A stretch of 64,000 bases of DNA from Cellulosimicrobium cellulans (GTDB lineage Bacteria; Actinomycetota; Actinomycetes; Actinomycetales; Cellulomonadaceae): assembly GCF_006539945.1 (NCBI RefSeq), contig NZ_BJNZ01000001.1:124001-188000 (forward strand), in the 5' to 3' direction. The translations under genes were made by a program, and so were the position numbers. Below, in pieces: positions 1 through 64,000 of the stretch. The notes under the pieces were generated by a model. The model was not told the DNA's origin and did not search any database. It saw nothing but the letters and a program-made list of their open reading frames with translations. The first letter of the stretch is position 1. Every line of letters begins with the position of its first letter.

Positions 1-341
1 CGGCGTCGCTCGCCGCCGCGAGCCGCACGGACGCGGACGTCGCGCAGCTGCGCGACCTGCGCGACCGCCGGGAGGCGGCGTGGTCCCACGACCCCGACGC
101 GCGCGCGAGGGCGGACCTCGACCTGCACCGCGCGATCGTGGAGGCGACGCACAATCCCCTGTACGTGACGCTGTACTCGAGCATGCTCGACGTCTTCGCC
201 GTCCACATGCGCGACGACGAGAGCGGGGACGAGGACGCGGCGCACCGCAGGCACCACGAGCTCGTGGAGGCGATCGCCGAGGGGGACGCCGACCGTGCTG
301 CGGTGTCGGTGGCCGCCATCATGGACCCGTTCCTGCGCTGA
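1..341 (+). CDS. GntR-family regulator, C-terminal FCD domain (5' truncated by window)
   Basis: Only the last ~112 codons are present; the frame is open from base 3 and ends with TGA at 339-341. The visible part is the helical ligand-binding FCD domain of FadR-type GntR transcription factors: the stretch DLDLHRAIVEATHNPLY matches the conserved FHRAI-EASGNPLL segment, followed by an HHELVEAIAEGDADRA helix typical of the metal/effector-binding C-terminus. The N-terminal winged helix lies outside the window. FadR-type regulators respond to small carboxylic acids or sugars acids; the effector here cannot be read from the fragment. The neighbour on the right is convergent, so nothing shown here reveals its targets. 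Confidence 0.8.
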   Translation, partial: ASLAAASRTDADVAQLRDLRDRREAAWSHDPDARARADLDLHRAIVEATHNPLYVTLYSSMLDVFAVHMRDDESGDEDAAHRRHHELVEAIAEGDADRAAVSVAAIMDPFLR

Positions 342-368
342 GGCGCGGCGCGGCAGCCGAGCCCGCGG

Positions 369-806
369 TCAGTCCAGGCAGAACTCGTTGCCCTCGACGT
401 CCTGCATGACGATGCACGACTCGTTCTCCTCGTCCGCGACCATCACGCGCACGCACGTCGCGCCGAGGGCGACGAGCCGGTCGCGCTCGGCCTCGAGCGT
501 GGCGAGGCGCTCGGCGCCGACGAGCCCGGTGCCGACGCGCACGTCGAGGTGCACCCGGTTCTTCACGACCTTGCCCTCGGGGACGCGCTGGAAGTACAGG
601 CGCGGCCCGACCCCGCCGGGGTCGCTGCACGCGAACCAGGTGTCGCGCTGCTCGGGCGGGAGCGCGGCGTTCGCGTCGTCCCACGTCGCGAAGCCGTCCG
701 GGGGCGACGGCGGGACGTAGCCCAGCACCTCGCACCAGAAGCGGGCGACGCGCTCCGGCTGCGCGCAGTCGAACGTGACCTGGACCTGCCTGACCGTCGT
801 CGTCAT
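369..806 (-). CDS. VOC (glyoxalase-like) family protein
   Basis: A 145-residue protein with the vicinal-oxygen-chelate fold seen in glyoxalase-like proteins: an N-terminal VQVTFDCAQPERVARFWCEVLGY segment (first beta strand and helix) and a second half starting near KNRVHLDVRVG, ending in DVEGNEFCLD, the usual end of the last strand carrying a metal-ligand Glu. Members bind or modify small molecules (dioxygenases, isomerases, antibiotic-binding proteins); no substrate can be inferred. The ATG at 806 is preceded by no Shine-Dalgarno sequence but by TAGGGT six bases upstream, so the mRNA is probably leaderless. That box overlaps the stop codon of the upstream MFS gene. Confidence 0.85.
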   Translation of the reverse strand: MTTTVRQVQVTFDCAQPERVARFWCEVLGYVPPSPPDGFATWDDANAALPPEQRDTWFACSDPGGVGPRLYFQRVPEGKVVKNRVHLDVRVGTGLVGAERLATLEAERDRLVALGATCVRVMVADEENESCIVMQDVEGNEFCLD

Positions 807-812
807 CCCGTC

Positions 813-818
813 ACCCTA
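813..818 (-). promoter_or_regulatory. Leaderless -10 box of VOC gene
   Basis: TAGGGT on the minus strand, six bases before the ATG at 806, with no Shine-Dalgarno sequence between. Same geometry as many other genes in this window. Confidence 0.55.
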
Positions 819-2085
819 GGCGCGCAGGTGCTCCTGGTCGGAGGGCATCTCCGACCCCGGCGCGCCTGTCACCGGCGCGTCCGTCACTGCCGCTTCCGGC
901 GCCGGCGCGGTCGGCGTCGCGGGGAACGTGCGTCGCGCCACGAGCGCCACGACGAGCGCGACGGCGACGATCCCCGCCCCGACGAACGGGACGACGTCGA
1001 GCCCGGAGCGGGCGAGGACGAGTGCGCCGAGCGCGGCGCCCCCGCCGATGCCGACGTTCGACGTCGCGTTGACGAGCGCGCCCGTGAGGTCCGGCGACGC
1101 GCCGTGCGCGCGGATCGCGGCCGCCTGGAACACCGGCGCGACGGCGCCGAACCCCGCGCTCCACACCCCGATCGCGACGAGCACCCCGACGGTCCCGGGG
1201 AACGCGAGCCCGACCGCGAGCATGCCCGCCACGACGGCGACGAGCGTCACGACCGTCGTCCGCCGCGGCCGGTGGTCGAGGCGCGCGGCGGCGAACGCCG
1301 TCCCGACGAGGCCGAGCGCCCCGAGCACGAGGAGCGCCGGGCCGAGCGCCGACTCCCGGAGGCCCGCGCCCAGGAGCAGGAGCGACACGAAGGTGTAGAC
1401 CGTGTACTGGCCCAGGTACGTGAGGGCATTCGTGGTCGTGGCCACCGCGAGCGCGGAGCGTCGGCTCGCGCTCGACGCGTCCGACGGCGGAGCCCCGCCC
1501 CCCCGGCACGGGAGGCAGCAGGAACGCGATGAGCACGGTGGCCAGCGCGCACGCGCCCGCGAGCACGCCGAACGCGGGACGCCAGCCGATCGCGGTGCCG
1601 AGCGTCGTCGTCAGCGGCACGCCGAGCACGAACCCGACGGCCGCGCCCGCGGTGACGAGCGACAGCGCGCGCCCCGTGAGGTGCGGCAGCACGAGCCGTG
1701 ACGCATACCCGATGCTCACCGAGAAGAACACCGCGTGCGACGCGCCTCCCAGCGCCCGCGCCGCCGCGACGACGGCGAACGTCGGAGCGACGGCGACGAG
1801 CACATTGCTCACGGTGTAGAGCCCGAGCGTCGTCAGGAGCAGGCCCTTGCGCGGGAGCCGGGCCGTCCCGAGCGTGAGGGGCACGGCGAGCGCCGCGACC
1901 ATGACCGCGTACGCCGTGACGAGCAGCCCGGCGACGGACTCCGTGACGTCCAGGTCCACGCTGAGGAGCGGCAGGAGGCCGACGGGCACCAGCTCGGTCG
2001 TGATGGCGACGAACGTCGCGAGGCCCAGGGCGACGATGCCGCCCATGGCCTCGCGGACGGTGCCCGGCCGGAAGGGTACGGTCAT
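816..2085 (-). pseudogene. MFS drug/sugar-efflux transporter (AraJ-like), frameshifted in a G7 tract
   Basis: Two adjacent minus-strand frames together encode one 12-helix major facilitator protein. The first part starts at ATG 2085 and runs through about 6 hydrophobic segments (TELVPVGLLPLLSVDLDV is the typical DHA1 first-helix motif) up to LLPPVPGG. The second part continues in another frame from about GAPPSD through NALTYLGQYTVYTF to the stop at 816. The frames join perfectly if one G is removed from a run of seven G (minus strand) at 1498-1504. Either the gene is broken, or it is phase-variable, or this is a sequencing error in a homopolymer. It overlaps the upstream 58-aa gene by ATGA and is probably translated from the same mRNA. 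The substrate is unknown. Confidence 0.8.
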
Positions 2086-2258
2086 GCGTCCGTCTCGACC
2101 TGGAGCGTCGTGCGAGGGTTCTCCAGGCCCTCGACCATGACGATGGTGCACGCCGTGACCCGGCCCTTCCACCGGACCGCGGCCTCGAGCTCGGTGACCG
2201 CCACCGTGTGCCCGACGGGCAGGGGTGCGGGGTGGTCGAGGGTGACGGTGCGCAGCAT
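2082..2258 (-). CDS. Small conserved-looking protein, 58 aa, coupled to MFS gene
   Basis: A short frame with ATG at 2258 and TGA at 2082-2084 that overlaps the MFS start codon by four bases (ATGA), so the two genes are probably translationally coupled. It has a clear leaderless start: TAGGGT ends six bases before the ATG. The product is soluble, without Cys or membrane segments, and predicted to be mostly beta (HTVAVTELEAAVRWKGRV). I do not recognise the family. Because the MFS gene follows in the same transcript, it may be a small partner or simply the first gene of the operon; the function is unknown. Confidence 0.6.
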   Translation of the reverse strand: MLRTVTLDHPAPLPVGHTVAVTELEAAVRWKGRVTACTIVMVEGLENPRTTLQVETDA

Positions 2259-2264
2259 GCGTCC

Positions 2265-2270
2265 ACCCTA
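2265..2270 (-). promoter_or_regulatory. Leaderless -10 box of 58-aa gene/MFS operon
   Basis: TAGGGT on the minus strand, six bases before the ATG at 2258; identical to the box of the VOC gene at 813-818. Confidence 0.55.
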
Positions 2271-2331
2271 GGAGCCCGACCTGCCGGACGTCCCCGGAGA
2301 GGCTGCCGCGCGGCCGTGACATCCTGACGCC

Positions 2332-2979
2332 GTGCGCGTCGAACCGGTGACCGAGGACGTCCTCGTGGACCGGGTCGTGGACCTCGTCCTCGGGTTCCGG
2401 CGCCGCGACCGGGCAGCGGGGCCCGACGGCGCGGTGCGGCTCCTCGTCGACGGCCACCCGTCCACACGGCCCGAGGCGCTCGCGGACCTGCTGGTCGCGC
2501 CCCTGCGGGCTGCCGGCCGACCGGTCGCGCGGGTGCGCGTGCAGGACTTCTGGCGCCCCGCGTCGCTGCGGCTCGAGCACGGCCGCGAAAACCCGGACGC
2601 GCTGCTCGACGCGTGGATCGACGTGGCGGGCCTCAACCGCGAGGTGCTCGACGCCGTCGGCCCGGGCGGGTCCGGGCGCTACGTGCCGAGCCTGCGCGAT
2701 CCCGCGACCAGCCGGTCGACGCGCGCGGCGTACGTCGCCGCGGAGCCGGGGCTCGTCGTCGTGCTCGACGGCGCGCTGGCCCTCGGTCGCGGGCTCGCCG
2801 TCGACCTCGCCGTGCACCTGGCGCTGCGCGCGCCGACGCTCGCGCGCCGCACCTCGGCAGAGGACGCCTGGACGCTCGCCGCGTACGCGCGCTACGAGCG
2901 GGAGGTGCGCCCCGACGAGGTGGCCGACGTCGTCGCGCGGGTCGACGACGCGCGGCACCCCGCGCTCGTCGTGCGCTGA
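2332..2979 (+). CDS. Uridine-kinase-like protein lacking a P-loop
   Basis: A 215-residue protein that follows the layout of the actinobacterial uridine kinase/AAA-like NTPase family: a first strand RLLVDG, a middle block with RPASLRLEHGREN, AGLNREVL, GGSGRYVPSLRDPAT, then a VVVLDGALALGR strand corresponding to the Walker B region and a C-terminal YARYEREVRP helix. The first strand is followed by HPSTRPEALADLL instead of GxxGxGKT/S, so the nucleotide-binding P-loop is missing; catalytic kinase activity is doubtful. The GTG start is chosen because CATCCT lies six bases upstream (leaderless). It is divergent from the 58-aa/MFS unit. Confidence 0.65.
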   Translation: MRVEPVTEDVLVDRVVDLVLGFRRRDRAAGPDGAVRLLVDGHPSTRPEALADLLVAPLRAAGRPVARVRVQDFWRPASLRLEHGRENPDALLDAWIDVAGLNREVLDAVGPGGSGRYVPSLRDPATSRSTRAAYVAAEPGLVVVLDGALALGRGLAVDLAVHLALRAPTLARRTSAEDAWTLAAYARYEREVRPDEVADVVARVDDARHPALVVR

Positions 2980-3030
2980 CACCCCGCGTGAGGACCGCGC
3001 GCTCACGACCGTCCGCAGGGTGGCGCGCGC

Positions 3031-3513
3031 TCAGCGCGGCAGGTGCGCCTCGACGAGGTCGATGATCGCCGGGTCGTCGGGCAGGGTGCGGGGGCGGAAG
3101 CGGTGCACCTCGCCGCCGGGCACGACGACGAACTTCTCGAAGTTCCAGGTGACCCGGCCGGCCTTGCCCTCGGCGTCCTCGGCCTTCTTCAGCTCCTGGT
3201 AGAGCGGGTGGGCGTGGCGCCCGTTGACGCGGACGCGGTCGACCACGGGGAACGTCACGCCGTACGTCAGTGAGCAGAACTCCTGGATCGCCTCGTTGGT
3301 GCCGAGCTCCTGGAGGAACTGGTTGCTCGGGAACCCGATGACGGTGAACCCACGGTCGCGGTACTTCTCCTGCATCGCCTCGAGCGTCGCGTACTGCGGC
3401 GCGAGGCCGCACCGCGACGCGACGTTCACGACGAGCACGACGTCGTCCGCGTGCTCGCGCAGGGTGTGCGTCGTCCCGTCCATGGCGTCGAACGGGATGT
3501 CGTACAGGCTCAT
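3031..3513 (-). CDS. Glutathione peroxidase family thiol peroxidase
   Basis: A 160-residue thiol peroxidase that reduces hydrogen peroxide or organic and lipid hydroperoxides. The catalytic triad/tetrad is intact: Cys35 in NVASRCGLAPQY (the selenocysteine position of animal enzymes, here an ordinary TGC codon), Gln65 in GFPSNQF, and Trp123-Asn124 in WNFEKF. Bacterial members like BtuE usually work with thioredoxin rather than glutathione, which fits an actinobacterium. No signal peptide is present, so the enzyme is cytoplasmic. It is convergent with the uridine-kinase-like gene and appears monocistronic. Confidence 0.93.
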   Translation of the reverse strand: MSLYDIPFDAMDGTTHTLREHADDVVLVVNVASRCGLAPQYATLEAMQEKYRDRGFTVIGFPSNQFLQELGTNEAIQEFCSLTYGVTFPVVDRVRVNGRHAHPLYQELKKAEDAEGKAGRVTWNFEKFVVVPGGEVHRFRPRTLPDDPAIIDLVEAHLPR

Positions 3514-3573
3514 GCGGGACTCTCCTGACGGTCGGGCGGGGGTGCTTCGCCTCCCATCCTGCACCCGACGGCG

Positions 3574-3595
3574 CCCGAGATGTGAAGATCTCGGG
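3574..3595. repeat. Small palindrome (8-bp arms), REP-like or terminator
   Basis: Perfect inverted repeat CCCGAGAT / ATCTCGGG with a 6-base loop in the divergent gap between the peroxidase and the next gene. A related GAGAT-type palindrome sits at 4256-4282. Because the gap is between divergent genes it is unlikely to be a terminator of either; an operator or REP fragment is possible. Confidence 0.4.
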
Positions 3596-3648
3596 TCGAG
3601 GTCGCGCCCGCGGTCGCCGCGCACCACCCGGCCCGTCAGACTCGCGGC

Positions 3649-4215
3649 ATGGCCACTCCCGACCTGGACGACTCCCGCACGGACGGCACGTCGCGCCTCG
3701 GGAGCGCGGTCGTCGGCGTGGTCGTGGGGCTCGTGATCTTCGCGTGCGTGGGCGTCGTGGGGTACTTCCTGTTCGTGGGGGTCGCCATGGAGCGGTGGGC
3801 CCAGTCGTACGACTCGTCCGAGCCCGAGGTCACCGTGACGGCCGAGGACACGACCGCCGTCGAGCAGGAGACCGGGCTCGACGCGTCCAACGAGGCGTAC
3901 CGGCAGCGGATGGGCACGCCCGAGGACCACGCCGAGGCGGCGCTCTCCGTGCCCGCGGTCGAGGCCGCCCTGGAGCCGCTCGCCGACGGGTCCGCCGTCA
4001 CGGGTGACGAGGTCCGGGACACGCTCGTCGCGGCAGGGTTCGAGAACGTGCAGGTCGTGGACAGGAACGCCTCCGGCGACGTCGTACCGGCCGTCGGTGT
4101 GGGGGTCGCGGTCCCCGGCGGCTGCGTGTACGGGGCGGTCGCGCCCGACGCCGTGACGCTCGACGCCGGGGGACCGATCGCCGACGGCGGGTGCCTGGAG
4201 ATGCCGTCGCACTGA
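3649..4215 (+). CDS. Single-pass membrane protein with extracytoplasmic domain, unknown function
   Basis: A 188-residue protein: short cytoplasmic N-terminus, one hydrophobic segment at about residues 18-46 (VVGVVVGLVIFACVGVVGYF), then an acidic, Thr/Glu-rich linker and a globular C-terminal domain ending in PGGCVYGAV...GGCLEM. The two Cys in the C-terminal domain could form a disulfide outside the cell. It resembles the small lipoprotein-like DUF6993-type proteins of Micrococcales, but this is only an impression. CAGACT six bases before the ATG suggests a leaderless start. No neighbour gives a functional clue. Confidence 0.65.
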   Translation: MATPDLDDSRTDGTSRLGSAVVGVVVGLVIFACVGVVGYFLFVGVAMERWAQSYDSSEPEVTVTAEDTTAVEQETGLDASNEAYRQRMGTPEDHAEAALSVPAVEAALEPLADGSAVTGDEVRDTLVAAGFENVQVVDRNASGDVVPAVGVGVAVPGGCVYGAVAPDAVTLDAGGPIADGGCLEMPSH

Positions 4216-4255
4216 CCTCCTCGCCGGTGCCGCCGTGAGACCGGCCGGCGCGTCC

Positions 4256-4282
4256 GAGATCGACTCTCGGTGGGTCGATCTC
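4256..4282. repeat. Palindrome with 9-bp perfect arms, REP-like
   Basis: Inverted repeat GAGATCGAC / GTCGATCTC with a 9-base loop, between the membrane protein and the SDR gene (same strand). It could be a transcription terminator of the first gene or a repeat element; there is no T run. It shares the GAGAT core with the palindrome at 3574-3595. Confidence 0.4.
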
Positions 4283-4356
4283 GCGACCTGCGGGTCGACC
4301 TGGGTACGGTCAGCGGGGCGGGCGACGGCGCCCGCGCAGGTGACGGAAGGTGAGAC

Positions 4357-5151
4357 ATGCGGATCGAGGGCACGGTCGCCCTGGTGACGGGAGGGGCCTC
4401 GGGCCTCGGGCGCGCGACGGCGGAGGGCCTGGTCGCGGCGGGAGCCCGGGTGGTCCTCGCGGACCTCGCGTCGTCCGACGGCGTCGCGGTCGCCGACGCG
4501 CTCGGTGACGCCGCGCGGTTCGTCCCCACGGACGTGACGAGCGAGGACGACGTCGCGCGGGCGCTCGACGCGGCGGATGCCCTCGGCGGGGTGCGTGTCG
4601 TCGTGAGCTGCGCCGGGATCGTGCTCGCGCAGCGCGTGCTCGGGAAGTCCGGCGTGCACGCCCTGGACGTGTTCCGGCGCGTCGTGGACGTCAACCTCGT
4701 CGGGACGTTCAACGTCGTCCGCCTCGCGGCGGAGCGCATGCTCGCCCTCGACCCGGTGGGGCCGAGCGGGTCCGACGGGGAGGACTCTGCCGGGGAGGAG
4801 CGCGGCGTCGTCGTGCAGACCGCGTCGGTCGCGGCGTTCGACGGGCAGGTCGGCCAGGCCGCCTACGCGGCCTCCAAGGCGGGCGTCGCGGGCCTCACGC
4901 TGCCCCTCGCGCGCGACCTCGCGCAGCACCGGATCCGCGTCATGACGATCGCGCCGGGCATCTTCCGCACGCCGATGATGGCGTCGCTGCCCGAGGCGGC
5001 GCAGGAGTCCCTCGGCGCGCAGGTGCCGCACCCGAGCAGGCTCGGCCGCCCGGAGGAGTACGCGCACCTCGTGCGCGCGATCGTCGAGAACCCGATGCTC
5101 AACGGCGAGGTGATCCGCCTCGACGGCGCGATCCGCATGGCGCCGCGCTGA
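4357..5151 (+). CDS. SDR oxidoreductase, 3-hydroxyacyl-CoA dehydrogenase type 2-like
   Basis: A 264-residue classical short-chain dehydrogenase. The NAD(P) glycine motif TGGASGLG is at residues 11-18, SCAG (usually NNAG) at 84-87, the structural Asn at 113, catalytic Ser157, Tyr170 and Lys174 in YAASK. Asp36 at the end of the second strand favours NAD over NADP. The C-terminal part ([39 protein letters not shown]) strongly resembles HSD17B10/3-hydroxyacyl-CoA dehydrogenase type 2, which oxidises 3-hydroxy-2-methylbutyryl-CoA in isoleucine and fatty acid breakdown. Start ATG follows a GGAAGGTGAG ribosome site. No other beta-oxidation gene is adjacent. Confidence 0.88.
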
Positions 5152-5226
5152 GCGCACGGATCACGGGCGCGCCGCGGCGCGGACCGCAGGACCGCGGGCG
5201 ACCGCCCGGACGAGAGGAGGAGGACG

Positions 5227-5922
5227 ATGCCGCCGTACCCGACGGCGACCGACTTCCGCGCCGACCTGCTCGCGCGCGCGACCGCGGCCCAGCGCCGCGC
5301 CTACACGCGGTACTTCCCCGGGGACGACACGCTCGCCGGCGTGCGCATGGGCGACGTCTTCACGCTCGCGAAGGGCGCGCTCGACATGCCGGTGGACCAG
5401 ATCGAGCTGCTGCTCGAGGACCGCGTGCACGAGGTCCGCGCGGGGGGTTGCTCGATCATGGGGAAGTCCGCCACGGCTCGCCGCGTGACCGTCGAGCGGC
5501 ACGCGGAGCTCGTCGAGCTCTTCCTGCGCCGCCACGACCGGATCGACACGTGGGACCTCGTGGACCTCACCGCGTACCAGGTGCTCGGGTCGTGGCTCCT
5601 CGACCGGCCGCGCGACGTCCTCGACAGCCTCGCCCGGGCGCCGGACTGGCCGCGCCGGCGTACGGCCATCGTCGCCACGGCTGCCTTCCTGCGCCGCGGT
5701 CAGGTCGACGACACGTTCCGGCTCTCCGAGGTCCTCGTCGACGACCCCGAGCCCTACGTGCAGAAGGGCGTGGGCTGGATGCTGCGCCACGCGGGCGACG
5801 TCGAGCCCGAGCGGCTGCGCGCGTTCCTCGAGGTCCACGCCGCGACCATGCCGCGCGACGTGCTGCGGGCCGCGGTGGAGAAGCTGCCGCCCGCGGAGCG
5901 CAAGGAGTGGCTCGGGCGCTGA
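5227..5922 (+). CDS. AlkD-like DNA alkylation repair protein (HEAT-repeat glycosylase)
   Basis: A 231-residue, largely helical protein of the DNA alkylation repair family (PF08713). AlkD excises positively charged N3- and N7-alkylpurines without base flipping. The key residues of the Bacillus cereus enzyme are conserved at nearly the same numbers: Trp109 and Asp113 in DTWDLVD and Trp184 in KGVGWMLR. HEAT repeats span the whole length. The protein starts at ATG 5227 after a GAGAGGAGGAGG ribosome site. It follows the SDR gene by 75 bp and may be its own unit; no ada or alkB gene is visible nearby. Confidence 0.9.
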   Translation: MPPYPTATDFRADLLARATAAQRRAYTRYFPGDDTLAGVRMGDVFTLAKGALDMPVDQIELLLEDRVHEVRAGGCSIMGKSATARRVTVERHAELVELFLRRHDRIDTWDLVDLTAYQVLGSWLLDRPRDVLDSLARAPDWPRRRTAIVATAAFLRRGQVDDTFRLSEVLVDDPEPYVQKGVGWMLRHAGDVEPERLRAFLEVHAATMPRDVLRAAVEKLPPAERKEWLGR

Positions 5923-6045
5923 TCCCGGCCGGCACGGCCGGGTCGGGCCGCGGGTCTGGCGACGGCGTATCGTGGTCGCACGCGGAGGCGCCACGACGAG
6001 GTGGCGAGAATCTCCAGGGTTCCGTTTCTCCGTGAAAATTTGTGC

Positions 6046-6051
6046 CAGAAT
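6046..6051 (+). promoter_or_regulatory. Putative -10 (CAGAAT) of the sugar kinase operon, leaderless
   Basis: CAGAAT ends six bases before the GTG at 6058, in an unusually A/T-rich stretch (6024-6051, containing TGAAAATTTG). No Shine-Dalgarno sequence is present. The A/T patch may also hold the operator of the RpiR regulator encoded in the same operon. Confidence 0.4.
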
Positions 6052-6057
6052 GGCTGC

Positions 6058-7284
6058 GTGAGCAGCAGCACGCCCGGCTCCGCGTGGGTCGTCGGGCTCG
6101 ACGTCGGGGGCTCGGGGAGCCGCCTCGTCGCGCGGCGTCTCGACGACGTCCGACCGCCCGGCGCACCGTCGAGCGCGCGGGACGTCGCCCTCGCCGGCCG
6201 ACCGGTCGCGATCGGACCCGCCGGGAGCGACGCGGCGGACGTCGTCCGCGACCTCCTCGCGCGGCTCCGCACCGAGGTTCCCTCGCTGGCGCACGACGGC
6301 GTCGCCGCGGCTGCCGTCGGGGCGACGGGCCTCGCGTCGCTCGTCCGCGACCCCGCCGAGCTGCACGCCGCCCTCCGCGCCGGCCTCCTCGCCCCCACCC
6401 CGACCCCCGTCGAGCACGACATGAAGGTCGTTCTGGGCGGAAAGACGACCTTCACGTCGGGTTCGACGGCGGGCGCTGTCGTGCTCGGCGACGGCACGTC
6501 GGACGGGGGCGGGCCGCGGACGGCGGTCGCGGCCGACGCGCTCACCGCGCACCTGGGAGCGCTGGGCGGACGGCCCGGGGCCGTCGTCGCGGTCGGGACC
6601 GGGGCGATCGCGCTCGGCACGGACCTGCGCGACGTGTGGCACCGCGTCGACGGCTGGGGCCACCTGCTCGGGGACCTGGGCTCGGGGTCGTGGATCGGGG
6701 CGCAGGGGCTGCGGGCCGCGGTCGCCGCGCACGACGGTCGCGACAACGGCGGTTCGGCGGCGCTGCTGGCCGCCGCGACGGAGCGGTTCGGCCCCGTGCC
6801 GACCTGGCCCGAGCAGCTCTACACGCGTCCCGACCGGGCCCAGGTGCTCGCGTCGTTCACGCCCGATGTCGCGGCGGCGGCCCGCGACGGCGACGCCGTC
6901 GCCCGGCAGGTCCTGGCCGGTGCGGGCACGCACCTCGCGACGACGCTCGCCGCGGCGCTGGTCGACGGCGTCCCGCCCCTGGCCGCCGCGACCGGCGGCG
7001 TGCTGGGGATCGGCCCGCTGCTCACCGACGCCTTCCGCGCACGCCTCGCGGTCCTGCGCCCCGACGTCGAGCTCGTCGACGCGGCCGGCACCCCGCTCGA
7101 CGGCGCGCTGCACCTGGCCGCGCGCCTCGCGACAGACCCGGGCTCCGTCGTCGGGCACGAGCCGTGGCTCACGCTCGGCGGCCCAGCCACGGCCGTGCCT
7201 CACGACCCGACCGACGCCCGGCACCGGACCGGTCCGCAGAGCCCGACCCACCCGCAGCACCCGACCATCACCGAGGAGGACTGA
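6058..7284 (+). CDS. BadF/BcrAD-type amino-sugar kinase (GlcNAc/MurNAc kinase-like), carrying an in-frame REP element
   Basis: A 408-residue ASKHA-fold kinase. The phosphate-binding motif is WVVGLDVGGSGSR near residue 10; the second ATP motif is AVVAVGTGAIALG near 180, followed by DGWGHLLGDLGSGSWIG, the signature of N-acetylglucosamine/N-acetylmuramic acid kinases (MurK type), and a C-terminal adenosine motif (ATGGVLGIGPLL). It would phosphorylate an amino sugar released from cell wall or chitin at C6. Residues about 118-137 (VEHDMKVVLGGKTTFTSGST) are encoded by a 59-bp palindromic repeat also found at 59914-59968, so this loop, just before the conserved AADALTAHLGAL block, is an insertion. 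First gene of an operon with an RpiR regulator and a D-lactate-dehydrogenase-like enzyme; GTG start is leaderless. Confidence 0.8.
   Translation: MSSSTPGSAWVVGLDVGGSGSRLVARRLDDVRPPGAPSSARDVALAGRPVAIGPAGSDAADVVRDLLARLRTEVPSLAHDGVAAAAVGATGLASLVRDPAELHAALRAGLLAPTPTPVEHDMKVVLGGKTTFTSGSTAGAVVLGDGTSDGGGPRTAVAADALTAHLGALGGRPGAVVAVGTGAIALGTDLRDVWHRVDGWGHLLGDLGSGSWIGAQGLRAAVAAHDGRDNGGSAALLAAATERFGPVPTWPEQLYTRPDRAQVLASFTPDVAAAARDGDAVARQVLAGAGTHLATTLAAALVDGVPPLAAATGGVLGIGPLLTDAFRARLAVLRPDVELVDAAGTPLDGALHLAARLATDPGSVVGHEPWLTLGGPATAVPHDPTDARHRTGPQSPTHPQHPTITEED
6409..6467. repeat. REP-like palindrome, family A, inside the kinase gene
   Basis: Two 23-base arms (6409-6431 and 6445-6467) pair with three mismatches around a 13-base centre. 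The left arm matches the left arm of the palindrome at 59914-59968, with its two flanking bases, at 23 of 24 positions (shared core GAGCACGACATGA-GGTCGT). The copy is translated in frame. Confidence 0.8.
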
Positions 7285-8172
7285 ATGGCCGCCGACGGTC
7301 TCGTCCGCATCCGCCAGTCCCTGCCGAACCTGCGCCCCGCCGAGGCGCGCATCGCCGAGGTCGTGCTCGCCGACCCGGCTGCCGTCGTCAGCAAGACGAT
7401 CACCGAGCTCGCGGCGCTCGTCGGGACGTCGCAGGCGACGGTCGTGAGGTTCTGCCGCGCGGTCGGGTACGCGGGGTACCCGGAGTTCCGGATCGACCTC
7501 GCGCAGGCGACGAGCCGCCGCGCGGTCGAGCAGGAGCGCGCCAACGTCGCGCACGGCGAGATCGACCCCGACGACACGCTGCAGGACGTCGTCACGAAGA
7601 TCGCGTTCCACGAGGCGCGGACCATCGAGGAGACGGCGCGCATGCTCGACCTCGACGCGCTCGAGCAGGTCGCGGACGCCGTCGCGCAGGCGCCGCGCAT
7701 CGACCTGTTCGGCGTGGGGTCGAGCGGGCTCACCGCGCAGGACCTCGCCCAGAAGCTCCAGCGCATCGGGCTGCTGTGCTTCGCGTCGCCCGACCCGCAC
7801 GTGCAGCTCCAGTCCGCCGCGCTCCTCGGGCCGGGGGCGGTCGCTGTCGGCGTGTCGCACAGCGGCCTGACGGTCGAGACGAACGACGCGCTGCGCATCG
7901 CGCACGACCGCGGCGCGACGACCGTGGCCGTGACGAACTTCCCCGAGTCGCCGCTCGTCGCGCACGCCGACGTCGTGCTCACGACGACGGCGCGCGAGAC
8001 CCAGTTCCGGTCGGGCGCGCTGTCGAGCCGCATCGCGCAGCTCGCGGTCGTGGACTTCCTCTTCGTGCGCGTCGCCCAGCGCCGCTACGACCGCACCACC
8101 GAGAGCCTGCGCGCGACGTACGAGGCGGTGCAGCCCCACCGCCTCGGCTACGACCGCAAGGCGCGCCCATGA
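7285..8172 (+). CDS. RpiR/MurR-family transcriptional regulator (HTH-SIS)
   Basis: A 295-residue regulator with the RpiR architecture: N-terminal helix-turn-helix around residues 25-75 (ITELAALVGTSQATVVRFCRAVGYAGYPEFR) and a C-terminal SIS sugar-phosphate isomerase fold (about 125-260, with GVGSSGLTAQDLAQKLQRIG and GVSHSGLTVETNDALRIA). SIS domains bind phosphosugars; MurR binds MurNAc-6-phosphate and represses muropeptide salvage genes. The start codon directly follows the kinase stop (TGAATG), and its own stop overlaps the next start (ATGA), so the three genes are one translationally coupled operon that it probably regulates. Confidence 0.9.
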   Translation: MAADGLVRIRQSLPNLRPAEARIAEVVLADPAAVVSKTITELAALVGTSQATVVRFCRAVGYAGYPEFRIDLAQATSRRAVEQERANVAHGEIDPDDTLQDVVTKIAFHEARTIEETARMLDLDALEQVADAVAQAPRIDLFGVGSSGLTAQDLAQKLQRIGLLCFASPDPHVQLQSAALLGPGAVAVGVSHSGLTVETNDALRIAHDRGATTVAVTNFPESPLVAHADVVLTTTARETQFRSGALSSRIAQLAVVDFLFVRVAQRRYDRTTESLRATYEAVQPHRLGYDRKARP

Positions 8173-11100
8173 GCGCGCGCCGGCCCGTCGAGACCGGAGG
8201 ATCCGCCCCTGAGACGCGCGAGTCCGGGGCGGATATCCACTTCTCGGCGGTCGGTGACCCCGGGTTCGAGGTGCGTGCCGACCTGCTGACGCGGGTCGCG
8301 TCGGCGCACGACGCGTCGCACTACCTGCTGCGGCCCGAGGTCGTCGTGCGCGCGCACGACCGGGACGGCGTCGTCGCCGCGATGCGCGAGGCGACGCGGC
8401 GGGGCCTGCCCGTGACGTTCCGCTCGGGCGGGACGAGCCTGTCCGGGCAGGCGTCGGGCGCCGGCGTGCTCGTCGACACGCGCACGCGCTTCACGCGCGT
8501 CGAGGTGCTCGACGGCGGGGCGCGCGTCCGGTGCGAGCCCGGCGCCACGCTGCGGCTCGTCAACGCGCACCTGCTGCGGCACGGCCGACGGCTCGGCCCG
8601 GACCCGGCGAGCGAGATCGCCTGCACGATCGGCGGCGTCGTCGCGAACAACTCGTCGGGCATGACGTCGGGCACGACCCGCACGGCGTACCGGACCGTCG
8701 AGGCGATGACGGTCGTGCTGCCGAGCGGGACGGTCGTCCGTACGGGCGCGCCCGACGCCGACGCGCGCCTGCTCGCGACCGAGCCGGAGCTGCACCGGGG
8801 CCTCGTGGAGCTCCGTGACCGCGTACGGGGCAGCGCGACGATGCGCGCCGAGATCGAGCGGCAGTTCGCGACGAAGAACACCATGGGCTACTCGGTCAAC
8901 GCGTTCCTCGACCACGACGAGCCCGTGAAGATCCTCGAGCACCTGATGATCGGCAGCGAGGGCACGCTCGGCTGGGTCGCCGACGTGACGTTCCGGACCG
9001 TCCCGCTGCTCACGCACGCTGCGACGACGCTCCTCGTGCTCGACTCGCTGGAGCACGCGACGGACGCGCTCGTGCCGCTCGTCGCGTCGGGCGCCGAGGC
9101 GATCGAGCTGCTCGACGCGGCGTCGCTCCGGGTCGCCGCCGCGGACCCCGCGGCGGACGCGTCCATGCGTACCCTCGCGCGCGGGGACGGCATCCGGAAC
9201 CAGACCGCGCTGCTCGTCGAGTACCGCGCGGCGACCGAGGACGGGCTCGCGCCGTTCCAGGGCGCGGCGCGCGACGTCGTCGGCTCGCTGACCGGGTCCC
9301 TCGCCGTGCCCGCCACGGTCACCACCGACCCCGCGACGCGCGAGCGCCTGTGGCGCGTGCGCAAGGGCCTGTACACCGCCGTCGCGGGAGCGCGCCCCGC
9401 GGGCAGCACCGCACTGCTGGAGGACGTCGCGGTCCCCGTCGCCGACCTCACCGCGACGGTCCGCGACCTCGGCGGCCTGTTCGCACGCCACGGCTACGGC
9501 GACGCCGTGACGTTCGGGCACGCCAAGGACGGCAACCTGCACTTCATGATCACGCCGCGGCTCGGCGACCGCGCCGAGCTCGACCGGTACGCCGCGTTCA
9601 GCGACGATCTCGTCGACCTCGTGCTCGGGCACGGCGGCACCCTCAAGGCCGAGCACGGCACGGGCCGCATCATGGCGCCGTTCGTGCGGCGGCAGTACGG
9701 CGACGACCTCTACGACGTCATGCGCGAGGTCAAGCGACTGTTCGACCCGCGCGGGCTCCTCAGCCCGGGCGTCCTGATCACCGACGACGACCACGAGCAC
9801 CTGCGGAACCTCAAGGTCGAGTCCTCGGCGGGCGGGGACGACGCCCCGCTCGTCGACCGGTGCGTCGAGTGCGGGTACTGCGAGCCGGGGTGCCCGTCAC
9901 GCACCGTCACCACGACCCCGCGACAGCGCATCGCGCTGCTCAAGGAGATGGCTGCCGCACCGCCCGCCGAACGGCGCGAGCTCGAGCGGCAGTACCGCTA
10001 CCAGGGCGTCGAGACGTGCGCCGCGGACTCGCTGTGCGTCGAGGCGTGCCCCGTCGGCATCGACACGGGCGTCGTCATGAAGGGCCACCGCGCGCGGTCG
10101 CAGCCGGGGGTCGTGCAGCGCGGGGGAGCGGCGGTCGCCGAGCGCTGGGGACCCGTGGTCACCGGGCTGCGGGGCGCGCTCCGGGTGGCTCAGGCGCTCC
10201 CGACGCCGCTCGTGCACGTCGCGTCGCAGGTCGCGCGCGGGGTGGTCGGGACCGACGTCGTGCCGCGCGTCGACGCGGACCTCCCCGGCCCGGGGGCGCG
10301 CCGCGAACGGCGGGGCGCGCCCGGGGCGGGCGGTGCGGACGGGCCGGTCCGCGCGGTGCTGTTCGCGTCGTGCATGGGCGAGCTCTTCGCACCCGCGGCC
10401 GGTGGTCTGCCCGCGGGGACGAGCGGCGGTGCGGAGGGCGACGGGAACGTGAGCACGCGCGCCGGGGCGAACCGGCCCGTCGGCGCCGAGGCGGCGTTCC
10501 GCGCGCTGTGCGAGCGTGCGGGCGTCGGGCTCGTCGTGCCCGAGGGCATCGGGGGCCTGTGCTGCGGCACACCGTGGACGTCCAAGGGTCTGCCCGACGG
10601 CGCGGCGGCCATGGCGCGGAAGGTCGTCGACGCGCTGTGGGCCGCGACGCGCGAGGGCGAGCTCCCCGTCGTGTGCGACGCGTCGAGCTGCACGCACGGG
10701 CTCGTCGAGACCGCCCGCCACCTGGGCGGCACGGGAGAGCGCGCGCCGGACGAGCGAGGTTCTGGTGAGCCCGGTGCGCCCGGCTCGCCGGGAGAGCCGG
10801 ACCTCGACGCCGTGGCTCGGGAGCGCTTCGCCCGGCTGCGGATCGTCGACGCGGTGACGTTCGTCCGCACCGACGTGCTCCCCGGCCTCGCCGCGCGGGG
10901 GGTCGATGTCGAGAAGGTGGGCGACGTCGTCCTGCACCCCACGTGCGCGACCGTGCACCTGGGAGCCGTGGACGACCTGCGCGCGGTCGCGGAGGCCGCC
11001 GCGGACCGTGCGACCGTCCCCGCCGCGTGGGGCTGCTGCGGCTTCGCCGGCGACCGCGGGATGCTGCACCCCGAGCTCACCGCCGGTGCGACGCGCGCCG

Positions 11101-11282
11101 AGGCGGCCGAGGTCGCGACCAGGGCCGCCGGGCTCCCGCACGACGCGTTCGACGCCTACGTGTCGAACAACCGCACGTGCGAGATGGGGATGTCGCGTGC
11201 GACCGGCCGCGACTACGTCCACGTCCTCGAGCTCCTCGAGGCCGCGACCCGCCCGACACCGACGCCGGCAACCGCGAGGTAG
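8169..11282 (+). CDS. FAD/FeS oxidoreductase, D-lactate dehydrogenase (GlcD-GlcF fusion) type
   Basis: A 1037-residue enzyme joining a GlcD-like FAD dehydrogenase and a GlcF/GlpC-like iron-sulfur protein. Residues ~40-250 form the PCMH-type FAD-binding domain (TFRSGGTSLSGQASG, IGGVVANNSSGM), ~250-540 the FAD-oxidase C-terminal domain with GHAKDGNLHFMI and EHGTGR. Two 4Fe-4S clusters follow (CVECGYCEPGCPSR near 564 and CAADSLCVEACPVG near 616), then two CCG cysteine-rich domains (GLCCGTPW near 797, GCCGFAGDRG near 955). Such fusions oxidise D-lactate or glycolate and pass electrons to quinone or cytochrome. Coupling to an amino-sugar kinase and an RpiR regulator suggests use of the D-lactyl group released from MurNAc. 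Inserted low-complexity linkers around 700-760 and 857-875 are Gly/Pro-rich. Confidence 0.85.
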   Translation: MSARRPVETGGSAPETRESGADIHFSAVGDPGFEVRADLLTRVASAHDASHYLLRPEVVVRAHDRDGVVAAMREATRRGLPVTFRSGGTSLSGQASGAGVLVDTRTRFTRVEVLDGGARVRCEPGATLRLVNAHLLRHGRRLGPDPASEIACTIGGVVANNSSGMTSGTTRTAYRTVEAMTVVLPSGTVVRTGAPDADARLLATEPELHRGLVELRDRVRGSATMRAEIERQFATKNTMGYSVNAFLDHDEPVKILEHLMIGSEGTLGWVADVTFRTVPLLTHAATTLLVLDSLEHATDALVPLVASGAEAIELLDAASLRVAAADPAADASMRTLARGDGIRNQTALLVEYRAATEDGLAPFQGAARDVVGSLTGSLAVPATVTTDPATRERLWRVRKGLYTAVAGARPAGSTALLEDVAVPVADLTATVRDLGGLFARHGYGDAVTFGHAKDGNLHFMITPRLGDRAELDRYAAFSDDLVDLVLGHGGTLKAEHGTGRIMAPFVRRQYGDDLYDVMREVKRLFDPRGLLSPGVLITDDDHEHLRNLKVESSAGGDDAPLVDRCVECGYCEPGCPSRTVTTTPRQRIALLKEMAAAPPAERRELERQYRYQGVETCAADSLCVEACPVGIDTGVVMKGHRARSQPGVVQRGGAAVAERWGPVVTGLRGALRVAQALPTPLVHVASQVARGVVGTDVVPRVDADLPGPGARRERRGAPGAGGADGPVRAVLFASCMGELFAPAAGGLPAGTSGGAEGDGNVSTRAGANRPVGAEAAFRALCERAGVGLVVPEGIGGLCCGTPWTSKGLPDGAAAMARKVVDALWAATREGELPVVCDASSCTHGLVETARHLGGTGERAPDERGSGEPGAPGSPGEPDLDAVARERFARLRIVDAVTFVRTDVLPGLAARGVDVEKVGDVVLHPTCATVHLGAVDDLRAVAEAAADRATVPAAWGCCGFAGDRGMLHPELTAGATRAEAAEVATRAAGLPHDAFDAYVSNNRTCEMGMSRATGRDYVHVLELLEAATRPTPTPATAR

Positions 11283-11326
11283 GTGAGGAGAGCGACCGGG
11301 CGAGGCACGTCCGGAGGGACGACTCC

Positions 11327-12622
11327 TCACGCCCTCGGTGCGGGAGCCGTCGACCTCGCGGGGTGGACGGCGCCCGCGACCGCAAGGCTCAGCACCGTGG
11401 CGGCGCAGATGACGAGGAGCGCGTGCCGCGCCCCCACGCCGTCCACGAGGAGGCCGAGCAGCGGCGGCGCGGTGAGCATCGCGACGGTCGAGAACGACGT
11501 CGCGACGGCGACGCGCGGCGCGGCGTGAGCCGGGTCGTCGGAGGCCGCGGCGATGGCGACGGGGTTGGCGAGCGCTGCGCCGCAGCCCCACAGCACGATG
11601 CCGACCCAGGCGAGCGGCAGGCTCGGCGAGAGTCCGAAGACGAGCAGGCCGACGAGCGCGGAGACGCCCGACGCGCGCAGGACGGCGACGCGCCCGAACC
11701 GGTCGATGAGACCGGTCCCGGCGAACCGGAACACCGTCATCGCGCCGACGAACGTGCCGTACGCGACCGCACCCAGCGCCTCGCGCACCTCGAACCCGTC
11801 GACGACCGCCATGGAGAGCCAGTTGCCCGCCGAGCCCTCGGACAGTGACGACGCGAGCAGCACGAGCCCGATGAGCAGCGTGCGCGGCTCGCGCCACGCG
11901 GCGAGCGCGGCGCGGACCCCGGCCCCGCGGCGGGGCGAGGCCGCGGGTGCGGCGCCGTCGACCAGGTCCGTGGTGCCTGCCGGCGCAGGCGCGCCGGAGG
12001 CGACCTGGTCGGGCGCGAGCGCGGTCGCGGGGGCGATGAGCACGGCGCGCGCCACGGTGACGGCGAGCGTCACGACGAGGATCTGGGCGGTGATGCCGAC
12101 GTGCGCCCACGAGAACGCGGCCGCGACGATCGCGCCGCACGCGGCGCCGATGGAGAACGCGGCGTGGAAGTGGGGGAGGATCGCCCGCCCCACGTGCTGC
12201 TCGACGGACGCCGCGCAGATGTTGATCGGCACGTTGGTCAGGGCGCCGCACACGCCGTTGAGGAACGCCCCGACCGCGAAGAGGACGACGCCGCCCGTCC
12301 CGGTGCCGAGCGCGACGAGCCCGAACCCGACGACGTTCCCCACGGTCGCGACGACGAGCGTCGTGCGGCTGCCGAACCGTGCCACGACCGCACCCGCGGA
12401 CACCACGGACACGAGCGACCCCAGGCCGCCGACGACGAGCAGCAGGCCGAGCTGGCTCGCGCTGATCCCCAGCGCCTCGCGGACCGAGGGCAGGCGGCTC
12501 ATCCACGACGCGCCGACGACCCCGAACAGCCCGAACTGCACCATGAGCGCCCAGCGGGCGCGCGCGACGACCGCGCGGTCCGTCAGGGCGCGGTCGGAGA
12601 GAACTGGTGGGGTTGTTGACAC
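11327..12622 (-). CDS. MFS transporter
   Basis: A 431-residue major facilitator with 12 predicted helices and a hydrophilic, Pro/Ala-rich central loop (about residues 200-235). The N-terminal helix with FGLFGVVGASWMSRLPSVREALG is typical of the YfmO/fucose-permease-like MFS group common in actinobacteria, where the segment after helix 1 predicts binding of a ligand between domains; the substrate is unknown. It starts at GTG 12622, seven bases downstream of TAGACT (leaderless). Its 3' end is convergent with the lactate-dehydrogenase-like gene, with only 44 bases between. Confidence 0.85.
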   Translation of the reverse strand: MSTTPPVLSDRALTDRAVVARARWALMVQFGLFGVVGASWMSRLPSVREALGISASQLGLLLVVGGLGSLVSVVSAGAVVARFGSRTTLVVATVGNVVGFGLVALGTGTGGVVLFAVGAFLNGVCGALTNVPINICAASVEQHVGRAILPHFHAAFSIGAACGAIVAAAFSWAHVGITAQILVVTLAVTVARAVLIAPATALAPDQVASGAPAPAGTTDLVDGAAPAASPRRGAGVRAALAAWREPRTLLIGLVLLASSLSEGSAGNWLSMAVVDGFEVREALGAVAYGTFVGAMTVFRFAGTGLIDRFGRVAVLRASGVSALVGLLVFGLSPSLPLAWVGIVLWGCGAALANPVAIAAASDDPAHAAPRVAVATSFSTVAMLTAPPLLGLLVDGVGARHALLVICAATVLSLAVAGAVHPARSTAPAPRA

Positions 12623-12629
12623 TTGCCCC

Positions 12630-12635
12630 AGTCTA
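12630..12635 (-). promoter_or_regulatory. Leaderless -10 box of MFS gene
   Basis: TAGACT on the minus strand, seven bases before the GTG start at 12622; no Shine-Dalgarno sequence. Confidence 0.5.
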
Positions 12636-12648
12636 CGGAGAGCGCGAC

Positions 12649-12695
12649 CCGCCGAGCCCGGGAATATCGCCGGGATCGAGCGCCGGGCTCGGCGG
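12649..12695. repeat. Palindrome downstream of the PhzF gene (terminator or REP-like family C)
   Basis: Perfect 13-base arms CCGCCGAGCCCGG / CCGGGCTCGGCGG around a 21-base loop; a third partial copy of the arm follows at 12698-12712. It lies just after the PhzF stop codon on the minus strand and could terminate it. The core GCCGAGCCCGGG also forms the arms of the palindrome inside metE. Confidence 0.5.
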
Positions 12696-12742
12696 TGCCC
12701 CCGGGTTCGGCGGCTGGCCCGCGCCCGTCATCTGCGCACGGC

Positions 12743-13693
12743 TCAGAGGCGGACGGTCCCCGCCACGCACGTGACGCTCGCGCCGCCGACCCAGACCGTC
12801 CCCGAGCCGTCGCGCTCGACGTGGACGCGGCCGGCCCGGCCGAGCGCCGCGCCCTGGGCCGCGACGTAGCGCTCCGGGAGTCGGCCGTCGCGCACGAGCC
12901 ACTGCCCGACGACGGCGTTGAGGCTCCCGGTGACCGGGTCCTCCGGGATGCCCATGGCGAGCGCGAACCCGCGGACCTCGACCGCCGCGCCGTCAGGACC
13001 GCCGTCGTCGCCGTACAGCCCGGCGACCCCGACGGAGAGGTCCGGGTGCTCGACGCGAAGCCGCGACCAGTCGGGCGCGAGCCCGGCGACGCGGTCGGCG
13101 GAGTCGAGCAGCACGACGCGCCAGCCCGGCCCGTTGTCGAGGACGCGGTGGTCGAGCACGGCGTCGTCCGGGACGCCGAGGGCGGCGACGATCGCGGCGA
13201 GGTCGTCGGCCGGCACCGGCTCGTCGGTGAGCAGGCCCGGCGCGGCGAACGCGAGCCTGCCCGGGTCGTCCCCGTCGGACTCCTCGTCCGGCACGACGGC
13301 GCCCCCCGCCTCGCGCCGGATCGTCACCAGGCCGACACCGCACTCCTGCACGACGGCGTCGCCCGCCCGGGGTGCGCCGCCCGCCTCGAGCCACGCGTGG
13401 CAGGAGCCGAGCGTCGGGTGCCCGGCGAAGGGGAGCTCGCCGCCAGGGGTGAAAATCCGCAGGCGGTAGTCGGCGCCGCCGGCGGCGCCGTCCACGGTCG
13501 GCGGCAGGAGGAATGTCGTCTCCGAGAGGTTCGTCCAGCGGGCGAAGGCGGCCATCTGCTCGTCCGTGAGGCCCTCGCCGTCGAGCACGACCGCGACGGG
13601 GTTGCCGAGGGTCGGGGCCTCGGTGAACACGTCGACCTGCGCGAACGGCCGGGACGCGGTGCTGTCGGCGATGTCGCCGTGGCGTGCGCTCAT
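12743..13693 (-). CDS. PhzF family isomerase
   Basis: A 316-residue protein of the PhzF/diaminopimelate-epimerase fold. The catalytic Glu is Glu58 in TNLSETTFLLPP; the GGELPFAGHPTLGS motif near residue 85 is the signature of the family, and AMGIPEDPVTGSLNA with AALGRAGRVHV marks the second half. PhzF isomerises trans-2,3-dihydro-3-hydroxyanthranilate in phenazine synthesis, but no other phz gene is present, so this is one of the many stand-alone homologues of unknown substrate. ATG 13693 follows GGAGGC; the gene is divergent from the large secreted protein gene. Confidence 0.85.
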   Translation of the reverse strand: MSARHGDIADSTASRPFAQVDVFTEAPTLGNPVAVVLDGEGLTDEQMAAFARWTNLSETTFLLPPTVDGAAGGADYRLRIFTPGGELPFAGHPTLGSCHAWLEAGGAPRAGDAVVQECGVGLVTIRREAGGAVVPDEESDGDDPGRLAFAAPGLLTDEPVPADDLAAIVAALGVPDDAVLDHRVLDNGPGWRVVLLDSADRVAGLAPDWSRLRVEHPDLSVGVAGLYGDDGGPDGAAVEVRGFALAMGIPEDPVTGSLNAVVGQWLVRDGRLPERYVAAQGAALGRAGRVHVERDGSGTVWVGGASVTCVAGTVRL

Positions 13694-13753
13694 GCCTCCG
13701 AGCGTACGTCCGGGCAGGCCAGAGCACTTTTGTCGATGGCAAGTCGGAAGTTG

Positions 13754-13783
13754 TAGACACATCGATAGAACGAGGGCTAGCCT
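13754..13783 (+). promoter_or_regulatory. Candidate promoter of the 1107-aa secreted protein gene
   Basis: TAGACA and TAGCCT separated by 18 bases, about 80 bases upstream of the ATG at 13864. The gap 13694-13863 is relatively A/T-rich and contains two ATCGAT-like motifs that might be operator halves; no regulator could be assigned. Confidence 0.35.
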
Positions 13784-13863
13784 GTCCAGCGTTGTCATCG
13801 ACGGAGCCAGGCAGGGGTTACGCTCCGTGGACTCGAAGTCCGACCGAGTATGAGGGAGCAACG

Positions 13864-16800
13864 ATGCTCGAACGCACCAGCCTGCCGGTGTCCCGCCGGA
13901 TCAGGTACCGACGCGGCGCGGCCGCCCTGACCCTTGGCGCCGTGGTCGTCGCGGGCTGGGCCGTCCCCGCCGCGGCCGACCTCCCCGAGCAGGAGCCCGG
14001 CGTCACGCTGCGGACCTTCCAGCTCGCGCAGAACCCCGGGGCGGTCTGCACCCTGAAGTCCGGCCAGACCCCCAACGTCGACAAGCTCATGCCGACCATC
14101 GACTGGTCGACGGCCGAGCAGTTCGGCGCGGAGGACAACTTCATCTCGCAGGTGAGCGCGAACCTGCACGTCCCCGCGGACGGCCAGTACCAGTTCCGCG
14201 TGACCAACGACGACGGCGCGCTCGTCTACATCGACGGCCAGCTCGTGGTCGAGAACGACGGCCCGAACGACTCGACCTCCGTCGAGGGCAGCGCGACGCT
14301 CACCGCGGGCGTGCACGACCTGCGGGTCGACTACTACGAGGGCAGCGACAAGCAGCGCCTCACGCTCGCGTGGAAGACGCCGGGCAGCTCGACGTTCGAG
14401 GTGATCCCGACGTCGGCGCTCAGCACCGAGGCGGGCGTCGTGCGCGTGACCGCGCCCGGCTACAAGTACTGCGAGGGCGCGACCGACACGGCCGGCGACG
14501 GCCTGCGTCTCGACAGCGTCAACCCCAACTACGACCTCGTCGACCTGCGCCCCGAGGGCTTCGAGCCCAAGGTCTCGGGCCTGGCCTTCACGCCGGACGA
14601 GAAGCTCGCCGTCGTGACGACCGGCGAGGTCAGCTCCGGCGGGTGGCGCCCCGACCCGGTGTCCGGCGAGGTGTACTTCCTCGACGGCGTCCTGGACGCG
14701 GACGGCCCCGAGGACGTCACGGCGACGAAGGTCGCGGACGAGCTGCTCAACCCGATGGGCATCGAGGTCGTCGAGGACTCGATCTTCGTCTCGGAGCGGT
14801 ACCAGCTCACGCAGCTCACCGACCCTGACGGCGACGGCTTCTACGACACGCACACGAAGATCGCGGAGTGGCCCGACGGCGGCAACTTCCACGAGTTCGC
14901 GTTCGGCCTGATCCACGACGAGGACTACTTCTACGTCAACCTCTCCGTGGCCATCAACAACGGCGGCGCGACGACCAACCCGCAGCCGGCGGCCAACCGC
15001 GGCACGTCGATCAAGATCGACCGCGAGACGGGTGAGGTCACGTACGTCGCGGGCGGTCTCCGCACGCCGAACGGCATCGGCTTCGGCCCCGAGGACGAGA
15101 TCTTCGCGACGGACAACCAGGGTGCCTGGCTCCCGTCGAACAAGCTCATCCACATCCAGCAGGACAAGTTCTACAACCACTACACGAACCCGGCCGGGCC
15201 GTTCGACGCGAACCCCGTCACCCCGCCGGCCGTGTGGCTCCCGCAGAACGAGATCGCCAACTCCCCGGGCAACCCGATCCTCGTCGAGGACGGCGAGTTC
15301 GCCGGCCAGATGCTGCTCGGCGACGTGACCTACGGCGGCATCCAGCGCGCGTTCCTCGAGAAGGTCGACGGCGAGTTCCAGGGTGCGGTCTTCCGCCACA
15401 CCGCGGGCCTCGAGGTCGGCGTGAACCGTGTCATCTACGGTCCCGACGGCGCGCTCTACGCCGGCGGCACCGGTGAGGGCGGCAACTGGGGCGAGTCCGG
15501 CAAGCTCCGGTACGGCCTCCAGAAGCTCGTCCCCGTGAACGAGGACTCCTTCGACATGAAGGAGATGCGCGTGGTCGAGGGCGGCTTCGAGATCGAGTAC
15601 ACCGACCCGGTGTCCGACGAGGTCGTCGAGAAGCTGGCCGACGCGTACCAGGTCAAGCAGTGGCGCTACGTGCCGACGCAGCAGTACGGCGGCCCGAAGG
15701 TCGACGAGGAGCCCCTCTTCGTCACCGACGCCACCGTGTCCGAGGACCGCACGACCGTCACGCTGACGATCGACGGCCTCAAGCCCGACCACGTCGTCTA
15801 CATCCGCTCGCCGCGCCCGTTCGCGTCCGCCGAGGGCACCGAGCTCCTCAGCACCGAGGCCTGGTACACGCTCAACTCGCTGCCCGGCTACGTCGCCCCG
15901 GCCGACCGCGGCTGGTACGAGGCGGAGCTGGCCCAGCCGCTCGGCAGCTCGAGCATCGGCTCGGACCACAGCAACTACTCCGGTTCGGGCTTCGCCGCGG
16001 GCATGACGAACGTCGGTGCCGGCCGCACGTTCTCCGTGACCGTCCCCGAGGCGGGCACCTACCCGGTCAACGTGCGCTACGCCAACGGCATCCACCCGTA
16101 CACGTCGCTGCGGTCGAAGAACGTCTCGCTCCACGTGAACGGCCAGGACCTGGGCCAGTGGAACTTCCCCACCACGGGAAGCTGGAAGGACTGGGGCGTG
16201 CAGACGCGCGACCTCCAGCTCCAGGCCGGCACGAACACCATCACGCTCGCGTACGAGGCCGGTGACGAGGGCAACATCAACATCGACGTCCTGTCGATCG
16301 GCGAGAACCCGGACATCTGCTCCCCGGGCGAGGTCGAGGAGGGCTACACCGCGATCTACGACGGCACCCTCGCGAGCCTCCAGGAGGGCTGGCGCATGGC
16401 CGGTCCGGGTGGCTTCGGCCGCCAGGAGGACTGCTCGATCCGCGGTGCGGGTGGCATGGGCCTGCTCTGGTACGACCAGGAGCTCGGCGAGAACTACAGC
16501 CTGAAGCTCGACTGGAAGCTCACGAAGGACGACAACGGCGGCGTGTTCGTCGGGTTCCCGAACCCGGGCGACGACCCGTGGGTGGCCGTCAACAAGGGCT
16601 ACGAGATCCAGATCGACGCGACGGACGCCGACGACCGCACCACCGGCGCGGTCTACACGTTCCAGGGCGCCGACGAGGCAGCGCGCGACGCCGCCCTCAA
16701 GCCGGTCGGGCAGTGGAACGCGTACGACATCCGTGTCGAGGGAGACCGCATCCGCATCTACCTCAACGACGTGCTCGTCAACGACTTCACGAGCACCGAC

Positions 16801-17187
16801 CCGGCCCGGCTGGTGAACAGCTTCGTCGGCATCCAGAACCACGGCAGCGGCGAGATGGTCAACTACCGGAACATCCGGTTCAAGGAGCTGACCGACGAGC
16901 CGGTCGAGGAGCTCGCGATCTCGACGACGGTCCAGACCCGCTGCCTGGCGGGCAAGGTCTACGTCGCGGTCCGTGCCACGAACGACGACACGGTGCCGGC
17001 GGACATCACGCTGACGACGCCGTTCGGGACGAAGACGGTGACCGGCGTCCAGCCGGGTGCCTCCGCGTACCAGTCGTTCGCGTCGCGCTCGACCTCGGTC
17101 GAGGCGGGCACCGCCCAGGTGTCCGCGACGGGCGGCGACCTGACGTTCCAGGCGGACGTCGCCTACGAGGCCGCGTCCTGCGGCTGA
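13864..17187 (+). CDS. Secreted multidomain carbohydrate-active protein (PA14, sugar-dehydrogenase propeller, CBM, 3-keto-disaccharide hydrolase)
   Basis: A 1107-residue exported protein. A signal peptide ends near residue 38 (VPAAA-D). PA14 carbohydrate-binding domain at ~45-190 (YQFRVTNDDGALVYIDGQ); a glucose/sorbosone-dehydrogenase-like beta-propeller at ~195-600 (GLAFTPDEKLAVVTTGEV, LLNPMGIEV, GGLRTPNGIGFGPEDEIF); a CBM35/CBM6-type module at ~680-820 (ADRGWYEAELAQ, INIDVLSIGE); a DUF1080 / 3-keto-disaccharide hydrolase jelly roll at ~827-1010 (KLDWKLTKDDNGGVFVGFP, NYRNIRFKEL); and a C-terminal Ig-like domain with two Cys. DUF1080 enzymes cleave 3-keto glycosides. No LPXTG or anchor is seen, so it is released. 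Ribosome site GAGGGAG. Unusual domain combination with DUF1080 after a dehydrogenase-like propeller. Confidence 0.8.
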   Translation: MLERTSLPVSRRIRYRRGAAALTLGAVVVAGWAVPAAADLPEQEPGVTLRTFQLAQNPGAVCTLKSGQTPNVDKLMPTIDWSTAEQFGAEDNFISQVSANLHVPADGQYQFRVTNDDGALVYIDGQLVVENDGPNDSTSVEGSATLTAGVHDLRVDYYEGSDKQRLTLAWKTPGSSTFEVIPTSALSTEAGVVRVTAPGYKYCEGATDTAGDGLRLDSVNPNYDLVDLRPEGFEPKVSGLAFTPDEKLAVVTTGEVSSGGWRPDPVSGEVYFLDGVLDADGPEDVTATKVADELLNPMGIEVVEDSIFVSERYQLTQLTDPDGDGFYDTHTKIAEWPDGGNFHEFAFGLIHDEDYFYVNLSVAINNGGATTNPQPAANRGTSIKIDRETGEVTYVAGGLRTPNGIGFGPEDEIFATDNQGAWLPSNKLIHIQQDKFYNHYTNPAGPFDANPVTPPAVWLPQNEIANSPGNPILVEDGEFAGQMLLGDVTYGGIQRAFLEKVDGEFQGAVFRHTAGLEVGVNRVIYGPDGALYAGGTGEGGNWGESGKLRYGLQKLVPVNEDSFDMKEMRVVEGGFEIEYTDPVSDEVVEKLADAYQVKQWRYVPTQQYGGPKVDEEPLFVTDATVSEDRTTVTLTIDGLKPDHVVYIRSPRPFASAEGTELLSTEAWYTLNSLPGYVAPADRGWYEAELAQPLGSSSIGSDHSNYSGSGFAAGMTNVGAGRTFSVTVPEAGTYPVNVRYANGIHPYTSLRSKNVSLHVNGQDLGQWNFPTTGSWKDWGVQTRDLQLQAGTNTITLAYEAGDEGNINIDVLSIGENPDICSPGEVEEGYTAIYDGTLASLQEGWRMAGPGGFGRQEDCSIRGAGGMGLLWYDQELGENYSLKLDWKLTKDDNGGVFVGFPNPGDDPWVAVNKGYEIQIDATDADDRTTGAVYTFQGADEAARDAALKPVGQWNAYDIRVEGDRIRIYLNDVLVNDFTSTDPARLVNSFVGIQNHGSGEMVNYRNIRFKELTDEPVEELAISTTVQTRCLAGKVYVAVRATNDDTVPADITLTTPFGTKTVTGVQPGASAYQSFASRSTSVEAGTAQVSATGGDLTFQADVAYEAASCG

Positions 17188-17196
17188 GCTGAGACC

Positions 17197-17228
17197 CCGG
17201 GGCGGGCGGCGTGAGCCGTCCGCCCCGG
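17197..17228 (+). terminator. Hairpin terminator 1 after the secreted protein gene
   Basis: 14-base arms with one mismatch around a GTGA loop, starting 9 bases after the stop codon. No T run, as usual in GC-rich actinobacteria. Confidence 0.6.
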
Positions 17229-17277
17229 GACGGGACGGGCGGGGGCGGCAGCACGAGCCGTCCCCGCCCGTCCCGTC
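17229..17277 (+). terminator. Hairpin terminator 2 (21-base arms)
   Basis: Immediately abuts the first hairpin: 21-base arms with a single G-T pair (core GACGGGACGGGCGGGG) and a 7-base loop. Two back-to-back stems make a strong stop between the secreted protein gene and the MMPL gene. Confidence 0.65.
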
Positions 17278-17446
17278 TCACCCCTTCTCCACCTCGGTCT
17301 CCCGAGGCGCACCCCTCGCACGGGCGGAGCGTGGTCCGACGGCGCTCCCACCCTCGCGTAGGGTGCTCACCTCACCCCACGGCCTCGTGGCCTCGCCAGC
17401 ACCACCCCGCCTTCCGCACGACGTCCCTCGACGAGGAGGACCGCCC

Positions 17447-19732
17447 ATGGCGCTCGGACGCCTCCTGCACCGGACCGGACGGTTCGCCGCGCGTCGCCGT
17501 GCCGTCGTCCTCGGCGTCTGGGCCGTCCTCCTCGTCCTCGGCGCGGTGCTGGGCGGCGCCGTCTTCGACAAGACCACCGACGTCGAGCCCGCACCGCCAG
17601 GCAGCGCCTCCGCCCTCGCGGCCGAGCGCCTCGACGAGCTCAAGCCCGAGGGCGAGACCGTCGTCGCCGTCCTGTCCGGGCGCGACTACTTCTCCACGGA
17701 GCTGATCGCCCAGGCGAGCGAGGTCATGCACGGCATCCGCGCGATGCCGGGCGTCGTCGAGGTGTTCGACGCCTACACGGGCGGCGGCCTCATCGCCGAC
17801 GACGGCCAGGGCTCGCTCGTGATCGTCGAGCTCGACCCCGTGCTGTCCGACGACGAGGCGCTGGCCCTCGCGCACCAGGTCGCCGACGCCCTCCACACCG
17901 TCGACACCCCCGAGGTCCTCGTCGGCGGCGCGCTCCTCGCCGAGGAAGCGTTCGTCGACCAGGCGATCACCGACGCCGCCGTGGGCGAGGGCGTGGCGAT
18001 CGCCGTCCTGCTGGTCGTGCTCGTCGTCGTCCTCGGTGGCCTGCGCGCGGGGCTGGTCCCGCTGCTGTCCGCGCTCGCCGCCATCGCGGTCGCGCTGCTC
18101 GTGCTCAGCGGCCTGCTCGGGATCGTGCCCGTCAACGAGTTCGCCGTGAACGTCGTGACGCTGCTCGGCCTCGGGCTCACGGTCGACTACTCCCTGCTCG
18201 TGCTCGCGCGCTTCCGCGAGGAACGCGCCGAGAACCCCGGTCTCCCGCTCGACGAGCTCGTCGGTCGCACGCTCGCGACCGCCGGGCGCGCCGTGCTGGC
18301 GTCCGGCCTCGCCGTCGCGATCGCGCTCACCGGGCTGCTCCTGCTCGGCGACTCGCTGCTCTCCGGCATGGCCGTCGGCGGTGCCGTCGTCGTGCTCGTC
18401 GCGACCGCCGCCGGGCTCACGCTCGTGCCCGCGCTCGTCGCCACGTGGCACCGCGCCATCCCCGCGCCGGGCGCGCGGACATGGTCCCACCCGTGGACCG
18501 GGCGCGGCGGCGCCGGCACGCTCGGCCGCCTCGCACGCACCGCGCAGCGCCACGCCGTGCTCGTCACGCTCGGCGCGACGGCCCTCCTCCTCGCCCTCGC
18601 CGCCCCGCTCGGCTCGATGACGCTCGGCAGCTCGGAGGTCCACTCCCTGCCCGCCGACGCCGAGGCACGGCTCGCCGCCGACGCGTCCACCTCGCGCTTC
18701 GCCGACCTCGGCGTCACCCCGATCACCGTGCTCGTCGAGGCGCCGCGCGGCGACGAGGCCGCCTCCGCCTACCTCGACCGCGTCGCCGCCCTGCCCGGCG
18801 TCGACGACGCGATGCAGGACACCGACTACCCGCCCGAGGTCCTCGTCGTCGACGTCACGCCCGACGTCGGCGAGGGCGGCGACGCGACCGCCGCCGAGGC
18901 CCAGGACCTGCTGCGCGCGATCCGCGCGATCGACACCGGCGACCTCGACGTGCACGTCGCCGGCCCGGCCGCGGAGGTCGTCGACACCCAGGAGCACCTC
19001 GCGCAGCGCCTCCCGCTCGCCGCGGGCGTCGTCGTGCTCGCGACGTTCGCGCTCCTCTTCCTGCTCACCGGCTCCCTCGTCGTGCCGCTGAAGGCGCTCG
19101 TGCTCAACCTGCTCACGCTCGCCGCGACGCTCGGCGTGCTCGTCTCCGTGTTCCAGCACGGCGTCGGCGCCTCGCTGCTCGGGTTCGAGCCGTGGGGCGC
19201 GCTCGACGTCACGACGCCCCTGCTCATCGGCATGCTCGTGTTCGGCCTGTCCACCGACTACGAGGTGTTCCTCCTCGCGCGCACGGCCGAGGAGTGGCGC
19301 GCCCGCACGCCCGGGGAGGACCTGCGCGCCGCCAACGACCGGGCCGTGCTCCGCGGCATCACCGCGACCGGCCCGGTCGTCACGACGGCGGCCGTCGCCA
19401 TCGGCATCGTGTTCCTCGGCTTCGCGGCGGGCGAGCTCGTCGCGATGAAGGAGGTCGGCGTCGGCATGGCCGTCGCCGTGCTGCTCGACGTGACCGTCGT
19501 GCGCGGGCTCCTGCTCCCCGCGACGATGACGCTCCTCGGGCGGTGGAACTGGTGGCCGTGGTGGCGGGACGGTTCCGAGGGTTCAGTCCGGGCGAAGGCT
19601 CCGCGGGGGCGCGACGGGTCTTCCATCCGCCGCTCGTCCCTCGCGGCTCCCGCCAGACCCGCCACGACCCGTCACACCCCCGCTCCGCCCTCGCCCTCGT
19701 CTTCCGCCTCACCTTCCGCTCCGCCGAGGTAG
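17447..19732 (+). CDS. MMPL/RND-family transporter
   Basis: A 761-residue membrane protein of the MMPL family (RND superfamily, mycobacterial membrane protein large type). It shows the internal duplication: an N-terminal helix, an extracellular domain (~45-180), helices 2-6 with GLGLTVDYSLLVLARFREE, then a second extracellular domain (~400-500) and helices 8-12 with FGLSTDYEVFLLART. These DY motifs carry the proton-relay Asp/Tyr. Homologues export lipids, siderophores or drugs. ATG 17447 is chosen because a GAGGAGGA ribosome site lies just upstream; the frame is open further 5' but without a site. The C-terminal ~50 residues are a Ser/Pro/Arg-rich tail. No partner lipid-synthesis gene is adjacent. 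Confidence 0.85.
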   Translation: MALGRLLHRTGRFAARRRAVVLGVWAVLLVLGAVLGGAVFDKTTDVEPAPPGSASALAAERLDELKPEGETVVAVLSGRDYFSTELIAQASEVMHGIRAMPGVVEVFDAYTGGGLIADDGQGSLVIVELDPVLSDDEALALAHQVADALHTVDTPEVLVGGALLAEEAFVDQAITDAAVGEGVAIAVLLVVLVVVLGGLRAGLVPLLSALAAIAVALLVLSGLLGIVPVNEFAVNVVTLLGLGLTVDYSLLVLARFREERAENPGLPLDELVGRTLATAGRAVLASGLAVAIALTGLLLLGDSLLSGMAVGGAVVVLVATAAGLTLVPALVATWHRAIPAPGARTWSHPWTGRGGAGTLGRLARTAQRHAVLVTLGATALLLALAAPLGSMTLGSSEVHSLPADAEARLAADASTSRFADLGVTPITVLVEAPRGDEAASAYLDRVAALPGVDDAMQDTDYPPEVLVVDVTPDVGEGGDATAAEAQDLLRAIRAIDTGDLDVHVAGPAAEVVDTQEHLAQRLPLAAGVVVLATFALLFLLTGSLVVPLKALVLNLLTLAATLGVLVSVFQHGVGASLLGFEPWGALDVTTPLLIGMLVFGLSTDYEVFLLARTAEEWRARTPGEDLRAANDRAVLRGITATGPVVTTAAVAIGIVFLGFAAGELVAMKEVGVGMAVAVLLDVTVVRGLLLPATMTLLGRWNWWPWWRDGSEGSVRAKAPRGRDGSSIRRSSLAAPARPATTRHTPAPPSPSSSASPSAPPR

Positions 19733-19744
19733 AACCGCCGTCGG

Positions 19745-20251
19745 TCAGACGTCGCGCATGACCTCGGTGACGAAGCGGGCGGAGCGTTCGCGGAGGCCGT
19801 CGACCCGGAGCTCGACGAACAGCTCGCGCATCGACTCGTCGTCGCCCATCTCGGTGCGGGTGGGCGCGCGGCGCACGTTCTGCGAGCAGAGGAACTCGGT
19901 GCAGATGAGCGTGCCGACGGTGTTGCCGCGACGCCCCGCGGCGCCGGCGCGGCGCGCGACGTAGAGGCTCACGTCCTCCGTCACGACGACGTCCTCGCAC
20001 CACGCGCAGACGGCGCGCTTGCGCATGCCGCCCGTCTTGGCGTCGGTCGAGCGCAGCAGGACGCCGCGCGGCTCGCCGTCGACCTCGACGACGGCGTACG
20101 CGAGCAGCGGCGCCTTGCGGTCGCGCCACCCGAGGTAGTCGAGGCGGTCCCAGTCGAGCGAGTCGAGCTCGGGGAGGGTCGCCTGCGCGGCCTCGCGCTT
20201 GGAGGCGTTGACGAACGACGCGCGGATCTGCTTCTCGGTCAGGGGAATCAT
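19745..20251 (-). CDS. FBP-domain protein (EF-G-binding treble-clef zinc finger, FusB-like)
   Basis: A 168-residue protein matching the FBP_C family (PF16571), whose treble-clef zinc finger is the EF-G-binding domain of FusB. Ligands visible are Cys82 and Cys85 in RAVCAWCEDV and two more Cys in GTLICTEFLCSQNVRRAP. The N-terminal helical part (TEKQIRASFVNASKREA) is also typical. FusB-type proteins release EF-G from the post-translocation ribosome and give fusidic-acid resistance in staphylococci; actinobacterial homologues are widespread and their role is unproved. ATG 20251 fits the family start. It is convergent with the MMPL gene (12 bases apart). Confidence 0.85.
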   Translation of the reverse strand: MIPLTEKQIRASFVNASKREAAQATLPELDSLDWDRLDYLGWRDRKAPLLAYAVVEVDGEPRGVLLRSTDAKTGGMRKRAVCAWCEDVVVTEDVSLYVARRAGAAGRRGNTVGTLICTEFLCSQNVRRAPTRTEMGDDESMRELFVELRVDGLRERSARFVTEVMRDV

Positions 20252-20420
20252 GGGTTCAGGGCTTCCGTGTCGGTTCGGTCCCACCCTGCCCGACGGCGTG
20301 CGGTGGCGTAGGCGGTCGGCTCACGACGACGCGGGGTCGCCGTGGCGCACGACGGCGCCGCTCGGCCGAGGCGGGGAAGGCGGGGATGACGGCATGCCCG
20401 CACCGATCGTCGGAACCCGC

Positions 20421-20477
20421 TGAGTGCTGGGTATCTGTCGTGCTGACGTCCGTGCGACGACAGATGTCCACCACTCA
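20421..20477. repeat. Long imperfect palindrome in a 690-bp gene-free region
   Basis: 21-base arms (20421-20441, 20457-20477) agree at 18 positions, with ATCTGTCGT / ACGACAGAT perfectly paired at the tip of a 15-base loop. It follows the stop of the candidate 25-aa gene on the minus strand, so it could be that transcript's terminator, or another REP-like element. Confidence 0.55.
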
Positions 20478-20518
20478 CGGGGCCTCGCCGGACGTCGGGT
20501 CGGCGTCCGGGTGTGGTC

Positions 20519-20596
20519 TCAGCGGGTGACGGTGCGGGAGGGGAGGGCGCCCGAGCAGGCCGCCATGGCCACCTCGCAGCCTGCGGTGCCGTGCAT
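20519..20596 (-). CDS. Candidate 25-aa peptide or leader ORF
   Basis: ATG 20596 to TGA 20519-20521, too short for normal gene calling. Support: a perfect GAGGAG ribosome site six bases before the ATG (20603-20608), a promoter-like pair upstream, and a strong hairpin after the stop. The peptide starts MHGTAGCEVAMAACSGALP, ends SRTVTR, and has Cys at positions 7 and 14; it is not recognisable. It could be a leader peptide for the FBP-domain gene 270 bases downstream or an independent small protein. Frames in GC-rich DNA of this length arise by chance, so confidence is low. Confidence 0.3.
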   Translation of the reverse strand: MHGTAGCEVAMAACSGALPSRTVTR

Positions 20597-20647
20597 CCGC
20601 GTCTCCTCGTCCCGTGCGGTGCGCCGTCCGGCGCGACCTGTTCCCTG

Positions 20648-20668
20648 GTCGTGCCCGTCCGGCACGAC
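20648..20668 (-). ncRNA. Hairpin in the leader of the candidate 25-aa ORF
   Basis: Perfect 8-base arms GTCGTGCC / GGCACGAC, loop CGTCC. A second stem (GCGCCG/CGGCGC) lies closer to the ORF. Together they make the region 20600-20695 look like a structured 5' leader on the minus strand. Confidence 0.3.
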
Positions 20669-20699
20669 GAACGGCTGCCCTCGGCAACCGTCACCCTCG

Positions 20700-20729
20700 A
20701 TGGTGCGCCTCGCACACCGCCGTCGTCAA
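20700..20729 (-). promoter_or_regulatory. Candidate promoter for the minus-strand small transcript
   Basis: TTGACG (20724-20729, minus strand), 18 bases, CACCAT (20700-20705). Apart from the small ORF, hairpins and this promoter, I see no further gene in 20252-20938. Confidence 0.35.
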
Positions 20730-20938
20730 CGTGATTGCGGTGACTCGGCACCGCCCGACCGTCGAGCCAGGGGTTCCTCCCCGGGGTGCGCTCCGTGCGG
20801 GAAGCGACCCCGGGTTCGGCGCGGGCGGCGTCCCCGGTGACCTCCGGCGACGGGGACGGGACGAAAGACGGCCGGTCCGAAGCGGTCGTGGGCGGGAGAC
20901 TCGGAGGCTCCGCCACCCGTCGTCGAGGAGGATCCTCC

Positions 20939-21253
20939 GTGCCCGTCGCGCCCTCACCGTCCGAGACCGCCGCCCCCGTGGGGGAGCGCCTGGTGTCCGT
21001 CGAGGTGGTGGTGCCGTCCGGGGCGTTCTGGTCGGGCCCGGCGCGCAGCGTGACGGTCCCGACGGTGTCCGGGACGCTCGGGATCCTCGCGCGGCACCAG
21101 CCCGTCGCGGCGACGCTCAAGGCCGGACGCGTGCGGCTGCGCACGCCCGACCGTCCGACGGCGGAGCTGCGCATCGGCGGCGGCTTCCTCGTGGTCGACG
21201 ACGACGAGGTGACGATCCTCGCCGACGACGCGACGTGGGTGCAGGCCCGGTAG
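20939..21253 (+). CDS. Orphan ATP-synthase epsilon-like beta-sandwich protein
   Basis: A 104-residue protein whose core copies the N-terminal beta-sandwich of the F1 epsilon subunit AtpC: LVSVEVVVPSGAFWSGPARSV (cf. VEIVTPE-VWSGEA), TVSGTLGILARHQPVAATLKAGRVRL (cf. EGELGILPGHAPLL-LKPG-VRI) and GGGFLVVDDDEVTILADDA (cf. GGF-V--D-VTVLAE). The C-terminal helical hairpin that regulates ATPase is absent. There is no atp gene in the window, so this is a stray paralogue or domesticated domain of unknown role. GTG 20939 is chosen because GAGGAGGATCC precedes it; the frame is open further upstream without a ribosome site. Confidence 0.65.
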   Translation: MPVAPSPSETAAPVGERLVSVEVVVPSGAFWSGPARSVTVPTVSGTLGILARHQPVAATLKAGRVRLRTPDRPTAELRIGGGFLVVDDDEVTILADDATWVQAR

Positions 21254-21256
21254 CCC

Positions 21257-21655
21257 CTACGCGGGGTCGGAGCCCGGGCCGAGCTGCACGACGACGATCC
21301 GGTGCCCGTCGGGGTCGTCGACGTGCGCGAACCGGTCCCCGGACTCGGCGTCGGCGTCAGGGCCGACCAACGGCTCGACCCCCGCGGCGGCGAGCCGGGC
21401 GAGGGTCGCGTCGAGGTCGTCGACGTAGAGCACGAGGTTCGGCAGCCCGTGGCGCACGAGGGGTGCGCCGCCGACGGGGAGCGGGACGAGCCACAGCCCG
21501 GGCTCGTCGACGCGGCCGGGGCCGACGTGCAGCAGCGGGAACCCCTCGGTCTCGCCGCGGAACAGCGTCCCGAACCCGAACCCGTCCGCCCAGAACGCGG
21601 CGCTCGCGTCGAGGTCACGGCAGAGCAGGACCGTGCGGCCGATCGTCGTCGTCAT
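21257..21655 (-). CDS. VOC (glyoxalase/bleomycin-resistance-like) protein
   Basis: A 132-residue VOC-fold protein with one clear beta-alpha-beta-beta-beta module pair: RTVLLCRDLDASAAFWADGFGFG at the start and PNLVLYVDDLDATLARLAAAGVEPL ... FAHVDDPDGHRIVVVQLG at the end; the DPDGH-IVVVQ strand is the usual metal-binding end in glyoxalase I and bleomycin-binding proteins. Substrate unknown. Leaderless: TAGGCT six bases before ATG 21655. It is convergent with the epsilon-like gene (3 bases apart). Confidence 0.88.
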   Translation of the reverse strand: MTTTIGRTVLLCRDLDASAAFWADGFGFGTLFRGETEGFPLLHVGPGRVDEPGLWLVPLPVGGAPLVRHGLPNLVLYVDDLDATLARLAAAGVEPLVGPDADAESGDRFAHVDDPDGHRIVVVQLGPGSDPA

Positions 21656-21661
21656 GCGCCG

Positions 21662-21667
21662 AGCCTA
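21662..21667 (-). promoter_or_regulatory. Leaderless -10 box of VOC gene
   Basis: TAGGCT on the minus strand, six bases before the ATG at 21655. Confidence 0.6.
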
Positions 21668-21724
21668 GGCCGTGCCTCCGACGCCTCGCCCGCGACCTCC
21701 CGGGCGCACGTGCGCCGTCGGGCA

Positions 21725-21730
21725 TACCGT
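21725..21730 (+). promoter_or_regulatory. Leaderless -10 box of DUF2630 gene
   Basis: TACCGT seven bases before the ATG at 21738; no Shine-Dalgarno sequence. Confidence 0.55.
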
Positions 21731-21737
21731 GGACCGC

Positions 21738-21986
21738 ATGACGACCGACGGCGGCATCCGCAGGACGATCAGCGACCTCGTGGCGCAGGAGCGCGAGCTC
21801 CGCGAGCAGCTCGCGCAGGGGGAGATCACCGGGGGGCAGGAGCACGAGCGGCTCCGCGCGATCGAGGTCGAGCTCGACCAGTGCTGGGACCTGCTGCGCC
21901 AGCGCGACGCCGCGCGCGAGTTCGGGAGCGACCCGGATGCGGCGACCGTGCGCGACCCCGGTACGGTGGAGAACTACCTGGACTGA
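21738..21986 (+). CDS. DUF2630 family small protein
   Basis: An 82-residue charged helical protein of the actinobacterial DUF2630 family: ISDLVAQERELREQL followed by EHERLRAIEVELDQCWDLLRQRDAAREFGSDP and a C-terminal VENYLD. The two long amphipathic helices form a probable coiled coil or helical hairpin. The function of the family is not known. The ATG at 21738 is preferred over upstream in-frame starts because of the leaderless TACCGT box and because family members begin here. A small membrane-protein gene follows after 54 bases. Confidence 0.85.
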   Translation: MTTDGGIRRTISDLVAQERELREQLAQGEITGGQEHERLRAIEVELDQCWDLLRQRDAAREFGSDPDAATVRDPGTVENYLD

Positions 21987-22040
21987 TCGTCGCCGACGAC
22001 GACGTCCGGGCCCCCGCACCGACCTCAGAAGGAGAACGCC

Positions 22041-22286
22041 ATGACCACGACCAGCGAGCAGGCGGCCGACAGCCCCCTCCCCACCGGGACGGAAGGCCGC
22101 GACATCCCCGGGCACGCGGGCGCGCTGGCGCGGTTCGTCGTCTCGTTCGCGCTGTTCGTCGGCGGCCTGGTCCTCATGGGGTCGGGCATGTCCGGCGTCG
22201 ACGGCGGCGTGTGGCTCTTCGTCGGCGGCCTCGCCGCCTCCACGCTCGCGTTCGCCCTCCCGATGGCGGGCGCCGCGGAACGCTGA
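22041..22286 (+). CDS. Small two-helix membrane protein
   Basis: An 81-residue protein with a polar N-terminus (about 25 residues, Pro/Thr rich) and two hydrophobic segments, ARFVVSFALFVGGLVLMGSG and WLFVGGLAASTLAFALPMAG. A good AAGGAG ribosome site lies 7 bases before the ATG. The protein resembles many short, uncharacterised actinobacterial membrane proteins; nothing in its neighbours indicates a function. It may be cotranscribed with the DUF2630 gene and is followed by a strong hairpin at 22294-22329. Confidence 0.7.
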   Translation: MTTTSEQAADSPLPTGTEGRDIPGHAGALARFVVSFALFVGGLVLMGSGMSGVDGGVWLFVGGLAASTLAFALPMAGAAER

Positions 22287-22293
22287 TCCGTCC

Positions 22294-22329
22294 GCTCCCG
22301 CGCGGCGTCAGGTGGCGCCGCGCGGGAGC
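22294..22329 (+). terminator. Hairpin terminator between convergent genes
   Basis: Perfect 14-base arms GCTCCCGCGCGGCG / CGCCGCGCGGGAGC with an 8-base loop, 8 bases after the small membrane-protein stop; can serve both convergent genes. Confidence 0.65.
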
Positions 22330-22370
22330 CTCCCTGGTCGCGACCGCCGCGGCGCACCTCTTCCGGCCGG

Positions 22371-23825
22371 CTACGCCCAGGCGCCCAGCAGGTCGTCTGC
22401 ACCGAAGGCAAGGTCAGCACCGGCGGGAATCTCGCCCGATGGGCTGATGGCGACGATCCGTGCGTCAGCCGCCCGCGGGACCCGGTCGCGGACGGAGCGC
22501 AGTGCGCTGATCTCCCCGGCCGACACGCCGCGTTCCCGCCGCCACTTGATGGAACCGACCAGCGAAGAGCGGTCGCGTGTCATCGCGACCACGTCGACCT
22601 CGACACTGCCGTCCCGGGTCCACCACGGGTGCACCGCCTCGACCTCGGCCAGCCGCTCGTCGTCTCGCGACAGGAGGGTGAGCGCTTCTCGGACCACCGG
22701 TTCGATGCTTCGCCCTCGCCAGCTCGCCCAGTCGCGATCGAAGGCGGTGATGGCAAGGTCCTCTCGACCGCGCGAGATCTGCTCCACCCTCCGTTCGACG
22801 TAGCGGAACCAGAAGCGAAGGTACGGATCCGTGATCCGGTAGCGACGCAGTCGGCCCGCCGGTGCGGCCCACGCCGGGGCCTCGCGCTCGACGAGCGACT
22901 TCGTCTCCGTCAGGGTCTTGAGCGCCCGAGTCGTCGCGGTCTCCAGCGCCTTGCGTTCCGAGGAGTCCTGGATCGCGGAGAGCACGTCGCTGAACCCGGG
23001 GTTCGCCGTGTCGTCCGAGCCGATCGCCGCGAGCACCCGGTACGCGGCGGGTGCGTCGGGGAACTCGGCGTCGAGCGTCAGCCGCGCCGTCGCGACGAGC
23101 GGGCTGTAGGGGTCGGCCAGGGAGGCCCGGACGTACTCCTCGGTGCTCAGGCCCGACCTCGCGAGGTCGGTGACCAGTCGCGGGTACCCGCCCGTGACCA
23201 GGTAGGCGTCGAAGACGTCGAACGCGCTGCGGCGAGGGAGCGCGGACGCTACCTCGGCCGGGTCGAGCGGTGCGACGGCGCACGGGCGCAGACGCCCGAA
23301 GAGGGGGCGACCATGGGTCGCCAGCTGTTCCATCATCGCGACGTCGGAGCCGATGAGGACCAGCAGGATCGGGAGCTTCTCCAGCGTCCGGTCCCACTGG
23401 GCCTGCAGCTCACCCTCGAGGGTCGGATCGGCGGTGACCATCCACGGGAACTCGTCGAGAACGGCGATCACAGGTCCGGACCGTGCTGCGACGGCCAGGC
23501 GTCCGAACCATTCCCGCCACGAGGCGGCAGGCGTCTGGGTCAAGAGCTCGGCGTCCGGCAGTGGGCGGCGAGACTCGACGATCGCCCGGGTGGCGTCGTC
23601 GAGCTGACGCCGCAACGACGACCCGTAGATGCCGGGGACGTAGACGGACGGCACGTCCACCGACTCCACGAACTGTTCGACCAGGGTGGACTTGCCGACC
23701 TGCCGCCGCCCGCGCAGCGCGACGATCCGCCCGGTCCCGTGGCTGACCACGGCATCGAGGTGCGACCGGAGCGCGTCCATGCCCGTCGTGCGGCGCACCA
23801 AACCGTCATCGAAGGTAGCAGACAT
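22371..23825 (-). CDS. ATPase with DUF234-type nuclease-fold C-terminus (archaeal ATPase family)
   Basis: A 484-residue STAND-like P-loop ATPase of the archaeal-type ATPase_2/DUF234 family. Walker A is GRRQVGKST (residues 39-47), Walker B is PVIAVLDEFPWM near 130, the sensor segment is LLVLIGSDVAMMEQL. The winged-helix region follows, then the C-terminal DUF234 domain, a restriction-endonuclease-like fold: RSIEPVVREAL, EVDVVAMTRDRSSLVGSIKW supplies the E-D-x-K type residues. Members are patchily distributed and look mobile; a toxin or defence role has been suggested for the family but not shown. ATG 23825 is preceded by TATGCT at seven bases (leaderless) in a conspicuously A/T-rich patch, unlike its neighbours. 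Confidence 0.85.
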   Translation of the reverse strand: MSATFDDGLVRRTTGMDALRSHLDAVVSHGTGRIVALRGRRQVGKSTLVEQFVESVDVPSVYVPGIYGSSLRRQLDDATRAIVESRRPLPDAELLTQTPAASWREWFGRLAVAARSGPVIAVLDEFPWMVTADPTLEGELQAQWDRTLEKLPILLVLIGSDVAMMEQLATHGRPLFGRLRPCAVAPLDPAEVASALPRRSAFDVFDAYLVTGGYPRLVTDLARSGLSTEEYVRASLADPYSPLVATARLTLDAEFPDAPAAYRVLAAIGSDDTANPGFSDVLSAIQDSSERKALETATTRALKTLTETKSLVEREAPAWAAPAGRLRRYRITDPYLRFWFRYVERRVEQISRGREDLAITAFDRDWASWRGRSIEPVVREALTLLSRDDERLAEVEAVHPWWTRDGSVEVDVVAMTRDRSSLVGSIKWRRERGVSAGEISALRSVRDRVPRAADARIVAISPSGEIPAGADLAFGADDLLGAWA

Positions 23826-23832
23826 GCTCTGA

Positions 23833-23838
23833 AGCATA
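23833..23838 (-). promoter_or_regulatory. Leaderless -10 box of the DUF234 ATPase gene
   Basis: TATGCT on the minus strand, seven bases before ATG 23825, in an A/T-rich segment that also holds the palindrome ACATTGCATGT (23838-23848). Confidence 0.5.
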
Positions 23839-23916
23839 CATTGCATGTAGGTAAAGAGTGTTCCCCTGCCAGAGCTCAGACCGGGGGCGAGGCGTCGTCC
23901 GGCGGGTGCCGCGGGC

Positions 23917-23954
23917 CGAGGTAGTGCCGGGGTCAGGACCCCGGCACTACCTCG
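23917..23954. terminator. Perfect 18-base-arm hairpin after metE
   Basis: CGAGGTAGTGCCGGGGTC and its exact complement around AG, 8 bases past the metE stop (minus strand). Strong terminator between metE and the ATPase gene; the perfect arms may also mean a REP-type element. Confidence 0.75.
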
Positions 23955-23961
23955 TGGACGA

Positions 23962-26478
23962 CTACGTCGCGAGCGTCGCGCGGACCGCCTTCGTCGCCGC
24001 GACGAGGTGCTCGAGCGACGGCACGGTCTCCTCGTAGCGGCGCGTCTTGAGGCCGCAGTCGGGGTTGACCCACACGACCTTCGGGTCGATCGACTTCACG
24101 GCGAGCTCCAGCAGCTCGGTGACCTCCTCCGTCGAGGGCACGCGCGGGCTGTGGATGTCGTAGACGCCCGGCCCGATGCCGCGCGCGTACCCGGCGTCGC
24201 GCAGCTCCGGCACGATCTCCATGCGGGAGCGCGCCGCCTCGACCGACGTCACGTCGGCGTCGAGGCCGTCGATCGCGCCGATGACCTCGCCGAACTCCGA
24301 GTAGCACAGGTGCGTGTGGATCTGCGTCGCCGCCTCCACGCCCGACGTCGCGAGCCGGAACGACCCGACCGACCAGTCGAGGTACGCGGGCTGGTCGGCC
24401 TTGCGCAGCGGCAGGAGCTCGCGCAGCGCGGGCTCGTCGACCTGGACGATCCCGATGCCGGCGGACTCGAGGTCCGCGATCTCGTCGCGCAGCGCGAGGC
24501 CCACCTGGTTCGCCGTGTCGCCGAGCGGCTGGTCGTCGCGCACGAACGACCACGCGAGGATCGTCACCGGCCCGGTGAGCATGCCCTTGACCGGCTTCTC
24601 GGTGAGCGATGCCGTGTACGACGACCACTCGACGGTGATCGGCGCCGGGCGCGTGACGTCGCCCCAGAGGATCGGCGGGCGCACGCAGCGCGACCCGTAC
24701 GACTGCACCCAGCCGTTCGCCGTGACGGCGAACCCGTCGAGGTGCTCCGCGAAGTACTGCACCATGTCGTTGCGCTCCGGCTCGCCGTGCACGAGCACGT
24801 CGAGGCCCAGCTCCTCCTGGAGCGCGACGACGCGCGCGATCTCCTCACGCATCGTGGTCGTGTAGTCCGCGTCGGAGAGGTCGCCCTTGGTCCACTGCGC
24901 ACGGGCGCGGCGGATCTCCGGCGTCTGCGGGAACGAGCCGATCGTGGTCGTCGGCAGCAGCGGCAGGTTCAGGCGCTCCTGCTGAGCCGCCGCGCGCTCG
25001 GCGTAGTCGCCGCGCGAGAAGTCCGCGTCGGTCAGCGCCGCGGCCCGCTCGCGCACCGCGGGCACGACGACGCCGCTCGCCTCCGCGCGGGACGCCACCG
25101 CCGCGCGGGACGCCTCGATCTGGGCCGCGACGGCGTCGCGACCCTCCGTGAGCGCGCGGGCGAGCGTCGCGACCTCGCCCACCTTCTGGTCGGCGAACGC
25201 GAGCCAGTCGCGCAGGCGCGGGTCGAGCGTCGTGCCCGACGCCGTCCCCGCCTCGGCGAACGCCTCGTCCTCCACGTCGTGCGGTACGTGCAGCAGCGAC
25301 GTCGACGTGCCGACCGAGACCGCGCCGGCACCCAGGCCCTCCACGGCGTCGACGACCTCGAGCTTCGCCGCGAGGTCCGCGCGCCACACGTTGTGCCCGT
25401 CGATCACGCCCGCGACGAGCGTCTTGCCTGCGAGGCCGGGGACACCGCCGTCGGCTGCCGTCGGGACGGCGCCCTTGACGAGGTCGATCGCGATCGCGTC
25501 GACGTCGGTGCCCGCGAGGAGCGCGAGCCCGTCCCGCGCCGCCCCACCGGCGGTCTCGGCACCGGCCTGGAGCCCGCCGAACGGCGCCGCAAGAAGGATC
25601 GCGGGCCGCACCCCGACTGCCGAGCCCGGGGTTGCGGGCCAGCCGGCGGTCGGCGTGGCGTCCAACCCCGGGCTCGGCACGGGGCGGAGGTCGGTCGCGA
25701 GGGCGCGGTACGCCGACTTCACCGCGGCGGCGACGTCGGCGAACGGGACGTCGACCGAGTCGGTGACGAGGATCGGCTCGTCGAGCTGCACCCACGGCGC
25801 GCCGGCCGCGGCGAGCGCGCGCAGCAGGTCGGCGTAGGCGGCGACGACGTCGTCCAGGCGGTCGAGCGGCGAGAACCCGGCGGGAGCGTCGTCGGCGGGC
25901 TTGGACAGCGCGAGGAACGTCACCGGCCCGACGACGACGGGCCGCGTCACGACGCCAGCCTCCTGGGCCTCGACGAATTCCCGCACGACGCGGTCGTCCA
26001 CGAACCGGATCGGGGTGTCCGGGCCGATCTCGGGCACGAGGTAGTGGTAGTTCGTGTCGAACCACTTGGTCATCTCGAGCGGGGCGTCGTCGCCCTGCCC
26101 CCGGGCCACGGTGAAGTAGCCCGCGAGGTCGAGGCGACCGGCGTCGTCGGTCAGCGACGCGAACCGCGACGGGACCGCCCCGAGGGCGGCGGCGACGTCG
26201 AGCACCTGGTCGTAGAAGGAGAACGACCCGGGGACGGACGCGTCGTCGGCGCCGAGGCCGAGGTCGACGAGCCGGCGGACGGTCGCGAGGCGCAGCTCGC
26301 GGGCAGTGGCCTCGAGCTCCTCGGCCGACGTCGTGCCGGCCCAGAACGCCTCGACGGCCTTCTTGAGCTCACGGCGACGCCCGATGCGCGGGTAGCCGAG
26401 CACGGTGCCGGCGGGGAACGCGGTGCCGACGGGAGGAGCGACCGGATTCTGGGTAGGGGAGGGTACGGAAGTGGCCAT
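23962..26478 (-). CDS. metE: Cobalamin-independent methionine synthase MetE
   Basis: An 838-residue enzyme (family usually ~755) that transfers a methyl group from methyltetrahydropteroyl-triglutamate to homocysteine. N-terminal half begins [20 protein letters not shown]; catalytic half has [34 protein letters not shown], the zinc ligands His-Cys in THLCYSEF, a Glu, and Cys in [11 protein letters not shown]. Residues ~267-287 are encoded by a palindrome with perfect 17-base arms and form a Pro/Gly/Thr-rich insertion before [10 protein letters not shown]. It lies 32 bases after metF on the same strand and is therefore under the same SAM riboswitch. Ribosome site AGAGG. Confidence 0.95.
25618..25679. 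repeat. Palindrome inside metE (REP-like, family C)
   Basis: Perfect 17-base arms (25618-25634 and 25663-25679; core GCCGAGCCCGGGGTTG) around a 28-base loop. Translated in frame as an extra loop of MetE. Its GCCGAGCCCGGG core recurs in the palindrome at 12649-12695. Confidence 0.65.
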
Positions 26479-26510
26479 GATCGAAACCTCTTGCTGGTCC
26501 GGAGGACCGG

Positions 26511-27575
26511 TCAGACGGGCGTGCCGTGCGTGGCAGCGCTCGTCGTGGGCAGGGAGGTGCCGGTGACCCACGGCCCGCTGGCCAGGTCCGGGACGAGCGG
26601 GGCGGCGGCAGCGCTGGCGCTGCCCCCGGTCCCGCGCGACCCGCCGCCGAGGTGGACACCCTCGAGCAGGTCAAGTGCGGCGCGGTGCTTGTTGAACGTG
26701 TACACGTGCAGACCGGGCGCGCCCGCGTCGAGGACGCGCTGCGCGAGGTCGACGGTGTACGCGACCCCGTAGGCGTGCTGCGCCTCCGGGTCGGGCAGGG
26801 CGTCGAGCGCGTCCAGCAGGTGCTGGGGCGCGCGCACGCCCGTGAGCTCCTCGACGCGGCGGAGCCGCGCGGGCTCCGTCGTGGGCAGCAGCCCGGCGAG
26901 GATGGGGATCGTCACGCCGGCCGCGCGGGCCTCGGCGACGAAGTCGGTGTACGACGACGCGTCGTAGAAGAGCTGCGTGATCGCGAAGCTCGCGCCCGCC
27001 TGCTGCTTCTGCCACAGGCGGCGCACCTCCTGCGTGCGCGTCGTGCCCGCGGCGGGGTTGCCGTCGCAGAACGTCGCGACGGCGATCGTCAGCGGACGGG
27101 CAGCGCCGCGCAGCGCCGCGGCCGGGTCTGCCGCGCAGCGCGACGCCTCGACCTCGCGCAGGAGCGCGACGAGCTCGGTCGACGACCGGACGCCGTCGGG
27201 TGCGGGCTGCCAGTCCGGCTGGTCGCGCGGCGGGTCGCCCCGCAGCGCGAGGAAGCTGCGCACGCCCTCGTCGAGGAAGTCGTTGATGACCTCCTCGACG
27301 TCCTCGCGCGACGCCCCGACGCACGTGAGGTGCGCGATCGGCAGCACGGGCGTGCCCTGGAGCAGACGGCCGACGACCTGGCGTGCGGTCGCCCGGTCGG
27401 TCCCGGCCGCGCCGTACGTCACCGACACGAAGTCGGGGTGCGTCGCGACGAGCTGCCGCGCCGTCTCCCAGAACTTGGGCGCCGCGTCCGGGCGCCGCGG
27501 GGGCATGAGCTCGAACGAGACCGTCGGCCGTGCCGCCCCGCCGTGGGCCCGCCCGACGGCGTCCGCGACGCTCAC
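26511..27575 (-). CDS. metF: Methylenetetrahydrofolate reductase MetF
   Basis: A 354-residue FAD enzyme that reduces 5,10-methylene-THF to 5-methyl-THF, the methyl donor for MetE. Motifs: [10 protein letters not shown] with the catalytic Glu near residue 20, [61 protein letters not shown] and PILAGLLP. The C-terminal 50 residues are a Gly/Ala/Ser-rich extension absent from E. coli MetF. Start is GTG 27575, since the family begins close to the VSFE strand; the site upstream is GGGGCGAC, which can pair in the palindrome CCCCGGCCGGGG and might be masked by the riboswitch. First gene of the metF-metE operon. Confidence 0.93.
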
Positions 27576-27659
27576 GACGTCGCCCCGGCCGGGGTGCGTG
27601 CGTGCGCGACCGCCGTCGGGCACGTGCTGCCCGGACGGTGCGCGAAGGATGCCTCTGAG

Positions 27660-27770
27660 ACCATTAGTCGCTCCATCGACCCTGGCGTTAGCACCTTTGT
27701 CCTCGGGAGGCTTCCGTCGGCGGGTTGCTGCGGTGTCGTCGAGCCAGGACTCTCGACCGCTCTGGATGGT
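27660..27770 (-). ncRNA. SAM-I (S-box) riboswitch upstream of metF-metE
   Basis: On the minus strand the leader has the S-box core in order: AGAG, a GCGGT/ACCGC stem with GGCTCGACGACACCG, the conserved CAGCAACC, a P3 arm, and AAGGTGCTAACGCC, closed by ACCAT/ATGGT (27766-27770 with 27660-27664). It should bind S-adenosylmethionine and turn off the operon when SAM is plentiful. Downstream, a hairpin (about 27609-27633) and a GGCC palindrome that covers the metF ribosome site are candidate expression platforms. This accounts for the gene-free stretch 27576-27907. Confidence 0.85.
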
Positions 27771-27907
27771 TGCCACGATCCTACGACCCATCCGACATGC
27801 GGTCGAGGGCGCCCGCCAGGTGAGACGTCCCGTCGGCGGGTGATCCCTCCCGCCGCCCTCTAAGGTGAGTCGCGACTCGTCGACCGACCCGAGCACAGGA
27901 GCCCGCC

Positions 27908-28171
27908 GTGTACGCCACTCCCACCCGCCCGATGACGCAGGACGAGCTCGACCGGATCTGCCGGGTGTGGGCCGACTGCGGCAGCGACGACCCCACCGAC
28001 CGGTGGCTCGAGCTCTGGGACGGCGGCGACGCCGACGACCACCCGGAGCAGCGCGACGCGATCGTCGCCATCGCGCGGGAGGTCGGCCTGGAGGCTGCGG
28101 TCGAGGACGGCGTCCTGCGCGTGCAGAAGACGCAGCAGCTCCACGACGAGATCGGCGCGCGCTGGATCTGA
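27908..28171 (+). CDS. Small acidic protein of unknown function
   Basis: An 87-residue, strongly acidic protein (TQDELDRICRVWADCGSDDPTDRWLELWDGGDADDHPEQ) with predicted helices and no membrane segment. It is divergent from metF and starts at GTG 27908 behind a CAGGAG ribosome site. I do not recognise the family. A charge-rich N-terminal helix followed by DAIVAIAREVGL suggests a compact helical fold. The end of the gene abuts a pair of direct repeats and then the convergent symporter gene. Confidence 0.6.
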   Translation: MYATPTRPMTQDELDRICRVWADCGSDDPTDRWLELWDGGDADDHPEQRDAIVAIAREVGLEAAVEDGVLRVQKTQQLHDEIGARWI

Positions 28172-28188
28172 CCAGGTCAGGGCTCCTG

Positions 28189-28231
28189 CGCTACAGATCT
28201 CACGCTCTCTACGCTACAGATCTCAGGCTCT
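28189..28231. repeat. Two direct repeats of 20 bp (period 23)
   Basis: CGCTACAGATCTCACGCTCT at 28189-28208 and the same sequence with one change at 28212-28231, in the gap between the convergent acidic-protein and symporter genes. Noticeably lower GC than the surroundings. Function unknown. Confidence 0.6.
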
Positions 28232-28240
28232 GCACCGTCG

Positions 28241-29764
28241 TCAACGGCGCCGGAGCTCCGGGACGTGCAGGCGCCGAAGGAACCGGTCGGTACGCAGCGG
28301 CGGGCCGTGGCGGTCGAGGAGCGACACGACGACGACGGTCGCCGTCGCGAGCGGGATGGTCCACGCCGCGGGCTGGGCGAGCAGGGCGCGCACGACGCCG
28401 GGCAGACCGTCCGCCGTCGTGCCGGACGAGCCCGTCCCGTAGCCCGCGGCCACGAGCGCGGACGAGGCGAGCAGCGCCGTCGCGCACAGGACGGACCCCA
28501 CGACCATCCCCGCCACCGCGCCGCGCGCGGTGAGGCGGCGCCACCACACGCCGAGCAGGATCACGGGCGACAGCGCGGAGGCGGCGAACACGAACACCGT
28601 CCCGACGCTCGTCACGAGGCCCTGGGGGATCGTGACGAGCGCGAACGCGAGCGGGATGAGCGTGCACGCGACCGCCGACCACCGGAACGACCGCACGGTC
28701 CCGCCGAACAGGTCCTGGCTCACGACGCCCGCGAGCGCCACCACGAGCCCCGACGAGGTGCCGAGGAACGCCGCGAACGCCCCGGCGACGACGAGGGCCG
28801 CGAGCAGCTCGCCGCCGAGGCCGGGCACGAGGCGGGTCGGCAGGGTGAGCACCACGGTGTCGGCGACCCCGGGCGTCGCGAGGTCGGGCGCGACGACCCG
28901 GGCGACGAGGCCGAGCGTGCTCGACACCATGTAGAAGACGCTGATCATCACGAGCACGACGACGGTCGTGCGACGGGCCGAGCCGCCGTCGGGCGAGGTG
29001 TAGAAGCGCACGAGGACGTGCGGCAGGCCGGTCGTGCCGAGCAGCAGCGCGAGCAGGAGCGAGACGGTTGCGTACGCGTCGAGGCCGCCGGGCCCGGCGT
29101 CGTGGGGGAACACGGCGGCGGGGTCGAACGTGACGGTCGCGCCGCCGGGCTCGAACGCCCCGCCGAGCGCCATGAGCACGAACACGAGGGGCAGCGCGAG
29201 CGCGGTGAGCTTGACCCAGAACTGGAACGCCTGGACGAACGTGATGGAGCGCATGCCGCCCGCCGCGACGACCGCGCTCACGACGACCGCGATCCCCACC
29301 GACCCGACCCACGGCGGCACGGGCGCGACGCTCGTGATGACGAGCGCCGCGCCGTGGAGCTGCGGCACCACGTAGAGCCACCCGATGACGAGCACGAGGA
29401 CGCTCGTGACGCGGCGCGCGACGACGGAGTCGAGCCGGGCGTGGACGAAGTCGGGGATCGTGTAGGCGCCGCTGCGGCGGAGCGGGCCGGCGACGAACAG
29501 CAGGACGAGCAGGTAGCCCGCCGCGTACCCGACGGGGAACCAGAACGCCTCGGCGCCGGAGAGCAGCACGAGCCCCGAGAGGCCGAGGAACGTGCCCGCG
29601 GACAGGTACTCGCCGCTGATCGCCGACGCGTTCCACACCGGGCGCACCGTGCGCGACGCGACGAAGAAGTCGCTCGTGGTGCGGGAGATGCGCAGGCCGT
29701 AGAACCCGATGAGGCCGGTCGCGAGCAGGAGCAGCCCGATCGCGACGAGGGGCAGCGCGCTCAC
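28241..29764 (-). CDS. Sodium:solute symporter (acetate/monocarboxylate type)
   Basis: A 507-residue member of the SSS family with about 13 helices. The N-terminal ISRTTSDFFVASRTVRPVWNASAISGEYLSAGTFLGLSG is characteristic of the ActP/MctC subgroup of cation/acetate-pyruvate symporters; helix 6-7 region LLLGTTGLPHVLVRFYTSP is also diagnostic. It would take up acetate, pyruvate or similar carboxylates with Na+. GTG 29764 overlaps the upstream DUF485 stop (GTGA), and this is the last gene of the LytS-LytTR-DUF485-symporter operon. Confidence 0.9.
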   Translation of the reverse strand: MSALPLVAIGLLLLATGLIGFYGLRISRTTSDFFVASRTVRPVWNASAISGEYLSAGTFLGLSGLVLLSGAEAFWFPVGYAAGYLLVLLFVAGPLRRSGAYTIPDFVHARLDSVVARRVTSVLVLVIGWLYVVPQLHGAALVITSVAPVPPWVGSVGIAVVVSAVVAAGGMRSITFVQAFQFWVKLTALALPLVFVLMALGGAFEPGGATVTFDPAAVFPHDAGPGGLDAYATVSLLLALLLGTTGLPHVLVRFYTSPDGGSARRTTVVVLVMISVFYMVSSTLGLVARVVAPDLATPGVADTVVLTLPTRLVPGLGGELLAALVVAGAFAAFLGTSSGLVVALAGVVSQDLFGGTVRSFRWSAVACTLIPLAFALVTIPQGLVTSVGTVFVFAASALSPVILLGVWWRRLTARGAVAGMVVGSVLCATALLASSALVAAGYGTGSSGTTADGLPGVVRALLAQPAAWTIPLATATVVVVSLLDRHGPPLRTDRFLRRLHVPELRRR

Positions 29765-30291
29765 GGGGCGCCTGCCTCGTCGGGGACTGCCTCGTCCGGC
29801 CCGGCCTCGCCGGGCCCTGCCGATCCCTCGGCGAGCGCGCGGTACCGGCGCTCGTTGCGCGCCGCCGCGACGGCGAACACGACCGCGAACGCGACGATCA
29901 CGGGGTAGAAGCCGTACGCGTGCACGATCCAGGGGAGCGGGACGCCGAGGATCACCACGGCGTCCAGGGCGGGCACCGCGCTCATCGTCACCGTGAGCAG
30001 GGTGACGACCACGAGGAACGAGACCACGCACGCGAGCCCGAGCCGGAGCTGCGCGCGGACGAGGCCGCGCGTGTAGTGGGCCACGTCGTCGTCCGGCTCC
30101 TCGGGGCGACCTCGCGAGGTGTCCGACGGCGGCCCGGTGTCGGGCCGCGCGTCCGTCGACCGGACGCGCACGCGCCCCCGGCCGAGCGCTGCGTCCGCGG
30201 CCGAGTGCTGCGTCCCTGGACGCAGCGCTGGAGCGGGAACGCATCCGTCGCCGGACGAGGTCGGGTCCGACGACGGGTCCGAGCCGGTCAC
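29761..30291 (-). CDS. DUF485 membrane protein with a REP element in its N-terminus
   Basis: A 176-residue protein: DUF485 family proteins (small two-helix membrane proteins) accompany ActP-type symporters. The core is LVRAQLRLGLACVVSFLVVVTLLTVTMSA and LPWIVHAYGFYPVIVAFAVVFAVAAARNERRYRAL. Typical members are ~100 residues; here the first ~75 residues are an extra Pro/Asp/Arg-rich extension, of which residues ~14-37 are encoded by a family-B palindrome (30183-30250). GTG 30291 overlaps the LytTR gene stop (GTGA). An internal later start cannot be excluded. Confidence 0.8.
   Translation of the reverse strand: MTGSDPSSDPTSSGDGCVPAPALRPGTQHSAADAALGRGRVRVRSTDARPDTGPPSDTSRGRPEEPDDDVAHYTRGLVRAQLRLGLACVVSFLVVVTLLTVTMSAVPALDAVVILGVPLPWIVHAYGFYPVIVAFAVVFAVAAARNERRYRALAEGSAGPGEAGPDEAVPDEAGAP
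30183..30250. repeat. REP-like palindrome, family B, inside the DUF485 gene
   Basis: 68 bp: two 33-base halves around CT. Each half is a double copy of a GAGYGCTGCGTCC unit. The left half agrees at 28 of 33 positions with that of the 68-bp element at 48238-48305, and the total length is identical. Translated in frame. Confidence 0.75.
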
Positions 30292-31214
30292 GACGGACCC
30301 CGGTGGGGGCCGAGCAGCGCCTCGCGCACCGCCGGGACCATGCGGCGGCTCACCGGGACCTCGTGGCCCGCGACGACGAGCGCGGGCTGCGCGCCGCCGA
30401 ACCGCGCCGCGGTCACGGCCGCGCGGTCCACGAGGTACGACCGGTGGACGCGCAGGAACCCGGCGGGGGCCCAGCGCTCCTCCAGGTCGGACAACGGCTC
30501 GCGCACGAGGAACTGCTCGGTGTCCGTCACGAGGCGCGAGTAGTCGCCCTGGGCCTGGACCCACCGGACGGCGCTGCGCCGGACGAGGCGCGTCGTCGTC
30601 CCGACGGTCACGACGAGCGTCTCGTCCTCCGGCGCCTCGGGGCCCGGCCGGGAGGGGGCGCCCGTCGGGGCTCCGCCCGTCGGCGGTGTCGACGCGCCGT
30701 CCGGTACGGCGCCGGGAGCACCGCCCCGCCCGGCGCGGTCCGCGACCCGCTCCACGACGCGGTCGACAGCACGCGTCAGGCGCTCGCGGCGCACGGGCTT
30801 GAGCACGTAGTCGACCGCCTCGACGTCGAACGCCTCGAGCGCGCGGGCCTCGTCGGCGGTGACGAACACGACGGCGGGCCGGTCGGCGAAGCGCGAGAGC
30901 GCACGGGCGAGGTCGAGGCCGGTGAGGCCGGGCATGTGGATGTCGAGGAACGCCGCGTCGACCGTGCGCGAGGAGAGCTCGCGCAGCGCCTCCGAGCCGG
31001 TCGCGACCCCGATCACGGTCCGCACGCGCGGGTCGCGCCGCAGCAGGGCGACGAGCTCGTCGAGCACGGGCCGTTCGTCGTCGGCGACGAGCACGTCGAG
31101 CCCGACGTCGGCCGGGTCGTCCTCGGACGCGGCGCCGGGGCTCGCCGGGCGGCGCGGCGGCTGGGCAGGCGTCCGCCCGCCCGCCGGGCCGGGTGTCGGG
31201 TCGGTGCCGGTCAC
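30288..31214 (-). CDS. LytTR-type response regulator
   Basis: A 308-residue regulator: receiver domain at ~38-150 (VLVADDE acidic pocket, phosphorylatable Asp91 in LDIHMPGLTG, Lys in YVLKPV), a variable Pro/Gly linker (~155-195), and a C-terminal LytTR DNA-binding domain (VRWVQAQGDYSRLVT, FLRVHRSYLVDRAAV, EVPVSRRMVPAVREAL). LytTR proteins bind two direct repeats of about 9 bp spaced ~21 bp apart; such a pair occurs upstream of cstA (38725-38754). The homologous BtsR/YpdB systems control pyruvate transporters. GTG start overlaps the kinase stop. Confidence 0.92.
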   Translation of the reverse strand: MTGTDPTPGPAGGRTPAQPPRRPASPGAASEDDPADVGLDVLVADDERPVLDELVALLRRDPRVRTVIGVATGSEALRELSSRTVDAAFLDIHMPGLTGLDLARALSRFADRPAVVFVTADEARALEAFDVEAVDYVLKPVRRERLTRAVDRVVERVADRAGRGGAPGAVPDGASTPPTGGAPTGAPSRPGPEAPEDETLVVTVGTTTRLVRRSAVRWVQAQGDYSRLVTDTEQFLVREPLSDLEERWAPAGFLRVHRSYLVDRAAVTAARFGGAQPALVVAGHEVPVSRRMVPAVREALLGPHRGPS

Positions 31215-32404
31215 GGCACGCTCACCTCCGTCTCGTGCAAGGGCTGGGACCGCGGCACGCGCAGGCGCACGAGCGTGCCGGAGCCGGGCGCGGTCTCGAT
31301 GTCGAGCGCGTGGTCGTCGCCGTAGAGCTGGCGCACACGTCGGTCGACGTTGCGCAGGCCCACGTGCTCGCTGCCGCGGGACGTGAGGAGCTCGCGCACG
31401 ACGGAGGGGTCCATGCCGACGCCGTCGTCCTCGACGGTGATCTCGGTCTGGGTGCCCTCGTCGCGCGCGGTGATGACGATCGTGCCGCCGCGCTCCCGGG
31501 GCTCCAGCCCGTGCCGGACCGCGTTCTCGACGAGCGGCTGCACCGACAGGAACGGGATGACGGTCGTCAGCGACTCGGGCGCGATCTGGAGGGTCACGGC
31601 GAGGCGCTCGCCGAACCGGGCGCGCTCCAGCTCGACGTAGGAGTGGATGGAGCGCAGCTCGTCCGCGAGGGTCGTGAAGTCGCCGCGGCCCCGGAACGAG
31701 TAGCGCGTGAAGTCGGCGAAGTCGAGCACGAGGTCACGCGCCCGCTCCGGGTCCGTGCTGATGAACGACGCGATGGCGCCGAGCGCGTTGTAGACGAAGT
31801 GCGGGCTGATCTGGGCGCGCAGAGCGCGCAGCTCGGCCTGCGCGAGCGCGGTGCGCGACGCTTCCAGCTCGCCCAGCTCGAGCTGGGCCGAGCACCACTG
31901 CGCGACCTCGCCCGTCGCGCGCACGAGCGGCGGGCGGACCGTGCCCGCGAACGCGACGACGACGCCCGCGACGCGCCCGCCCGCGACGACGGGCGCCCCG
32001 ACGGCGTCCGCGACGTCGCCGCCCTCGTGCCCGGCGGTCCCGCTCTCGACGTGCCGCCGACCGGTGGCGAGCACGCGCTCGGCGACCCGGCGCGCGTCGG
32101 GCTCGAGGGTCGTGCTGCCGTCGAGCGCGACCGCGCCCTCGGCGGTGATCACGGCGAGCGCGTCGGCGCCGAGGAGCTGTCGCAGCGAGCGGGCGGCGCG
32201 GCCGACGTCGTCGCCGTCGAGCCCGCCGCGCAGGTGCGTCGCGGCGCGCGACGCGAGGTGCAGGGTGCGGAACGTGGCGCGGTCCGAGTCGCTCCCGAGC
32301 TCGCGCGACCCCCGCGCGAGCCGCCAGGCGAGCACGAGCCCGAGGGTGAGCAGCACGCCCACGACGAGACCGGCGGCGGCGCCGGCGAATACGGGCCCGG
32401 ACAT
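31211..32404 (-). CDS. LytS-type sensor histidine kinase
   Basis: A 397-residue kinase of the LytS/YehU class. One N-terminal helix (residues 5-28), a GAF-like region (~60-165), then the His_kinase domain with ALRAQISPHFVYNALGAIASFI (phospho-acceptor His) and an HATPase_c domain with PLVENAVRHGLEP, EDDGVGM and GLRNVDRRVRQLYG. With only one helix it probably senses a cytoplasmic or membrane signal through the GAF-like part. Leaderless: TACGAT six bases before ATG 32404. First gene of an operon with the LytTR regulator, DUF485 and a carboxylate symporter, so it is likely to sense a carboxylate such as pyruvate or acetate. Confidence 0.9.
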   Translation of the reverse strand: MSGPVFAGAAAGLVVGVLLTLGLVLAWRLARGSRELGSDSDRATFRTLHLASRAATHLRGGLDGDDVGRAARSLRQLLGADALAVITAEGAVALDGSTTLEPDARRVAERVLATGRRHVESGTAGHEGGDVADAVGAPVVAGGRVAGVVVAFAGTVRPPLVRATGEVAQWCSAQLELGELEASRTALAQAELRALRAQISPHFVYNALGAIASFISTDPERARDLVLDFADFTRYSFRGRGDFTTLADELRSIHSYVELERARFGERLAVTLQIAPESLTTVIPFLSVQPLVENAVRHGLEPRERGGTIVITARDEGTQTEITVEDDGVGMDPSVVRELLTSRGSEHVGLRNVDRRVRQLYGDDHALDIETAPGSGTLVRLRVPRSQPLHETEVSVP

Positions 32405-32410
32405 GCAGCG

Positions 32411-32416
32411 ATCGTA
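32411..32416 (-). promoter_or_regulatory. Leaderless -10 box of LytS-LytTR operon
   Basis: TACGAT on the minus strand, six bases before ATG 32404. Confidence 0.55.
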
Positions 32417-32451
32417 ACCAGCGTCACGTCGTCTCCCGGCCCCTCCGGAGA

Positions 32452-32470
32452 TAAGGTGAGGCAAACCTAC
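32452..32470 (+). promoter_or_regulatory. Iron box (IdeR/DmdR operator) of siderophore-uptake genes
   Basis: TAAGGTGAGGCAAACCTAC agrees with the 19-bp DtxR/IdeR consensus TTAGGTTAGGCTAACCTAA at 15 positions. It is 20 bp upstream of the substrate-binding-protein start, so the Fe-loaded repressor would block transcription. Confidence 0.8.
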
Positions 32471-32489
32471 GCGTGAAGAAGGAAACCCT

Positions 32490-33455
32490 GTGCCGATCTC
32501 CCGGACCGCATCGTCCAGCCCCCGCGTGCGCCGCGGCGCCCTCGCGGGTGCGCTCGTGCTCGCCTCCGCCCTGCTCACGGCCTGCTCGTCGGGCCCGGCG
32601 GAACCCGCGCCGACGGCGACGGTGGACGCCACCGCCGCGGGGTACGCCGTCGAGCACGCGCGCGGGACCGCCGAGCTCGCGGCGGCGCCGCAGCGCGTCG
32701 TGACGCTCGAGCCCGTGGAGACGGACACCGCGGTCGCGCTCGGCGTCGTCCCGGTCGGTGCCGCCGTGCTGAGCGTCGAGACCGGCGTGCCGGCGTACCT
32801 CGGCGAGGACGCGCAGGCGATCGAGGTCGTGGGCACGGTGCCCGAGCCGAGCCTCGAGGCCATCGCCGCGCTCGAGCCGGACCTCATCCTCGGCACGGAG
32901 TCGCGCCACGCCGACCTCTATGACCAGCTCGCGGGGATCGCGCCGACCGTCTTCATGGCGACGCAGACCGACCCCTGGCAGGAGAACGTGCTGCTCGTGG
33001 GTCGCGCGCTCGGCCGCGAGACCGACGCGCAGGCCCTGCTGGACGCCTACGACGAGCGGTGCGCCCAGCTCCAGGAGGACTACGACGTCACCGGGACGGC
33101 GCAGCTCCTGCGCCCCCGCGACGGCATCGTGTCCGCCTACGGCCCGCGGTCGTTCGCGGGCAGCACGCTCGAGTGCGTCGGGTTCTCGACGCCGGAGCAG
33201 GACTGGGGCGAGGACATCTCGGTCGACCTGTCGCCCGAGCGCGTGACCGAGGCCGCCGCCGACCTCGTCCTCGTCTCTGCCGCCGACCCGGCCGACCCGG
33301 CCGCGGTCCCGGCCGAGATCCCGCTCAACGCGGGTGCGTTCCCCGACGTGCGCGTCGTCGACCAGTCGTACTGGATCAGCGGCGTCGGCCCGCTCGGTGG
33401 CCAGGCCGTGCTCGACGACGTCGAGCAGTTCCTCCAGGACCGTGCCGGGTCCTGA
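32490..33455 (+). CDS. Fe3+-siderophore ABC transporter substrate-binding lipoprotein
   Basis: A 321-residue lipoprotein: signal peptide with lipobox LLTAC (Cys32 lipidated), then a periplasmic-binding-protein type III fold of the FecB/FepB family (AAPQRVVTLEPVETDTAVALGV, EPSLEAIAALEPDLILGTES, PDVRVVDQSYWISGVGPLGG). It captures a ferric siderophore at the cell surface for an ABC importer whose permease and ATPase genes are not in this window. GTG 32490 follows GAAGGAAA and an iron box. The next gene, a ferric-siderophore reductase, overlaps its end by 14 bases. Confidence 0.9.
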   Translation: MPISRTASSSPRVRRGALAGALVLASALLTACSSGPAEPAPTATVDATAAGYAVEHARGTAELAAAPQRVVTLEPVETDTAVALGVVPVGAAVLSVETGVPAYLGEDAQAIEVVGTVPEPSLEAIAALEPDLILGTESRHADLYDQLAGIAPTVFMATQTDPWQENVLLVGRALGRETDAQALLDAYDERCAQLQEDYDVTGTAQLLRPRDGIVSAYGPRSFAGSTLECVGFSTPEQDWGEDISVDLSPERVTEAAADLVLVSAADPADPAAVPAEIPLNAGAFPDVRVVDQSYWISGVGPLGGQAVLDDVEQFLQDRAGS

Positions 33456-34380
33456 CCGGCCGGCCGGGTCCTCGGGCCCGGTCGGGAGCCCGGCAGGGGG
33501 CGCGGCCGGGTGCCGGTTCCACCGGTCGCCCAACGTGCTCTTCCCGACGACGGTCGCGCGCGTGCACGACGTCGGCCCGCGCCTCGTGCGCGTGACCCTC
33601 GCCGGTCCCGACCTGGCGGGGTGCGCCGACGTCGGGCTCGACCAGCGCGTGAAGATCCTGCTCCCCGGGCCGGGTGCGGACGAGCTCGCCCGGCGTGCGG
33701 GGCTCGCGTCCGAGAGCGCGTGGCGGCGTGAGTGGTCCGCGCTCGACGACGACGTGCGGCCGGTGATGCGCTCGTACACGCCCGTGGCCGTGCGGGCGCA
33801 GGACGCCGAGGTGGACCTCGACCTGTACCTGCACGAGCCCGCCGGACCCGCGAGCGCGTGGGCGCGGCGGGCGGCGCCCGGGGACCGGGTGCTGCTCTCC
33901 GCCCCGCACGCGCGGTTCGGCGTGACCGACCACGGCACCCAGTGGGACCCGGGGCCCGCCGTCGGGCAGGTGCTCCTCGTCGCCGACGAGACCTCCGCGC
34001 CCGCGGTACGCGGGATCCTCGCGAGCCTCGGCCCCGACGTCCGGGCGCACGTGCTCGTCGAGGCCGACGACCCGGCGGACGCCCCGCTCGGGGACGTGAC
34101 CGCGACCGTGCGCGTCGAGCACGTGCCCCGCGCGCGACGCGGCGGTGCCGAGCGGGCGGTGCTGGGCGCCGTCCGCGGCTGGGTCGCGGAGCACGGCCGG
34201 TCCGCGTCCGCTGCGGGCCACGGCTTCTACGCGTGGTGCGCGACGGAGAGCGCCACGGTCGCGCGCGTCCGGGCCGAGCTCGTGGCGGCAGGCGTGGCGC
34301 GGTCGCGCGTGCACGCCCAGGGCTACTGGCACGACCGCGCCCGGCCGGACGCGGCCATCACACGAGGAGCGCGACCATGA
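33442..34380 (+). CDS. Siderophore-interacting protein (NAD(P)H-dependent ferric-siderophore reductase)
   Basis: A 312-residue flavoprotein of the SIP/ViuB family that reduces ferric siderophores in the cytoplasm and frees the iron. FAD-binding domain at ~30-160 with MRSYTPVAV (the RxYT motif) and VDLDLYLHEPAGPASAWA; NAD(P)-binding SIP domain with VLLVADETSAPAVRGIL and FYAWCATESATVARVR. The GTG at 33442 is chosen because an AGGA site precedes it and because the family starts just before the CRFHRSP segment; it overlaps the lipoprotein gene, so both are under the iron box. Its 3' end overlaps the convergent gene by 23 bp. Confidence 0.88.
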   Translation: MPGPDRPAGSSGPVGSPAGGAAGCRFHRSPNVLFPTTVARVHDVGPRLVRVTLAGPDLAGCADVGLDQRVKILLPGPGADELARRAGLASESAWRREWSALDDDVRPVMRSYTPVAVRAQDAEVDLDLYLHEPAGPASAWARRAAPGDRVLLSAPHARFGVTDHGTQWDPGPAVGQVLLVADETSAPAVRGILASLGPDVRAHVLVEADDPADAPLGDVTATVRVEHVPRARRGGAERAVLGAVRGWVAEHGRSASAAGHGFYAWCATESATVARVRAELVAAGVARSRVHAQGYWHDRARPDAAITRGARP

Positions 34381-34987
34381 CGACGAACGCGACCAGGAAG
34401 AACAGCAGCACGCCGAGCCCGACGAGCAGGCCCAGCGCGACCGGGTGCGCCTGACGCCACGGCACGAGCCGGGGGTCCATCGCCCGCAGCTGCACGGGCG
34501 TGATCGGCTGGTGGATCGGGTGGAGCGGGACGCCGCGGTGCGCGAGGTCGAGCGCGACGGCCGAGAGCTGGTCGCGGTCCCACATCTGCCCGACGAGCAG
34601 GGCCAGGCGCTTCGTCGGCCCCACGACGATGAGGTGGTGCGTCGGCGTCGTGCCCCCGAACCCCATGCTGTCGACCGTGACGACACGCTCGATCTCGGCG
34701 ACGGTGAAGCGTCGTGGCCGGCCCCAGCCCTGGACCGTCACGGACCCGTCGCCGAACGTGACGCGGGAGCGGTCGGTGAGACGGCGCGCGAGCACGTACG
34801 TCAGCGGGATCATCGCGAGCACGACGCACGCGTACCCGACCGCGAGGGCGAGGTTGCGCGTGCTGATCCCCAGGGAGACCGCCGTCAGCCCGAGGATCGG
34901 CACGAGGATCGCGACGAACATGAGGTTGGCGCGCACCACGCGGCGCTTGGCGTCGTCGTGCAAGGTCAGCTCCGTCACGGGCGGCAT
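34358..34987 (-). CDS. Membrane protein with PH-like domain, unknown function
   Basis: A 209-residue protein: two hydrophobic segments near the N-terminus (NLMFVAILVPILGLTAV, ALAVGYACVVLAMIPLTYVLA), a soluble middle part (VTFGDGSVTVQGWGRPRRFTVAEIERVV) that reads like the PH-type bPH domain found in such actinobacterial proteins, and a C-terminal helix that is very hydrophobic (LGLLVGLGVLLFFLVAFVVM). No recognised function. ATG 34987 has CACCGT six bases upstream (leaderless). It overlaps the reductase gene at the 3' end. Confidence 0.65.
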   Translation of the reverse strand: MPPVTELTLHDDAKRRVVRANLMFVAILVPILGLTAVSLGISTRNLALAVGYACVVLAMIPLTYVLARRLTDRSRVTFGDGSVTVQGWGRPRRFTVAEIERVVTVDSMGFGGTTPTHHLIVVGPTKRLALLVGQMWDRDQLSAVALDLAHRGVPLHPIHQPITPVQLRAMDPRLVPWRQAHPVALGLLVGLGVLLFFLVAFVVMVALLV

Positions 34988-35095
34988 CGTCCCACGGTGC
35001 CCCGCCCTCGCGCCGGGCAGCCCGCCCGCACGGCGCACGACGTCGTCGGCGTGTGCGCGTCCTGGGCCGACGGCACGCCGCCCGCAGCCTTCCGC

Positions 35096-35623
35096 TCAGG
35101 AGCCGCGGAACAGGCGCTTGCGCGACCGCGGGTCGCCGGGGGAGCCGGCGGGCAGGTCGTAGGCGCTCGTCCACACCGGGACGTCGTCGGGCGGGAGCGC
35201 CCCGGCGCGGACCGCGACCTCGTGCAGGTGCCGCGCGACGGCACCGAAGCTCTCGCGGCAGGAGAGCTGGCCCTCGACGAGGGAGAGCGTGACGACGGTG
35301 CGGTGCGCGGCGCCGTCGGGCCGGACCGTCGCGACGGCCCGCCCGTGGGAGAAGAACGCCGCCGCGCGCGGGGTGACGAGGCGGAGCACGTCGAGGTCGT
35401 CGAGGAAGAACGCGCGGGCCGCGCCCCCGACCTCCCACAGCGACGCGCCCTCGCGGTGCGCGACGTCGGACGCCCGGCGCTTCCAGCGCAGCGCGCCGAA
35501 CGCGGCGGCGACCCACCCCGCCGCCGTCTCGGGGTCGGTGGCGAGCACGAGGGTGCACGCGGAGAAGGTCCCCCGCGGCGGGTCGGACGTGATGCGGACG
35601 GGAGGGCGAGCCACGCGCGTCAC
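35096..35623 (-). CDS. Uncharacterised ~175-aa cytosolic protein
   Basis: A 175-residue protein without membrane segments or signal. It contains strands and helices resembling a START/SRPBCC or PH-like shape (TLVLATDPETAAGWVAAAFGALRWKRR, HRTVVTLSLVEGQLSCRESFGAVARHLHEVAV) but no family signature that I can name. It starts at GTG 35623, which overlaps the upstream stop (GTGA); an internal GTG at 35614 with TACGGT seven bases before it is an alternative, leaderless, start. Probably cotranscribed with the 152-aa membrane protein gene. Confidence 0.55.
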   Translation of the reverse strand: MTRVARPPVRITSDPPRGTFSACTLVLATDPETAAGWVAAAFGALRWKRRASDVAHREGASLWEVGGAARAFFLDDLDVLRLVTPRAAAFFSHGRAVATVRPDGAAHRTVVTLSLVEGQLSCRESFGAVARHLHEVAVRAGALPPDDVPVWTSAYDLPAGSPGDPRSRKRLFRGS

Positions 35624-36078
35624 CGTAGCCCGTCCGAGCCGGGCCTCTCACCGAGGTCGGCGAGCGCCCGGAGCAGCACGTCGTGACCGGACCGGGCGGC
35701 CCCGGGCAGCCAGGCGGCGAAGACGGCACCGAACGCGAGGGGGAGGAGCGCGACGAGCCACGCGACCCCGCTCTGGTAGACGGCACCGAGGGAAGCGATC
35801 CCGACGGCCGCGGCGAGCCAGATCGCGACCAGGGCGAGGTCCAGCCCGCTCGGGGCCACCGCCCCGCGCACGCGGACGCCGTCGGGCTCCTCGGTGAGAC
35901 GGGCGCGCAGCACGCTGTGCCCGCTCGCGTGCGTGCCGGGGGCCCAGCGGCGCGCGACGAGCACGTCGTCGCGCACGCGGACCCGGACCTCCTGCCGCCG
36001 GGGGAGCTCCGCGGCGCGCCGGCGGACGTCGGAGGTCGAGACCCGCGGCAGGAGCAGGTCGAAGGGGACGCGGAGCAC
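35620..36078 (-). CDS. Membrane protein of unknown function (152 aa)
   Basis: A 152-residue protein with an Arg-rich N-terminal soluble part (RVSTSDVRRRAAELPRRQEVRVRVRDDVLVARRW) and two adjacent hydrophobic segments around 82-122 (ALVAIWLAAAVGIASLG, VAWLVALLPLAFGAVFAAW), ending in a short basic tail. Start GTG 36078 has a leaderless TAGGCT box seven bases upstream. It overlaps the 175-aa gene by GTGA. No recognisable family. Confidence 0.6.
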   Translation of the reverse strand: MLRVPFDLLLPRVSTSDVRRRAAELPRRQEVRVRVRDDVLVARRWAPGTHASGHSVLRARLTEEPDGVRVRGAVAPSGLDLALVAIWLAAAVGIASLGAVYQSGVAWLVALLPLAFGAVFAAWLPGAARSGHDVLLRALADLGERPGSDGLR

Positions 36079-36085
36079 GGCGCCG

Positions 36086-36091
36086 AGCCTA
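36086..36091 (-). promoter_or_regulatory. Leaderless -10 box of the 152-aa membrane protein gene
   Basis: TAGGCT on the minus strand, seven bases before GTG 36078 and just after the stop of the small CstA-partner gene. Confidence 0.55.
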
Positions 36092-36096
36092 GGCCG

Positions 36097-36330
36097 TCAG
36101 CAGCAGCGCGACCCCGGGTTGGCGTCCTGCTCGGCGTGCCGCATGCGCCAGAACTCGCGCTCGGTCATGACGACGCCGCCCGGGTGCACCGCGCGCTGGT
36201 GCGCGGCGTAGGTCGCGTACGCGTCGTCGCCCATCACCTGCCGCACGTACCAGCGGACGGCGCGGAGCCCCGCCACGACGGTCGCGCGGACCGTCGTGGC
36301 GGGACCCTGCGAGCCCTGCGGCACCGTCAC
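36097..36330 (-). CDS. YbdD/YjiX-type small CstA partner
   Basis: A 77-residue protein of the DUF466/YbdD family always found next to cstA. It has the conserved VRWYVRQVMGDDAYATYAAHQRAVHPG segment followed by MTEREFWRMRHAEQDANPGSRCC. Two C-terminal Cys are typical. It starts at GTG 36330, overlapping the cstA stop (GTGA), so translation is coupled. The partner is needed for pyruvate or peptide uptake by CstA/BtsT in enterobacteria; the exact role is unclear. Confidence 0.92.
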   Translation of the reverse strand: MTVPQGSQGPATTVRATVVAGLRAVRWYVRQVMGDDAYATYAAHQRAVHPGGVVMTEREFWRMRHAEQDANPGSRCC

Positions 36331-38624
36331 CGGTGCCCCGTCGCGGCAGGACGCTTCTCGGGCGGCAGCGCCGCCCACTCCTTCTGGATCTCCTTCTCGG
36401 CCTTCGTCGCGAACAGGTCGGCCGGGGCGAAGCGGCGCGACACCACGGGCGGGTCCTCGTGGTTCGTGCCGCCGCCGACGCGCAGCGCCTTCGCGGTCAC
36501 GAGGACCGACGCGACGATGACGACGATCGCGAGGACGACGAACACGATCGAGAGCGTGCCCTGGACGAACGTGTTGCGGACCACCGCCTCCATCGCCTCG
36601 ACCGAGCCCGCCGTGCCGAACGACGTCTCGCCCGCGGCGAGCGCGTCCTTGAACGCGTTGTGGTTGGCCCAGTACCCGACCGCGGGGACGGGGGAGAAGA
36701 TCTTCTCGATCGACGCCCAGATGGTGATGACCGCGGTGAACGCGAGCGGCGCCGCGACGATCCACAGCCAGCGCTGGTAGCTGCGGCCGCGCTTGGCGAC
36801 GATCGCCAGCACGACGGCGAGCGCGATGGCCGCGAGGAGCTGGTTCGCGATGCCGAAGAGCGGGAAGAACGTGTTGATGCCGCCGAGCGGGTCGGTGACG
36901 CCGAGGTAGAGGATGCTGCCCCACCCGGCGACCATGATCGCGGTGCACAACCACACGCCCGGCCGCCACGTCACGTCCCGGAACCTGGGCGCCACGTTGC
37001 CGATCGTGTCCTGGAGCATGAACCGCGCGACGCGCGTGCCGGCGTCGACGGCCGTGAGGATGAACAGTGCCTCGAACATGATCGCGAAGTGGTACCAGAA
37101 GCCCATCATCGCGGTGCCGCCCACGAGCTGCTGCATGATGTGCGCGAGGCCGAGCGCGAGCGTCGGGGCGCCGCCCGTGCGAGACACGATCGACGGTTCA
37201 CCGACGGCCGCGGCCGTGGACGTGAGCATGTCCGGCGTCAGGTCGACCCCCATGAGGCCGAGCCCGTTGACGAACGCGACCGCGCCCTCGACGGTGCCGC
37301 CCGTGGCGGCCGCGGAGGAGTTCATCGCGAAGTAGATCCCGCGGTCGATCGAGATCGCGGCGACGAGCGCCATGATCGCGACGAACGACTCCATGAGCAT
37401 GCCGCCGTAGCCGATGAAGCGCGTCTGGCGCTCCTTCTCGACGAGCTTGGGCGTCGTGCCCGACGCGATGAGGGCGTGGAACCCGGACAGGGCACCGCAC
37501 GCGATCGTCACGAAGAGGAAGGGCCAGAGCGCTCCGGACACCACCGGGCCGGTCTCGCCGCTCGCGAACTCGCTGATCGCGGGGACGGTGATCTCCGGCC
37601 GCACGACGATCACCGCGACGGCGAGGACGACGATGACGCCGACCTTCATGAACGTCGACAGGTAGTCGCGCGGGGCGAGCAGGAGCCACACCGGCAGCAC
37701 GGCGGCGACGAAGCCGTAGACGATCACGCCGACCGCGATGGTCGTGCGGTCGAGGGTGAAGAGGTCGGCGCCCCAGGCGGTGTCGGCGATCCAGCCGCCG
37801 CCGATGATCGCGGCGAGCAGCAGGACGAAGCCGATGACCGAGACCTCGGTGATCTTGCCCGGGCGGAGGTAGCGCAGGTACACGCCCATGAAGAGCGCGA
37901 TGGGGATGGTCATCGAGACGGAGAAGACGCCCCACGGGCTCTCGCCGAGCGCGTTGACGACGACGAGCGCGAGGATCGCGACGATGATGATCATGATGAG
38001 CAGCGACGCGACGATCGCGGCGGTGCCGCCCACGCGGCCCAGCTCCTGGCGCGCCATCTGGCCGATGGTCCGTCCGCCGCGGCGCATGGAGAAGAACAGG
38101 ACGAGGTAGTCCTGCACCGCGCCCGCGAGCACGACGCCGACGATGATCCAGATCGTGCCCGGCAGGTACCCCATCTGCGCGGCGAGCACCGGGCCGACGA
38201 GCGGGCCCGCCCCGGCGATCGCGGCGAAGTGGTGGCCGAAGAGCACGTGGCGGTCGGTCGGGACGTAGTCCTTGCCGTCCTCGCGAGACTCGGCGGGGGT
38301 CGCCCGCCGGTCGTCGGGGCGCGTGATGTAGCGCTCGATGACCTTGGAGTAGAAGCGGTACCCGATGAGGTAGGTGCAGACGGCCGCGAACACGAACCAG
38401 ATCGCGTTGACGGTCTCGCCGCGGACGACCGCGAGCATGACCCAGGCGATGCCGCCGAGCAGCGAGATCGCGGCCCACAGGGCGATCTTCTGCGGCGTCC
38501 AGCGGGTCCGCGTCTGCGCTCCGGGGGCGGAGTCGGGCACTGCGGTGGGGGGCAGCGACGGGTCCGGCACGATCTCCGGCTCGTCGGGGGCGGCGTTCCG
38601 CGCCGCGCGGGTGTCTGTCGTCAT
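36327..38624 (-). CDS. cstA: Carbon starvation protein / pyruvate transporter CstA
   Basis: A 765-residue membrane protein of the CstA/BtsT family with ~16-18 helices. It transports pyruvate (and peptides) and is induced on carbon limitation. Conserved: YRFYSKVIERYITRPDDRRATPAES, TDRHVLFGHHFAAIAGAGPLVGPVLAAQMGYLPG, IACGALSGFHALIASGTTPKLV, DAGTRVARFMLQDTIGNVAP and FPLFGIANQLLAAIALAV. The ATG follows GGAGAGG. Two direct repeats that fit the LytTR half-site lie 100-130 bases upstream. The small partner gene overlaps its stop. Confidence 0.95.
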   Translation of the reverse strand: MTTDTRAARNAAPDEPEIVPDPSLPPTAVPDSAPGAQTRTRWTPQKIALWAAISLLGGIAWVMLAVVRGETVNAIWFVFAAVCTYLIGYRFYSKVIERYITRPDDRRATPAESREDGKDYVPTDRHVLFGHHFAAIAGAGPLVGPVLAAQMGYLPGTIWIIVGVVLAGAVQDYLVLFFSMRRGGRTIGQMARQELGRVGGTAAIVASLLIMIIIVAILALVVVNALGESPWGVFSVSMTIPIALFMGVYLRYLRPGKITEVSVIGFVLLLAAIIGGGWIADTAWGADLFTLDRTTIAVGVIVYGFVAAVLPVWLLLAPRDYLSTFMKVGVIVVLAVAVIVVRPEITVPAISEFASGETGPVVSGALWPFLFVTIACGALSGFHALIASGTTPKLVEKERQTRFIGYGGMLMESFVAIMALVAAISIDRGIYFAMNSSAAATGGTVEGAVAFVNGLGLMGVDLTPDMLTSTAAAVGEPSIVSRTGGAPTLALGLAHIMQQLVGGTAMMGFWYHFAIMFEALFILTAVDAGTRVARFMLQDTIGNVAPRFRDVTWRPGVWLCTAIMVAGWGSILYLGVTDPLGGINTFFPLFGIANQLLAAIALAVVLAIVAKRGRSYQRWLWIVAAPLAFTAVITIWASIEKIFSPVPAVGYWANHNAFKDALAAGETSFGTAGSVEAMEAVVRNTFVQGTLSIVFVVLAIVVIVASVLVTAKALRVGGGTNHEDPPVVSRRFAPADLFATKAEKEIQKEWAALPPEKRPAATGHR

Positions 38625-38719
38625 CGAGCCTCTCCAGGGTCGCGTCGTTGCGTCCGACCACGGAAGGCTAGGGAGCCCGCGAGGGGGTGATCCAGGTCAC
38701 GTCGACCGGCGGTCGAGGT

Positions 38720-38758
38720 GTGCGACGAACGGTGGCCCGCGTGCGACGAACGGTGGCC
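38720..38758 (-). promoter_or_regulatory. Two direct repeats upstream of cstA, probable LytTR binding site
   Basis: GTGCGACGAACGGTGGCC occurs at 38720-38737 and 38741-38758 (period 21). On the minus strand each contains ACCGTTCGT (38725-38733, 38746-38754), a 9 of 9 match to the LytTR half-site consensus [TA][AC][CA]GTTN[AG][TG]. Apart from the promoter of the next gene, nothing else was found in 38625-38936. Confidence 0.7.
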
Positions 38759-38924
38759 GCCGAGCGTCCCCGAGAGCCGGGATACGTTCGATCCGTCCCG
38801 CCGGAGGTGCCTGTGCCGATGCCGTCCCTGCGTCACCCCGCTCGTCACGCACGTCGCGACCCGCCGCGGCGCTCGCTGCACCGGCGCGGCCGAGGCTCGC
38901 CGCGCGGTGCGTGTGCCTCCGGGC

Positions 38925-38930
38925 TACTGT
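38925..38930 (+). promoter_or_regulatory. Leaderless -10 box of the 237-aa membrane protein gene
   Basis: TACTGT six bases before GTG 38937. Confidence 0.5.
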
Positions 38931-38936
38931 CCTGCC

Positions 38937-39650
38937 GTGGCCGACGAGGGCGAGCGGGTCGAGCAGGCCGAGCTGACCGAGACCGGGCCGGTCGAGCGGA
39001 CCGAGCCGGGCGAGACGGCCGAGCGTGACGGGCACGCGAGGCGGTCGTGGCGCGAGACCGTGACGGTGGTGCTGCTCGCCGTGACGGCCGTCCTCACCGC
39101 GTGGAGCGGGTTCGAGGCGAGCAAGTGGGGCGGCGAGATGTCGATCGCCTTCTCGCGCGCGTCGACGCAGCGCATCGAGGCGTCCACGGAGCGGGCGCAC
39201 GCCGACGCCGCGCGCGAGATCGACCTGCAGGTGTTCTCGCTGTGGCTCGAGGCGTACGCGACCGAGGACACGGTGCTGGAGGAGTTCACCCGGGCCCGCT
39301 TCACGGAGCACTTCCGGCCGGCGTTCGACGAGTGGCTCGCGTCGCGCCCGTTGCAGAACCCCGACGCGGCACCGAGCCCGTTCGCCCTCGACTCCTACGT
39401 CCCGCCGGGGCAGGAGGAGGCGCGGGAGGCCGACGCCCGGGCCGACGCCCTCTTCGCGCAGGCGCTGGAGAACAACCAGCGGGGCGACAACTACACCCTC
39501 ACGACCGTGCTCTTCGCGCTCGTGCTGTTCTTCGGGGCGTTCGCCGGCCGGTTCCGCCAGGAGCGTGCCTCGTGGGCGATGGTCGGGCTCGCGTGCGTGG
39601 TCCTCGTCGTCGGCGTGGGGTTCCTCCTCAGCTTCCCGAAGATCGTCTGA
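38937..39650 (+). CDS. DUF4337-like membrane protein
   Basis: A 237-residue protein: a highly charged N-terminus (about 35 residues, E/T/R rich), a first helix SWRETVTVVLLAVTAVLTAWSGFEASKWGGEMSIAFS, a long soluble coiled region with ASTERAHADAAREIDLQVFSLWLEAYATED and READARADALFAQAL, then two closely spaced C-terminal helices (TTVLFALVLFFGAFAGRF, MVGLACVVLVVGVGFLLSF). The layout resembles DUF4337 proteins. Function unknown. GTG 38937 has a leaderless box. It is divergent from cstA. Confidence 0.75.
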   Translation: MADEGERVEQAELTETGPVERTEPGETAERDGHARRSWRETVTVVLLAVTAVLTAWSGFEASKWGGEMSIAFSRASTQRIEASTERAHADAAREIDLQVFSLWLEAYATEDTVLEEFTRARFTEHFRPAFDEWLASRPLQNPDAAPSPFALDSYVPPGQEEAREADARADALFAQALENNQRGDNYTLTTVLFALVLFFGAFAGRFRQERASWAMVGLACVVLVVGVGFLLSFPKIV

Positions 39651-39678
39651 CCCGGCCCTGCCGGGGCGGGCACGTCCC

Positions 39679-39684
39679 TAGGCT
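39679..39684 (+). promoter_or_regulatory. Leaderless -10 box of GNAT gene
   Basis: TAGGCT six bases before the ATG at 39691. Confidence 0.6.
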
Positions 39685-39690
39685 GGTGGG

Positions 39691-40245
39691 ATGCAGACCC
39701 TGACGACGCCACGCCTCACCCTCCGCCCCTGGCGGCCCGACGACGCCGACGCCGTGCTCGACATCTACTCGCGCTGGGACGTCATGCGGTTCATCGGCGT
39801 GACGCCGCGCGTCCTGGAGCACCGCGACGAGGCGCTGGAGCGGGTCGAGCGCTGGGCCGCCGCCGACGACGGCACGCACGGGGTGTGGGCAGTCGTCCCG
39901 CGCGAGGGGGAGGGCGCGGGCCTGCCCGACGCCGCGCCCGTGGGGACCGTCCTGCTCAAGCCCATCCCGGCGTCGGGCACGGGTGACCCGCTGGAGCCGT
40001 CGGGCGACACGGAGATCGGGTGGCACTTCCACCCCGACGTGTGGGGTCGCGGGTACGCGACGGAGGCAGCGGCCGCGGTGCTCGCGCACGCGTTCGAGCG
40101 CGGGCTCGACCGCGTCGTCGCGGTGACGCACCCCGACAACGCGGCGTCCCAGGCGGTGTGCCGGCGGATCGGCATGACCCACCGCGGCACGACCGACGCG
40201 TACTACGACACGACGTGCGAGCTGTTCGACGTGACCGCGCCCTGA
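39691..40245 (+). CDS. GNAT acetyltransferase (RimJ/RimL type)
   Basis: A 184-residue GNAT of the RimJ-like Acetyltransf_3 group: TPRLTLRPWRPDDADAVLDI at the start, EIGWHFHPDVWGRGYATEAAAAVLAHAFERG with the acetyl-CoA-binding R/Q-x-x-G-x-A motif (WGRGYATEA), and AVTHPDNAASQAVCRRIGM, the typical last-helix Asn-x-x-S. It would acetylate an amino group of a protein N-terminus or small molecule; the substrate is not defined. Leaderless start at ATG 39691. It is convergent with the TetR gene. Confidence 0.88.
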   Translation: MQTLTTPRLTLRPWRPDDADAVLDIYSRWDVMRFIGVTPRVLEHRDEALERVERWAAADDGTHGVWAVVPREGEGAGLPDAAPVGTVLLKPIPASGTGDPLEPSGDTEIGWHFHPDVWGRGYATEAAAAVLAHAFERGLDRVVAVTHPDNAASQAVCRRIGMTHRGTTDAYYDTTCELFDVTAP

Positions 40246-40258
40246 CGCGAGCGCCCCG

Positions 40259-40837
40259 TCAGGGCACCCGTGTGAGGCGCCGGACCGCGCCGAGGACGTC
40301 GACGTCGTCGTGCGGCTCGGTGTCGAGCGCGCGGTGGATGGTCATGCCCTCGATGAACGCGTCGAGCACGCGGCACGTCGCGGGGTCGAAGTGGCGGCCG
40401 AGCGCGTCGCGGCTGCGGCGCATCCAGTCGTTCGTGAGCGTCCGGTAGGCCGGGTCGCGCGCCGCGAGCGTGTAGAGCTCGTGCGACAGGACGAGGTCGC
40501 GCTGGGTCGCGAACACGTCGTGCGTGATGAGCGTGGTGACCGCCTGCACGGCCTCCTCGGGCGTGCGCGCGTCGCTCATGCGGCGCTCGAACTGGGCGGC
40601 GGCGTCGCGCGTGAACAGCCCGAACGCCTCGCGCAGCAGCTCGTCCATCCCGGCGAAGTGGTACGTCATCGACCCGAGCGGGACGTCGGCCGCGGCCGCG
40701 ACGCGCCGGTGCGACGTGCCCGCGACGCCGTGCTCGGCGACGACGTCGAGGCACGCGTCGATGATGCGGTCGCGCCGCTCGGGGTCGTGGCGGCGGGCGC
40801 GGGGCGTCGGTCCGGTCGGGGCCTCGGGGGCGCTCAT
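40259..40837 (-). CDS. TetR-family transcriptional regulator
   Basis: A 192-residue TetR protein: N-terminal HTH (RDRIIDACLDVVAEHGVAGTSHRRVAAAADVPLGSMTYHFAGMDELLREAF, residues ~20-75), a helical ligand-binding domain with FATQRDLVLSHELYTLAARDPAYR. It starts 2 bases after the stop of the acetyltransferase gene and so ends an MFS-acetyltransferase-tetR operon. The operator is probably the triple half-site 42801-42829 in front of the MFS gene, giving autoregulation. Its inducer may be the MFS substrate. Confidence 0.9.
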   Translation of the reverse strand: MSAPEAPTGPTPRARRHDPERRDRIIDACLDVVAEHGVAGTSHRRVAAAADVPLGSMTYHFAGMDELLREAFGLFTRDAAAQFERRMSDARTPEEAVQAVTTLITHDVFATQRDLVLSHELYTLAARDPAYRTLTNDWMRRSRDALGRHFDPATCRVLDAFIEGMTIHRALDTEPHDDVDVLGAVRRLTRVP

Positions 40838-40839
40838 GG

Positions 40840-41433
40840 TCAGATGTTCTCGCGGATCACCCGGGCCGGGTTGCCCACCGCCACGACGTTCGCGGGCAGG
40901 TCGCGCGTCACGACGGAGCCCGCGCCCACCACCGTGTTGTCGCCGATCGTCACCCCCGGGCACACGATCACGCCGCCCCCGAGCCACACGTTGTCGCCGA
41001 GCGTGATGGGCTCCGCCGCCTCGAGCTTGTCGCGCCGGGGCTGCGGGTCGACGGGGTGGGTCGGGGTGAGGAGCTGGACGTTCGGGCCGATGAGGCAGTC
41101 GTCGCCGATGGTGATCGCCGCGACGTCGAGCGCGGTGAGCCCGGAGTTGACGAACGTGCGGTCGCCGAGGTGCACGTTGCTGCCGAAGTCCACCGCGAGC
41201 GGCGGCTTGACCCACGCCTCCTCGCCGAGCGACCCGAGCAGGTCGGCGAGGATCTCGCGGGCGCGCGTGTCGTCGCCGTCGCCGTCGAGGACGGCGCGGT
41301 GGAACGCGTCGACGAGTCGCATGCCCCGGTGGACGCCGCGCGCGATCTCCGGGTCGTCGGCGACGTACAGGTCGCCCGCGGCCATGCGCTCGTAGCTCGT
41401 GCGGCCGTCGCCGGCGAAGTAGTCGGTGGTCAT
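40840..41433 (-). CDS. Maltose/galactoside O-acetyltransferase-type hexapeptide protein
   Basis: A 197-residue left-handed beta-helix acetyltransferase of the Maa/LacA family. The N-terminal mac domain is SYERMAAGDLYVADDPEIARGVHRG, and the hexapeptide coils contain FGSNVHLGDRTFVNSGLTALDVAAITIGDDCLIGPNVQLLTPTHPVDPQPR with the catalytic His in THPVDP, then WLGGGVIVCPGVTIGDNTVVGAGSVV. It acetylates sugars such as maltose or galactosides. The start overlaps the MFS stop (the MFS ends at 41430). Pairing with an exporter suggests a detoxification role for non-metabolised sugars. Confidence 0.9.
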   Translation of the reverse strand: MTTDYFAGDGRTSYERMAAGDLYVADDPEIARGVHRGMRLVDAFHRAVLDGDGDDTRAREILADLLGSLGEEAWVKPPLAVDFGSNVHLGDRTFVNSGLTALDVAAITIGDDCLIGPNVQLLTPTHPVDPQPRRDKLEAAEPITLGDNVWLGGGVIVCPGVTIGDNTVVGAGSVVTRDLPANVVAVGNPARVIRENI

Positions 41434-42791
41434 GCGGTGGCCTCCTCGGGCGCGGGGGTCGTGCGGTGGTCGGGGTCGTCATGCCGGTCGGGGGTGCGGT
41501 CGCGGTCGTGCTCGACGACGTCCGTCCGGCCCGGGGTGGGACGTCGCGGGGTGAGCACGCCTGCGAGGAGCACGACGACGGCGCCCGCGATCGGCAGCAC
41601 GAGAAGGCCGGTGCGCAGGCTCGTGGCGTCGGCGACGAGGCCGACGATCGGCGGTGACAGGAGGAACCCGAGCCGCATGAGCCAGGACACGAGCGTGAGG
41701 CCCGTCCCCGTGCGCAGGCCCGGGAGCTCGTCGGCCTGCTGCATCGCGGCGGGGACGAGCGTCGCGACGCCGAAACCGGCCGCGGCGAACCCGGCGATCG
41801 TGCCGGGGACGGACGGGAACGCGAGCGCGAGCCCGGTGCCGAGCAGCACGAGCGTGCCGCCGGACCGGGCGACGGCGCGCTGCCCGAACCGGTCGACGAG
41901 CCGGTCGCCCACGAGGCGCCCGACGAACTGCGCGCCGACGAGCGCGACGAACCCCGCCGCGGCGATCGTCGCCGGGGCACCGAGCGAGCCGGAGAGGTAG
42001 ACCGCCGCCCACGTGCTGCCCGCGTCCTCGACGAGGGTCCCCGCGACGGCGACCAGGACGAGCGCCGCGAGGATCGCGGCCGTGCGTGCGCGGGAGGTCC
42101 GCGCGACGACCACTGCGGCCGTGCCCGCCGTGACGTCGGGGCGTGCCGGAGAGCCCGGAGCGGTGCTCGTCCCGGCCTCGGCGGCGGCGCCGTCGGGCAC
42201 CTCGCCGTCCAGACCGGGCAGGCACGAGCGCAGGGCCACGAGCGCGACGACCGAGAACAGCGCTCCCGTGATTGCGAGGTGCACGCCGAGCGGCAGGTCG
42301 AGCGCGATCGCGGCGGCGGCCATACCCCCGCCGAGCACGGCGCCGACCGACCACAGCGCGTGGAACCCGTTGATGATCGAGCGGCCGTGGCGGCGCTGCA
42401 CCCGCAGGCCGTGCGCGTTCTGCGCGACGTCGGTGAACGCGTCCGTCGCGCCCGCCGCGAACAGCGCGACGACGAGCAGCGGCAGGGCGGGCGCGAGGCC
42501 CGCGAGCAGCAGCCCGGCCGCGGTGAGCACGGTGCCGGCGACAGCGACGCGCGCCGACCCGAACCGGCGCACGAGCGCCGCTGCGGCGAGCCCCGCGGTG
42601 ATGGCCCCCGCGGGGAACGCGGCGACGGCGAGCCCGTACGTGGCGTTGCCCAGGTCGAGACCGGTCTTGATCTCGGGGTAGCGCGGCACGAGGTTCGCGA
42701 ACAGCGCGCCGTTCGTGAGGAACAGCGCGGCGACGGCGACCCGCGCCCGCCGGACGTCCGGCGCCGGGCGCGCGGGGAGGGGGGACGACAT
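41430..42791 (-). CDS. MFS transporter of the TetR operon
   Basis: A 453-residue MFS protein with 12 helices (GLDLGNATYGLAVAAFPAG, GVLTPRRP near the end). Helix 1 segment ALFANLVPRYPEIKTGLDLG is the sugar/fucose-permease-like pattern. The C-terminal 35 residues are hydrophilic (Asp/His/Arg-rich). ATG 42791 lies seven bases downstream of TACGAT and just next to the TetR operator; the operon continues with the acetyltransferase and TetR genes, overlapping or nearly so. Substrate unknown, perhaps a sugar or drug that the acetyltransferase also handles. Confidence 0.85.
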   Translation of the reverse strand: MSSPLPARPAPDVRRARVAVAALFLTNGALFANLVPRYPEIKTGLDLGNATYGLAVAAFPAGAITAGLAAAALVRRFGSARVAVAGTVLTAAGLLLAGLAPALPLLVVALFAAGATDAFTDVAQNAHGLRVQRRHGRSIINGFHALWSVGAVLGGGMAAAAIALDLPLGVHLAITGALFSVVALVALRSCLPGLDGEVPDGAAAEAGTSTAPGSPARPDVTAGTAAVVVARTSRARTAAILAALVLVAVAGTLVEDAGSTWAAVYLSGSLGAPATIAAAGFVALVGAQFVGRLVGDRLVDRFGQRAVARSGGTLVLLGTGLALAFPSVPGTIAGFAAAGFGVATLVPAAMQQADELPGLRTGTGLTLVSWLMRLGFLLSPPIVGLVADATSLRTGLLVLPIAGAVVVLLAGVLTPRRPTPGRTDVVEHDRDRTPDRHDDPDHRTTPAPEEATA

Positions 42792-42798
42792 GCGGACG

Positions 42799-42804
42799 AT
42801 CGTA
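42799..42804 (-). promoter_or_regulatory. Leaderless -10 box overlapping the operator
   Basis: TACGAT on the minus strand, seven bases before ATG 42791, partly inside the TetR operator. Confidence 0.5.
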
Positions 42805-42829
42805 CACACGATGTGTACGACCGTACACA
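42801..42829. promoter_or_regulatory. TetR operator with three CGTACACA half-sites
   Basis: CGTACACA (42801-42808), TGTGTACG (42812-42819) and CGTACACA (42822-42829) form two overlapping palindromes with 3-base and 2-base centres. They cover the promoter of the MFS operon; the regulator is probably the TetR encoded at its end. Confidence 0.7.
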
Positions 42830-42847
42830 CTGGCAGGTCAGCGCTGG

Positions 42848-43669
42848 TCAGCGCTGGTCGGCCTCGCGGACGAAGCGCACCAGCACCTCGGCCATCGTCA
42901 CGGGCTCCCACGAGTGGAAGGCGCCCTCGACCTCGCGGACCTCTCCGTGCGGGACCGCCGCGACCACCTTCCGCGCGGAGACCGGCATCTCGGGGAAGGT
43001 GGACGTCCCGTAGGTCGCGAGCACCGGCACGTCCACGGTCGCGAGCGTGCCGTCCTCGAGCGCCCGCGTCGCCCAGACGAGGGACTCGCCGTCGGCGCGC
43101 TGGCTGCGAGAGCCGCGCGCGAGCTGCTCGAAGTCGGGGGAGCGGCGCATGCCGTCGAGCCACTCGGGCGGCATGTCCTTCATGTACTGCTCGGTCGCGC
43201 CGACGTAGTCCTCGGCGTCGAGCCGGCGCTCGAACTCGTCGATCCACTCCTCGGTCGCGGCCGCGTCGTCGCCGAGCGGCGCCTCCCACAGCACGAGCCC
43301 GGTGACGGGCAGCCCCGCGTGCGCGGCGGCGAGGGCGATCGTGCAGCCCGACGAGTGCCCGCACAGCACGGCACCCTGGCCCGACCCGCGGTCCGCCACG
43401 GCGATCGCCGCCGCGACGGCGGCCAGCTCGCGCTCGAGGTCCAGCACGCCGTCGGCCGGGCTCTCGCCGCGCCCGAGGCGGTCGTGGACGACCGTCCTCA
43501 CGCCCTGCGCGGAGACGCGCCCGGCCGTCTCGGTGGTGATCGGGTCGATCGCGCGGAACGGGCCTGCGCCGGCGACGAACACGAGGCCGGGGCCCTCGCC
43601 GCGGAGGTCGTAGGTGGCGGTGTCTCCTCGGGCTGTAGTGACGTGGCTCGTCGTGACGCGGTCGGTCAT
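42848..43669 (-). CDS. Alpha/beta hydrolase
   Basis: A 273-residue alpha/beta hydrolase without signal peptide. Catalytic Ser is in CGHSSGCT, the acid follows in VPVLATYG..., and His is in EVEGAFHSWEPV. The oxyanion region is LVFVAGAGPF. A lid (~140-200) contains the Glu/Asp-rich EEWIDEFERRLDAEDYVG. Substrate unknown; homologues act as esterases or lipases. ATG 43669 follows AGGGAGC. It precedes the MFS operon on the same strand; the gap contains the operator. Confidence 0.8.
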   Translation of the reverse strand: MTDRVTTSHVTTARGDTATYDLRGEGPGLVFVAGAGPFRAIDPITTETAGRVSAQGVRTVVHDRLGRGESPADGVLDLERELAAVAAAIAVADRGSGQGAVLCGHSSGCTIALAAAHAGLPVTGLVLWEAPLGDDAAATEEWIDEFERRLDAEDYVGATEQYMKDMPPEWLDGMRRSPDFEQLARGSRSQRADGESLVWATRALEDGTLATVDVPVLATYGTSTFPEMPVSARKVVAAVPHGEVREVEGAFHSWEPVTMAEVLVRFVREADQR

Positions 43670-43796
43670 GGCTGCTCCCTCGGCTCGGTGCGGCGGGCGC
43701 CGTCGGTCCGCCACCGAGGACGACCGGCGCGGGGCGCGGGACTCATCGACGGGGGGACGCCATGCTGTTCGGTGGGGCGTCGCGGCGGGCAGCACC

Positions 43797-43802
43797 TAGG
43801 CT
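43797..43802 (+). promoter_or_regulatory. Leaderless -10 box of NYN-LOTUS gene
   Basis: TAGGCT seven bases before the ATG at 43810. Confidence 0.6.
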
Positions 43803-43809
43803 GACGGGC

Positions 43810-45090
43810 ATGGACACCGAGGAGCGCCTGGCCGTCTTCATCGACTACGAGAACCTCGCGCTCGGGGCGCGCGAGCACCTGGGCGGCATGACGTTCGACT
43901 TCGGGCCGATCGCCGACGCGCTCGCCGTGCGCGGGCGCGTCGTCGTGCGGCGCGCGTACGCGGACTGGTCGTACTTCGACGAGGACCGGCGCTCGCTCAC
44001 GCGGCACCAGGTCGAGCTCATCGAGATGCCGCAGCGCATGGGCGCGTCGCGCAAGAACGCGGCCGACATCAAGATGGTCGTCGACGCGATCGAGATGGCG
44101 TTCGAGCGCGACTACATCTCGACGTTCGTCATGTGCACCGGGGACAGCGACTTCTCCCCGCTCGTCCACAAGCTGCGCGAGCTCAACAAGCGCGTGATCG
44201 GCGTGGGCGTCGAGAAGTCGACGTCGCGCCTCCTGCCGCCCGCGTGCGACGAGTTCCTCTTCTACGACCGGCTCGAGGGCGTCGACGTCCCGGACGAGCC
44301 GGAGCCCCGCTCGGTCCGCGGATCGCGCGCGTCCGGTGCGACGACGTCGGGCGGCGCCAAGCCGAAGCGTTCGGGCGGGCGCACGTCCGGGCGTCGCAAG
44401 GCGACCGAGATCGCGGAGCCGGAGGTCGAGACGCCGGCCGCCGCCGCGCTCGCGGAGCTGGGCGAGGCGGTCGGTCGCTCGTCCCGCCGCGGCGAGCCCG
44501 TCGCGACGGAGAACGCCCAGGTCGACGGTGGGACGACGCCCGTCGAGCAGCCCACCGACGAGCCCACGCTCGTCGAGGCCGCCGCCCCCGAGGCCGACGA
44601 CGACGCGCCGCCGAGCGAGGACGTCCCCATGGAGGTGCGCGTCGCGCAGACGCTCGCGGACCTCGAGGCCTCCACGAGCGGGCCCGTCACCGCGTCGGTG
44701 CTCAAGCGCACGCTCCTGCGCAAGGACCCGACGTTCAGCGAGGCCGACTACGGGTTCCGGAACTTCGGTGAGTTCCTGCGGTTCCTCGCCGACCGGAGCT
44801 TCGTCGAGCTCGCGCCCGGACCGGCGACGGGGGACCCGGAGGTGTCGCTGCCCGCGCAGGGCGACACCGACCAGGCGTTCGCGCTCGTGCGCGACGTGGT
44901 CCGGGAGGAAGGCGGCTCGACCGTCCTGTCCGGGCTGAAGAACGCGATCCGCAAGAAGCGCCCCGACTTCAGCGAGAAGGCGCTCGGGTACCGCGGCTTC
45001 CTGCAGTTCTGCAAGGCGGCGCAGGCCGCCGGCGCCGTCGACCTGGCGTGGGACGACGACGCCGACGACTACCGCGTGTCGGTCGCCTGA
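43810..45090 (+). CDS. NYN-domain (PIN-like) RNase with two OST-HTH/LOTUS domains
   Basis: A 426-residue protein. Residues ~1-155 are a NYN/LabA-like domain of the PIN nuclease superfamily with its acidic metal sites: FIDYENLALG, AADIKMVVDAIEMAF, MCTGDSDFSPLVHKLRELNKRVIGVG. A long disordered Pro/Ala/Glu linker (~165-275) follows, then two OST-HTH/LOTUS RNA-binding domains at ~280-345 and ~352-425 (SVLKRTLLRKDPTFSEADYGFRNFGEFLRF and SGLKNAIRKKRPDFSEKALGYRGFLQFC). The same architecture occurs in eukaryotic MARF1, which cleaves RNA. The bacterial role is not known. Leaderless start. Confidence 0.9.
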   Translation: MDTEERLAVFIDYENLALGAREHLGGMTFDFGPIADALAVRGRVVVRRAYADWSYFDEDRRSLTRHQVELIEMPQRMGASRKNAADIKMVVDAIEMAFERDYISTFVMCTGDSDFSPLVHKLRELNKRVIGVGVEKSTSRLLPPACDEFLFYDRLEGVDVPDEPEPRSVRGSRASGATTSGGAKPKRSGGRTSGRRKATEIAEPEVETPAAAALAELGEAVGRSSRRGEPVATENAQVDGGTTPVEQPTDEPTLVEAAAPEADDDAPPSEDVPMEVRVAQTLADLEASTSGPVTASVLKRTLLRKDPTFSEADYGFRNFGEFLRFLADRSFVELAPGPATGDPEVSLPAQGDTDQAFALVRDVVREEGGSTVLSGLKNAIRKKRPDFSEKALGYRGFLQFCKAAQAAGAVDLAWDDDADDYRVSVA

Positions 45091-45094
45091 CGGT

Positions 45095-45130
45095 GCGGGC
45101 CGGGCGCCGCCACCCCGGCACCCGGCCCGC
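45095..45130. terminator. Bidirectional hairpin terminator
   Basis: GCGGGCCGGG / CCCGGCCCGC plus CGCCG/CGGCA between the two convergent genes, 5 bases after the NYN-LOTUS stop. Confidence 0.6.
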
Positions 45131-45135
45131 GTGCG

Positions 45136-46037
<902 letters not shown>

Positions 46038-46038
46038 A

Positions 46039-46054
46039 GAGAACGATGGTTCTC
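46039..46054. promoter_or_regulatory. TetR operator 2 in the divergent promoter
   Basis: GAGAAC GATG GTTCTC, the same GAGAAC/GTTCTC half-sites and 4-base centre as operator 1; centre-to-centre distance about 35 bp. Confidence 0.75.
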
Positions 46055-46088
46055 CCCGCAAGTGGTGTGACGTGAACAGGAGATGACG

Positions 46089-46658
46089 ATGCTCGACGAC
46101 GCGAGCGCACGCGCGGCGGTCGTGGCCGCCGCCGACCGGCTGTTCTACGCGCGGGGCGTCCAGTCCGTGGGGATGGACGCGGTCCGCGCCGAGGCCGGGG
46201 TGTCGCTCAAGCGCATCTACTCGCTGTTCCCGTCCAAGGACGACCTCGTCGTCGCCGTGCTGCGGCACCGCACCGAGCAGTGGGACGCGGGGATCGCCCG
46301 CGCGGCGGCCGGCGAGACCACGCCCCGCGGCCGGCTGCTCGCCGTGTTCGACTTCCTCGACACGTGGTTCCGCGAGGACGGGTTCCGCGGGTGCGCGTTC
46401 ATCAACTCGTTCGGAGAGCTCGGCGCGACGTCGCCCGCCGTGGCCGCGGCCGTGCGCGAGCACAAGGAGTCGTTCCAGCGGTACGCCCGCGGCGTCGTGC
46501 GCGAGGCGGGGCTCCCCGACGACGTCGCGCTCCAGGTCGTGCTGCTCGCCGAGGGCGCGCAGACGACGGCGGCCATCACGCAGGACGTCGACGTCGCGTA
46601 CCAGGCCCGCCGGGCGGCCGAGGCGATCCTCGACGCGGCGGTCCCGGCGACCACCTGA
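46089..46658 (+). CDS. TetR-family transcriptional regulator
   Basis: A 189-residue TetR protein: HTH in residues ~5-60 (AVVAAADRLFYARGVQSVGMDAVRAEAGVSLKRIYSLFPSKDDLVVAVL) and a ligand-binding domain with RGCAFINSFGELGATSPAV. ATG 46089 is preferred over 46083 because AGGAG is then at the right distance (six bases). It is divergent from an alpha/beta hydrolase; GAGAAC/GTTCTC operators between them are the likely binding sites, giving control of the hydrolase and itself. The Arg/Cys-rich family (FRGCAFINS) often senses small reactive organics. Confidence 0.9.
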   Translation: MLDDASARAAVVAAADRLFYARGVQSVGMDAVRAEAGVSLKRIYSLFPSKDDLVVAVLRHRTEQWDAGIARAAAGETTPRGRLLAVFDFLDTWFREDGFRGCAFINSFGELGATSPAVAAAVREHKESFQRYARGVVREAGLPDDVALQVVLLAEGAQTTAAITQDVDVAYQARRAAEAILDAAVPATT

Positions 46659-46727
46659 CCCGTTCCGGCGCTCGCACGGGCCGCCGCGCGCCCCGCCCCC
46701 GATCCCGCTGTCGACTCACCGCGGATG

Positions 46728-46741
46728 TGGGAGCGATCCCA
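46728..46741. promoter_or_regulatory. CebR/LacI-type operator of the glucanase gene
   Basis: TGGGAGCGATCCCA differs at one base from the CebR/CelR palindrome TGGGAGCGCTCCCA that represses cellulase and glucanase genes in actinobacteria. It is ~170 bp before the GH16 start and 19 bases before the -35 box. Confidence 0.75.
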
Positions 46742-46760
46742 CGACACGCCGAGAGAGCGC

Positions 46761-46790
46761 TTGCTCGGCGTCGTCCCTCCCCCGTAGGTT
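46761..46790 (+). promoter_or_regulatory. Promoter of the GH16 glucanase gene
   Basis: TTGCTC, 18 bases, TAGGTT; the LacI-type operator lies immediately upstream. 5' leader ~105 bases, with a GGAGG ribosome site before the ATG. Confidence 0.5.
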
Positions 46791-46899
46791 CGCGGACGGA
46801 GGGCCGAGGAACGGCCCCCGCCCGGTGCAGAGTCGCGCCGAGAGCACGTCGCGCACCGTGGCGAGACGCAGGCGGCACCGCCGCCGGACTGGAGGATCG

Positions 46900-48225
46900 A
46901 TGGACCTCGCACGTCAGCGCTCCCTGCCCACCACCCCACCCGGCGCCCTACCCAGGACCCGGGTCCGCACCGCCGTCGGCACGCGCCGCCGGGTCGCGGG
47001 CGCCGTCGTCGCCGCGCTCACGGCCGCTGCGGCGGCGCTCGCCGTGACCGTCCCGGCGACGTCGGCCGTCGCCGCGCCGGGCGACATCCTCTGGTCGGAC
47101 GAGTTCGACGGCGCCGCCGGCTCGGCCCCGAGCTCCGCCCGCTGGAACCACGAGACCGGCGCGCACGGGTGGGGCAACGCCGAGCTCCAGAACTACACGG
47201 CCTCGCGCGCGAACTCCGCGCTCGACGGCCAGGGCAACCTCGTCATCACCGCGCGCCGCGAGGGCGACGGGTCGTACACGTCCGCGCGCATGACGACCCA
47301 GGGCAAGTACCAGCCGCAGTACGGGCGCGTCGAGGCGCGCATCCAGATCCCGCGCGGCCAGGGCATCTGGCCGGCGTTCTGGATGCTCGGCGGGAGCTTC
47401 CCCGGCACGCCGTGGCCGTCGTCGGGCGAGATCGACGTCATGGAGAACGTCGGCTTCGAGCCGCACCGCGTGCACGGCACGGTGCACGGGCCGGGGTACT
47501 CCGGAGGCGCCGGCATCACGGGCATGTACCAGCACCCGCAGGGCTGGTCGTTCGCGGACGACTTCCACACCTTCGCCGTCGACTGGAAGCCCGGCGAGAT
47601 CACGTGGTTCGTCGACGGCCAGCAGTTCCACCGCGTCACACGCGCGAGCGTCGGCGCGAACGCGTGGGTGTTCGACCAGCCGTTCTTCCTCATCCTCAAC
47701 GTCGCGGTCGGCGGACAGTGGCCCGGGTACCCCGACGGCACGACCCAGCTCCCCCAGCAGATGAAGGTGGACTACGTGCGGGTCTACGACAACGGCTCGG
47801 GGACCTCGAACCCGTCGAACCCCGGCGGCAGCCTCCCGACCGGGACCGGGACGATCCGGATCGCGAACGGGTACTGCCTCGACGTCCCGTGGGGCCAGAC
47901 GCACGACGGCAACCGCGTGCAGATCGTCCCGTGCAACGGCAACGTCGCCCAGTCGTGGACGCGGGGGAGCGACGGGACGGTCAGGGCGCTCGGCAAGTGT
48001 CTCGACGTGAGCGGCAGCGGCACCGCCAACGGGACGGCGGTCCAGCTCTGGACCTGCAACGGCACGGGCGCCCAGAGGTGGTCCTACGACGCGGGGTCCA
48101 AGACGCTGCGCAACCCGCAGTCGGGCAGATGCCTGGACGCCGAGGGCGGCAACCCGCTCTACGAGGGCCAGCGGTTCGTGATCTGGGACTGCCACGGGTC
48201 GACCAACCAGCAGTGGACCTTCTGA
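46900..48225 (+). CDS. Secreted endo-beta-1,3-glucanase (GH16 + CBM13)
   Basis: A 441-residue secreted glycoside hydrolase. Signal peptide (Arg-rich n-region, cleavage near VAAPG, residue ~59). GH16 catalytic domain at ~60-305: catalytic Glu177 and Glu182 in GEIDVMENVG, WNHETGAHGWGNAELQNYT, PAFWMLGGSFPG, WPGYPDGTTQLPQ. Ser/Asn/Pro-rich linker, then a ricin-type CBM13 (~320-441) with three QxW repeats (AQSW, AQRW, NQQW). The pairing GH16-CBM13 is well known in yeast-lytic Cellulosimicrobium/Oerskovia enzymes that hydrolyse laminarin and fungal wall beta-1,3-glucan. Upstream: CebR-type operator. Ribosome site GGAGG at 46891. Confidence 0.95.
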   Translation: MDLARQRSLPTTPPGALPRTRVRTAVGTRRRVAGAVVAALTAAAAALAVTVPATSAVAAPGDILWSDEFDGAAGSAPSSARWNHETGAHGWGNAELQNYTASRANSALDGQGNLVITARREGDGSYTSARMTTQGKYQPQYGRVEARIQIPRGQGIWPAFWMLGGSFPGTPWPSSGEIDVMENVGFEPHRVHGTVHGPGYSGGAGITGMYQHPQGWSFADDFHTFAVDWKPGEITWFVDGQQFHRVTRASVGANAWVFDQPFFLILNVAVGGQWPGYPDGTTQLPQQMKVDYVRVYDNGSGTSNPSNPGGSLPTGTGTIRIANGYCLDVPWGQTHDGNRVQIVPCNGNVAQSWTRGSDGTVRALGKCLDVSGSGTANGTAVQLWTCNGTGAQRWSYDAGSKTLRNPQSGRCLDAEGGNPLYEGQRFVIWDCHGSTNQQWTF

Positions 48226-48237
48226 CCCGTCCGCAGC

Positions 48238-48305
48238 CGAGCGATGCGTCCGTGTGCGAGCGCTGCGTCCCCGGACGCATCTCTCGCGCGCGGACGCATC
48301 GCTCG
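48238..48305. repeat. REP-like palindrome, family B (intergenic copy)
   Basis: 68-bp near-perfect palindrome: two 33-base halves, 4 mismatches, around CC; each half is a tandem double copy of GAGCGATGCGTCC. It sits between the convergent glucanase and antiporter genes and could also serve as a bidirectional terminator. Confidence 0.8.
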
Positions 48306-48312
48306 CCCGGGG

Positions 48313-49485
48313 TCAACGGGCGCCCGGTGGCGTGGGGCGTGGGTCCAGGCGGCTCGCGACCATCGGGAGCACGATCACCGAGAGCACGCCGGCGCCCACG
48401 AGCGCCGCGCCGACGCGCGACGTCATCGCACCCTGCTCGACCGCGATCTCCGTGAGCGCGACGAGCAGCGGCAGCGCGGTCGCGGCGTAGAGCGCGGTCT
48501 GGACCCGCTCGACCGACGGCAGCTCGCGTCGGAACCACAGGAGCACCGGCCCGCCCCGCACGACCACCATGAGCGCGAAGAACGTCAGCGGCAGCAGCGG
48601 CGACGCGACGATGGAGTCGATGTCCAGGCCCATCCCGGAGCTGACGAAGAACACGGGCACGAACACGCCCCACGCGACCGCGTCGAGCTTCTTCTCCAGC
48701 GCCTCGACGTCGCCGGGCGCCCAGCGCCGCAGCACCATCCCGCCGACGAACGCGCCCAGCACCGCGTCGAACCCGAGCCCGGCAGCGAGCGCGAGCAGCG
48801 CGACGAGCAGCAGCACCGTGAGGCGCAGCGTGCTCTGGCCCGTCCCGTGCTCCGCGGCGCTGAAGAGGCGGTCGCCGCCGAGCGCCTTGAGGCGCCCCAG
48901 CCGGCCCGGCAGCGCGGACAGCGCGATCGCGACGACGGCGAACAGGACGAGCAGGATCGCCGCGACGCCGCTCTCGCGCGCGCCGAGCAGCACCGCCATC
49001 GCGACGATCGGCCCGAGCTCGCCCACCGCCCCGACCACGAGCACGGTGCGCCCGAGCCGCGACCCGAGCTGACCGCCGTCGCGCAGGATCGGGAGCACGA
49101 CGCCCAGCGCGGTGGTCGTGAGCGCGATCGCCCCGGCCGCGACCCGGTGCGGGGTGCCGTCGCCCACGACCACGAGGACCAGCACCGCGCCGACGACGAG
49201 CGACGTCAGCCACGCCGCCCCGGCGCGTCGCCCGACGCGCTCCCGCAGGAGGTTCGGCTCGAGCTCGTACCCGGCGAGGAGGAAGAGGAAGCCCATGCCG
49301 AGGTCGGACAGGAGGGTGACGTCGGCGGGCGTCGCGAGGTCGAGCGCGGACGGCCCGATGAGGATGCCGCCGAGCAGCAGCACGACGACCTGCGGCACGC
49401 GCGAGCGCACCGGCATGAGGCCCGCGAGCAGCGGAGCGAGCAGCGCGACGACGAACACCGGCACGAGGGGGGCGTAGACGTTCAC
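48313..49485 (-). CDS. CPA2-type cation/proton antiporter
   Basis: A 390-residue membrane protein of the monovalent cation:proton antiporter-2 (Na+/H+ exchanger KefB/RosB-like) family with about 12-13 helices. Typical features: RVPQVVVLLLGGILIGPSAL in helix 2, LLSDLGMGFLFLLAGYELEPNLL, the VVGAVGELGPIVAMAVLL transport helix and FVPVFFVSSGMGLD. No TrkA_N regulatory domain is attached. It exports Na+ or K+ in exchange for protons. GTG 49485 follows GGAGA; the gene is convergent with the glucanase gene. Confidence 0.88.
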   Translation of the reverse strand: MNVYAPLVPVFVVALLAPLLAGLMPVRSRVPQVVVLLLGGILIGPSALDLATPADVTLLSDLGMGFLFLLAGYELEPNLLRERVGRRAGAAWLTSLVVGAVLVLVVVGDGTPHRVAAGAIALTTTALGVVLPILRDGGQLGSRLGRTVLVVGAVGELGPIVAMAVLLGARESGVAAILLVLFAVVAIALSALPGRLGRLKALGGDRLFSAAEHGTGQSTLRLTVLLLVALLALAAGLGFDAVLGAFVGGMVLRRWAPGDVEALEKKLDAVAWGVFVPVFFVSSGMGLDIDSIVASPLLPLTFFALMVVVRGGPVLLWFRRELPSVERVQTALYAATALPLLVALTEIAVEQGAMTSRVGAALVGAGVLSVIVLPMVASRLDPRPTPPGAR

Positions 49486-49581
49486 GGGCGGGTCTCCGGG
49501 TGTCGGCGGGCGGCGGGTCCCAGGATCCCGCAGCGCCGCAGGTCGCGCGCGGGGGGAGGCCCGCGTCGTCGTCCGCCGGGG

Positions 49582-49611
49582 TTGACGGTCCGTCGCGGCC
49601 GGGCCTACGGT
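49582..49611 (+). promoter_or_regulatory. Promoter of the deaminase gene
   Basis: TTGACG (49582-49587), 18 bases, TACGGT (49606-49611). The ~105-base leader contains a CCGGCGC/GCGCCGG hairpin (about 49663-49682); I could not match it to a known riboswitch. Confidence 0.5.
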
Positions 49612-49721
49612 CGGCCCAGCCGCGGGTCCCGCGGCACCTGGATCGGCAGACAGGACCACTGAGCCGGCGCACCGTGGCGCCGGAGCCGCGCCTCGGTGAG
49701 CACGAGCCACCAGGAGGCACC

Positions 49722-51098
49722 ATGACCACCCCTTCGGCCGGCACCCGCACCTGGATCCGCGACCCGCTCGGCGTCTTCACCGCGGACGACTCCCCGGACG
49801 CGCCCGACGCGCGCGGCGGGGTCGTCGTCGAGGACGGGGTGATCGCCGAGGTCGTGGCGGCGGGCGCGCAGCCGTCCGCCCCGGTCGACGCGACGTTCGA
49901 CGCCTCGCAGCACGTGCTCACGCCCGGGCTGATCAACACGCACCACCACTTCTACCAGACGCTCACGCGCGCCTGGGGGCCAGTGGCCGACGCTCCGCTC
50001 TTCCCCTGGCTCCAGCGCCTCTACCCGGTGTGGGCGCGCCTGACCCCGCGCGACCACGAGCTCGCGACGACGGTCGCGCTCGCCGAGCTGCTGCTCTCCG
50101 GCTGCACGACGGCGGCCGACCACCACTACGTCTTCCCGGCCGGCCTCGACGACGCGATCGACCTCCAGGTCACGGCGGTCCGGCGGCTCGGGATGCGCGC
50201 CACGCTCACGCGCGGGTCCATGACGCTCGGCCAGGACGACGGCGGCCTGCCACCGCAGTCGGTCGTGCAGAGCCTGGACGTGATCCTCGCCGACTCGCAG
50301 CGCCTCGTGGAGCGCTATCACGAGCGGGACGCCGGGGCGCAGGTCCAGATCGCGCTCGCGCCGTGCTCGCCGTTCTCGGTGACGACCGACGCGATGCGCG
50401 AGAGCGCGGCGCTCGCGGAGGACCTCGACGTCCGCCTGCACACGCACCTCGCCGAGACGATCGACGAGGAGGACTTCTGCCGCGAGCGCTTCGGGATGCG
50501 CACGGTCGACTACCTCGAGTCGGTCGGCTGGCTCACGGACCGCGCGTGGCTCGGCCACGGCATCCACCTCGACGACGAGGAGGTGCGCCGCCTCGGGGCC
50601 GCGGGCACCGGCGTCGCGCACTGCCCGACGTCGAACATGCGCCTCGCGTCCGGGATCGCGCGGGCCGTGGAGCTCGAGGACGCGGGCGCGCCCGTCGGGC
50701 TCGGGGTCGACGGCTCGGCGTCGAACGACGCGTCGACGATGATCCTCGAGGCACGCCAGGCGCTCTACCTCCAGCGCCTCAGGTACGGCGCCGACATCCC
50801 CGTGACCCGCGCGCTCGGCTGGGGCACGCGCGGGTCGGCGCGCGTCCTGGGCCGGGACGACGTCGGCGTGCTCGCCGTCGGCAAGCAGGCGGACCTCGCG
50901 CTGTGGCGCCTCGACGCGCTGCGCTTCTCCGGCTCGCACGACCCGGTCGCCGCGCTCCTGCTGTGCGGGGCAGACCGCGCGGACCGCGTCATGGTGGGCG
51001 GTGAGTGGCGTGTGGTCGACGGCGCGATCCCGACCCTCGACCTCGACGCCCTGGTCGCCGAGCACTCGGCCGCGGCCCGCCGTCTCGTCGCGGGCTGA
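49722..51098 (+). CDS. Amidohydrolase, 8-oxoguanine/guanine-type deaminase (ATZ/TRZ family)
   Basis: A 458-residue metal-dependent deaminase. The metal ligands are INTHHHFYQTL (HxH), His in HTHLAET, His in GHGIHL and Asp in GVDGSASNDAS, all conserved in the 8-oxoguanine deaminase / hydroxyatrazine hydrolase branch of the amidohydrolase superfamily. The reaction is hydrolytic removal of an amino group from a purine or triazine; guanine or 8-oxoguanine to (hydroxy)xanthine or urate is likely because a xanthine/uracil permease follows after 164 bp. ATG 49722 follows AGGAGG. No frame extension is needed. Confidence 0.85.
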   Translation: MTTPSAGTRTWIRDPLGVFTADDSPDAPDARGGVVVEDGVIAEVVAAGAQPSAPVDATFDASQHVLTPGLINTHHHFYQTLTRAWGPVADAPLFPWLQRLYPVWARLTPRDHELATTVALAELLLSGCTTAADHHYVFPAGLDDAIDLQVTAVRRLGMRATLTRGSMTLGQDDGGLPPQSVVQSLDVILADSQRLVERYHERDAGAQVQIALAPCSPFSVTTDAMRESAALAEDLDVRLHTHLAETIDEEDFCRERFGMRTVDYLESVGWLTDRAWLGHGIHLDDEEVRRLGAAGTGVAHCPTSNMRLASGIARAVELEDAGAPVGLGVDGSASNDASTMILEARQALYLQRLRYGADIPVTRALGWGTRGSARVLGRDDVGVLAVGKQADLALWRLDALRFSGSHDPVAALLLCGADRADRVMVGGEWRVVDGAIPTLDLDALVAEHSAAARRLVAG

Positions 51099-51144
51099 CG
51101 GGCGCCGGCGGGGACGGCCCGGGCGCCGGCCCGGGGCCGGGGCC

Positions 51145-51161
51145 CGTGGCCGCAGGCCACG
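51145..51161 (+). terminator. Hairpin after the deaminase gene
   Basis: Perfect CGTGGCC GCA GGCCACG, 47 bases after the stop, before the permease promoter. Confidence 0.5.
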
Positions 51162-51181
51162 TGCGAGTTGCCGGACGGGAC

Positions 51182-51210
51182 TTGACACGGGTCACACTTG
51201 GCGTTCGAAT
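51182..51210 (+). promoter_or_regulatory. Promoter of the permease gene
   Basis: Consensus TTGACA (51182-51187), 17 bases, TCGAAT (51205-51210); the start site should lie near 51217, immediately before an operator-like palindrome. Confidence 0.6.
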
Positions 51211-51223
51211 AGTGGAAGTAGTT

Positions 51224-51238
51224 TTCCGCCAAGCGGAA
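51224..51238. promoter_or_regulatory. Operator-like palindrome (IclR-type?) at the permease start site
   Basis: TTCCGC CAA GCGGAA, perfect 6-base arms, just downstream of the expected transcription start. It resembles the spaced GCGGAA-type sites of IclR regulators of purine catabolism, but the regulator is not in the window. Confidence 0.5.
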
Positions 51239-51262
51239 CGATAGCTGACGAGGAGGTCCGCT

Positions 51263-52888
51263 ATGAACGCGCGAGCCACGAGGGCCACGGACGGCGCCGA
51301 ACGCCGTCCGGGACGCCCCGAGGACGAGCGGCTGCCCATCGGGTCGACGTTCGGGTACGGGTTCCAGCACGTGCTGACGATGTACGGCGGCATCATCGCC
51401 CCGCCCCTCATCGTGGGCGGCGCCGCCGGGCTGACCGGGGCCGAGATCGGGACGCTCGTCGCGGCGTCCCTCTTCATGGGCGGTCTCGCGACGATCCTCC
51501 AGACGCTCGGCATCCCGTTCTTCGGCTCGCAGCTCCCGCTCGTGCAGGGCGTGTCGTTCGCGGGCGTGTCGACGATGGTCGCGATCGTCAACGGCGGGGG
51601 CGGGATCCCGGGGGTGCTGGGCGCGGTGCTCGTCGCGTCGGCGGTCGGCCTGCTCATCACGCCGTTCTTCGCGCAGATCATCCGGTTCTTCCCCCCGGTC
51701 GTCACGGGCGTCGTCATCACGACGATCGGCCTGACGCTCATGCCCGTCGCGGCGAACTGGGCGATGGGCGGCAACGCGAGCGCGCCCGACTACGGCTCGG
51801 TGAGCAACATCGGTCTCGCCGCGCTGACGTTCGCGATCGTCATCCTGCTGTCGAAGGTGGGCAGCGGCACGATCTCGCGCCTGTCCATCCTCATCGCGAT
51901 CGTCGTCGGCACGCTCATCGCCCTCGCGCTCGGCAAGGCGGACTTCTCCGGCGTCGGTGACGGCCCGGTCGCCGCGTTCCCGTCGTTCCTCGGCTTCGGC
52001 GCCCCGACGTTCGAGATCGCCGCGATCATCTCGATGCTCATCGTCATCCTCGTGACGCTCACCGAGACGACGGCGGACATCATCGCCGTGGGCGAGATCG
52101 TCGGCACCAAGGTGGACCGCAAGCGCATCGCGAACGGCCTGCGCGCCGACATGGCGTCGTCCGTCGTCTCGCCGTTCTTCGGCTCGTTCACGCAGTCGGC
52201 GTTCGCGCAGAACGTCGGCCTCGTGGCCATCACGGGCGTGAAGTCCCGGTTCGTCGTCGCGGCGGGCGGCGCGATCCTCGTGGTCCTCGGCCTGCTGCCG
52301 GTCCTGGGGCGTGTCGTGGCCGCGGTCCCGACGCCGGTCCTCGGCGGTGCGGGCGTCGTGCTGTTCGGCTCCGTCGCGGCATCCGGCATCCGCACGCTCG
52401 CGAAGGTCGACTACTCCCGGCCGATGAACCTCATCATCGTGGCGGCGTCGATCTCGTTCGGCATGATCCCCATCGCCAAGCCCGACTTCTACGACCAGTT
52501 CCCCACGTGGTTCGGCATCATCTTCCACTCGGGCATCAGCTCCGCCGCGGTCATGGCGATCCTGCTCAACCTGCTGTTCAACCACGTCAAGCTCGGCAAC
52601 CCGCCCGACCCGTCCGTGTTCGCCGCGGGCGCCGAGCACGGGGCGAGCGCGGTGGACGAGGACGACCTCGACGACCTCGAGGACGACGGCGTCATCAACG
52701 GCTCGACGCGCCGCCCGGTCGGCGCGGACGCCGCACCCGTGGACGACCCGGCACCGAGCGCCCCGCGGGTCGAGGGGACGTCCGCCCTCGCGCCGGACCC
52801 GGCCTCGACGGACGGTGCGGCCGACGACGAGAGCACGGCGCCCCGGCACCGCGCGGTCGCACCGCTCCCGCGGACGGCGACTCCGTAG
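51263..52888 (+). CDS. NCS2 uracil-xanthine permease
   Basis: A 541-residue nucleobase:cation symporter-2 family protein with 14 helices. Conserved: TFGYGFQHVLTMYGGIIAPPLIVGGAAGLTG, the QGVSFAGVSTMV region, GMIPIAKPDFYDQFP and the substrate helix VTLTETTADIIAVGEIVGTK with the key Glu/Gln-like residues. The C-terminal ~90 residues are a disordered Asp/Ala/Pro-rich tail, unusually long for the family. It imports xanthine, uric acid or uracil, complementing the upstream deaminase. ATG follows GAGGAGG. Possible purine-degradation cluster with further genes outside the window. Confidence 0.92.
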   Translation: MNARATRATDGAERRPGRPEDERLPIGSTFGYGFQHVLTMYGGIIAPPLIVGGAAGLTGAEIGTLVAASLFMGGLATILQTLGIPFFGSQLPLVQGVSFAGVSTMVAIVNGGGGIPGVLGAVLVASAVGLLITPFFAQIIRFFPPVVTGVVITTIGLTLMPVAANWAMGGNASAPDYGSVSNIGLAALTFAIVILLSKVGSGTISRLSILIAIVVGTLIALALGKADFSGVGDGPVAAFPSFLGFGAPTFEIAAIISMLIVILVTLTETTADIIAVGEIVGTKVDRKRIANGLRADMASSVVSPFFGSFTQSAFAQNVGLVAITGVKSRFVVAAGGAILVVLGLLPVLGRVVAAVPTPVLGGAGVVLFGSVAASGIRTLAKVDYSRPMNLIIVAASISFGMIPIAKPDFYDQFPTWFGIIFHSGISSAAVMAILLNLLFNHVKLGNPPDPSVFAAGAEHGASAVDEDDLDDLEDDGVINGSTRRPVGADAAPVDDPAPSAPRVEGTSALAPDPASTDGAADDESTAPRHRAVAPLPRTATP

Positions 52889-52910
52889 CAGCAGGCACAG
52901 CGTCGTGCCC

Positions 52911-52963
52911 GACGCCGCCCCGCACCCGAGCGACCCCTTCGCCCTCGGTGCGGGGCGCCGTCG
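52911..52963 (+). terminator. Hairpin terminator after the permease gene
   Basis: GCCCCGCACCCGAG and its near-exact complement around a GCGACCCCTTCGCC loop, 25 bases past the stop; extended by CGACG/CGTCG outside. Confidence 0.6.
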
Positions 52964-53108
52964 TGCCCGGAGCGACCGACGGGGCGGAGCGTCCCGGGAC
53001 CGGCGGGACCCCCTGGTCGGGGCCGCGGGCGGAGGACGGCGTCGGGCCGTGTAGCGTCGTGGGCCGGCGTCGAGCACGGCGACCGGGACCCGACCGCAGG
53101 ACCGCACC

Positions 53109-54563
53109 ATGAGCACCCCCACGCCCGTACCCACGGCACCCACCGCGAGCCGGACGTCGGCCGACACCCCTGGACCCGATCACCTCGGGCACGGGCTGCG
53201 GACGCGGCACCTGACGATGATGGGGCTCGGCTCCGCGATCGGGGCGGGCCTGTTCCTCGGCTCGGGCGTCGGGATCGCGACCGCCGGACCGGCCGTGCTC
53301 GTGTCGTACGCGATCGCGGGCGTCGTCGTCATCCTCGTCATGCGGATGCTCGCCGAGATGGCGAGCGCGCGGCCCGCGAGCGGGTCGTTCTCCGTCTACG
53401 CGGAGGAGGCGCTCGGCCCGTGGGCCGGGTTCCTGCTGGGCTGGCTCTACTGGTTCATGCTGGTGATGGTCCTCGGCGCGGAGATCACCGGCGCCGCGCG
53501 CATCGTCACCGGCTGGTACCCGGACGTGCCGCAGTGGGGCGTCGCGCTCGTCGTGGTCGTCGTGTTCGCGGTGGTCAACCTGTGGGGCGTGCGGCAGTTC
53601 GGCGAGCTGGAGTTCTGGTTCGCGTTCGTCAAGGTCGCGGCGATCGTCGGCTTCCTCGTCGTCGGCGTCCTGCTGGTCCTCGGGCTGCTGCCCGGGACCG
53701 ATCCCGTCGGCACGTCGAACCTCCTGGGCCACGGCGGCTTCGCGCCCGAGGGCTGGGGCGGGATCGCCGCGGGGCTGCTCGTCGTCGTCTTCGCGTTCGG
53801 CGGCATCGAGATCGTCACGATCGCCGCGGCGGAGGCGCGCGAGCCGCGTACCGCCGTCGCGCGCGCGACCCGCAGCATCGTGTGGCGGATCCTCGTGTTC
53901 TACCTGGGCTCGGTCGCGATCATGGTGCTCGTCCTGCCCTGGGACTCACCGCTGCTCGCGGAGAGCCCGTTCGTCGCGGTGCTCGACCTCGCCGGGCTCC
54001 AGGGGGCGGCGCGCGTCATGGAGGTCGTCGTGGTGATCGCGCTCTTGTCGGCGTTCAACGCGAACGTCTACGGGACGTCGCGCATGGCGTACTCGCTGGC
54101 CGGGCGCGGTGACGGGCCGCGGGCGCTGCGGCGCGTGTCCCGGCGTGACGTGCCGTGGGTCTCGGTGCTCGTCTCGGTGTTCTTCGCGCTCGTGGCCGTG
54201 GGGCTCAACCGGCTCCTGCCCGAGGCGCTGCTCGGCATCCTCCTCAACGCGGTGGGCGCGGCGCTGCTGGTCGTGTGGGTGCTCGTGGCGGTGTCGCAGC
54301 TCCGGCTGCGCCGCCGGATCGAGGCGCAGGCGCGCGCGTCGGGCGAGCCGATGACGCTGCGCATGTGGGGCTTCCCGTGGCTCACGTGGGCCGTGCTCGC
54401 AGGTCTCGCGGCGCTGGCCGTCCTCATGCTGACCGACGACGTCGCGCGCGCCCAGCTCCTGTCCACCGTCGGGCTCGTGGTCGTCATCCTGGCCCTCTAC
54501 GTGCTGACGCGCCGCGGCCGCGCCCGGCGCGTCGCGTCGGCGGAGGCACGCCGGGACGCGTGA
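53109..54563 (+). CDS. APC-family amino-acid permease
   Basis: A 484-residue amino-acid permease of the AAT/GABA-like branch with 12 helices. LRTRHLTMMGLGSAIGAGLFLGSGVGIATAGPAVLVSYAIAG is the hallmark first helix, followed by EMASARPASGSFSVYAEEALGPWAGFLLGWLYWFMLVMV, and FAFGGIEIVTIAAAEAREPR. It would import an amino acid with protons; close relatives are ProY, AnsP and GabP. ATG 53109 starts the protein; no strong ribosome site is visible. It follows a terminator and is monocistronic. Confidence 0.88.
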   Translation: MSTPTPVPTAPTASRTSADTPGPDHLGHGLRTRHLTMMGLGSAIGAGLFLGSGVGIATAGPAVLVSYAIAGVVVILVMRMLAEMASARPASGSFSVYAEEALGPWAGFLLGWLYWFMLVMVLGAEITGAARIVTGWYPDVPQWGVALVVVVVFAVVNLWGVRQFGELEFWFAFVKVAAIVGFLVVGVLLVLGLLPGTDPVGTSNLLGHGGFAPEGWGGIAAGLLVVVFAFGGIEIVTIAAAEAREPRTAVARATRSIVWRILVFYLGSVAIMVLVLPWDSPLLAESPFVAVLDLAGLQGAARVMEVVVVIALLSAFNANVYGTSRMAYSLAGRGDGPRALRRVSRRDVPWVSVLVSVFFALVAVGLNRLLPEALLGILLNAVGAALLVVWVLVAVSQLRLRRRIEAQARASGEPMTLRMWGFPWLTWAVLAGLAALAVLMLTDDVARAQLLSTVGLVVVILALYVLTRRGRARRVASAEARRDA

Positions 54564-54652
54564 ACCGGGGGTGACGCCGGACGACCTGCGGGGACACCGG
54601 GGACGAACGCCGCGTGCACGGACGTGCGCCGACGAGAGTGCACAATGAACGA

Positions 54653-55297
54653 ATGACCTATCGCGTCCTGAGGCTCATCCTGTCGCTGCTCGCCTACGTG
54701 CTGCTGCGGCCACAGGTGACCGGACGCAACAACATCCCGCGCAACGGGGCGGTGATCCTCGCGAGCAACCACCTGTCGTTCATCGACTCGATCCTCATCC
54801 CGATCGTCGCGCCGCGGCACGTCACGTTCCTCGCCAAGGCCGAGTACTTCACCGGCCGCGGGCTCAAGGGCCGCCTGTCGCGCTGGTTCTTCACGACGAT
54901 CGGCATGATCCCCGTCCAGCGCGACGACCCGCGCGCCGGGCAGCGCTCGCTCGAGGACGCCCTCGAAGTGCTCCAGCGCGGCGGCGCGTTCGGCATCTAC
55001 CCCGAGGGCACGCGCTCGCGGGACGGCAAGCTGCACGCGGGCCGCACCGGCGTGGCGTGGCTCGCGCTCGCCGGGCACGCCCCGGTCGTCCCCGTCGCCG
55101 TGCGCGGCACGGACAAGGTCCAGCCCATCGGCAAGCGGATCCCGCGCCTGCACCGCGTCGAGGTGCACTTCGGCAAGCCCATCGACCCGCAGCGCCAGAT
55201 CACCGCGGGCACCAAGCCCGCGCAGGCGCGGCGCGAGCTCACGGACGAGGTCATGGCGTCGATCCACCGCCTGAGCGGCCAGGACCTCGCGGCCTGA
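54653..55297 (+). CDS. 1-acylglycerol-3-phosphate acyltransferase (PlsC family)
   Basis: A 214-residue acyltransferase that makes phosphatidic acid or similar lipids. Motif I NHLSFID (HX4D) near residue 40, motif III FGIYPEGTRSRDG near 117, and motif IV VPVAVRG. A short N-terminal membrane-associated helix (RLILSLLAYVLLRP) is present. CACAAT six bases before the ATG suggests a leaderless start. The C-terminal VMASIHRLSGQDLAA helix is usual for actinobacterial PlsC proteins. It is convergent with the ZIP gene (3 bases between). Confidence 0.9.
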   Translation: MTYRVLRLILSLLAYVLLRPQVTGRNNIPRNGAVILASNHLSFIDSILIPIVAPRHVTFLAKAEYFTGRGLKGRLSRWFFTTIGMIPVQRDDPRAGQRSLEDALEVLQRGGAFGIYPEGTRSRDGKLHAGRTGVAWLALAGHAPVVPVAVRGTDKVQPIGKRIPRLHRVEVHFGKPIDPQRQITAGTKPAQARRELTDEVMASIHRLSGQDLAA

Positions 55298-55300
55298 CGC

Positions 55301-56044
55301 TCAGAGCGAGCTCAGCCCGAACGCCGTCGCGAAGCCCAGCACCGTGACGAGCCCGGTGACCGGGCCGCCGAACTCCGTGGCCTCCGGGATCATCGTGTCG
55401 ACGAGCATGGTGAGGAGCGCCCCCGCGGCGAACGCCTGCGTGATCGCCACGACCGCGGGCGACGCGCCGTCGAGCGCGATGTAGCCGATCCCGGCCGCGA
55501 GCGCCGAGACGAGAGTCGTCGACCCCCACAGCACCCAGAGTCGCGACGGCTTCGTGCCCGCCTTGAGCAGCCCGGACGTCGCGGACATCGCCTCGGGCAG
55601 GTTCGAGACGAACACGGCGGCGAGCATCGCGACGCTGACCCCGCCGCCCCCGATGAGGGTCGCGCCGAGCACGACCGACTCGGGGATGCCGTCGAGCACC
55701 GTGCCGAGCGCGATCGCGGCACCGCCGGTCCCGCCCGCCGCCTGGACGGACTCCGCCTGCACGCCCGTGGACCGCTTGCGGCCCTCGCCGCCCATCCGGT
55801 CGATGATCCGGTCCCCGACGAAGAACGTCAGCGCCCCGCCCGCGAGGCCCGCGAGCAGTACCAGGCCGTTCGCGTGCGTGGACGCGTCCTCCACGAGGTC
55901 GTACGCGACCGCGCTGATGAGGACGCCCGAGCCGAACGCCATGACGAGCCCGACGAGCCGCTGGCCCGGCGGCCGCCAGAAGACCAGCGCGGCGCCGAGG
56001 AGCAGCGAGGACGCGCCGACGAGGCCCCACCAGAAGCCGATCAT
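55301..56044 (-). CDS. ZIP-family divalent metal transporter
   Basis: A 247-residue ZIP transporter with 8 helices. Helix 4 LGTVLDGIPESVVLG and helix 5 FVSNLPEAMSAT carry the metal-binding Asp/Asn-x-x-Pro-Glu pairs; the loop with RIIDRMGGEGRKRS is variable and contains few His, unlike zinc-specific ZupT. It probably imports Zn, Mn or Fe; specificity is not resolved. The start at ATG 56044 is divergent from a two-component kinase. Confidence 0.85.
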   Translation of the reverse strand: MIGFWWGLVGASSLLLGAALVFWRPPGQRLVGLVMAFGSGVLISAVAYDLVEDASTHANGLVLLAGLAGGALTFFVGDRIIDRMGGEGRKRSTGVQAESVQAAGGTGGAAIALGTVLDGIPESVVLGATLIGGGGVSVAMLAAVFVSNLPEAMSATSGLLKAGTKPSRLWVLWGSTTLVSALAAGIGYIALDGASPAVVAITQAFAAGALLTMLVDTMIPEATEFGGPVTGLVTVLGFATAFGLSSL

Positions 56045-56143
56045 GGGCCCATTGGACCAGCGGCCGGGCGGGACCGCGCGGGGACGGGCGGTCGGCCCGC
56101 GTGGTTCCCCCGGCCGGGGGAGGCGCGCCCTGCCCGGTCCCGC

Positions 56144-56149
56144 GAGACT
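56144..56149 (+). promoter_or_regulatory. Leaderless -10 box of the NarL-type kinase gene
   Basis: GAGACT six bases before the ATG at 56156. Confidence 0.4.
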
Positions 56150-56155
56150 GGGGCC

Positions 56156-57499
56156 ATGACGCCCGACGACGCCCGCCCGGCCCGCCCGGCGAGCACGCCG
56201 CGGCGGGGTGCGTGGGTGGGGGTCGTCGCACCGCTGCGCAGCGCGGCCACCGTGCGGGCCGGGGTGTACCTCGTGGTCGGGGGCGTGGTGGCCGGCGCGT
56301 ACGTGACCCTGGTCGCGGGATTCGTGCAGATGTTCGCCTCGTTGGAGACGCCGCGCGTCGCGACCCTCGTGCTCGCGCTCGTCTCCGCGGTCCTCGTGGC
56401 CACGCCGCCGTTCCTCGCCCCGGTCCGCGCGCTCGAGATCGCGGCCGTGCGGACGTTCCTCGACGTCGACGTGCCTCTGCCCGCGCCCGGGGCGAACCCG
56501 CCCGGCGCGGCCACGCGCTGGCGCGCCGCCGCCTGGTACGGGCTGCACCTCGCCCTCGGCGCCGCGGTGCTCGTCGTGGTGCTGTTCCTCGTCCCGGTCG
56601 CGACGCAGCTGGCCCTCTCCGCGACCGGGGTCGAGCCGGTGCTCCTCACGGACTGGCGGCCGTGGGAGGCGCTGCCCGCGTGGACGTGGCTGGTCACCGC
56701 GGTGCTCGCGCTCCTCGCGGTCCCGTACGCGGTCGCGCTCGCGCGCGCGGTGCTGCGCCAGGCGGCCCTCCCGCTCCTCGGGCCCGACCAGTCGGAGCGC
56801 ATCGCCGAGCTCGAGGCCGCGGCCGACCGCGACGCCGAGCGGGGCCGGCTCGCGCGCGAGCTCCACGACTCGGTGGGGCACGCCCTGACCGTCACGACCC
56901 TCCAGGCCGCCGCTGCCGCCCGCCTCCTCGACTCCGACCCCGCCGCCGCACGCGCCGCGCTCGCCGCGATCGAGGAGACGGGCCGCACCGCGATGGCGGA
57001 CCTCGACCACGTCCTCGGGCTGCTCCGCGCGGAGACGTCACCGGCCGAGGCGGGCCGACCGCGCGCACCCGCGCGCAGCCCGGCGCGCACGCTCGCCGAC
57101 CTCGACGCCCTGCTCGACGACGCACGCCGCACGGGCGTCGACGTGCACCTCGCGCGGGACGACGCCATGCTGCCGGACGTGCCGCGCGCGGTGTCCCAGG
57201 AGGCGTACCGGGTGGTCCAGGAGGCGCTCACGAACGCGCTCCGCCACGCCCCGGGCGCGCCGGTCGCCGTCGCTGTGGCGCGGGGTCCGGTCGGCGCGCT
57301 CGTCGTCGAGGTGCGCAACCCGCTCGGGCCGGGCACGCGTCGTCGGGCACCCGAGGGTCCCGGCCGTGAGGGTCGCGGCCTCGCGGGCATGCGGGAGCGG
57401 GCCCACCTGCTGCGCGGAGAGGTGTCGGCGGGCCCCGTGCCCGACGGCGGCGCGTGGGTCGTGCGCGCGACGTTCCCGCTGGCAGGATCGGGCGGATGA
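56156..57499 (+). CDS. NarL-type sensor histidine kinase (HisKA_3)
   Basis: A 447-residue kinase of the two-component NarX/DesK group. Four hydrophobic segments in the first ~220 residues form a membrane sensor; the HisKA_3 dimerisation/phospho domain follows with RLARELHDSVGHALTVTTLQAAAA (phospho-acceptor His), then an HATPase_c domain with VSQEAYRVVQEALTNALRHAPG and GREGRGLAGMRERAHLLRGEV. The signal is unknown. It overlaps the response regulator start by ATGA. Near neighbours that it may control are the DoxX-like and 385-aa membrane protein genes downstream. Confidence 0.92.
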   Translation: MTPDDARPARPASTPRRGAWVGVVAPLRSAATVRAGVYLVVGGVVAGAYVTLVAGFVQMFASLETPRVATLVLALVSAVLVATPPFLAPVRALEIAAVRTFLDVDVPLPAPGANPPGAATRWRAAAWYGLHLALGAAVLVVVLFLVPVATQLALSATGVEPVLLTDWRPWEALPAWTWLVTAVLALLAVPYAVALARAVLRQAALPLLGPDQSERIAELEAAADRDAERGRLARELHDSVGHALTVTTLQAAAAARLLDSDPAAARAALAAIEETGRTAMADLDHVLGLLRAETSPAEAGRPRAPARSPARTLADLDALLDDARRTGVDVHLARDDAMLPDVPRAVSQEAYRVVQEALTNALRHAPGAPVAVAVARGPVGALVVEVRNPLGPGTRRRAPEGPGREGRGLAGMRERAHLLRGEVSAGPVPDGGAWVVRATFPLAGSGG

Positions 57500-58146
57500 C
57501 CGACGGGACGACGCGCGTGGTGCTCGTGGACGACGAACCCTTGGTGCGCGCGGGGCTGCGCGTCATCCTCGGCGCGGAGCCGGACCTCGAGGTCGTCGGC
57601 GAGGCGGGGGACGGCGCGGAGGTGCCGGGGGTCGTCGCGCGGGCGCGCCCCGACGTCGTGCTCATGGACGTGCGCATGCCGCGCGTCGACGGCATCGCGG
57701 CGACGCGCGCCCTCCTCGCGCGCGACGACGCACCGCGCGTGCTCGTCCTCACGACGTTCGAGAACGACGACCACGTGCTCGACGCGCTGCGGGCGGGCGC
57801 GCACGGGTTCCTGCTCAAGCGCGCGCGGCCCGAGGAGGTCGCGCAGGCCGTGCGGGTCGTGGCGCGCGGCGAGTCGCTCCTGTTCCCGGACGCGGTGCGG
57901 CGCCTCGCGACGGCGCGTCCGCCCGCGGGCGACGAGCTGCGCGCCGCGCACCTCACCGAGCGCGAGGGCGAGGTGCTGCGGCTCGTCGCGCAGGGGTTGT
58001 CGAACGCGGAGATCGCGGGCGAGCTCTACCTCGGCGTCGAGACGGTGCGCACGCACGTGGGCAACGTGCTCGCCAAGCTCGGCGTACGCGACCGCACCCA
58101 GGCCGTCGTGCGCGCCTACGAGTCCGGGTTCGTGCGAGCCGGCTGA
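57496..58146 (+). CDS. NarL/LuxR-type response regulator
   Basis: A 216-residue regulator: receiver domain with VVLVDDEPLVRAGL, phosphorylated Asp in VLMDVRMPRVDG, Thr in LTTFEND and Lys in FLLKRARP; C-terminal LuxR HTH with LTEREGEVLRLVAQGLSNAEIAGELYLGVETVRTHVGNVLAKLGVRDRTQAVV. It is translated from an ATGA overlap with the kinase gene. Targets are unknown, but the genes directly downstream are the natural candidates. Confidence 0.95.
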   Translation: MTDGTTRVVLVDDEPLVRAGLRVILGAEPDLEVVGEAGDGAEVPGVVARARPDVVLMDVRMPRVDGIAATRALLARDDAPRVLVLTTFENDDHVLDALRAGAHGFLLKRARPEEVAQAVRVVARGESLLFPDAVRRLATARPPAGDELRAAHLTEREGEVLRLVAQGLSNAEIAGELYLGVETVRTHVGNVLAKLGVRDRTQAVVRAYESGFVRAG

Positions 58147-58201
58147 CGGCGGGCCGGCACGTAGCGGTGCGGGTGCCCCGGGCCGGTGCGACCATCGCGC
58201 C

Positions 58202-58648
58202 ATGGACCTCTCCGTGCTCGCCCGCCCCGCACCGCCCGTCCCGCCCGTCGCGACGCTCGCCCGCGTCGCCCTCGGGCTCGCCCTCGTGGGTGCGGGCATC
58301 AGCCACCTCACGGTCGCGAGGGAGGAGTTCCAGGCCCAGGTGCCGTCCTGGTTCCCGGTCGACGAGGACGTGACGGTCCTCGCCTCGGGAGCCGTCGAGA
58401 TCGCGCTCGGCGGGTCGCTCGTCGTGCTGTCCCGGTGGCGGGTCGCGGTCGGCCTGCTGGCCGCCGCGTTCTTCGTCGTGATCTTCCCGGGCAACGTGGG
58501 CCAGTGGCTCGAGGGCAAGGACGGGTTCGGCCTCGACACCGACGCCAAGCGGTTCGTGCGCCTGTTCTTCCAGCCCGTCCTCGTGGCGTGGGCGCTGTGG
58601 TCCACGGGCGCGCTCCGGGCGCTGCGCCGCGGGCCCGCGCGCGACTGA
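58202..58648 (+). CDS. DoxX-like membrane protein
   Basis: A 148-residue four-helix membrane protein of the DoxX/DoxD family: RVALGLALVGAGISHLTVAREEFQAQVPSWFP is the family's first helix and following loop, then TVLASGAVEIALGGSLVVL, GLLAAAFFVVIFPGNVGQWL and LVAWALWSTGAL. The family is linked to redox stress or quinone pathways in some bacteria; the role here is unknown. It follows the two-component system by 55 bases and is possibly in the same transcript; a CCCCCGCGCGGGGG palindrome after its stop may terminate it. Confidence 0.8.
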   Translation: MDLSVLARPAPPVPPVATLARVALGLALVGAGISHLTVAREEFQAQVPSWFPVDEDVTVLASGAVEIALGGSLVVLSRWRVAVGLLAAAFFVVIFPGNVGQWLEGKDGFGLDTDAKRFVRLFFQPVLVAWALWSTGALRALRRGPARD

Positions 58649-58720
58649 TCCCCCGCGCGGGGGAGCGACGTCGTCGCCGCGGGGGATCCGGCGCGCGACG
58701 GCGGGCGCGAGGGTCGAGTC

Positions 58721-59878
58721 ATGAGCACACGAACCCCGCCCCCGTCCGCTACCGCACCTTCCGGCCCGCGCACGGTCGCCGTCGGGTCCCTCGCCGGAGC
58801 GCCGCCCGGTCCCGGGGCGCATGCCACCCGTGGTCGGTGGATCGCCCCCACGGCCGCGGCGTGGTGGGCGGTCGGGGGAGTCGCGGCCCTCGTCGTGACC
58901 CTGGCCGGTGGCACGCTCGCGGTGGGCGACGCGAACGACCTGTCGTTCGGCGCCCTGAGCGGGGTCGCGGGCGCGACGCTCACGCCCTGGGTCGCGGTCC
59001 TCGCGCTCGTCGGCGCCGCGACCGCGCTGCGGGCGTGGCTCGGGGGCCGGCACGGCCCCGTCGCCCGGGCCGACCGCGCGCTGACCGTCGCGGCGACCGC
59101 GGTCGTCTCGGCCGGGGTGCTCGCCCTCACCGACGCGTCGATCCTGGCGCGGCTGGGGTACCTGCCGGTCACGCTCGTCATGGCACCGTTCGACCCCGTG
59201 ATCCGGGCGGCGTTCGAGGACTTCCTGGGCCCCGGCCCGCTCACCCAGCTCGCGCTCCTGGCCGGCGGCGCCCTGCTCGTCGCCTCGACATGGCGGTTCG
59301 TGCGCCGCGGGGTCGGGGCGTGCGCGTCGTGCGGGCGGCGGCACGACGGCCACGACCCCGCCTGGACGACGCCCGCCGCCGCGGCGCGCTGGGGCCGGAC
59401 GGCCGCGCTCGTCGCCGCCGCGATCCCGACGTTCTACGCGGTGACCCGCATCGCCTGGGTCCTCGGCATCCCGCTCGGCTTCTCGCCCGACGACGTCGCG
59501 CAGCTCGCCGGGGACGACGGCTGGGTCGCCGCGCTCGGGCTGGGCGGCTTCGCGCTCGTCGGCGCGGTGCTCACGCTCGGCCTGTTCCAGCGCTGGGGCG
59601 AGGTCTTCCCCCGGTGGACGGTCGGGCTCGCGGGCCGCAGGGTCCCGGTCGGGCTGGCGGTCGTCCCCGCCACGATCGTCGCGGTCGCGGTGCTCCCCGC
59701 GGGGCTCTCGCTCATCGTCCTCGGGTTCGGCGAGAGCCGGCTGGCCCTGACCGCGGACTCGTGGGGCGCCGTCGGACCGACGCTCCTGTGGCCGGTGTGG
59801 TCCCTCGCCCTGGGTGCGGCGACCTACGCCTACTGGCTCCGCCGCCGCGCCACGTGCCGCACCTGCGCCCGCGGGTGA
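58721..59878 (+). CDS. Multi-pass membrane protein with terminal Cys pairs, unknown function
   Basis: A 385-residue protein with ~9 hydrophobic segments. Two Cys pairs stand out: CASCGRRHDGHD in a cytoplasmic loop near residue 206 and CRTCARG at the very C-terminus; together with the His residues they could bind zinc or form a redox pair. No family recognised. The gene follows the two-component system and the DoxX-like gene, in the same orientation. Its stop codon overlaps the first unit of a 22-bp tandem duplication that leads into a family-A palindrome. Confidence 0.6.
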   Translation: MSTRTPPPSATAPSGPRTVAVGSLAGAPPGPGAHATRGRWIAPTAAAWWAVGGVAALVVTLAGGTLAVGDANDLSFGALSGVAGATLTPWVAVLALVGAATALRAWLGGRHGPVARADRALTVAATAVVSAGVLALTDASILARLGYLPVTLVMAPFDPVIRAAFEDFLGPGPLTQLALLAGGALLVASTWRFVRRGVGACASCGRRHDGHDPAWTTPAAAARWGRTAALVAAAIPTFYAVTRIAWVLGIPLGFSPDDVAQLAGDDGWVAALGLGGFALVGAVLTLGLFQRWGEVFPRWTVGLAGRRVPVGLAVVPATIVAVAVLPAGLSLIVLGFGESRLALTADSWGAVGPTLLWPVWSLALGAATYAYWLRRRATCRTCARG

Positions 59879-59920
59879 CACCGCACGCGGTCGAGCACGA
59901 CACCGCACGCGGTCGAGCAC
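59877..59920. repeat. Tandem duplication of 22 bp
   Basis: The 22-base unit beginning GACACCGCACGCGGTCGAGC occurs twice in a row (59877-59898, 59899-59920) and ends inside the left arm of the family-A palindrome; the first unit overlaps the stop codon of the upstream gene. Confidence 0.85.
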
Positions 59921-59968
59921 GACATGAGGGTCGTTATCCGACGGATAACGACCCTCATGTCGTGCTCG
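59914..59968. repeat. REP-like palindrome, family A (intergenic copy), possible bidirectional terminator
   Basis: Perfect 27-base arms around a single A (55 bp). Located between two convergent genes. Its left half matches the element inside the kinase gene at 6409-6467. Confidence 0.9.
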
Positions 59969-59973
59969 GCGGG

Positions 59974-60825
59974 CTATTGGGGTGCTTCCGGGCCGTCTTG
60001 GCCGGCGATCAGGTCGCCGCAGGTGGTCTCCTGGGCCGTCGTGACGACCGGGTTGTCCGCGGCGGCGTCCTGCGCGACCGTCTCCTCCTCGCCGTTCGTC
60101 GCCGTCTGCGCGCCCGCGTCGAGGTCGACGAAGGTGCGGGACACGGTGAAGGTCGTCCCGTCGTCGGACACGGCGTTCAGACCCGCGAGGCGCAGCTCCC
60201 CGTCGACCTCGGTGCAGCCGACGCCCGTGCCGAACCCGGTGAAGCCCTTGTCGAACGTGTACTGCTCGCCCTGGGGGTTCTGCGTCGGGGTCACGGCGCA
60301 GTCGGCGGCGGAGAACAGCAGGACCTCACGGCCCGTGTCGACGAGCGCGATCGGCGCGGTGGCGTCGCCCGCGGCGACGAGCTGGACGATCGCGCTCGCC
60401 GCGACCGGGCTCGCGGACTCGATCGGGGCGGAGAACGTCGCGCCCGACGCGGTCGTGATCCCGAACGCGCGGTCCGCGCCGCCGGTCAGCCACGCGGTGT
60501 CCGGGCGGCCGTCGCCGTCCACGTCGACGATCTCGTGCGTGCCCGCCCCCGCGGGGACGCCGTCGCCCGCCGCGGGGCACCCCTCGGCGGCGGGCGTCGA
60601 CGTGTCGTCGGTCGGCGTGCCCGTGTCCGTCGGCGACGGGTTCGGGGACTCCGTCGCCGTCGGGGTCTCCGCCGCGGGCGCGTCGTCCGTCGGGCGGTTG
60701 ACGAGCCACACGACGACGCCGATCACCACCACCGCGACGATCGTGAGCACGACCCACGGCCAGGTCCGCCGCGGCCGCTCGGGCTCGGGGTCGGGCGTGG
60801 GGAAGGGCAGCTCGGGCGTCGTCAT
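59974..60825 (-). CDS. Membrane-anchored extracytoplasmic protein with a DxDxDG repeat motif
   Basis: A 283-residue protein: short cytoplasmic N-terminus (Pro/Glu rich), a single helix RRTWPWVVLTIVAVVVIGVVVWLVNRP (residues ~20-45), a Thr/Pro-rich linker, and an outer domain with HEIVDVDGDGRPDTAWLTGG, a calcium-binding FG-GAP/VCBS-like loop. Four Cys in the outer domain suggest disulfides. It may be a wall-associated or sensor protein. ATG 60825 is chosen (TTGCCT six bases upstream); a TTG at 60837 is an alternative. Family unknown. Confidence 0.65.
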   Translation of the reverse strand: MTTPELPFPTPDPEPERPRRTWPWVVLTIVAVVVIGVVVWLVNRPTDDAPAAETPTATESPNPSPTDTGTPTDDTSTPAAEGCPAAGDGVPAGAGTHEIVDVDGDGRPDTAWLTGGADRAFGITTASGATFSAPIESASPVAASAIVQLVAAGDATAPIALVDTGREVLLFSAADCAVTPTQNPQGEQYTFDKGFTGFGTGVGCTEVDGELRLAGLNAVSDDGTTFTVSRTFVDLDAGAQTATNGEEETVAQDAAADNPVVTTAQETTCGDLIAGQDGPEAPQ

Positions 60826-60877
60826 TCCCTCAGGCAATCACCCGCGACGACGCGCGGCACCCCGGCGCGCCGGAGGG

Positions 60878-61987
60878 TCACGGGGTCGGCGCGTCCGTCC
60901 AGCGGAGCCAGTCGACCATGTCGTCCGCCTCGCACTGCCACGTCAGGTCGTCCTCGTCGTCCCGGGTGATGCCCCTCGCCGCGTCGAGCGCACGTCGCTC
61001 GTCCCGGCAGGTGGCGACGAAGTCACCCGGGCTGGCCCAGATGTCGTTCGCCACGTAGTCGTCGGCGAAGGCCTGGAGGGCGGCGTCGTCCGCGGACAGC
61101 GCGCTGCTGCGCGTCACGGCCGCCCGAGAGCCCTCGGCCGCGTCCCAGACCGTCGCGCACGCCTCGGGGTCGGGGTCGGTGTCGCAGCCGCCGTACCCGG
61201 CGTTCCTGCCGTACTCGTCGCGCACGAAGACCCCGCGGACGGCCGGAGCGGGGAGATCGGTCCGTGCGTCCGCGGCGACCCGCATCGCGAAGATGCCGCC
61301 CCATGACCCGGCGGCGAGCGGCGAGACGGGTAGGTCGAGGGTCACGCGCGCCTCGCCCTCCGGGCCGCGCAACGTCTCTCGTGCCACGACGGTCGCGACC
61401 GTCGGGTTCTCGGTCGTGCCTGGGTTCGACACGAGTCCGGCGGCGAGCTGGTCGCTGCCGTCCGGGCCGGTCACGAGGGCGAGGTCACCTCGCGACTCGA
61501 CCACGGGACCCTCGGGCAGCTCGGCACCGGACAGCAAGGTCTCGAGGTCGGCGTCGTCGCCGGCCCAGACCCGCAGCGGCAGGTCGACGGCACCCGGCTC
61601 GACCGTGAGGAGGAACCGCGTCCCGGGCTCCCAGGTCGGCAGGCCCAGGTCCACGACGACCCCGCCGCCCGCCCGGTCGTGGACGCGCGGGTCCGCGGCC
61701 GCGGTGACGCCCGGGGCGACCTCGACCACCCCCGCCGCGCCGGTGCTGCCCGACGCCGCGGCCGAAGGCGCGTCGTCGGCACCCGTCCGGGGGGAGAGCG
61801 GCCCCGTGAGCAGCCCGACCGCTGCGGCACAGCCGGCGGTCGCGGAGAGCGCCGCCGTCCGGCGGCGGCGCTGCGCGCGGCGCGACGAGGTCAGGACACG
61901 GTGGGCGTCGAGCGTGGAGTGCAGGTGGTCGGGCGCGACGGCGGCGCGCAGCCCGGCGGCGAACGCCGCGTCGTCGTGGTCGGTCAT
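60878..61987 (-). CDS. Putative anti-sigma-like membrane protein, partner of the ECF sigma factor
   Basis: A 369-residue protein with a short N-terminal cytoplasmic part (HDDAAFAAGLRAAVAPDHLHSTLDAHR), one helix around residues 45-65 and an extracytoplasmic Ser/Thr/Asp-rich domain. Gene order and the ATGA overlap with the sigma-factor gene are those of sigma-anti-sigma pairs, but the N-terminal region lacks the HxxxCxxC ZAS motif, so it would be a non-zinc anti-sigma factor or a sensor. Several Cys in the outer domain (CDTDPDPEACATVW, CRDERR, WQCEADD) may form disulfides. Function is inferred from position. Confidence 0.55.
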   Translation of the reverse strand: MTDHDDAAFAAGLRAAVAPDHLHSTLDAHRVLTSSRRAQRRRRTAALSATAGCAAAVGLLTGPLSPRTGADDAPSAAASGSTGAAGVVEVAPGVTAAADPRVHDRAGGGVVVDLGLPTWEPGTRFLLTVEPGAVDLPLRVWAGDDADLETLLSGAELPEGPVVESRGDLALVTGPDGSDQLAAGLVSNPGTTENPTVATVVARETLRGPEGEARVTLDLPVSPLAAGSWGGIFAMRVAADARTDLPAPAVRGVFVRDEYGRNAGYGGCDTDPDPEACATVWDAAEGSRAAVTRSSALSADDAALQAFADDYVANDIWASPGDFVATCRDERRALDAARGITRDDEDDLTWQCEADDMVDWLRWTDAPTP

Positions 61988-62592
61988 GATCGGTCTCCTT
62001 CGAGTCGGGCGGTCGACGGGTGGGCGCGGGTCTCGGTGACGGCGGGGTCGTCGGCGAGTGCCGTGCGCAGGCGGGCGAGGGCGCGGGACGCGGTGGACTT
62101 CACGGTCCCGACGGGGATGGAGAGCTCACGCGACACCTCCGCCTCCGAGAGGTCGAGCAGGTGCCGCAGCACGACGACGCGGCGTTGGCGCAGGGGAAGC
62201 GTGAGGAGCGCCCGCACGACGGCGTCGCGGTCGTGGACGGGGCCCGTCGCGTCGGGCGCGTGCCGTCGGGCGTCGTGGTCGAGGCCGGTGAGCACCTCGC
62301 GGCGCGTGCGCCGCCAGGTGTCGACGCGCAGGTTGGCGAGGATCGCGCGGGCGTAGGCGAGCGGGTCGCCCTGCCGCGCGCGCCCCCACGCGCGCCACGT
62401 GCGCTCGAAGGTCTGCTGCGTGAGCTCCTCCGCGCGGTGATGGTCACCCGAGAGGAGGTACGCGAGCCGGTAGAGCGGGTCCTTCGCGGCCTCGACGAAC
62501 GACACGAACTCCTCGGCGTGGTCCGCGCCGGTGACCACGTGCAGGTCACGGTCGGTCCACATGCTCGTTGCTGCCGGGTCGTCGGCCGTCAT
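61984..62592 (-). CDS. ECF RNA polymerase sigma factor (SigE family)
   Basis: A 202-residue ECF sigma factor: region 2 EEFVSFVEAAKDPLYRLAYLLSGDHHRAEELTQQTFERTWRAW with LANLRVDTWRR, and region 4 ALLTLPLRQRRVVVLRHLLDLSEAEVSRELSIPVGTVKSTASRALARLR. It belongs to the SigE-family (ECF41/50-like) group of actinobacteria. Starts: ATG 62592 follows GAGGG seven bases upstream; an upstream GTG at 62622 is in frame. A GGAACC element (62647-62652, minus strand) may be the -35 of its own promoter. The partner membrane protein overlaps its stop (ATGA). Confidence 0.88.
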   Translation of the reverse strand: MTADDPAATSMWTDRDLHVVTGADHAEEFVSFVEAAKDPLYRLAYLLSGDHHRAEELTQQTFERTWRAWGRARQGDPLAYARAILANLRVDTWRRTRREVLTGLDHDARRHAPDATGPVHDRDAVVRALLTLPLRQRRVVVLRHLLDLSEAEVSRELSIPVGTVKSTASRALARLRTALADDPAVTETRAHPSTARLEGDRS

Positions 62593-62669
62593 GAGGGTGC
62601 CCTCGTCGTCATCGTCACGCACTCAGCACGCAACGGGAGACCGAGAGGTTCCACCCGGGCGGAGACCGG

Positions 62670-63743
62670 TCAGCGGCGCAGGGCCCGGGCGAGGGCTCGG
62701 GTGAGCGCGTCGCCGTCGGGGCCGAACGCCGTCGGGACGCCGCCGCCGACCTCGCCCGGGAGGCTGCCCGGCGTGGGCAGCGGCGAGCCGTGGGCGAGGA
62801 CCTGCTGCGCGGGCGTCAGCTCGCGGATCGCGACGGCCGCGACGTGGTCCGGGTACCGCCGCGCGGCACGCGCGTAGATCTCGGGGTCGTGCTGGCCGTC
62901 GTCGCCGACGAGCAGCCAGTCAACGTCGGGCAGCTCGCGGAAGAGGCGGTCGAGGGACGTGTCCTTGTGCTCGGGGCCGCTGCGGAACCAGCCGGTGTTC
63001 GTCGGGCCCCAGTCGGTGAGCAGGAGCGGGCCGGGCGGGAACCCGTGCCGCTGGAGGAACCGGCGCAGGTTCGCGGCGGTGTTCCAGGCGCCCGTCGAGA
63101 CGTAGACGAACGGGGTGCCGGGGCGCTCCGTCGCGATCCCGCGGTAGAGGGCGGCCATCCCCGGCACGGGCACGCGCGCGCTCGAGTGCCGCACGAACGT
63201 GTTCCACGCCGCGATGAACGGGCGGGGGACGGCGGTCACCATCGCGGTGTCGTCGATGTCGGACACGACGCCGAGCCGGCGCCCGTCGGCCACGACGAAC
63301 ACGCGGCCCTTCGCGACCGCGCCCGAGGAGGGGCGGAACGTCACGTCGTGCCAGCCCGGTGCGAGCGCGACGTCGATCGTCGCGTCGAGGTAGCCGCCGC
63401 GGTCGGACACGAGGTCGACCGTCGTGCTGCCCACGTGGACCCGGACCTCCTCCCGCGGTGCCGGGGCCGTGAAGAAGTACCGCCATCCGCGGCGGTCCGC
63501 GGACTCGCGCTCGTGCAGCGCGGGGTCGAACGCGGGGCTCGCGAGGAGCACGCGCCCCAGGACGCGGACGCGTCGGGGGCTGCCGTACCCGGCGAACGGC
63601 TCGACGCGCGGGCGCCACCCGCGCGCCTTCTGGAAGCGGGAGACGACGGCGCGCCACCGGTCCTCGAGCCGCGCCGCCCGGTGGGGTCGCTGGCTCGGGG
63701 TGGCCTCGGTCGTGACGGTCGGTACAGGTGCGGTCTGGGGCAT
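62670..63743 (-). CDS. App1-family phosphatidate phosphatase-like protein (DUF2183)
   Basis: A 357-residue protein of the App1/DUF2183 family, HAD-type phosphatases active on phosphatidic acid in yeast. Signature SDIDDTAMVTAVPRPFIAAW (catalytic DxDxT), Ser/Thr in FVYVSTGAWNTA, Lys in HKDTSLDRLF and DWLLVGDDGQHDPEIYA. A beta-sandwich precedes it (residues ~50-165). Bacterial members are of unproved function, perhaps lipid or phosphoinositide turnover. The protein starts at ATG 63743. It is divergent from the last gene. Confidence 0.88.
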   Translation of the reverse strand: MPQTAPVPTVTTEATPSQRPHRAARLEDRWRAVVSRFQKARGWRPRVEPFAGYGSPRRVRVLGRVLLASPAFDPALHERESADRRGWRYFFTAPAPREEVRVHVGSTTVDLVSDRGGYLDATIDVALAPGWHDVTFRPSSGAVAKGRVFVVADGRRLGVVSDIDDTAMVTAVPRPFIAAWNTFVRHSSARVPVPGMAALYRGIATERPGTPFVYVSTGAWNTAANLRRFLQRHGFPPGPLLLTDWGPTNTGWFRSGPEHKDTSLDRLFRELPDVDWLLVGDDGQHDPEIYARAARRYPDHVAAVAIRELTPAQQVLAHGSPLPTPGSLPGEVGGGVPTAFGPDGDALTRALARALRR

Positions 63744-63872
63744 GGGCGCAGCGGTGTCCTCGGTCGGGGGTGGCTGGTCAACCCTGTCACAGCCTCCCGA
63801 CGCGCGCGGTGCCGGCCGGCCTCGGCGCGTGGCCCTCGGGCCTGGCGGGGTGCGGGCCGGTGCGCCCGAACC

Positions 63873-63878
63873 TAGCGT
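63873..63878 (+). promoter_or_regulatory. Leaderless -10 box of the last gene
   Basis: TAGCGT six bases before GTG 63885. Confidence 0.55.
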
Positions 63879-63884
63879 GGGCGC

Positions 63885-64000
63885 GTGAGCCAGCAGACGC
63901 CCCCGAACCCTGCCGACCTGCCCGCGCGGGCGACCCCGCCGGGCGTGAGCGACGCGACCGTCGAGGCGCTCGGAGCGCTGAGCGAGGCGCTCGAGACGAC
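63885..64000 (+). CDS. N-terminus of an unidentified protein (truncated by window end)
   Basis: The first 38 codons are visible, from GTG 63885 with a leaderless TAGCGT box. The fragment starts with a Pro-rich stretch and continues VSDATVEALGALSEALETT, a helix like that at the start of small actinobacterial proteins of unknown function. Nothing more can be said. Confidence 0.6.
   Translation, partial: MSQQTPPNPADLPARATPPGVSDATVEALGALSEALET

Follow-up and report, generated by a model that had tools for sequence, protein, structure and literature searches.

Within the 64,000-nucleotide stretch of the Cellulosimicrobium cellulans genome analysed here (the window), a gene for a MurK/BadF-type amino-sugar kinase (positions 6058-7284, forward strand; Pfam BcrAD_BadFG, 58 bits; start from a codon-score gene finder) contains a palindrome in its coding sequence, which raises the question of whether this segment is ordinary kinase sequence or a repeat inserted in frame. 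The structure closest to that of the kinase is MurK 8zo3_A (best Foldseek match, E = 2.8e-14). An imperfect palindrome at 6409-6467, 59 bp long with 23-base arms and encoding about 20 inserted residues, had been proposed from the sequence. The palindrome is present there, with arms and fold well beyond chance, and the insertion is in frame; the size of the unit had to be corrected. The left arm (6411-6432, forward strand, matched with 0 mismatches) and the right arm (6444-6465, forward strand, found by inverted-repeat search), both placed by an alignment of 45 copies, are 22 bases each and flank an 11-base centre, giving a palindrome of 55 bp (6411-6465). A third arm of 22 bp (6466-6487, forward strand), of the ACGGCGGG....GTCGTGCTCG type and matching the third-arm pattern with 0 mismatches in the minus-strand reading, belongs to the full element. 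The palindrome plus this arm make the inserted stretch ~77-80 bp or 27 residues long. The in-frame inserted segment, supported by orthologues, pLDDT and dN/dS, covers 6409-6489 (forward strand) and encodes the peptide VEHDMKVVLGGKTTFTSGSTAGAVVLG (residues 117-143). The inverted-repeat search at this site reports arms at 6401-6431/6445-6475 with 84% complementarity, and the RNA fold of 6405-6490 has an energy of -51.4 kcal/mol (z = -5.96). The arm sequence GCACGACATGARGGTCGTT is found at three places in the window at up to three mismatches, compared with 0.03 expected from shuffles.

In the genome from which the window is taken (G000; 4,595,203 bases in 62 contigs), the arm is not confined to two places: with three mismatches or fewer allowed, each strand has 39 matches to it, and the reversed-pattern control gives 0. 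A covariance model built from the alignment of 45 copies of the element (A1) yields 126 matches on both strands at E <= 0.1, corresponding to 67 distinct loci; six weak matches (E 1.9e-5 to 2e-3; three genic, two tandem and one divergent) were dropped, and 6 of the remaining 61 loci lie at contig or locus ends and are unclassifiable, which leaves 55 classified copies. Arm count and covariance model both bear out a dispersed multi-copy palindrome family. The classified copies comprise 22 in convergent, 23 in tandem and 3 in divergent spacers, and 7 that overlap a gene, so that 48 of the 55 are intergenic, whereas random placement in the window would put ~91% in genes (genes being called by a codon-score finder trained on the window, not by a published gene caller). 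A stop codon is located 3 to 95 bp (median 18) from all 45 convergent and tandem copies. Convergent spacers account for 533 of the 6307 spacer bases in the window, yet hold 22 of the 48 intergenic copies. The element is thus REP-like in the wide sense, that is, a multi-copy palindrome that is chiefly extragenic and located 3' of genes. Loci from other genomes gave 39 palindromes, a number that includes some double counts from overlapping loci, of which 18 are tandem, 15 convergent, 2 divergent, 3 unclassified and 1 genic (NadB-type). We also noticed that some contigs of G000 start or end within a few bases of a palindrome (C7:1-83, C15:103778-103862, C43:1-85 and C47:1-87), which suggests that the hairpin breaks the assembly at contig ends.

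The 46 copies read share one layout: CGC, the palindrome CGARCACGACATGRGGGTCGTT-N11-AACGACCCYCATGTCGTGYTCG and usually then a one-sided third arm of type ACGGCGGGTGNNGTCGTGCTCG. The third arm is recognisable (at least 18 of 22 positions matching) in 36 of the 46, the copy in a MobA-like gene being among the ten that lack it. The CGA..ACGA heads are invariant in 45/45 aligned copies, and the kinase copy is a complete element, its three arms agreeing with the consensus of the genome and keeping the fixed spacing. Of five covariation measures over the 27-pair stem, three were reached by 0 of 500 shuffles and the other two by 3 and 1; these shuffles leave in the kinship of the copies, and a slid-partner control is lower on every measure. 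The other palindrome of the window is an intergenic copy between convergent genes (59914-59968, minus strand), detected by inverted-repeat search, whose arms (59914-59940/59942-59968) are 100% complementary; the third-arm pattern places its third arm at 59892-59913 (minus strand), next to a partial repeat at 59880-59891. Third arms in short tandem runs (~19-22 bp) are seen beside some palindromes, as at C1:238613-238672 of G000 and at 59880-59913 of the window. The motif CGARMACGAC occurs at 23 places in the window, mostly outside the two palindromes, compared with 2.2 expected from dinucleotide shuffles, an excess that may be explained by codon usage. No Rfam structured RNA matched at gathering score in six loci (22,153 bases).

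A protein-level search for kinase orthologues gave matches in 73 of 150 genomes, and 20 proteins, out of 25 readable ones from 30 loci, were aligned. The insert is present in four of the 20 (G000, G088, G146 and, decayed, G138), with no carrier outside Cellulosimicrobium; the others have short loops without those residues, so that the same residues are not found where the palindrome is missing. Loop length is variable among the relatives anyway, and the exact insertion boundary cannot be fixed from the coding empty sites because the loops vary in length and sequence. In the AlphaFold2 model of the kinase (20 sequences, mean pLDDT 79.7), residues 117-148 have pLDDT < 50 and lie between helix 98-109 and strand 153-158. 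Orthologue alignment, AlphaFold2 and Foldseek thus support the original prediction of an in-frame insertion in a MurK/BadF-type kinase, at a loop that varies among relatives and is modelled with low confidence. The corresponding loop of the G124 kinase (L035) begins with CCGCCGAAGG and contains GTCGACGGCG; judged from these residues, it is possibly the remnant of a deleted element, in which case the kinase insertion may be older than the four species.

The kinase is not the only protein affected, which supports the original interpretation: six genes of G000 carry the element in frame, the five others encoding an amidohydrolase-like protein (L066; Pfam Amidohydro_1, 15.4 bits, below cut-off), a phosphopantetheinyl-transferase (PPTase)-like protein (L079; ACPS, 20.1 bits, cut-off 25), a MobA-like nucleotidyltransferase (L009; 96 bits) and, with the copy at the C-terminus, a xylose-isomerase-like protein (L146; AP_endonuc_2, 27.5 bits, cut-off 31.1), which we take to be EboE-like, and a flavoprotein (L018; FAD_binding_2, 248 bits), presumably L-aspartate oxidase (NadB). 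The seventh gene overlap (C14:102994) covers the 3' end of an ORF only. Four of the six genic copies have a common reading frame (AEHD.. / VEHD..), with a peptide in the PPTase-like, EboE-like and NadB-type proteins similar to that of the kinase; in the MobA-like and amidohydrolase-like genes the element is read in other open frames. The PPTase-like insert is found in 8 of 13 orthologue loci (G000, G065, G098, G112, G049 and G088; degenerate in G146 and G129) and is missing from G106, G124 and G032, while G078 has an unrelated short loop and G138 is counted in neither group. The MobA-like insert is present in 3 of 15 orthologues (G000, G049, G088); nine have a short loop, and G112, G098 and G106 a longer one. 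This longer loop (L206, L208, L209) is a different, unrelated stretch at the place where G000 has the element. The NadB-type C-terminal copy is common to G000 and G138. Further matches to the insert peptide in G049, G088 (twice), G098, G146 and contig C30 of G000 are intergenic according to the gene finder and were not counted as in-frame cases.

Once inside a gene, the peptide is weakly constrained. In the kinase, dN/dS is 0.62-1.7 for the insert and 0.12-0.16 for the core, and the pooled values for G000, G088 and G146 are pN 0.17 and pS 0.18 in the insert versus 0.03 and 0.17 over the 213 codons behind it. In the PPTase-like protein (ten pairs, five genomes) they are pN 0.08 and pS 0.15 in the insert versus 0.02 and 0.14 in the rest, so that here the constraint is weaker than in the rest of the gene yet not fully neutral. 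These counts exclude the decayed kinase insert of G138 and, for the PPTase-like gene, the degenerate inserts found in G088, G146 and G129.

Between genes, by comparison of G000 with G088, the pairing of the hairpin is maintained. From 17 pairs of copies, 13 were used (10 intergenic, 3 genic; the orthology of some rests on one flank only), and four that are out of register or decayed were omitted (C1:238647, C1:120460, C1:214046 and C1:292198). Among the 220 stem pairs of the intergenic copies, two-sided changes number 11 versus 2.5 expected, and 7 of these 11 are Watson-Crick in both genomes; the genic copies have 0 among 66 (0.5 expected), a sample too small on its own. Stem pairing is 77% in genic versus 88% in intergenic copies, the former figure coming from only three copies. 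With all 17 pairs and 27 pairs per stem, 35 two-sided changes are counted versus 18.0 expected. The compensatory pattern between genes could come from selection on the hairpin or from one arm copying the other. At one of the omitted pairs (C1:120460 of G000 and L190:866 of G088), the spacer is orthologous and each genome carries such a hairpin there, but the arms differ in sequence, as though another subfamily had taken its place.

The covariance model finds matches in 17/17 Cellulosimicrobium genomes at E <= 0.001; at most the best 150 candidates were scored per genome, and the copy counts are therefore lower bounds. Across the family, at least 39 of 121 genomes and at least 11 of 25 genera match at 1e-5, under stricter filters and with at most the best 37 candidates scored. 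A 47-base palindrome pattern (36 fixed bases) is found exactly only in C. cellulans PW and C. funkei U11 within the collection searched, which may omit the window's own genome. Three genomes of other genera (G011, G073 and G104) share the palindrome layout, in many copies together with the third arm, and have arms of different sequence. Mean arm identity is 0.84 within G000 (4005 comparisons) and 0.82-0.88 within each of these three (8, 8 and 7 copies), compared with 0.65-0.68 between G000 and them, a range that is if anything too high because the other-genus copies are the best matches to a model built from G000; copies of G031, misread by the palindrome finder, were left out. As far as sequence comparison can tell, the genus-specific consensus argues for turnover and not for simple descent of fixed copies.

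As for what moves the element, the original prediction had suggested checking for a REP-associated transposase of the RAYT/Y1 kind. G000 gives no Y1_Tnp (PF01797) match at E <= 1 and the other 16 genomes of the genus give none at E <= 0.01, which takes RAYT out as mobiliser for the sampled genomes; among 150 family genomes the domain occurs in one, G075, which has no arm match. A source gene flanked by copies was also considered, and rejected for those intervals between close copies that were read: inspection by eye revealed no recombinase-like protein there, either in the triple cluster on contig C6 (108362, 111056, 111925) or between other close pairs. This cluster (C6:108362-112009) has spacings of ~2.7 kb and 0.9 kb and esterase-, chitinase- and asparaginase-like neighbours (named by eye from sequence), and similar ones are seen in G088 (L192), G098 (L193) and G112 (L197). 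No target-site duplication is apparent in the 35 copies whose third arm is clear and whose flanks are complete, where the mean best flank repeat is 2.86 versus 2.88 (sd 0.13) in 200 shuffles, the exact ends of the element being uncertain.

Both flanks of 16 G000 copies were located in the stretches of G088 that were fetched, and at four of these sites G088 has no palindrome. At C1:285225 a right-end piece is kept, which is best read as a deletion; at C1:183888, C1:234104 and C1:252198 the G088 spacer sequences are largely different. No clean recent empty site is thus found among the 16, so that we infer amplification from the distribution of copies. The mobility predicted for the palindromes is inferred from their copy number, genus-specific sequence and presence or absence. 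Targeting of surface loops as a rule is not supported: most copies adjoin stop codons, and those inside genes are most plausibly what survived where an insert is tolerated.

Taken together, we consider it probable that a REP/RPE-like hairpin of ~80 bp has been copied through Cellulosimicrobium genomes and is translated as a tolerated loop when it lies in genes. The element (55-bp palindrome, usually with the 22-bp third arm) would spread by a copy-making process, presumably transposition, and the surviving copies would be mostly those just 3' of stop codons, where a hairpin harms least and may help to define 3' ends. Since more than one frame of the element is free of stops, as the six genes show, the rare genic insertions would be translated. 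In the kinase, the insertion would have given a loop of ~27 residues, predicted to be disordered, that evolves nearly neutrally as a spacer, its hairpin decaying meanwhile. More tentatively, and with rather less confidence than in the element itself, a mobilising enzyme might exist outside the RAYT/Y1 class, having co-diverged with the element genus by genus in this actinobacterial family, each genus keeping the layout of palindrome plus third arm with an arm sequence of its own. If so, the in-frame proteins would be a by-product, usable as dated insertions to catch the activity.

Other readings of these data have to be weighed. One is that this part of the kinase gene simply encodes a variable loop and is palindromic by chance; in its favour, the loop differs in length among relatives anyway. 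We give it practically no credence, as its three arms fit the genomic consensus at fixed spacing, the arm matches in the window far exceed the shuffled expectation, and a similar peptide in the unrelated PPTase-like, EboE-like and NadB-type proteins refutes it. More serious, though in our judgement unlikely, is the proposal that, in place of a mobile element, these are hairpins selected by the host for a role at 3' ends (as terminators or for RNA stability) and copied by recombination, the genic copies being accidental. The short distance between copies and stop codons, the over-representation in convergent spacers and the compensation between orthologues that keeps the stem paired are all as this proposal would have it. 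Against it, the stems of the copies read lack a trailing T-run, the copies in tandem spacers are not clearly biased in their orientation relative to the upstream gene (14 vs 9, a count that includes copies of uncertain orientation lacking the third arm), the invariance of the CGA..ACGA heads is more than a terminator requires, and some copies are inside genes.

A third possibility is that the repeats are sites for a DNA-binding protein, for example in chromosome organisation, and have spread as a functional site. The heads are fixed while the stem interior covaries, and the variants are genus-specific as if following a protein; we nevertheless regard this as improbable, as close-consensus copies range from 0 to 36 per strand among genomes of the same genus. 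The preferred reading, a hairpin element copied through the genus and tolerated in genes, bears on three matters. It extends peptide-adding palindromic elements to high-GC Actinobacteria, without the usual transposase and with at least 17 genomes of the genus available for comparison. One and the same repeat, with the hairpin kept between genes and decaying within them, allows selection acting on the hairpin to be told apart from that on the peptide. It is also a warning for annotation, as repeats are the source of loops and C-termini in some Cellulosimicrobium proteins.

No description of the element was found in the literature on Cellulosimicrobium palindromic repeats, judged by titles and abstract beginnings, and a search for repetitive extragenic palindromes with RAYT in Actinobacteria returned nothing. 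In-frame palindromes had been cited in the original prediction as known from Rickettsia; they are indeed described there, and in other bacteria too (PMC3733652, PMC2759123 and PMC2229807). The Rickettsia palindromic elements (RPE), according to PMC2229807, are 105-146 bp long with terminal inverted repeats and occur between genes as well as in frame within conserved enzymes, where they are tolerated, guanylate kinase being one case. Like RPE, the present element is in frame in several genes, and the kinase, PPTase-like and MobA-like proteins have orthologues without the insert. Unlike RPE, it is ~80 bp long, mostly three-armed and in an actinobacterial host.

Among enterobacterial and neisserial repeats, RU-1/ERIC, RU-2, RU-3 and NEMIS/Correia contribute open frames fused to genes, and these non-autonomous MITEs are ~100-170 bp long, a number of them having terminal inverted repeats as well as target duplications (PMC2759123 and PMC2229807). 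The present element resembles them as a small repeat fused in frame to genes; unlike them it is shorter and has no target duplication seen in 35 copies. Tagged REPs, according to Di Nocera 2013 (PMC3733652), are mostly located between convergent or tandem ORFs near 3' ends, with some genic, and REP dimers or grouped repeats encode 20-30 residues; the GTAG and CGTC classes are 20-40 bp long, the CGTC class having a stem of 8-9 bp and a loop of 4-5 nt. The word 'Actinobacteria' is absent from the main text of that paper by word search. As with the REP/BIME repeats described there, the Cellulosimicrobium palindromes are small, lie mostly in convergent or tandem spacers near 3' ends and are in some cases genic. 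They differ from GTAG REPs in the conserved end CGC-CGA without a GTAG tag (45 aligned copies) and in that no Y1_Tnp was found, and from CGTC-tagged REPs in their 22-bp arms, 11-base centre and 55-bp length. In-frame palindromic insertion is therefore already known, and what appears to be new is the family, the host group, the third-arm layout and the absence of a Y1 transposase from the sampled genomes of the genus. The element works like REP/RPE without having the features by which tagged REP families are defined.
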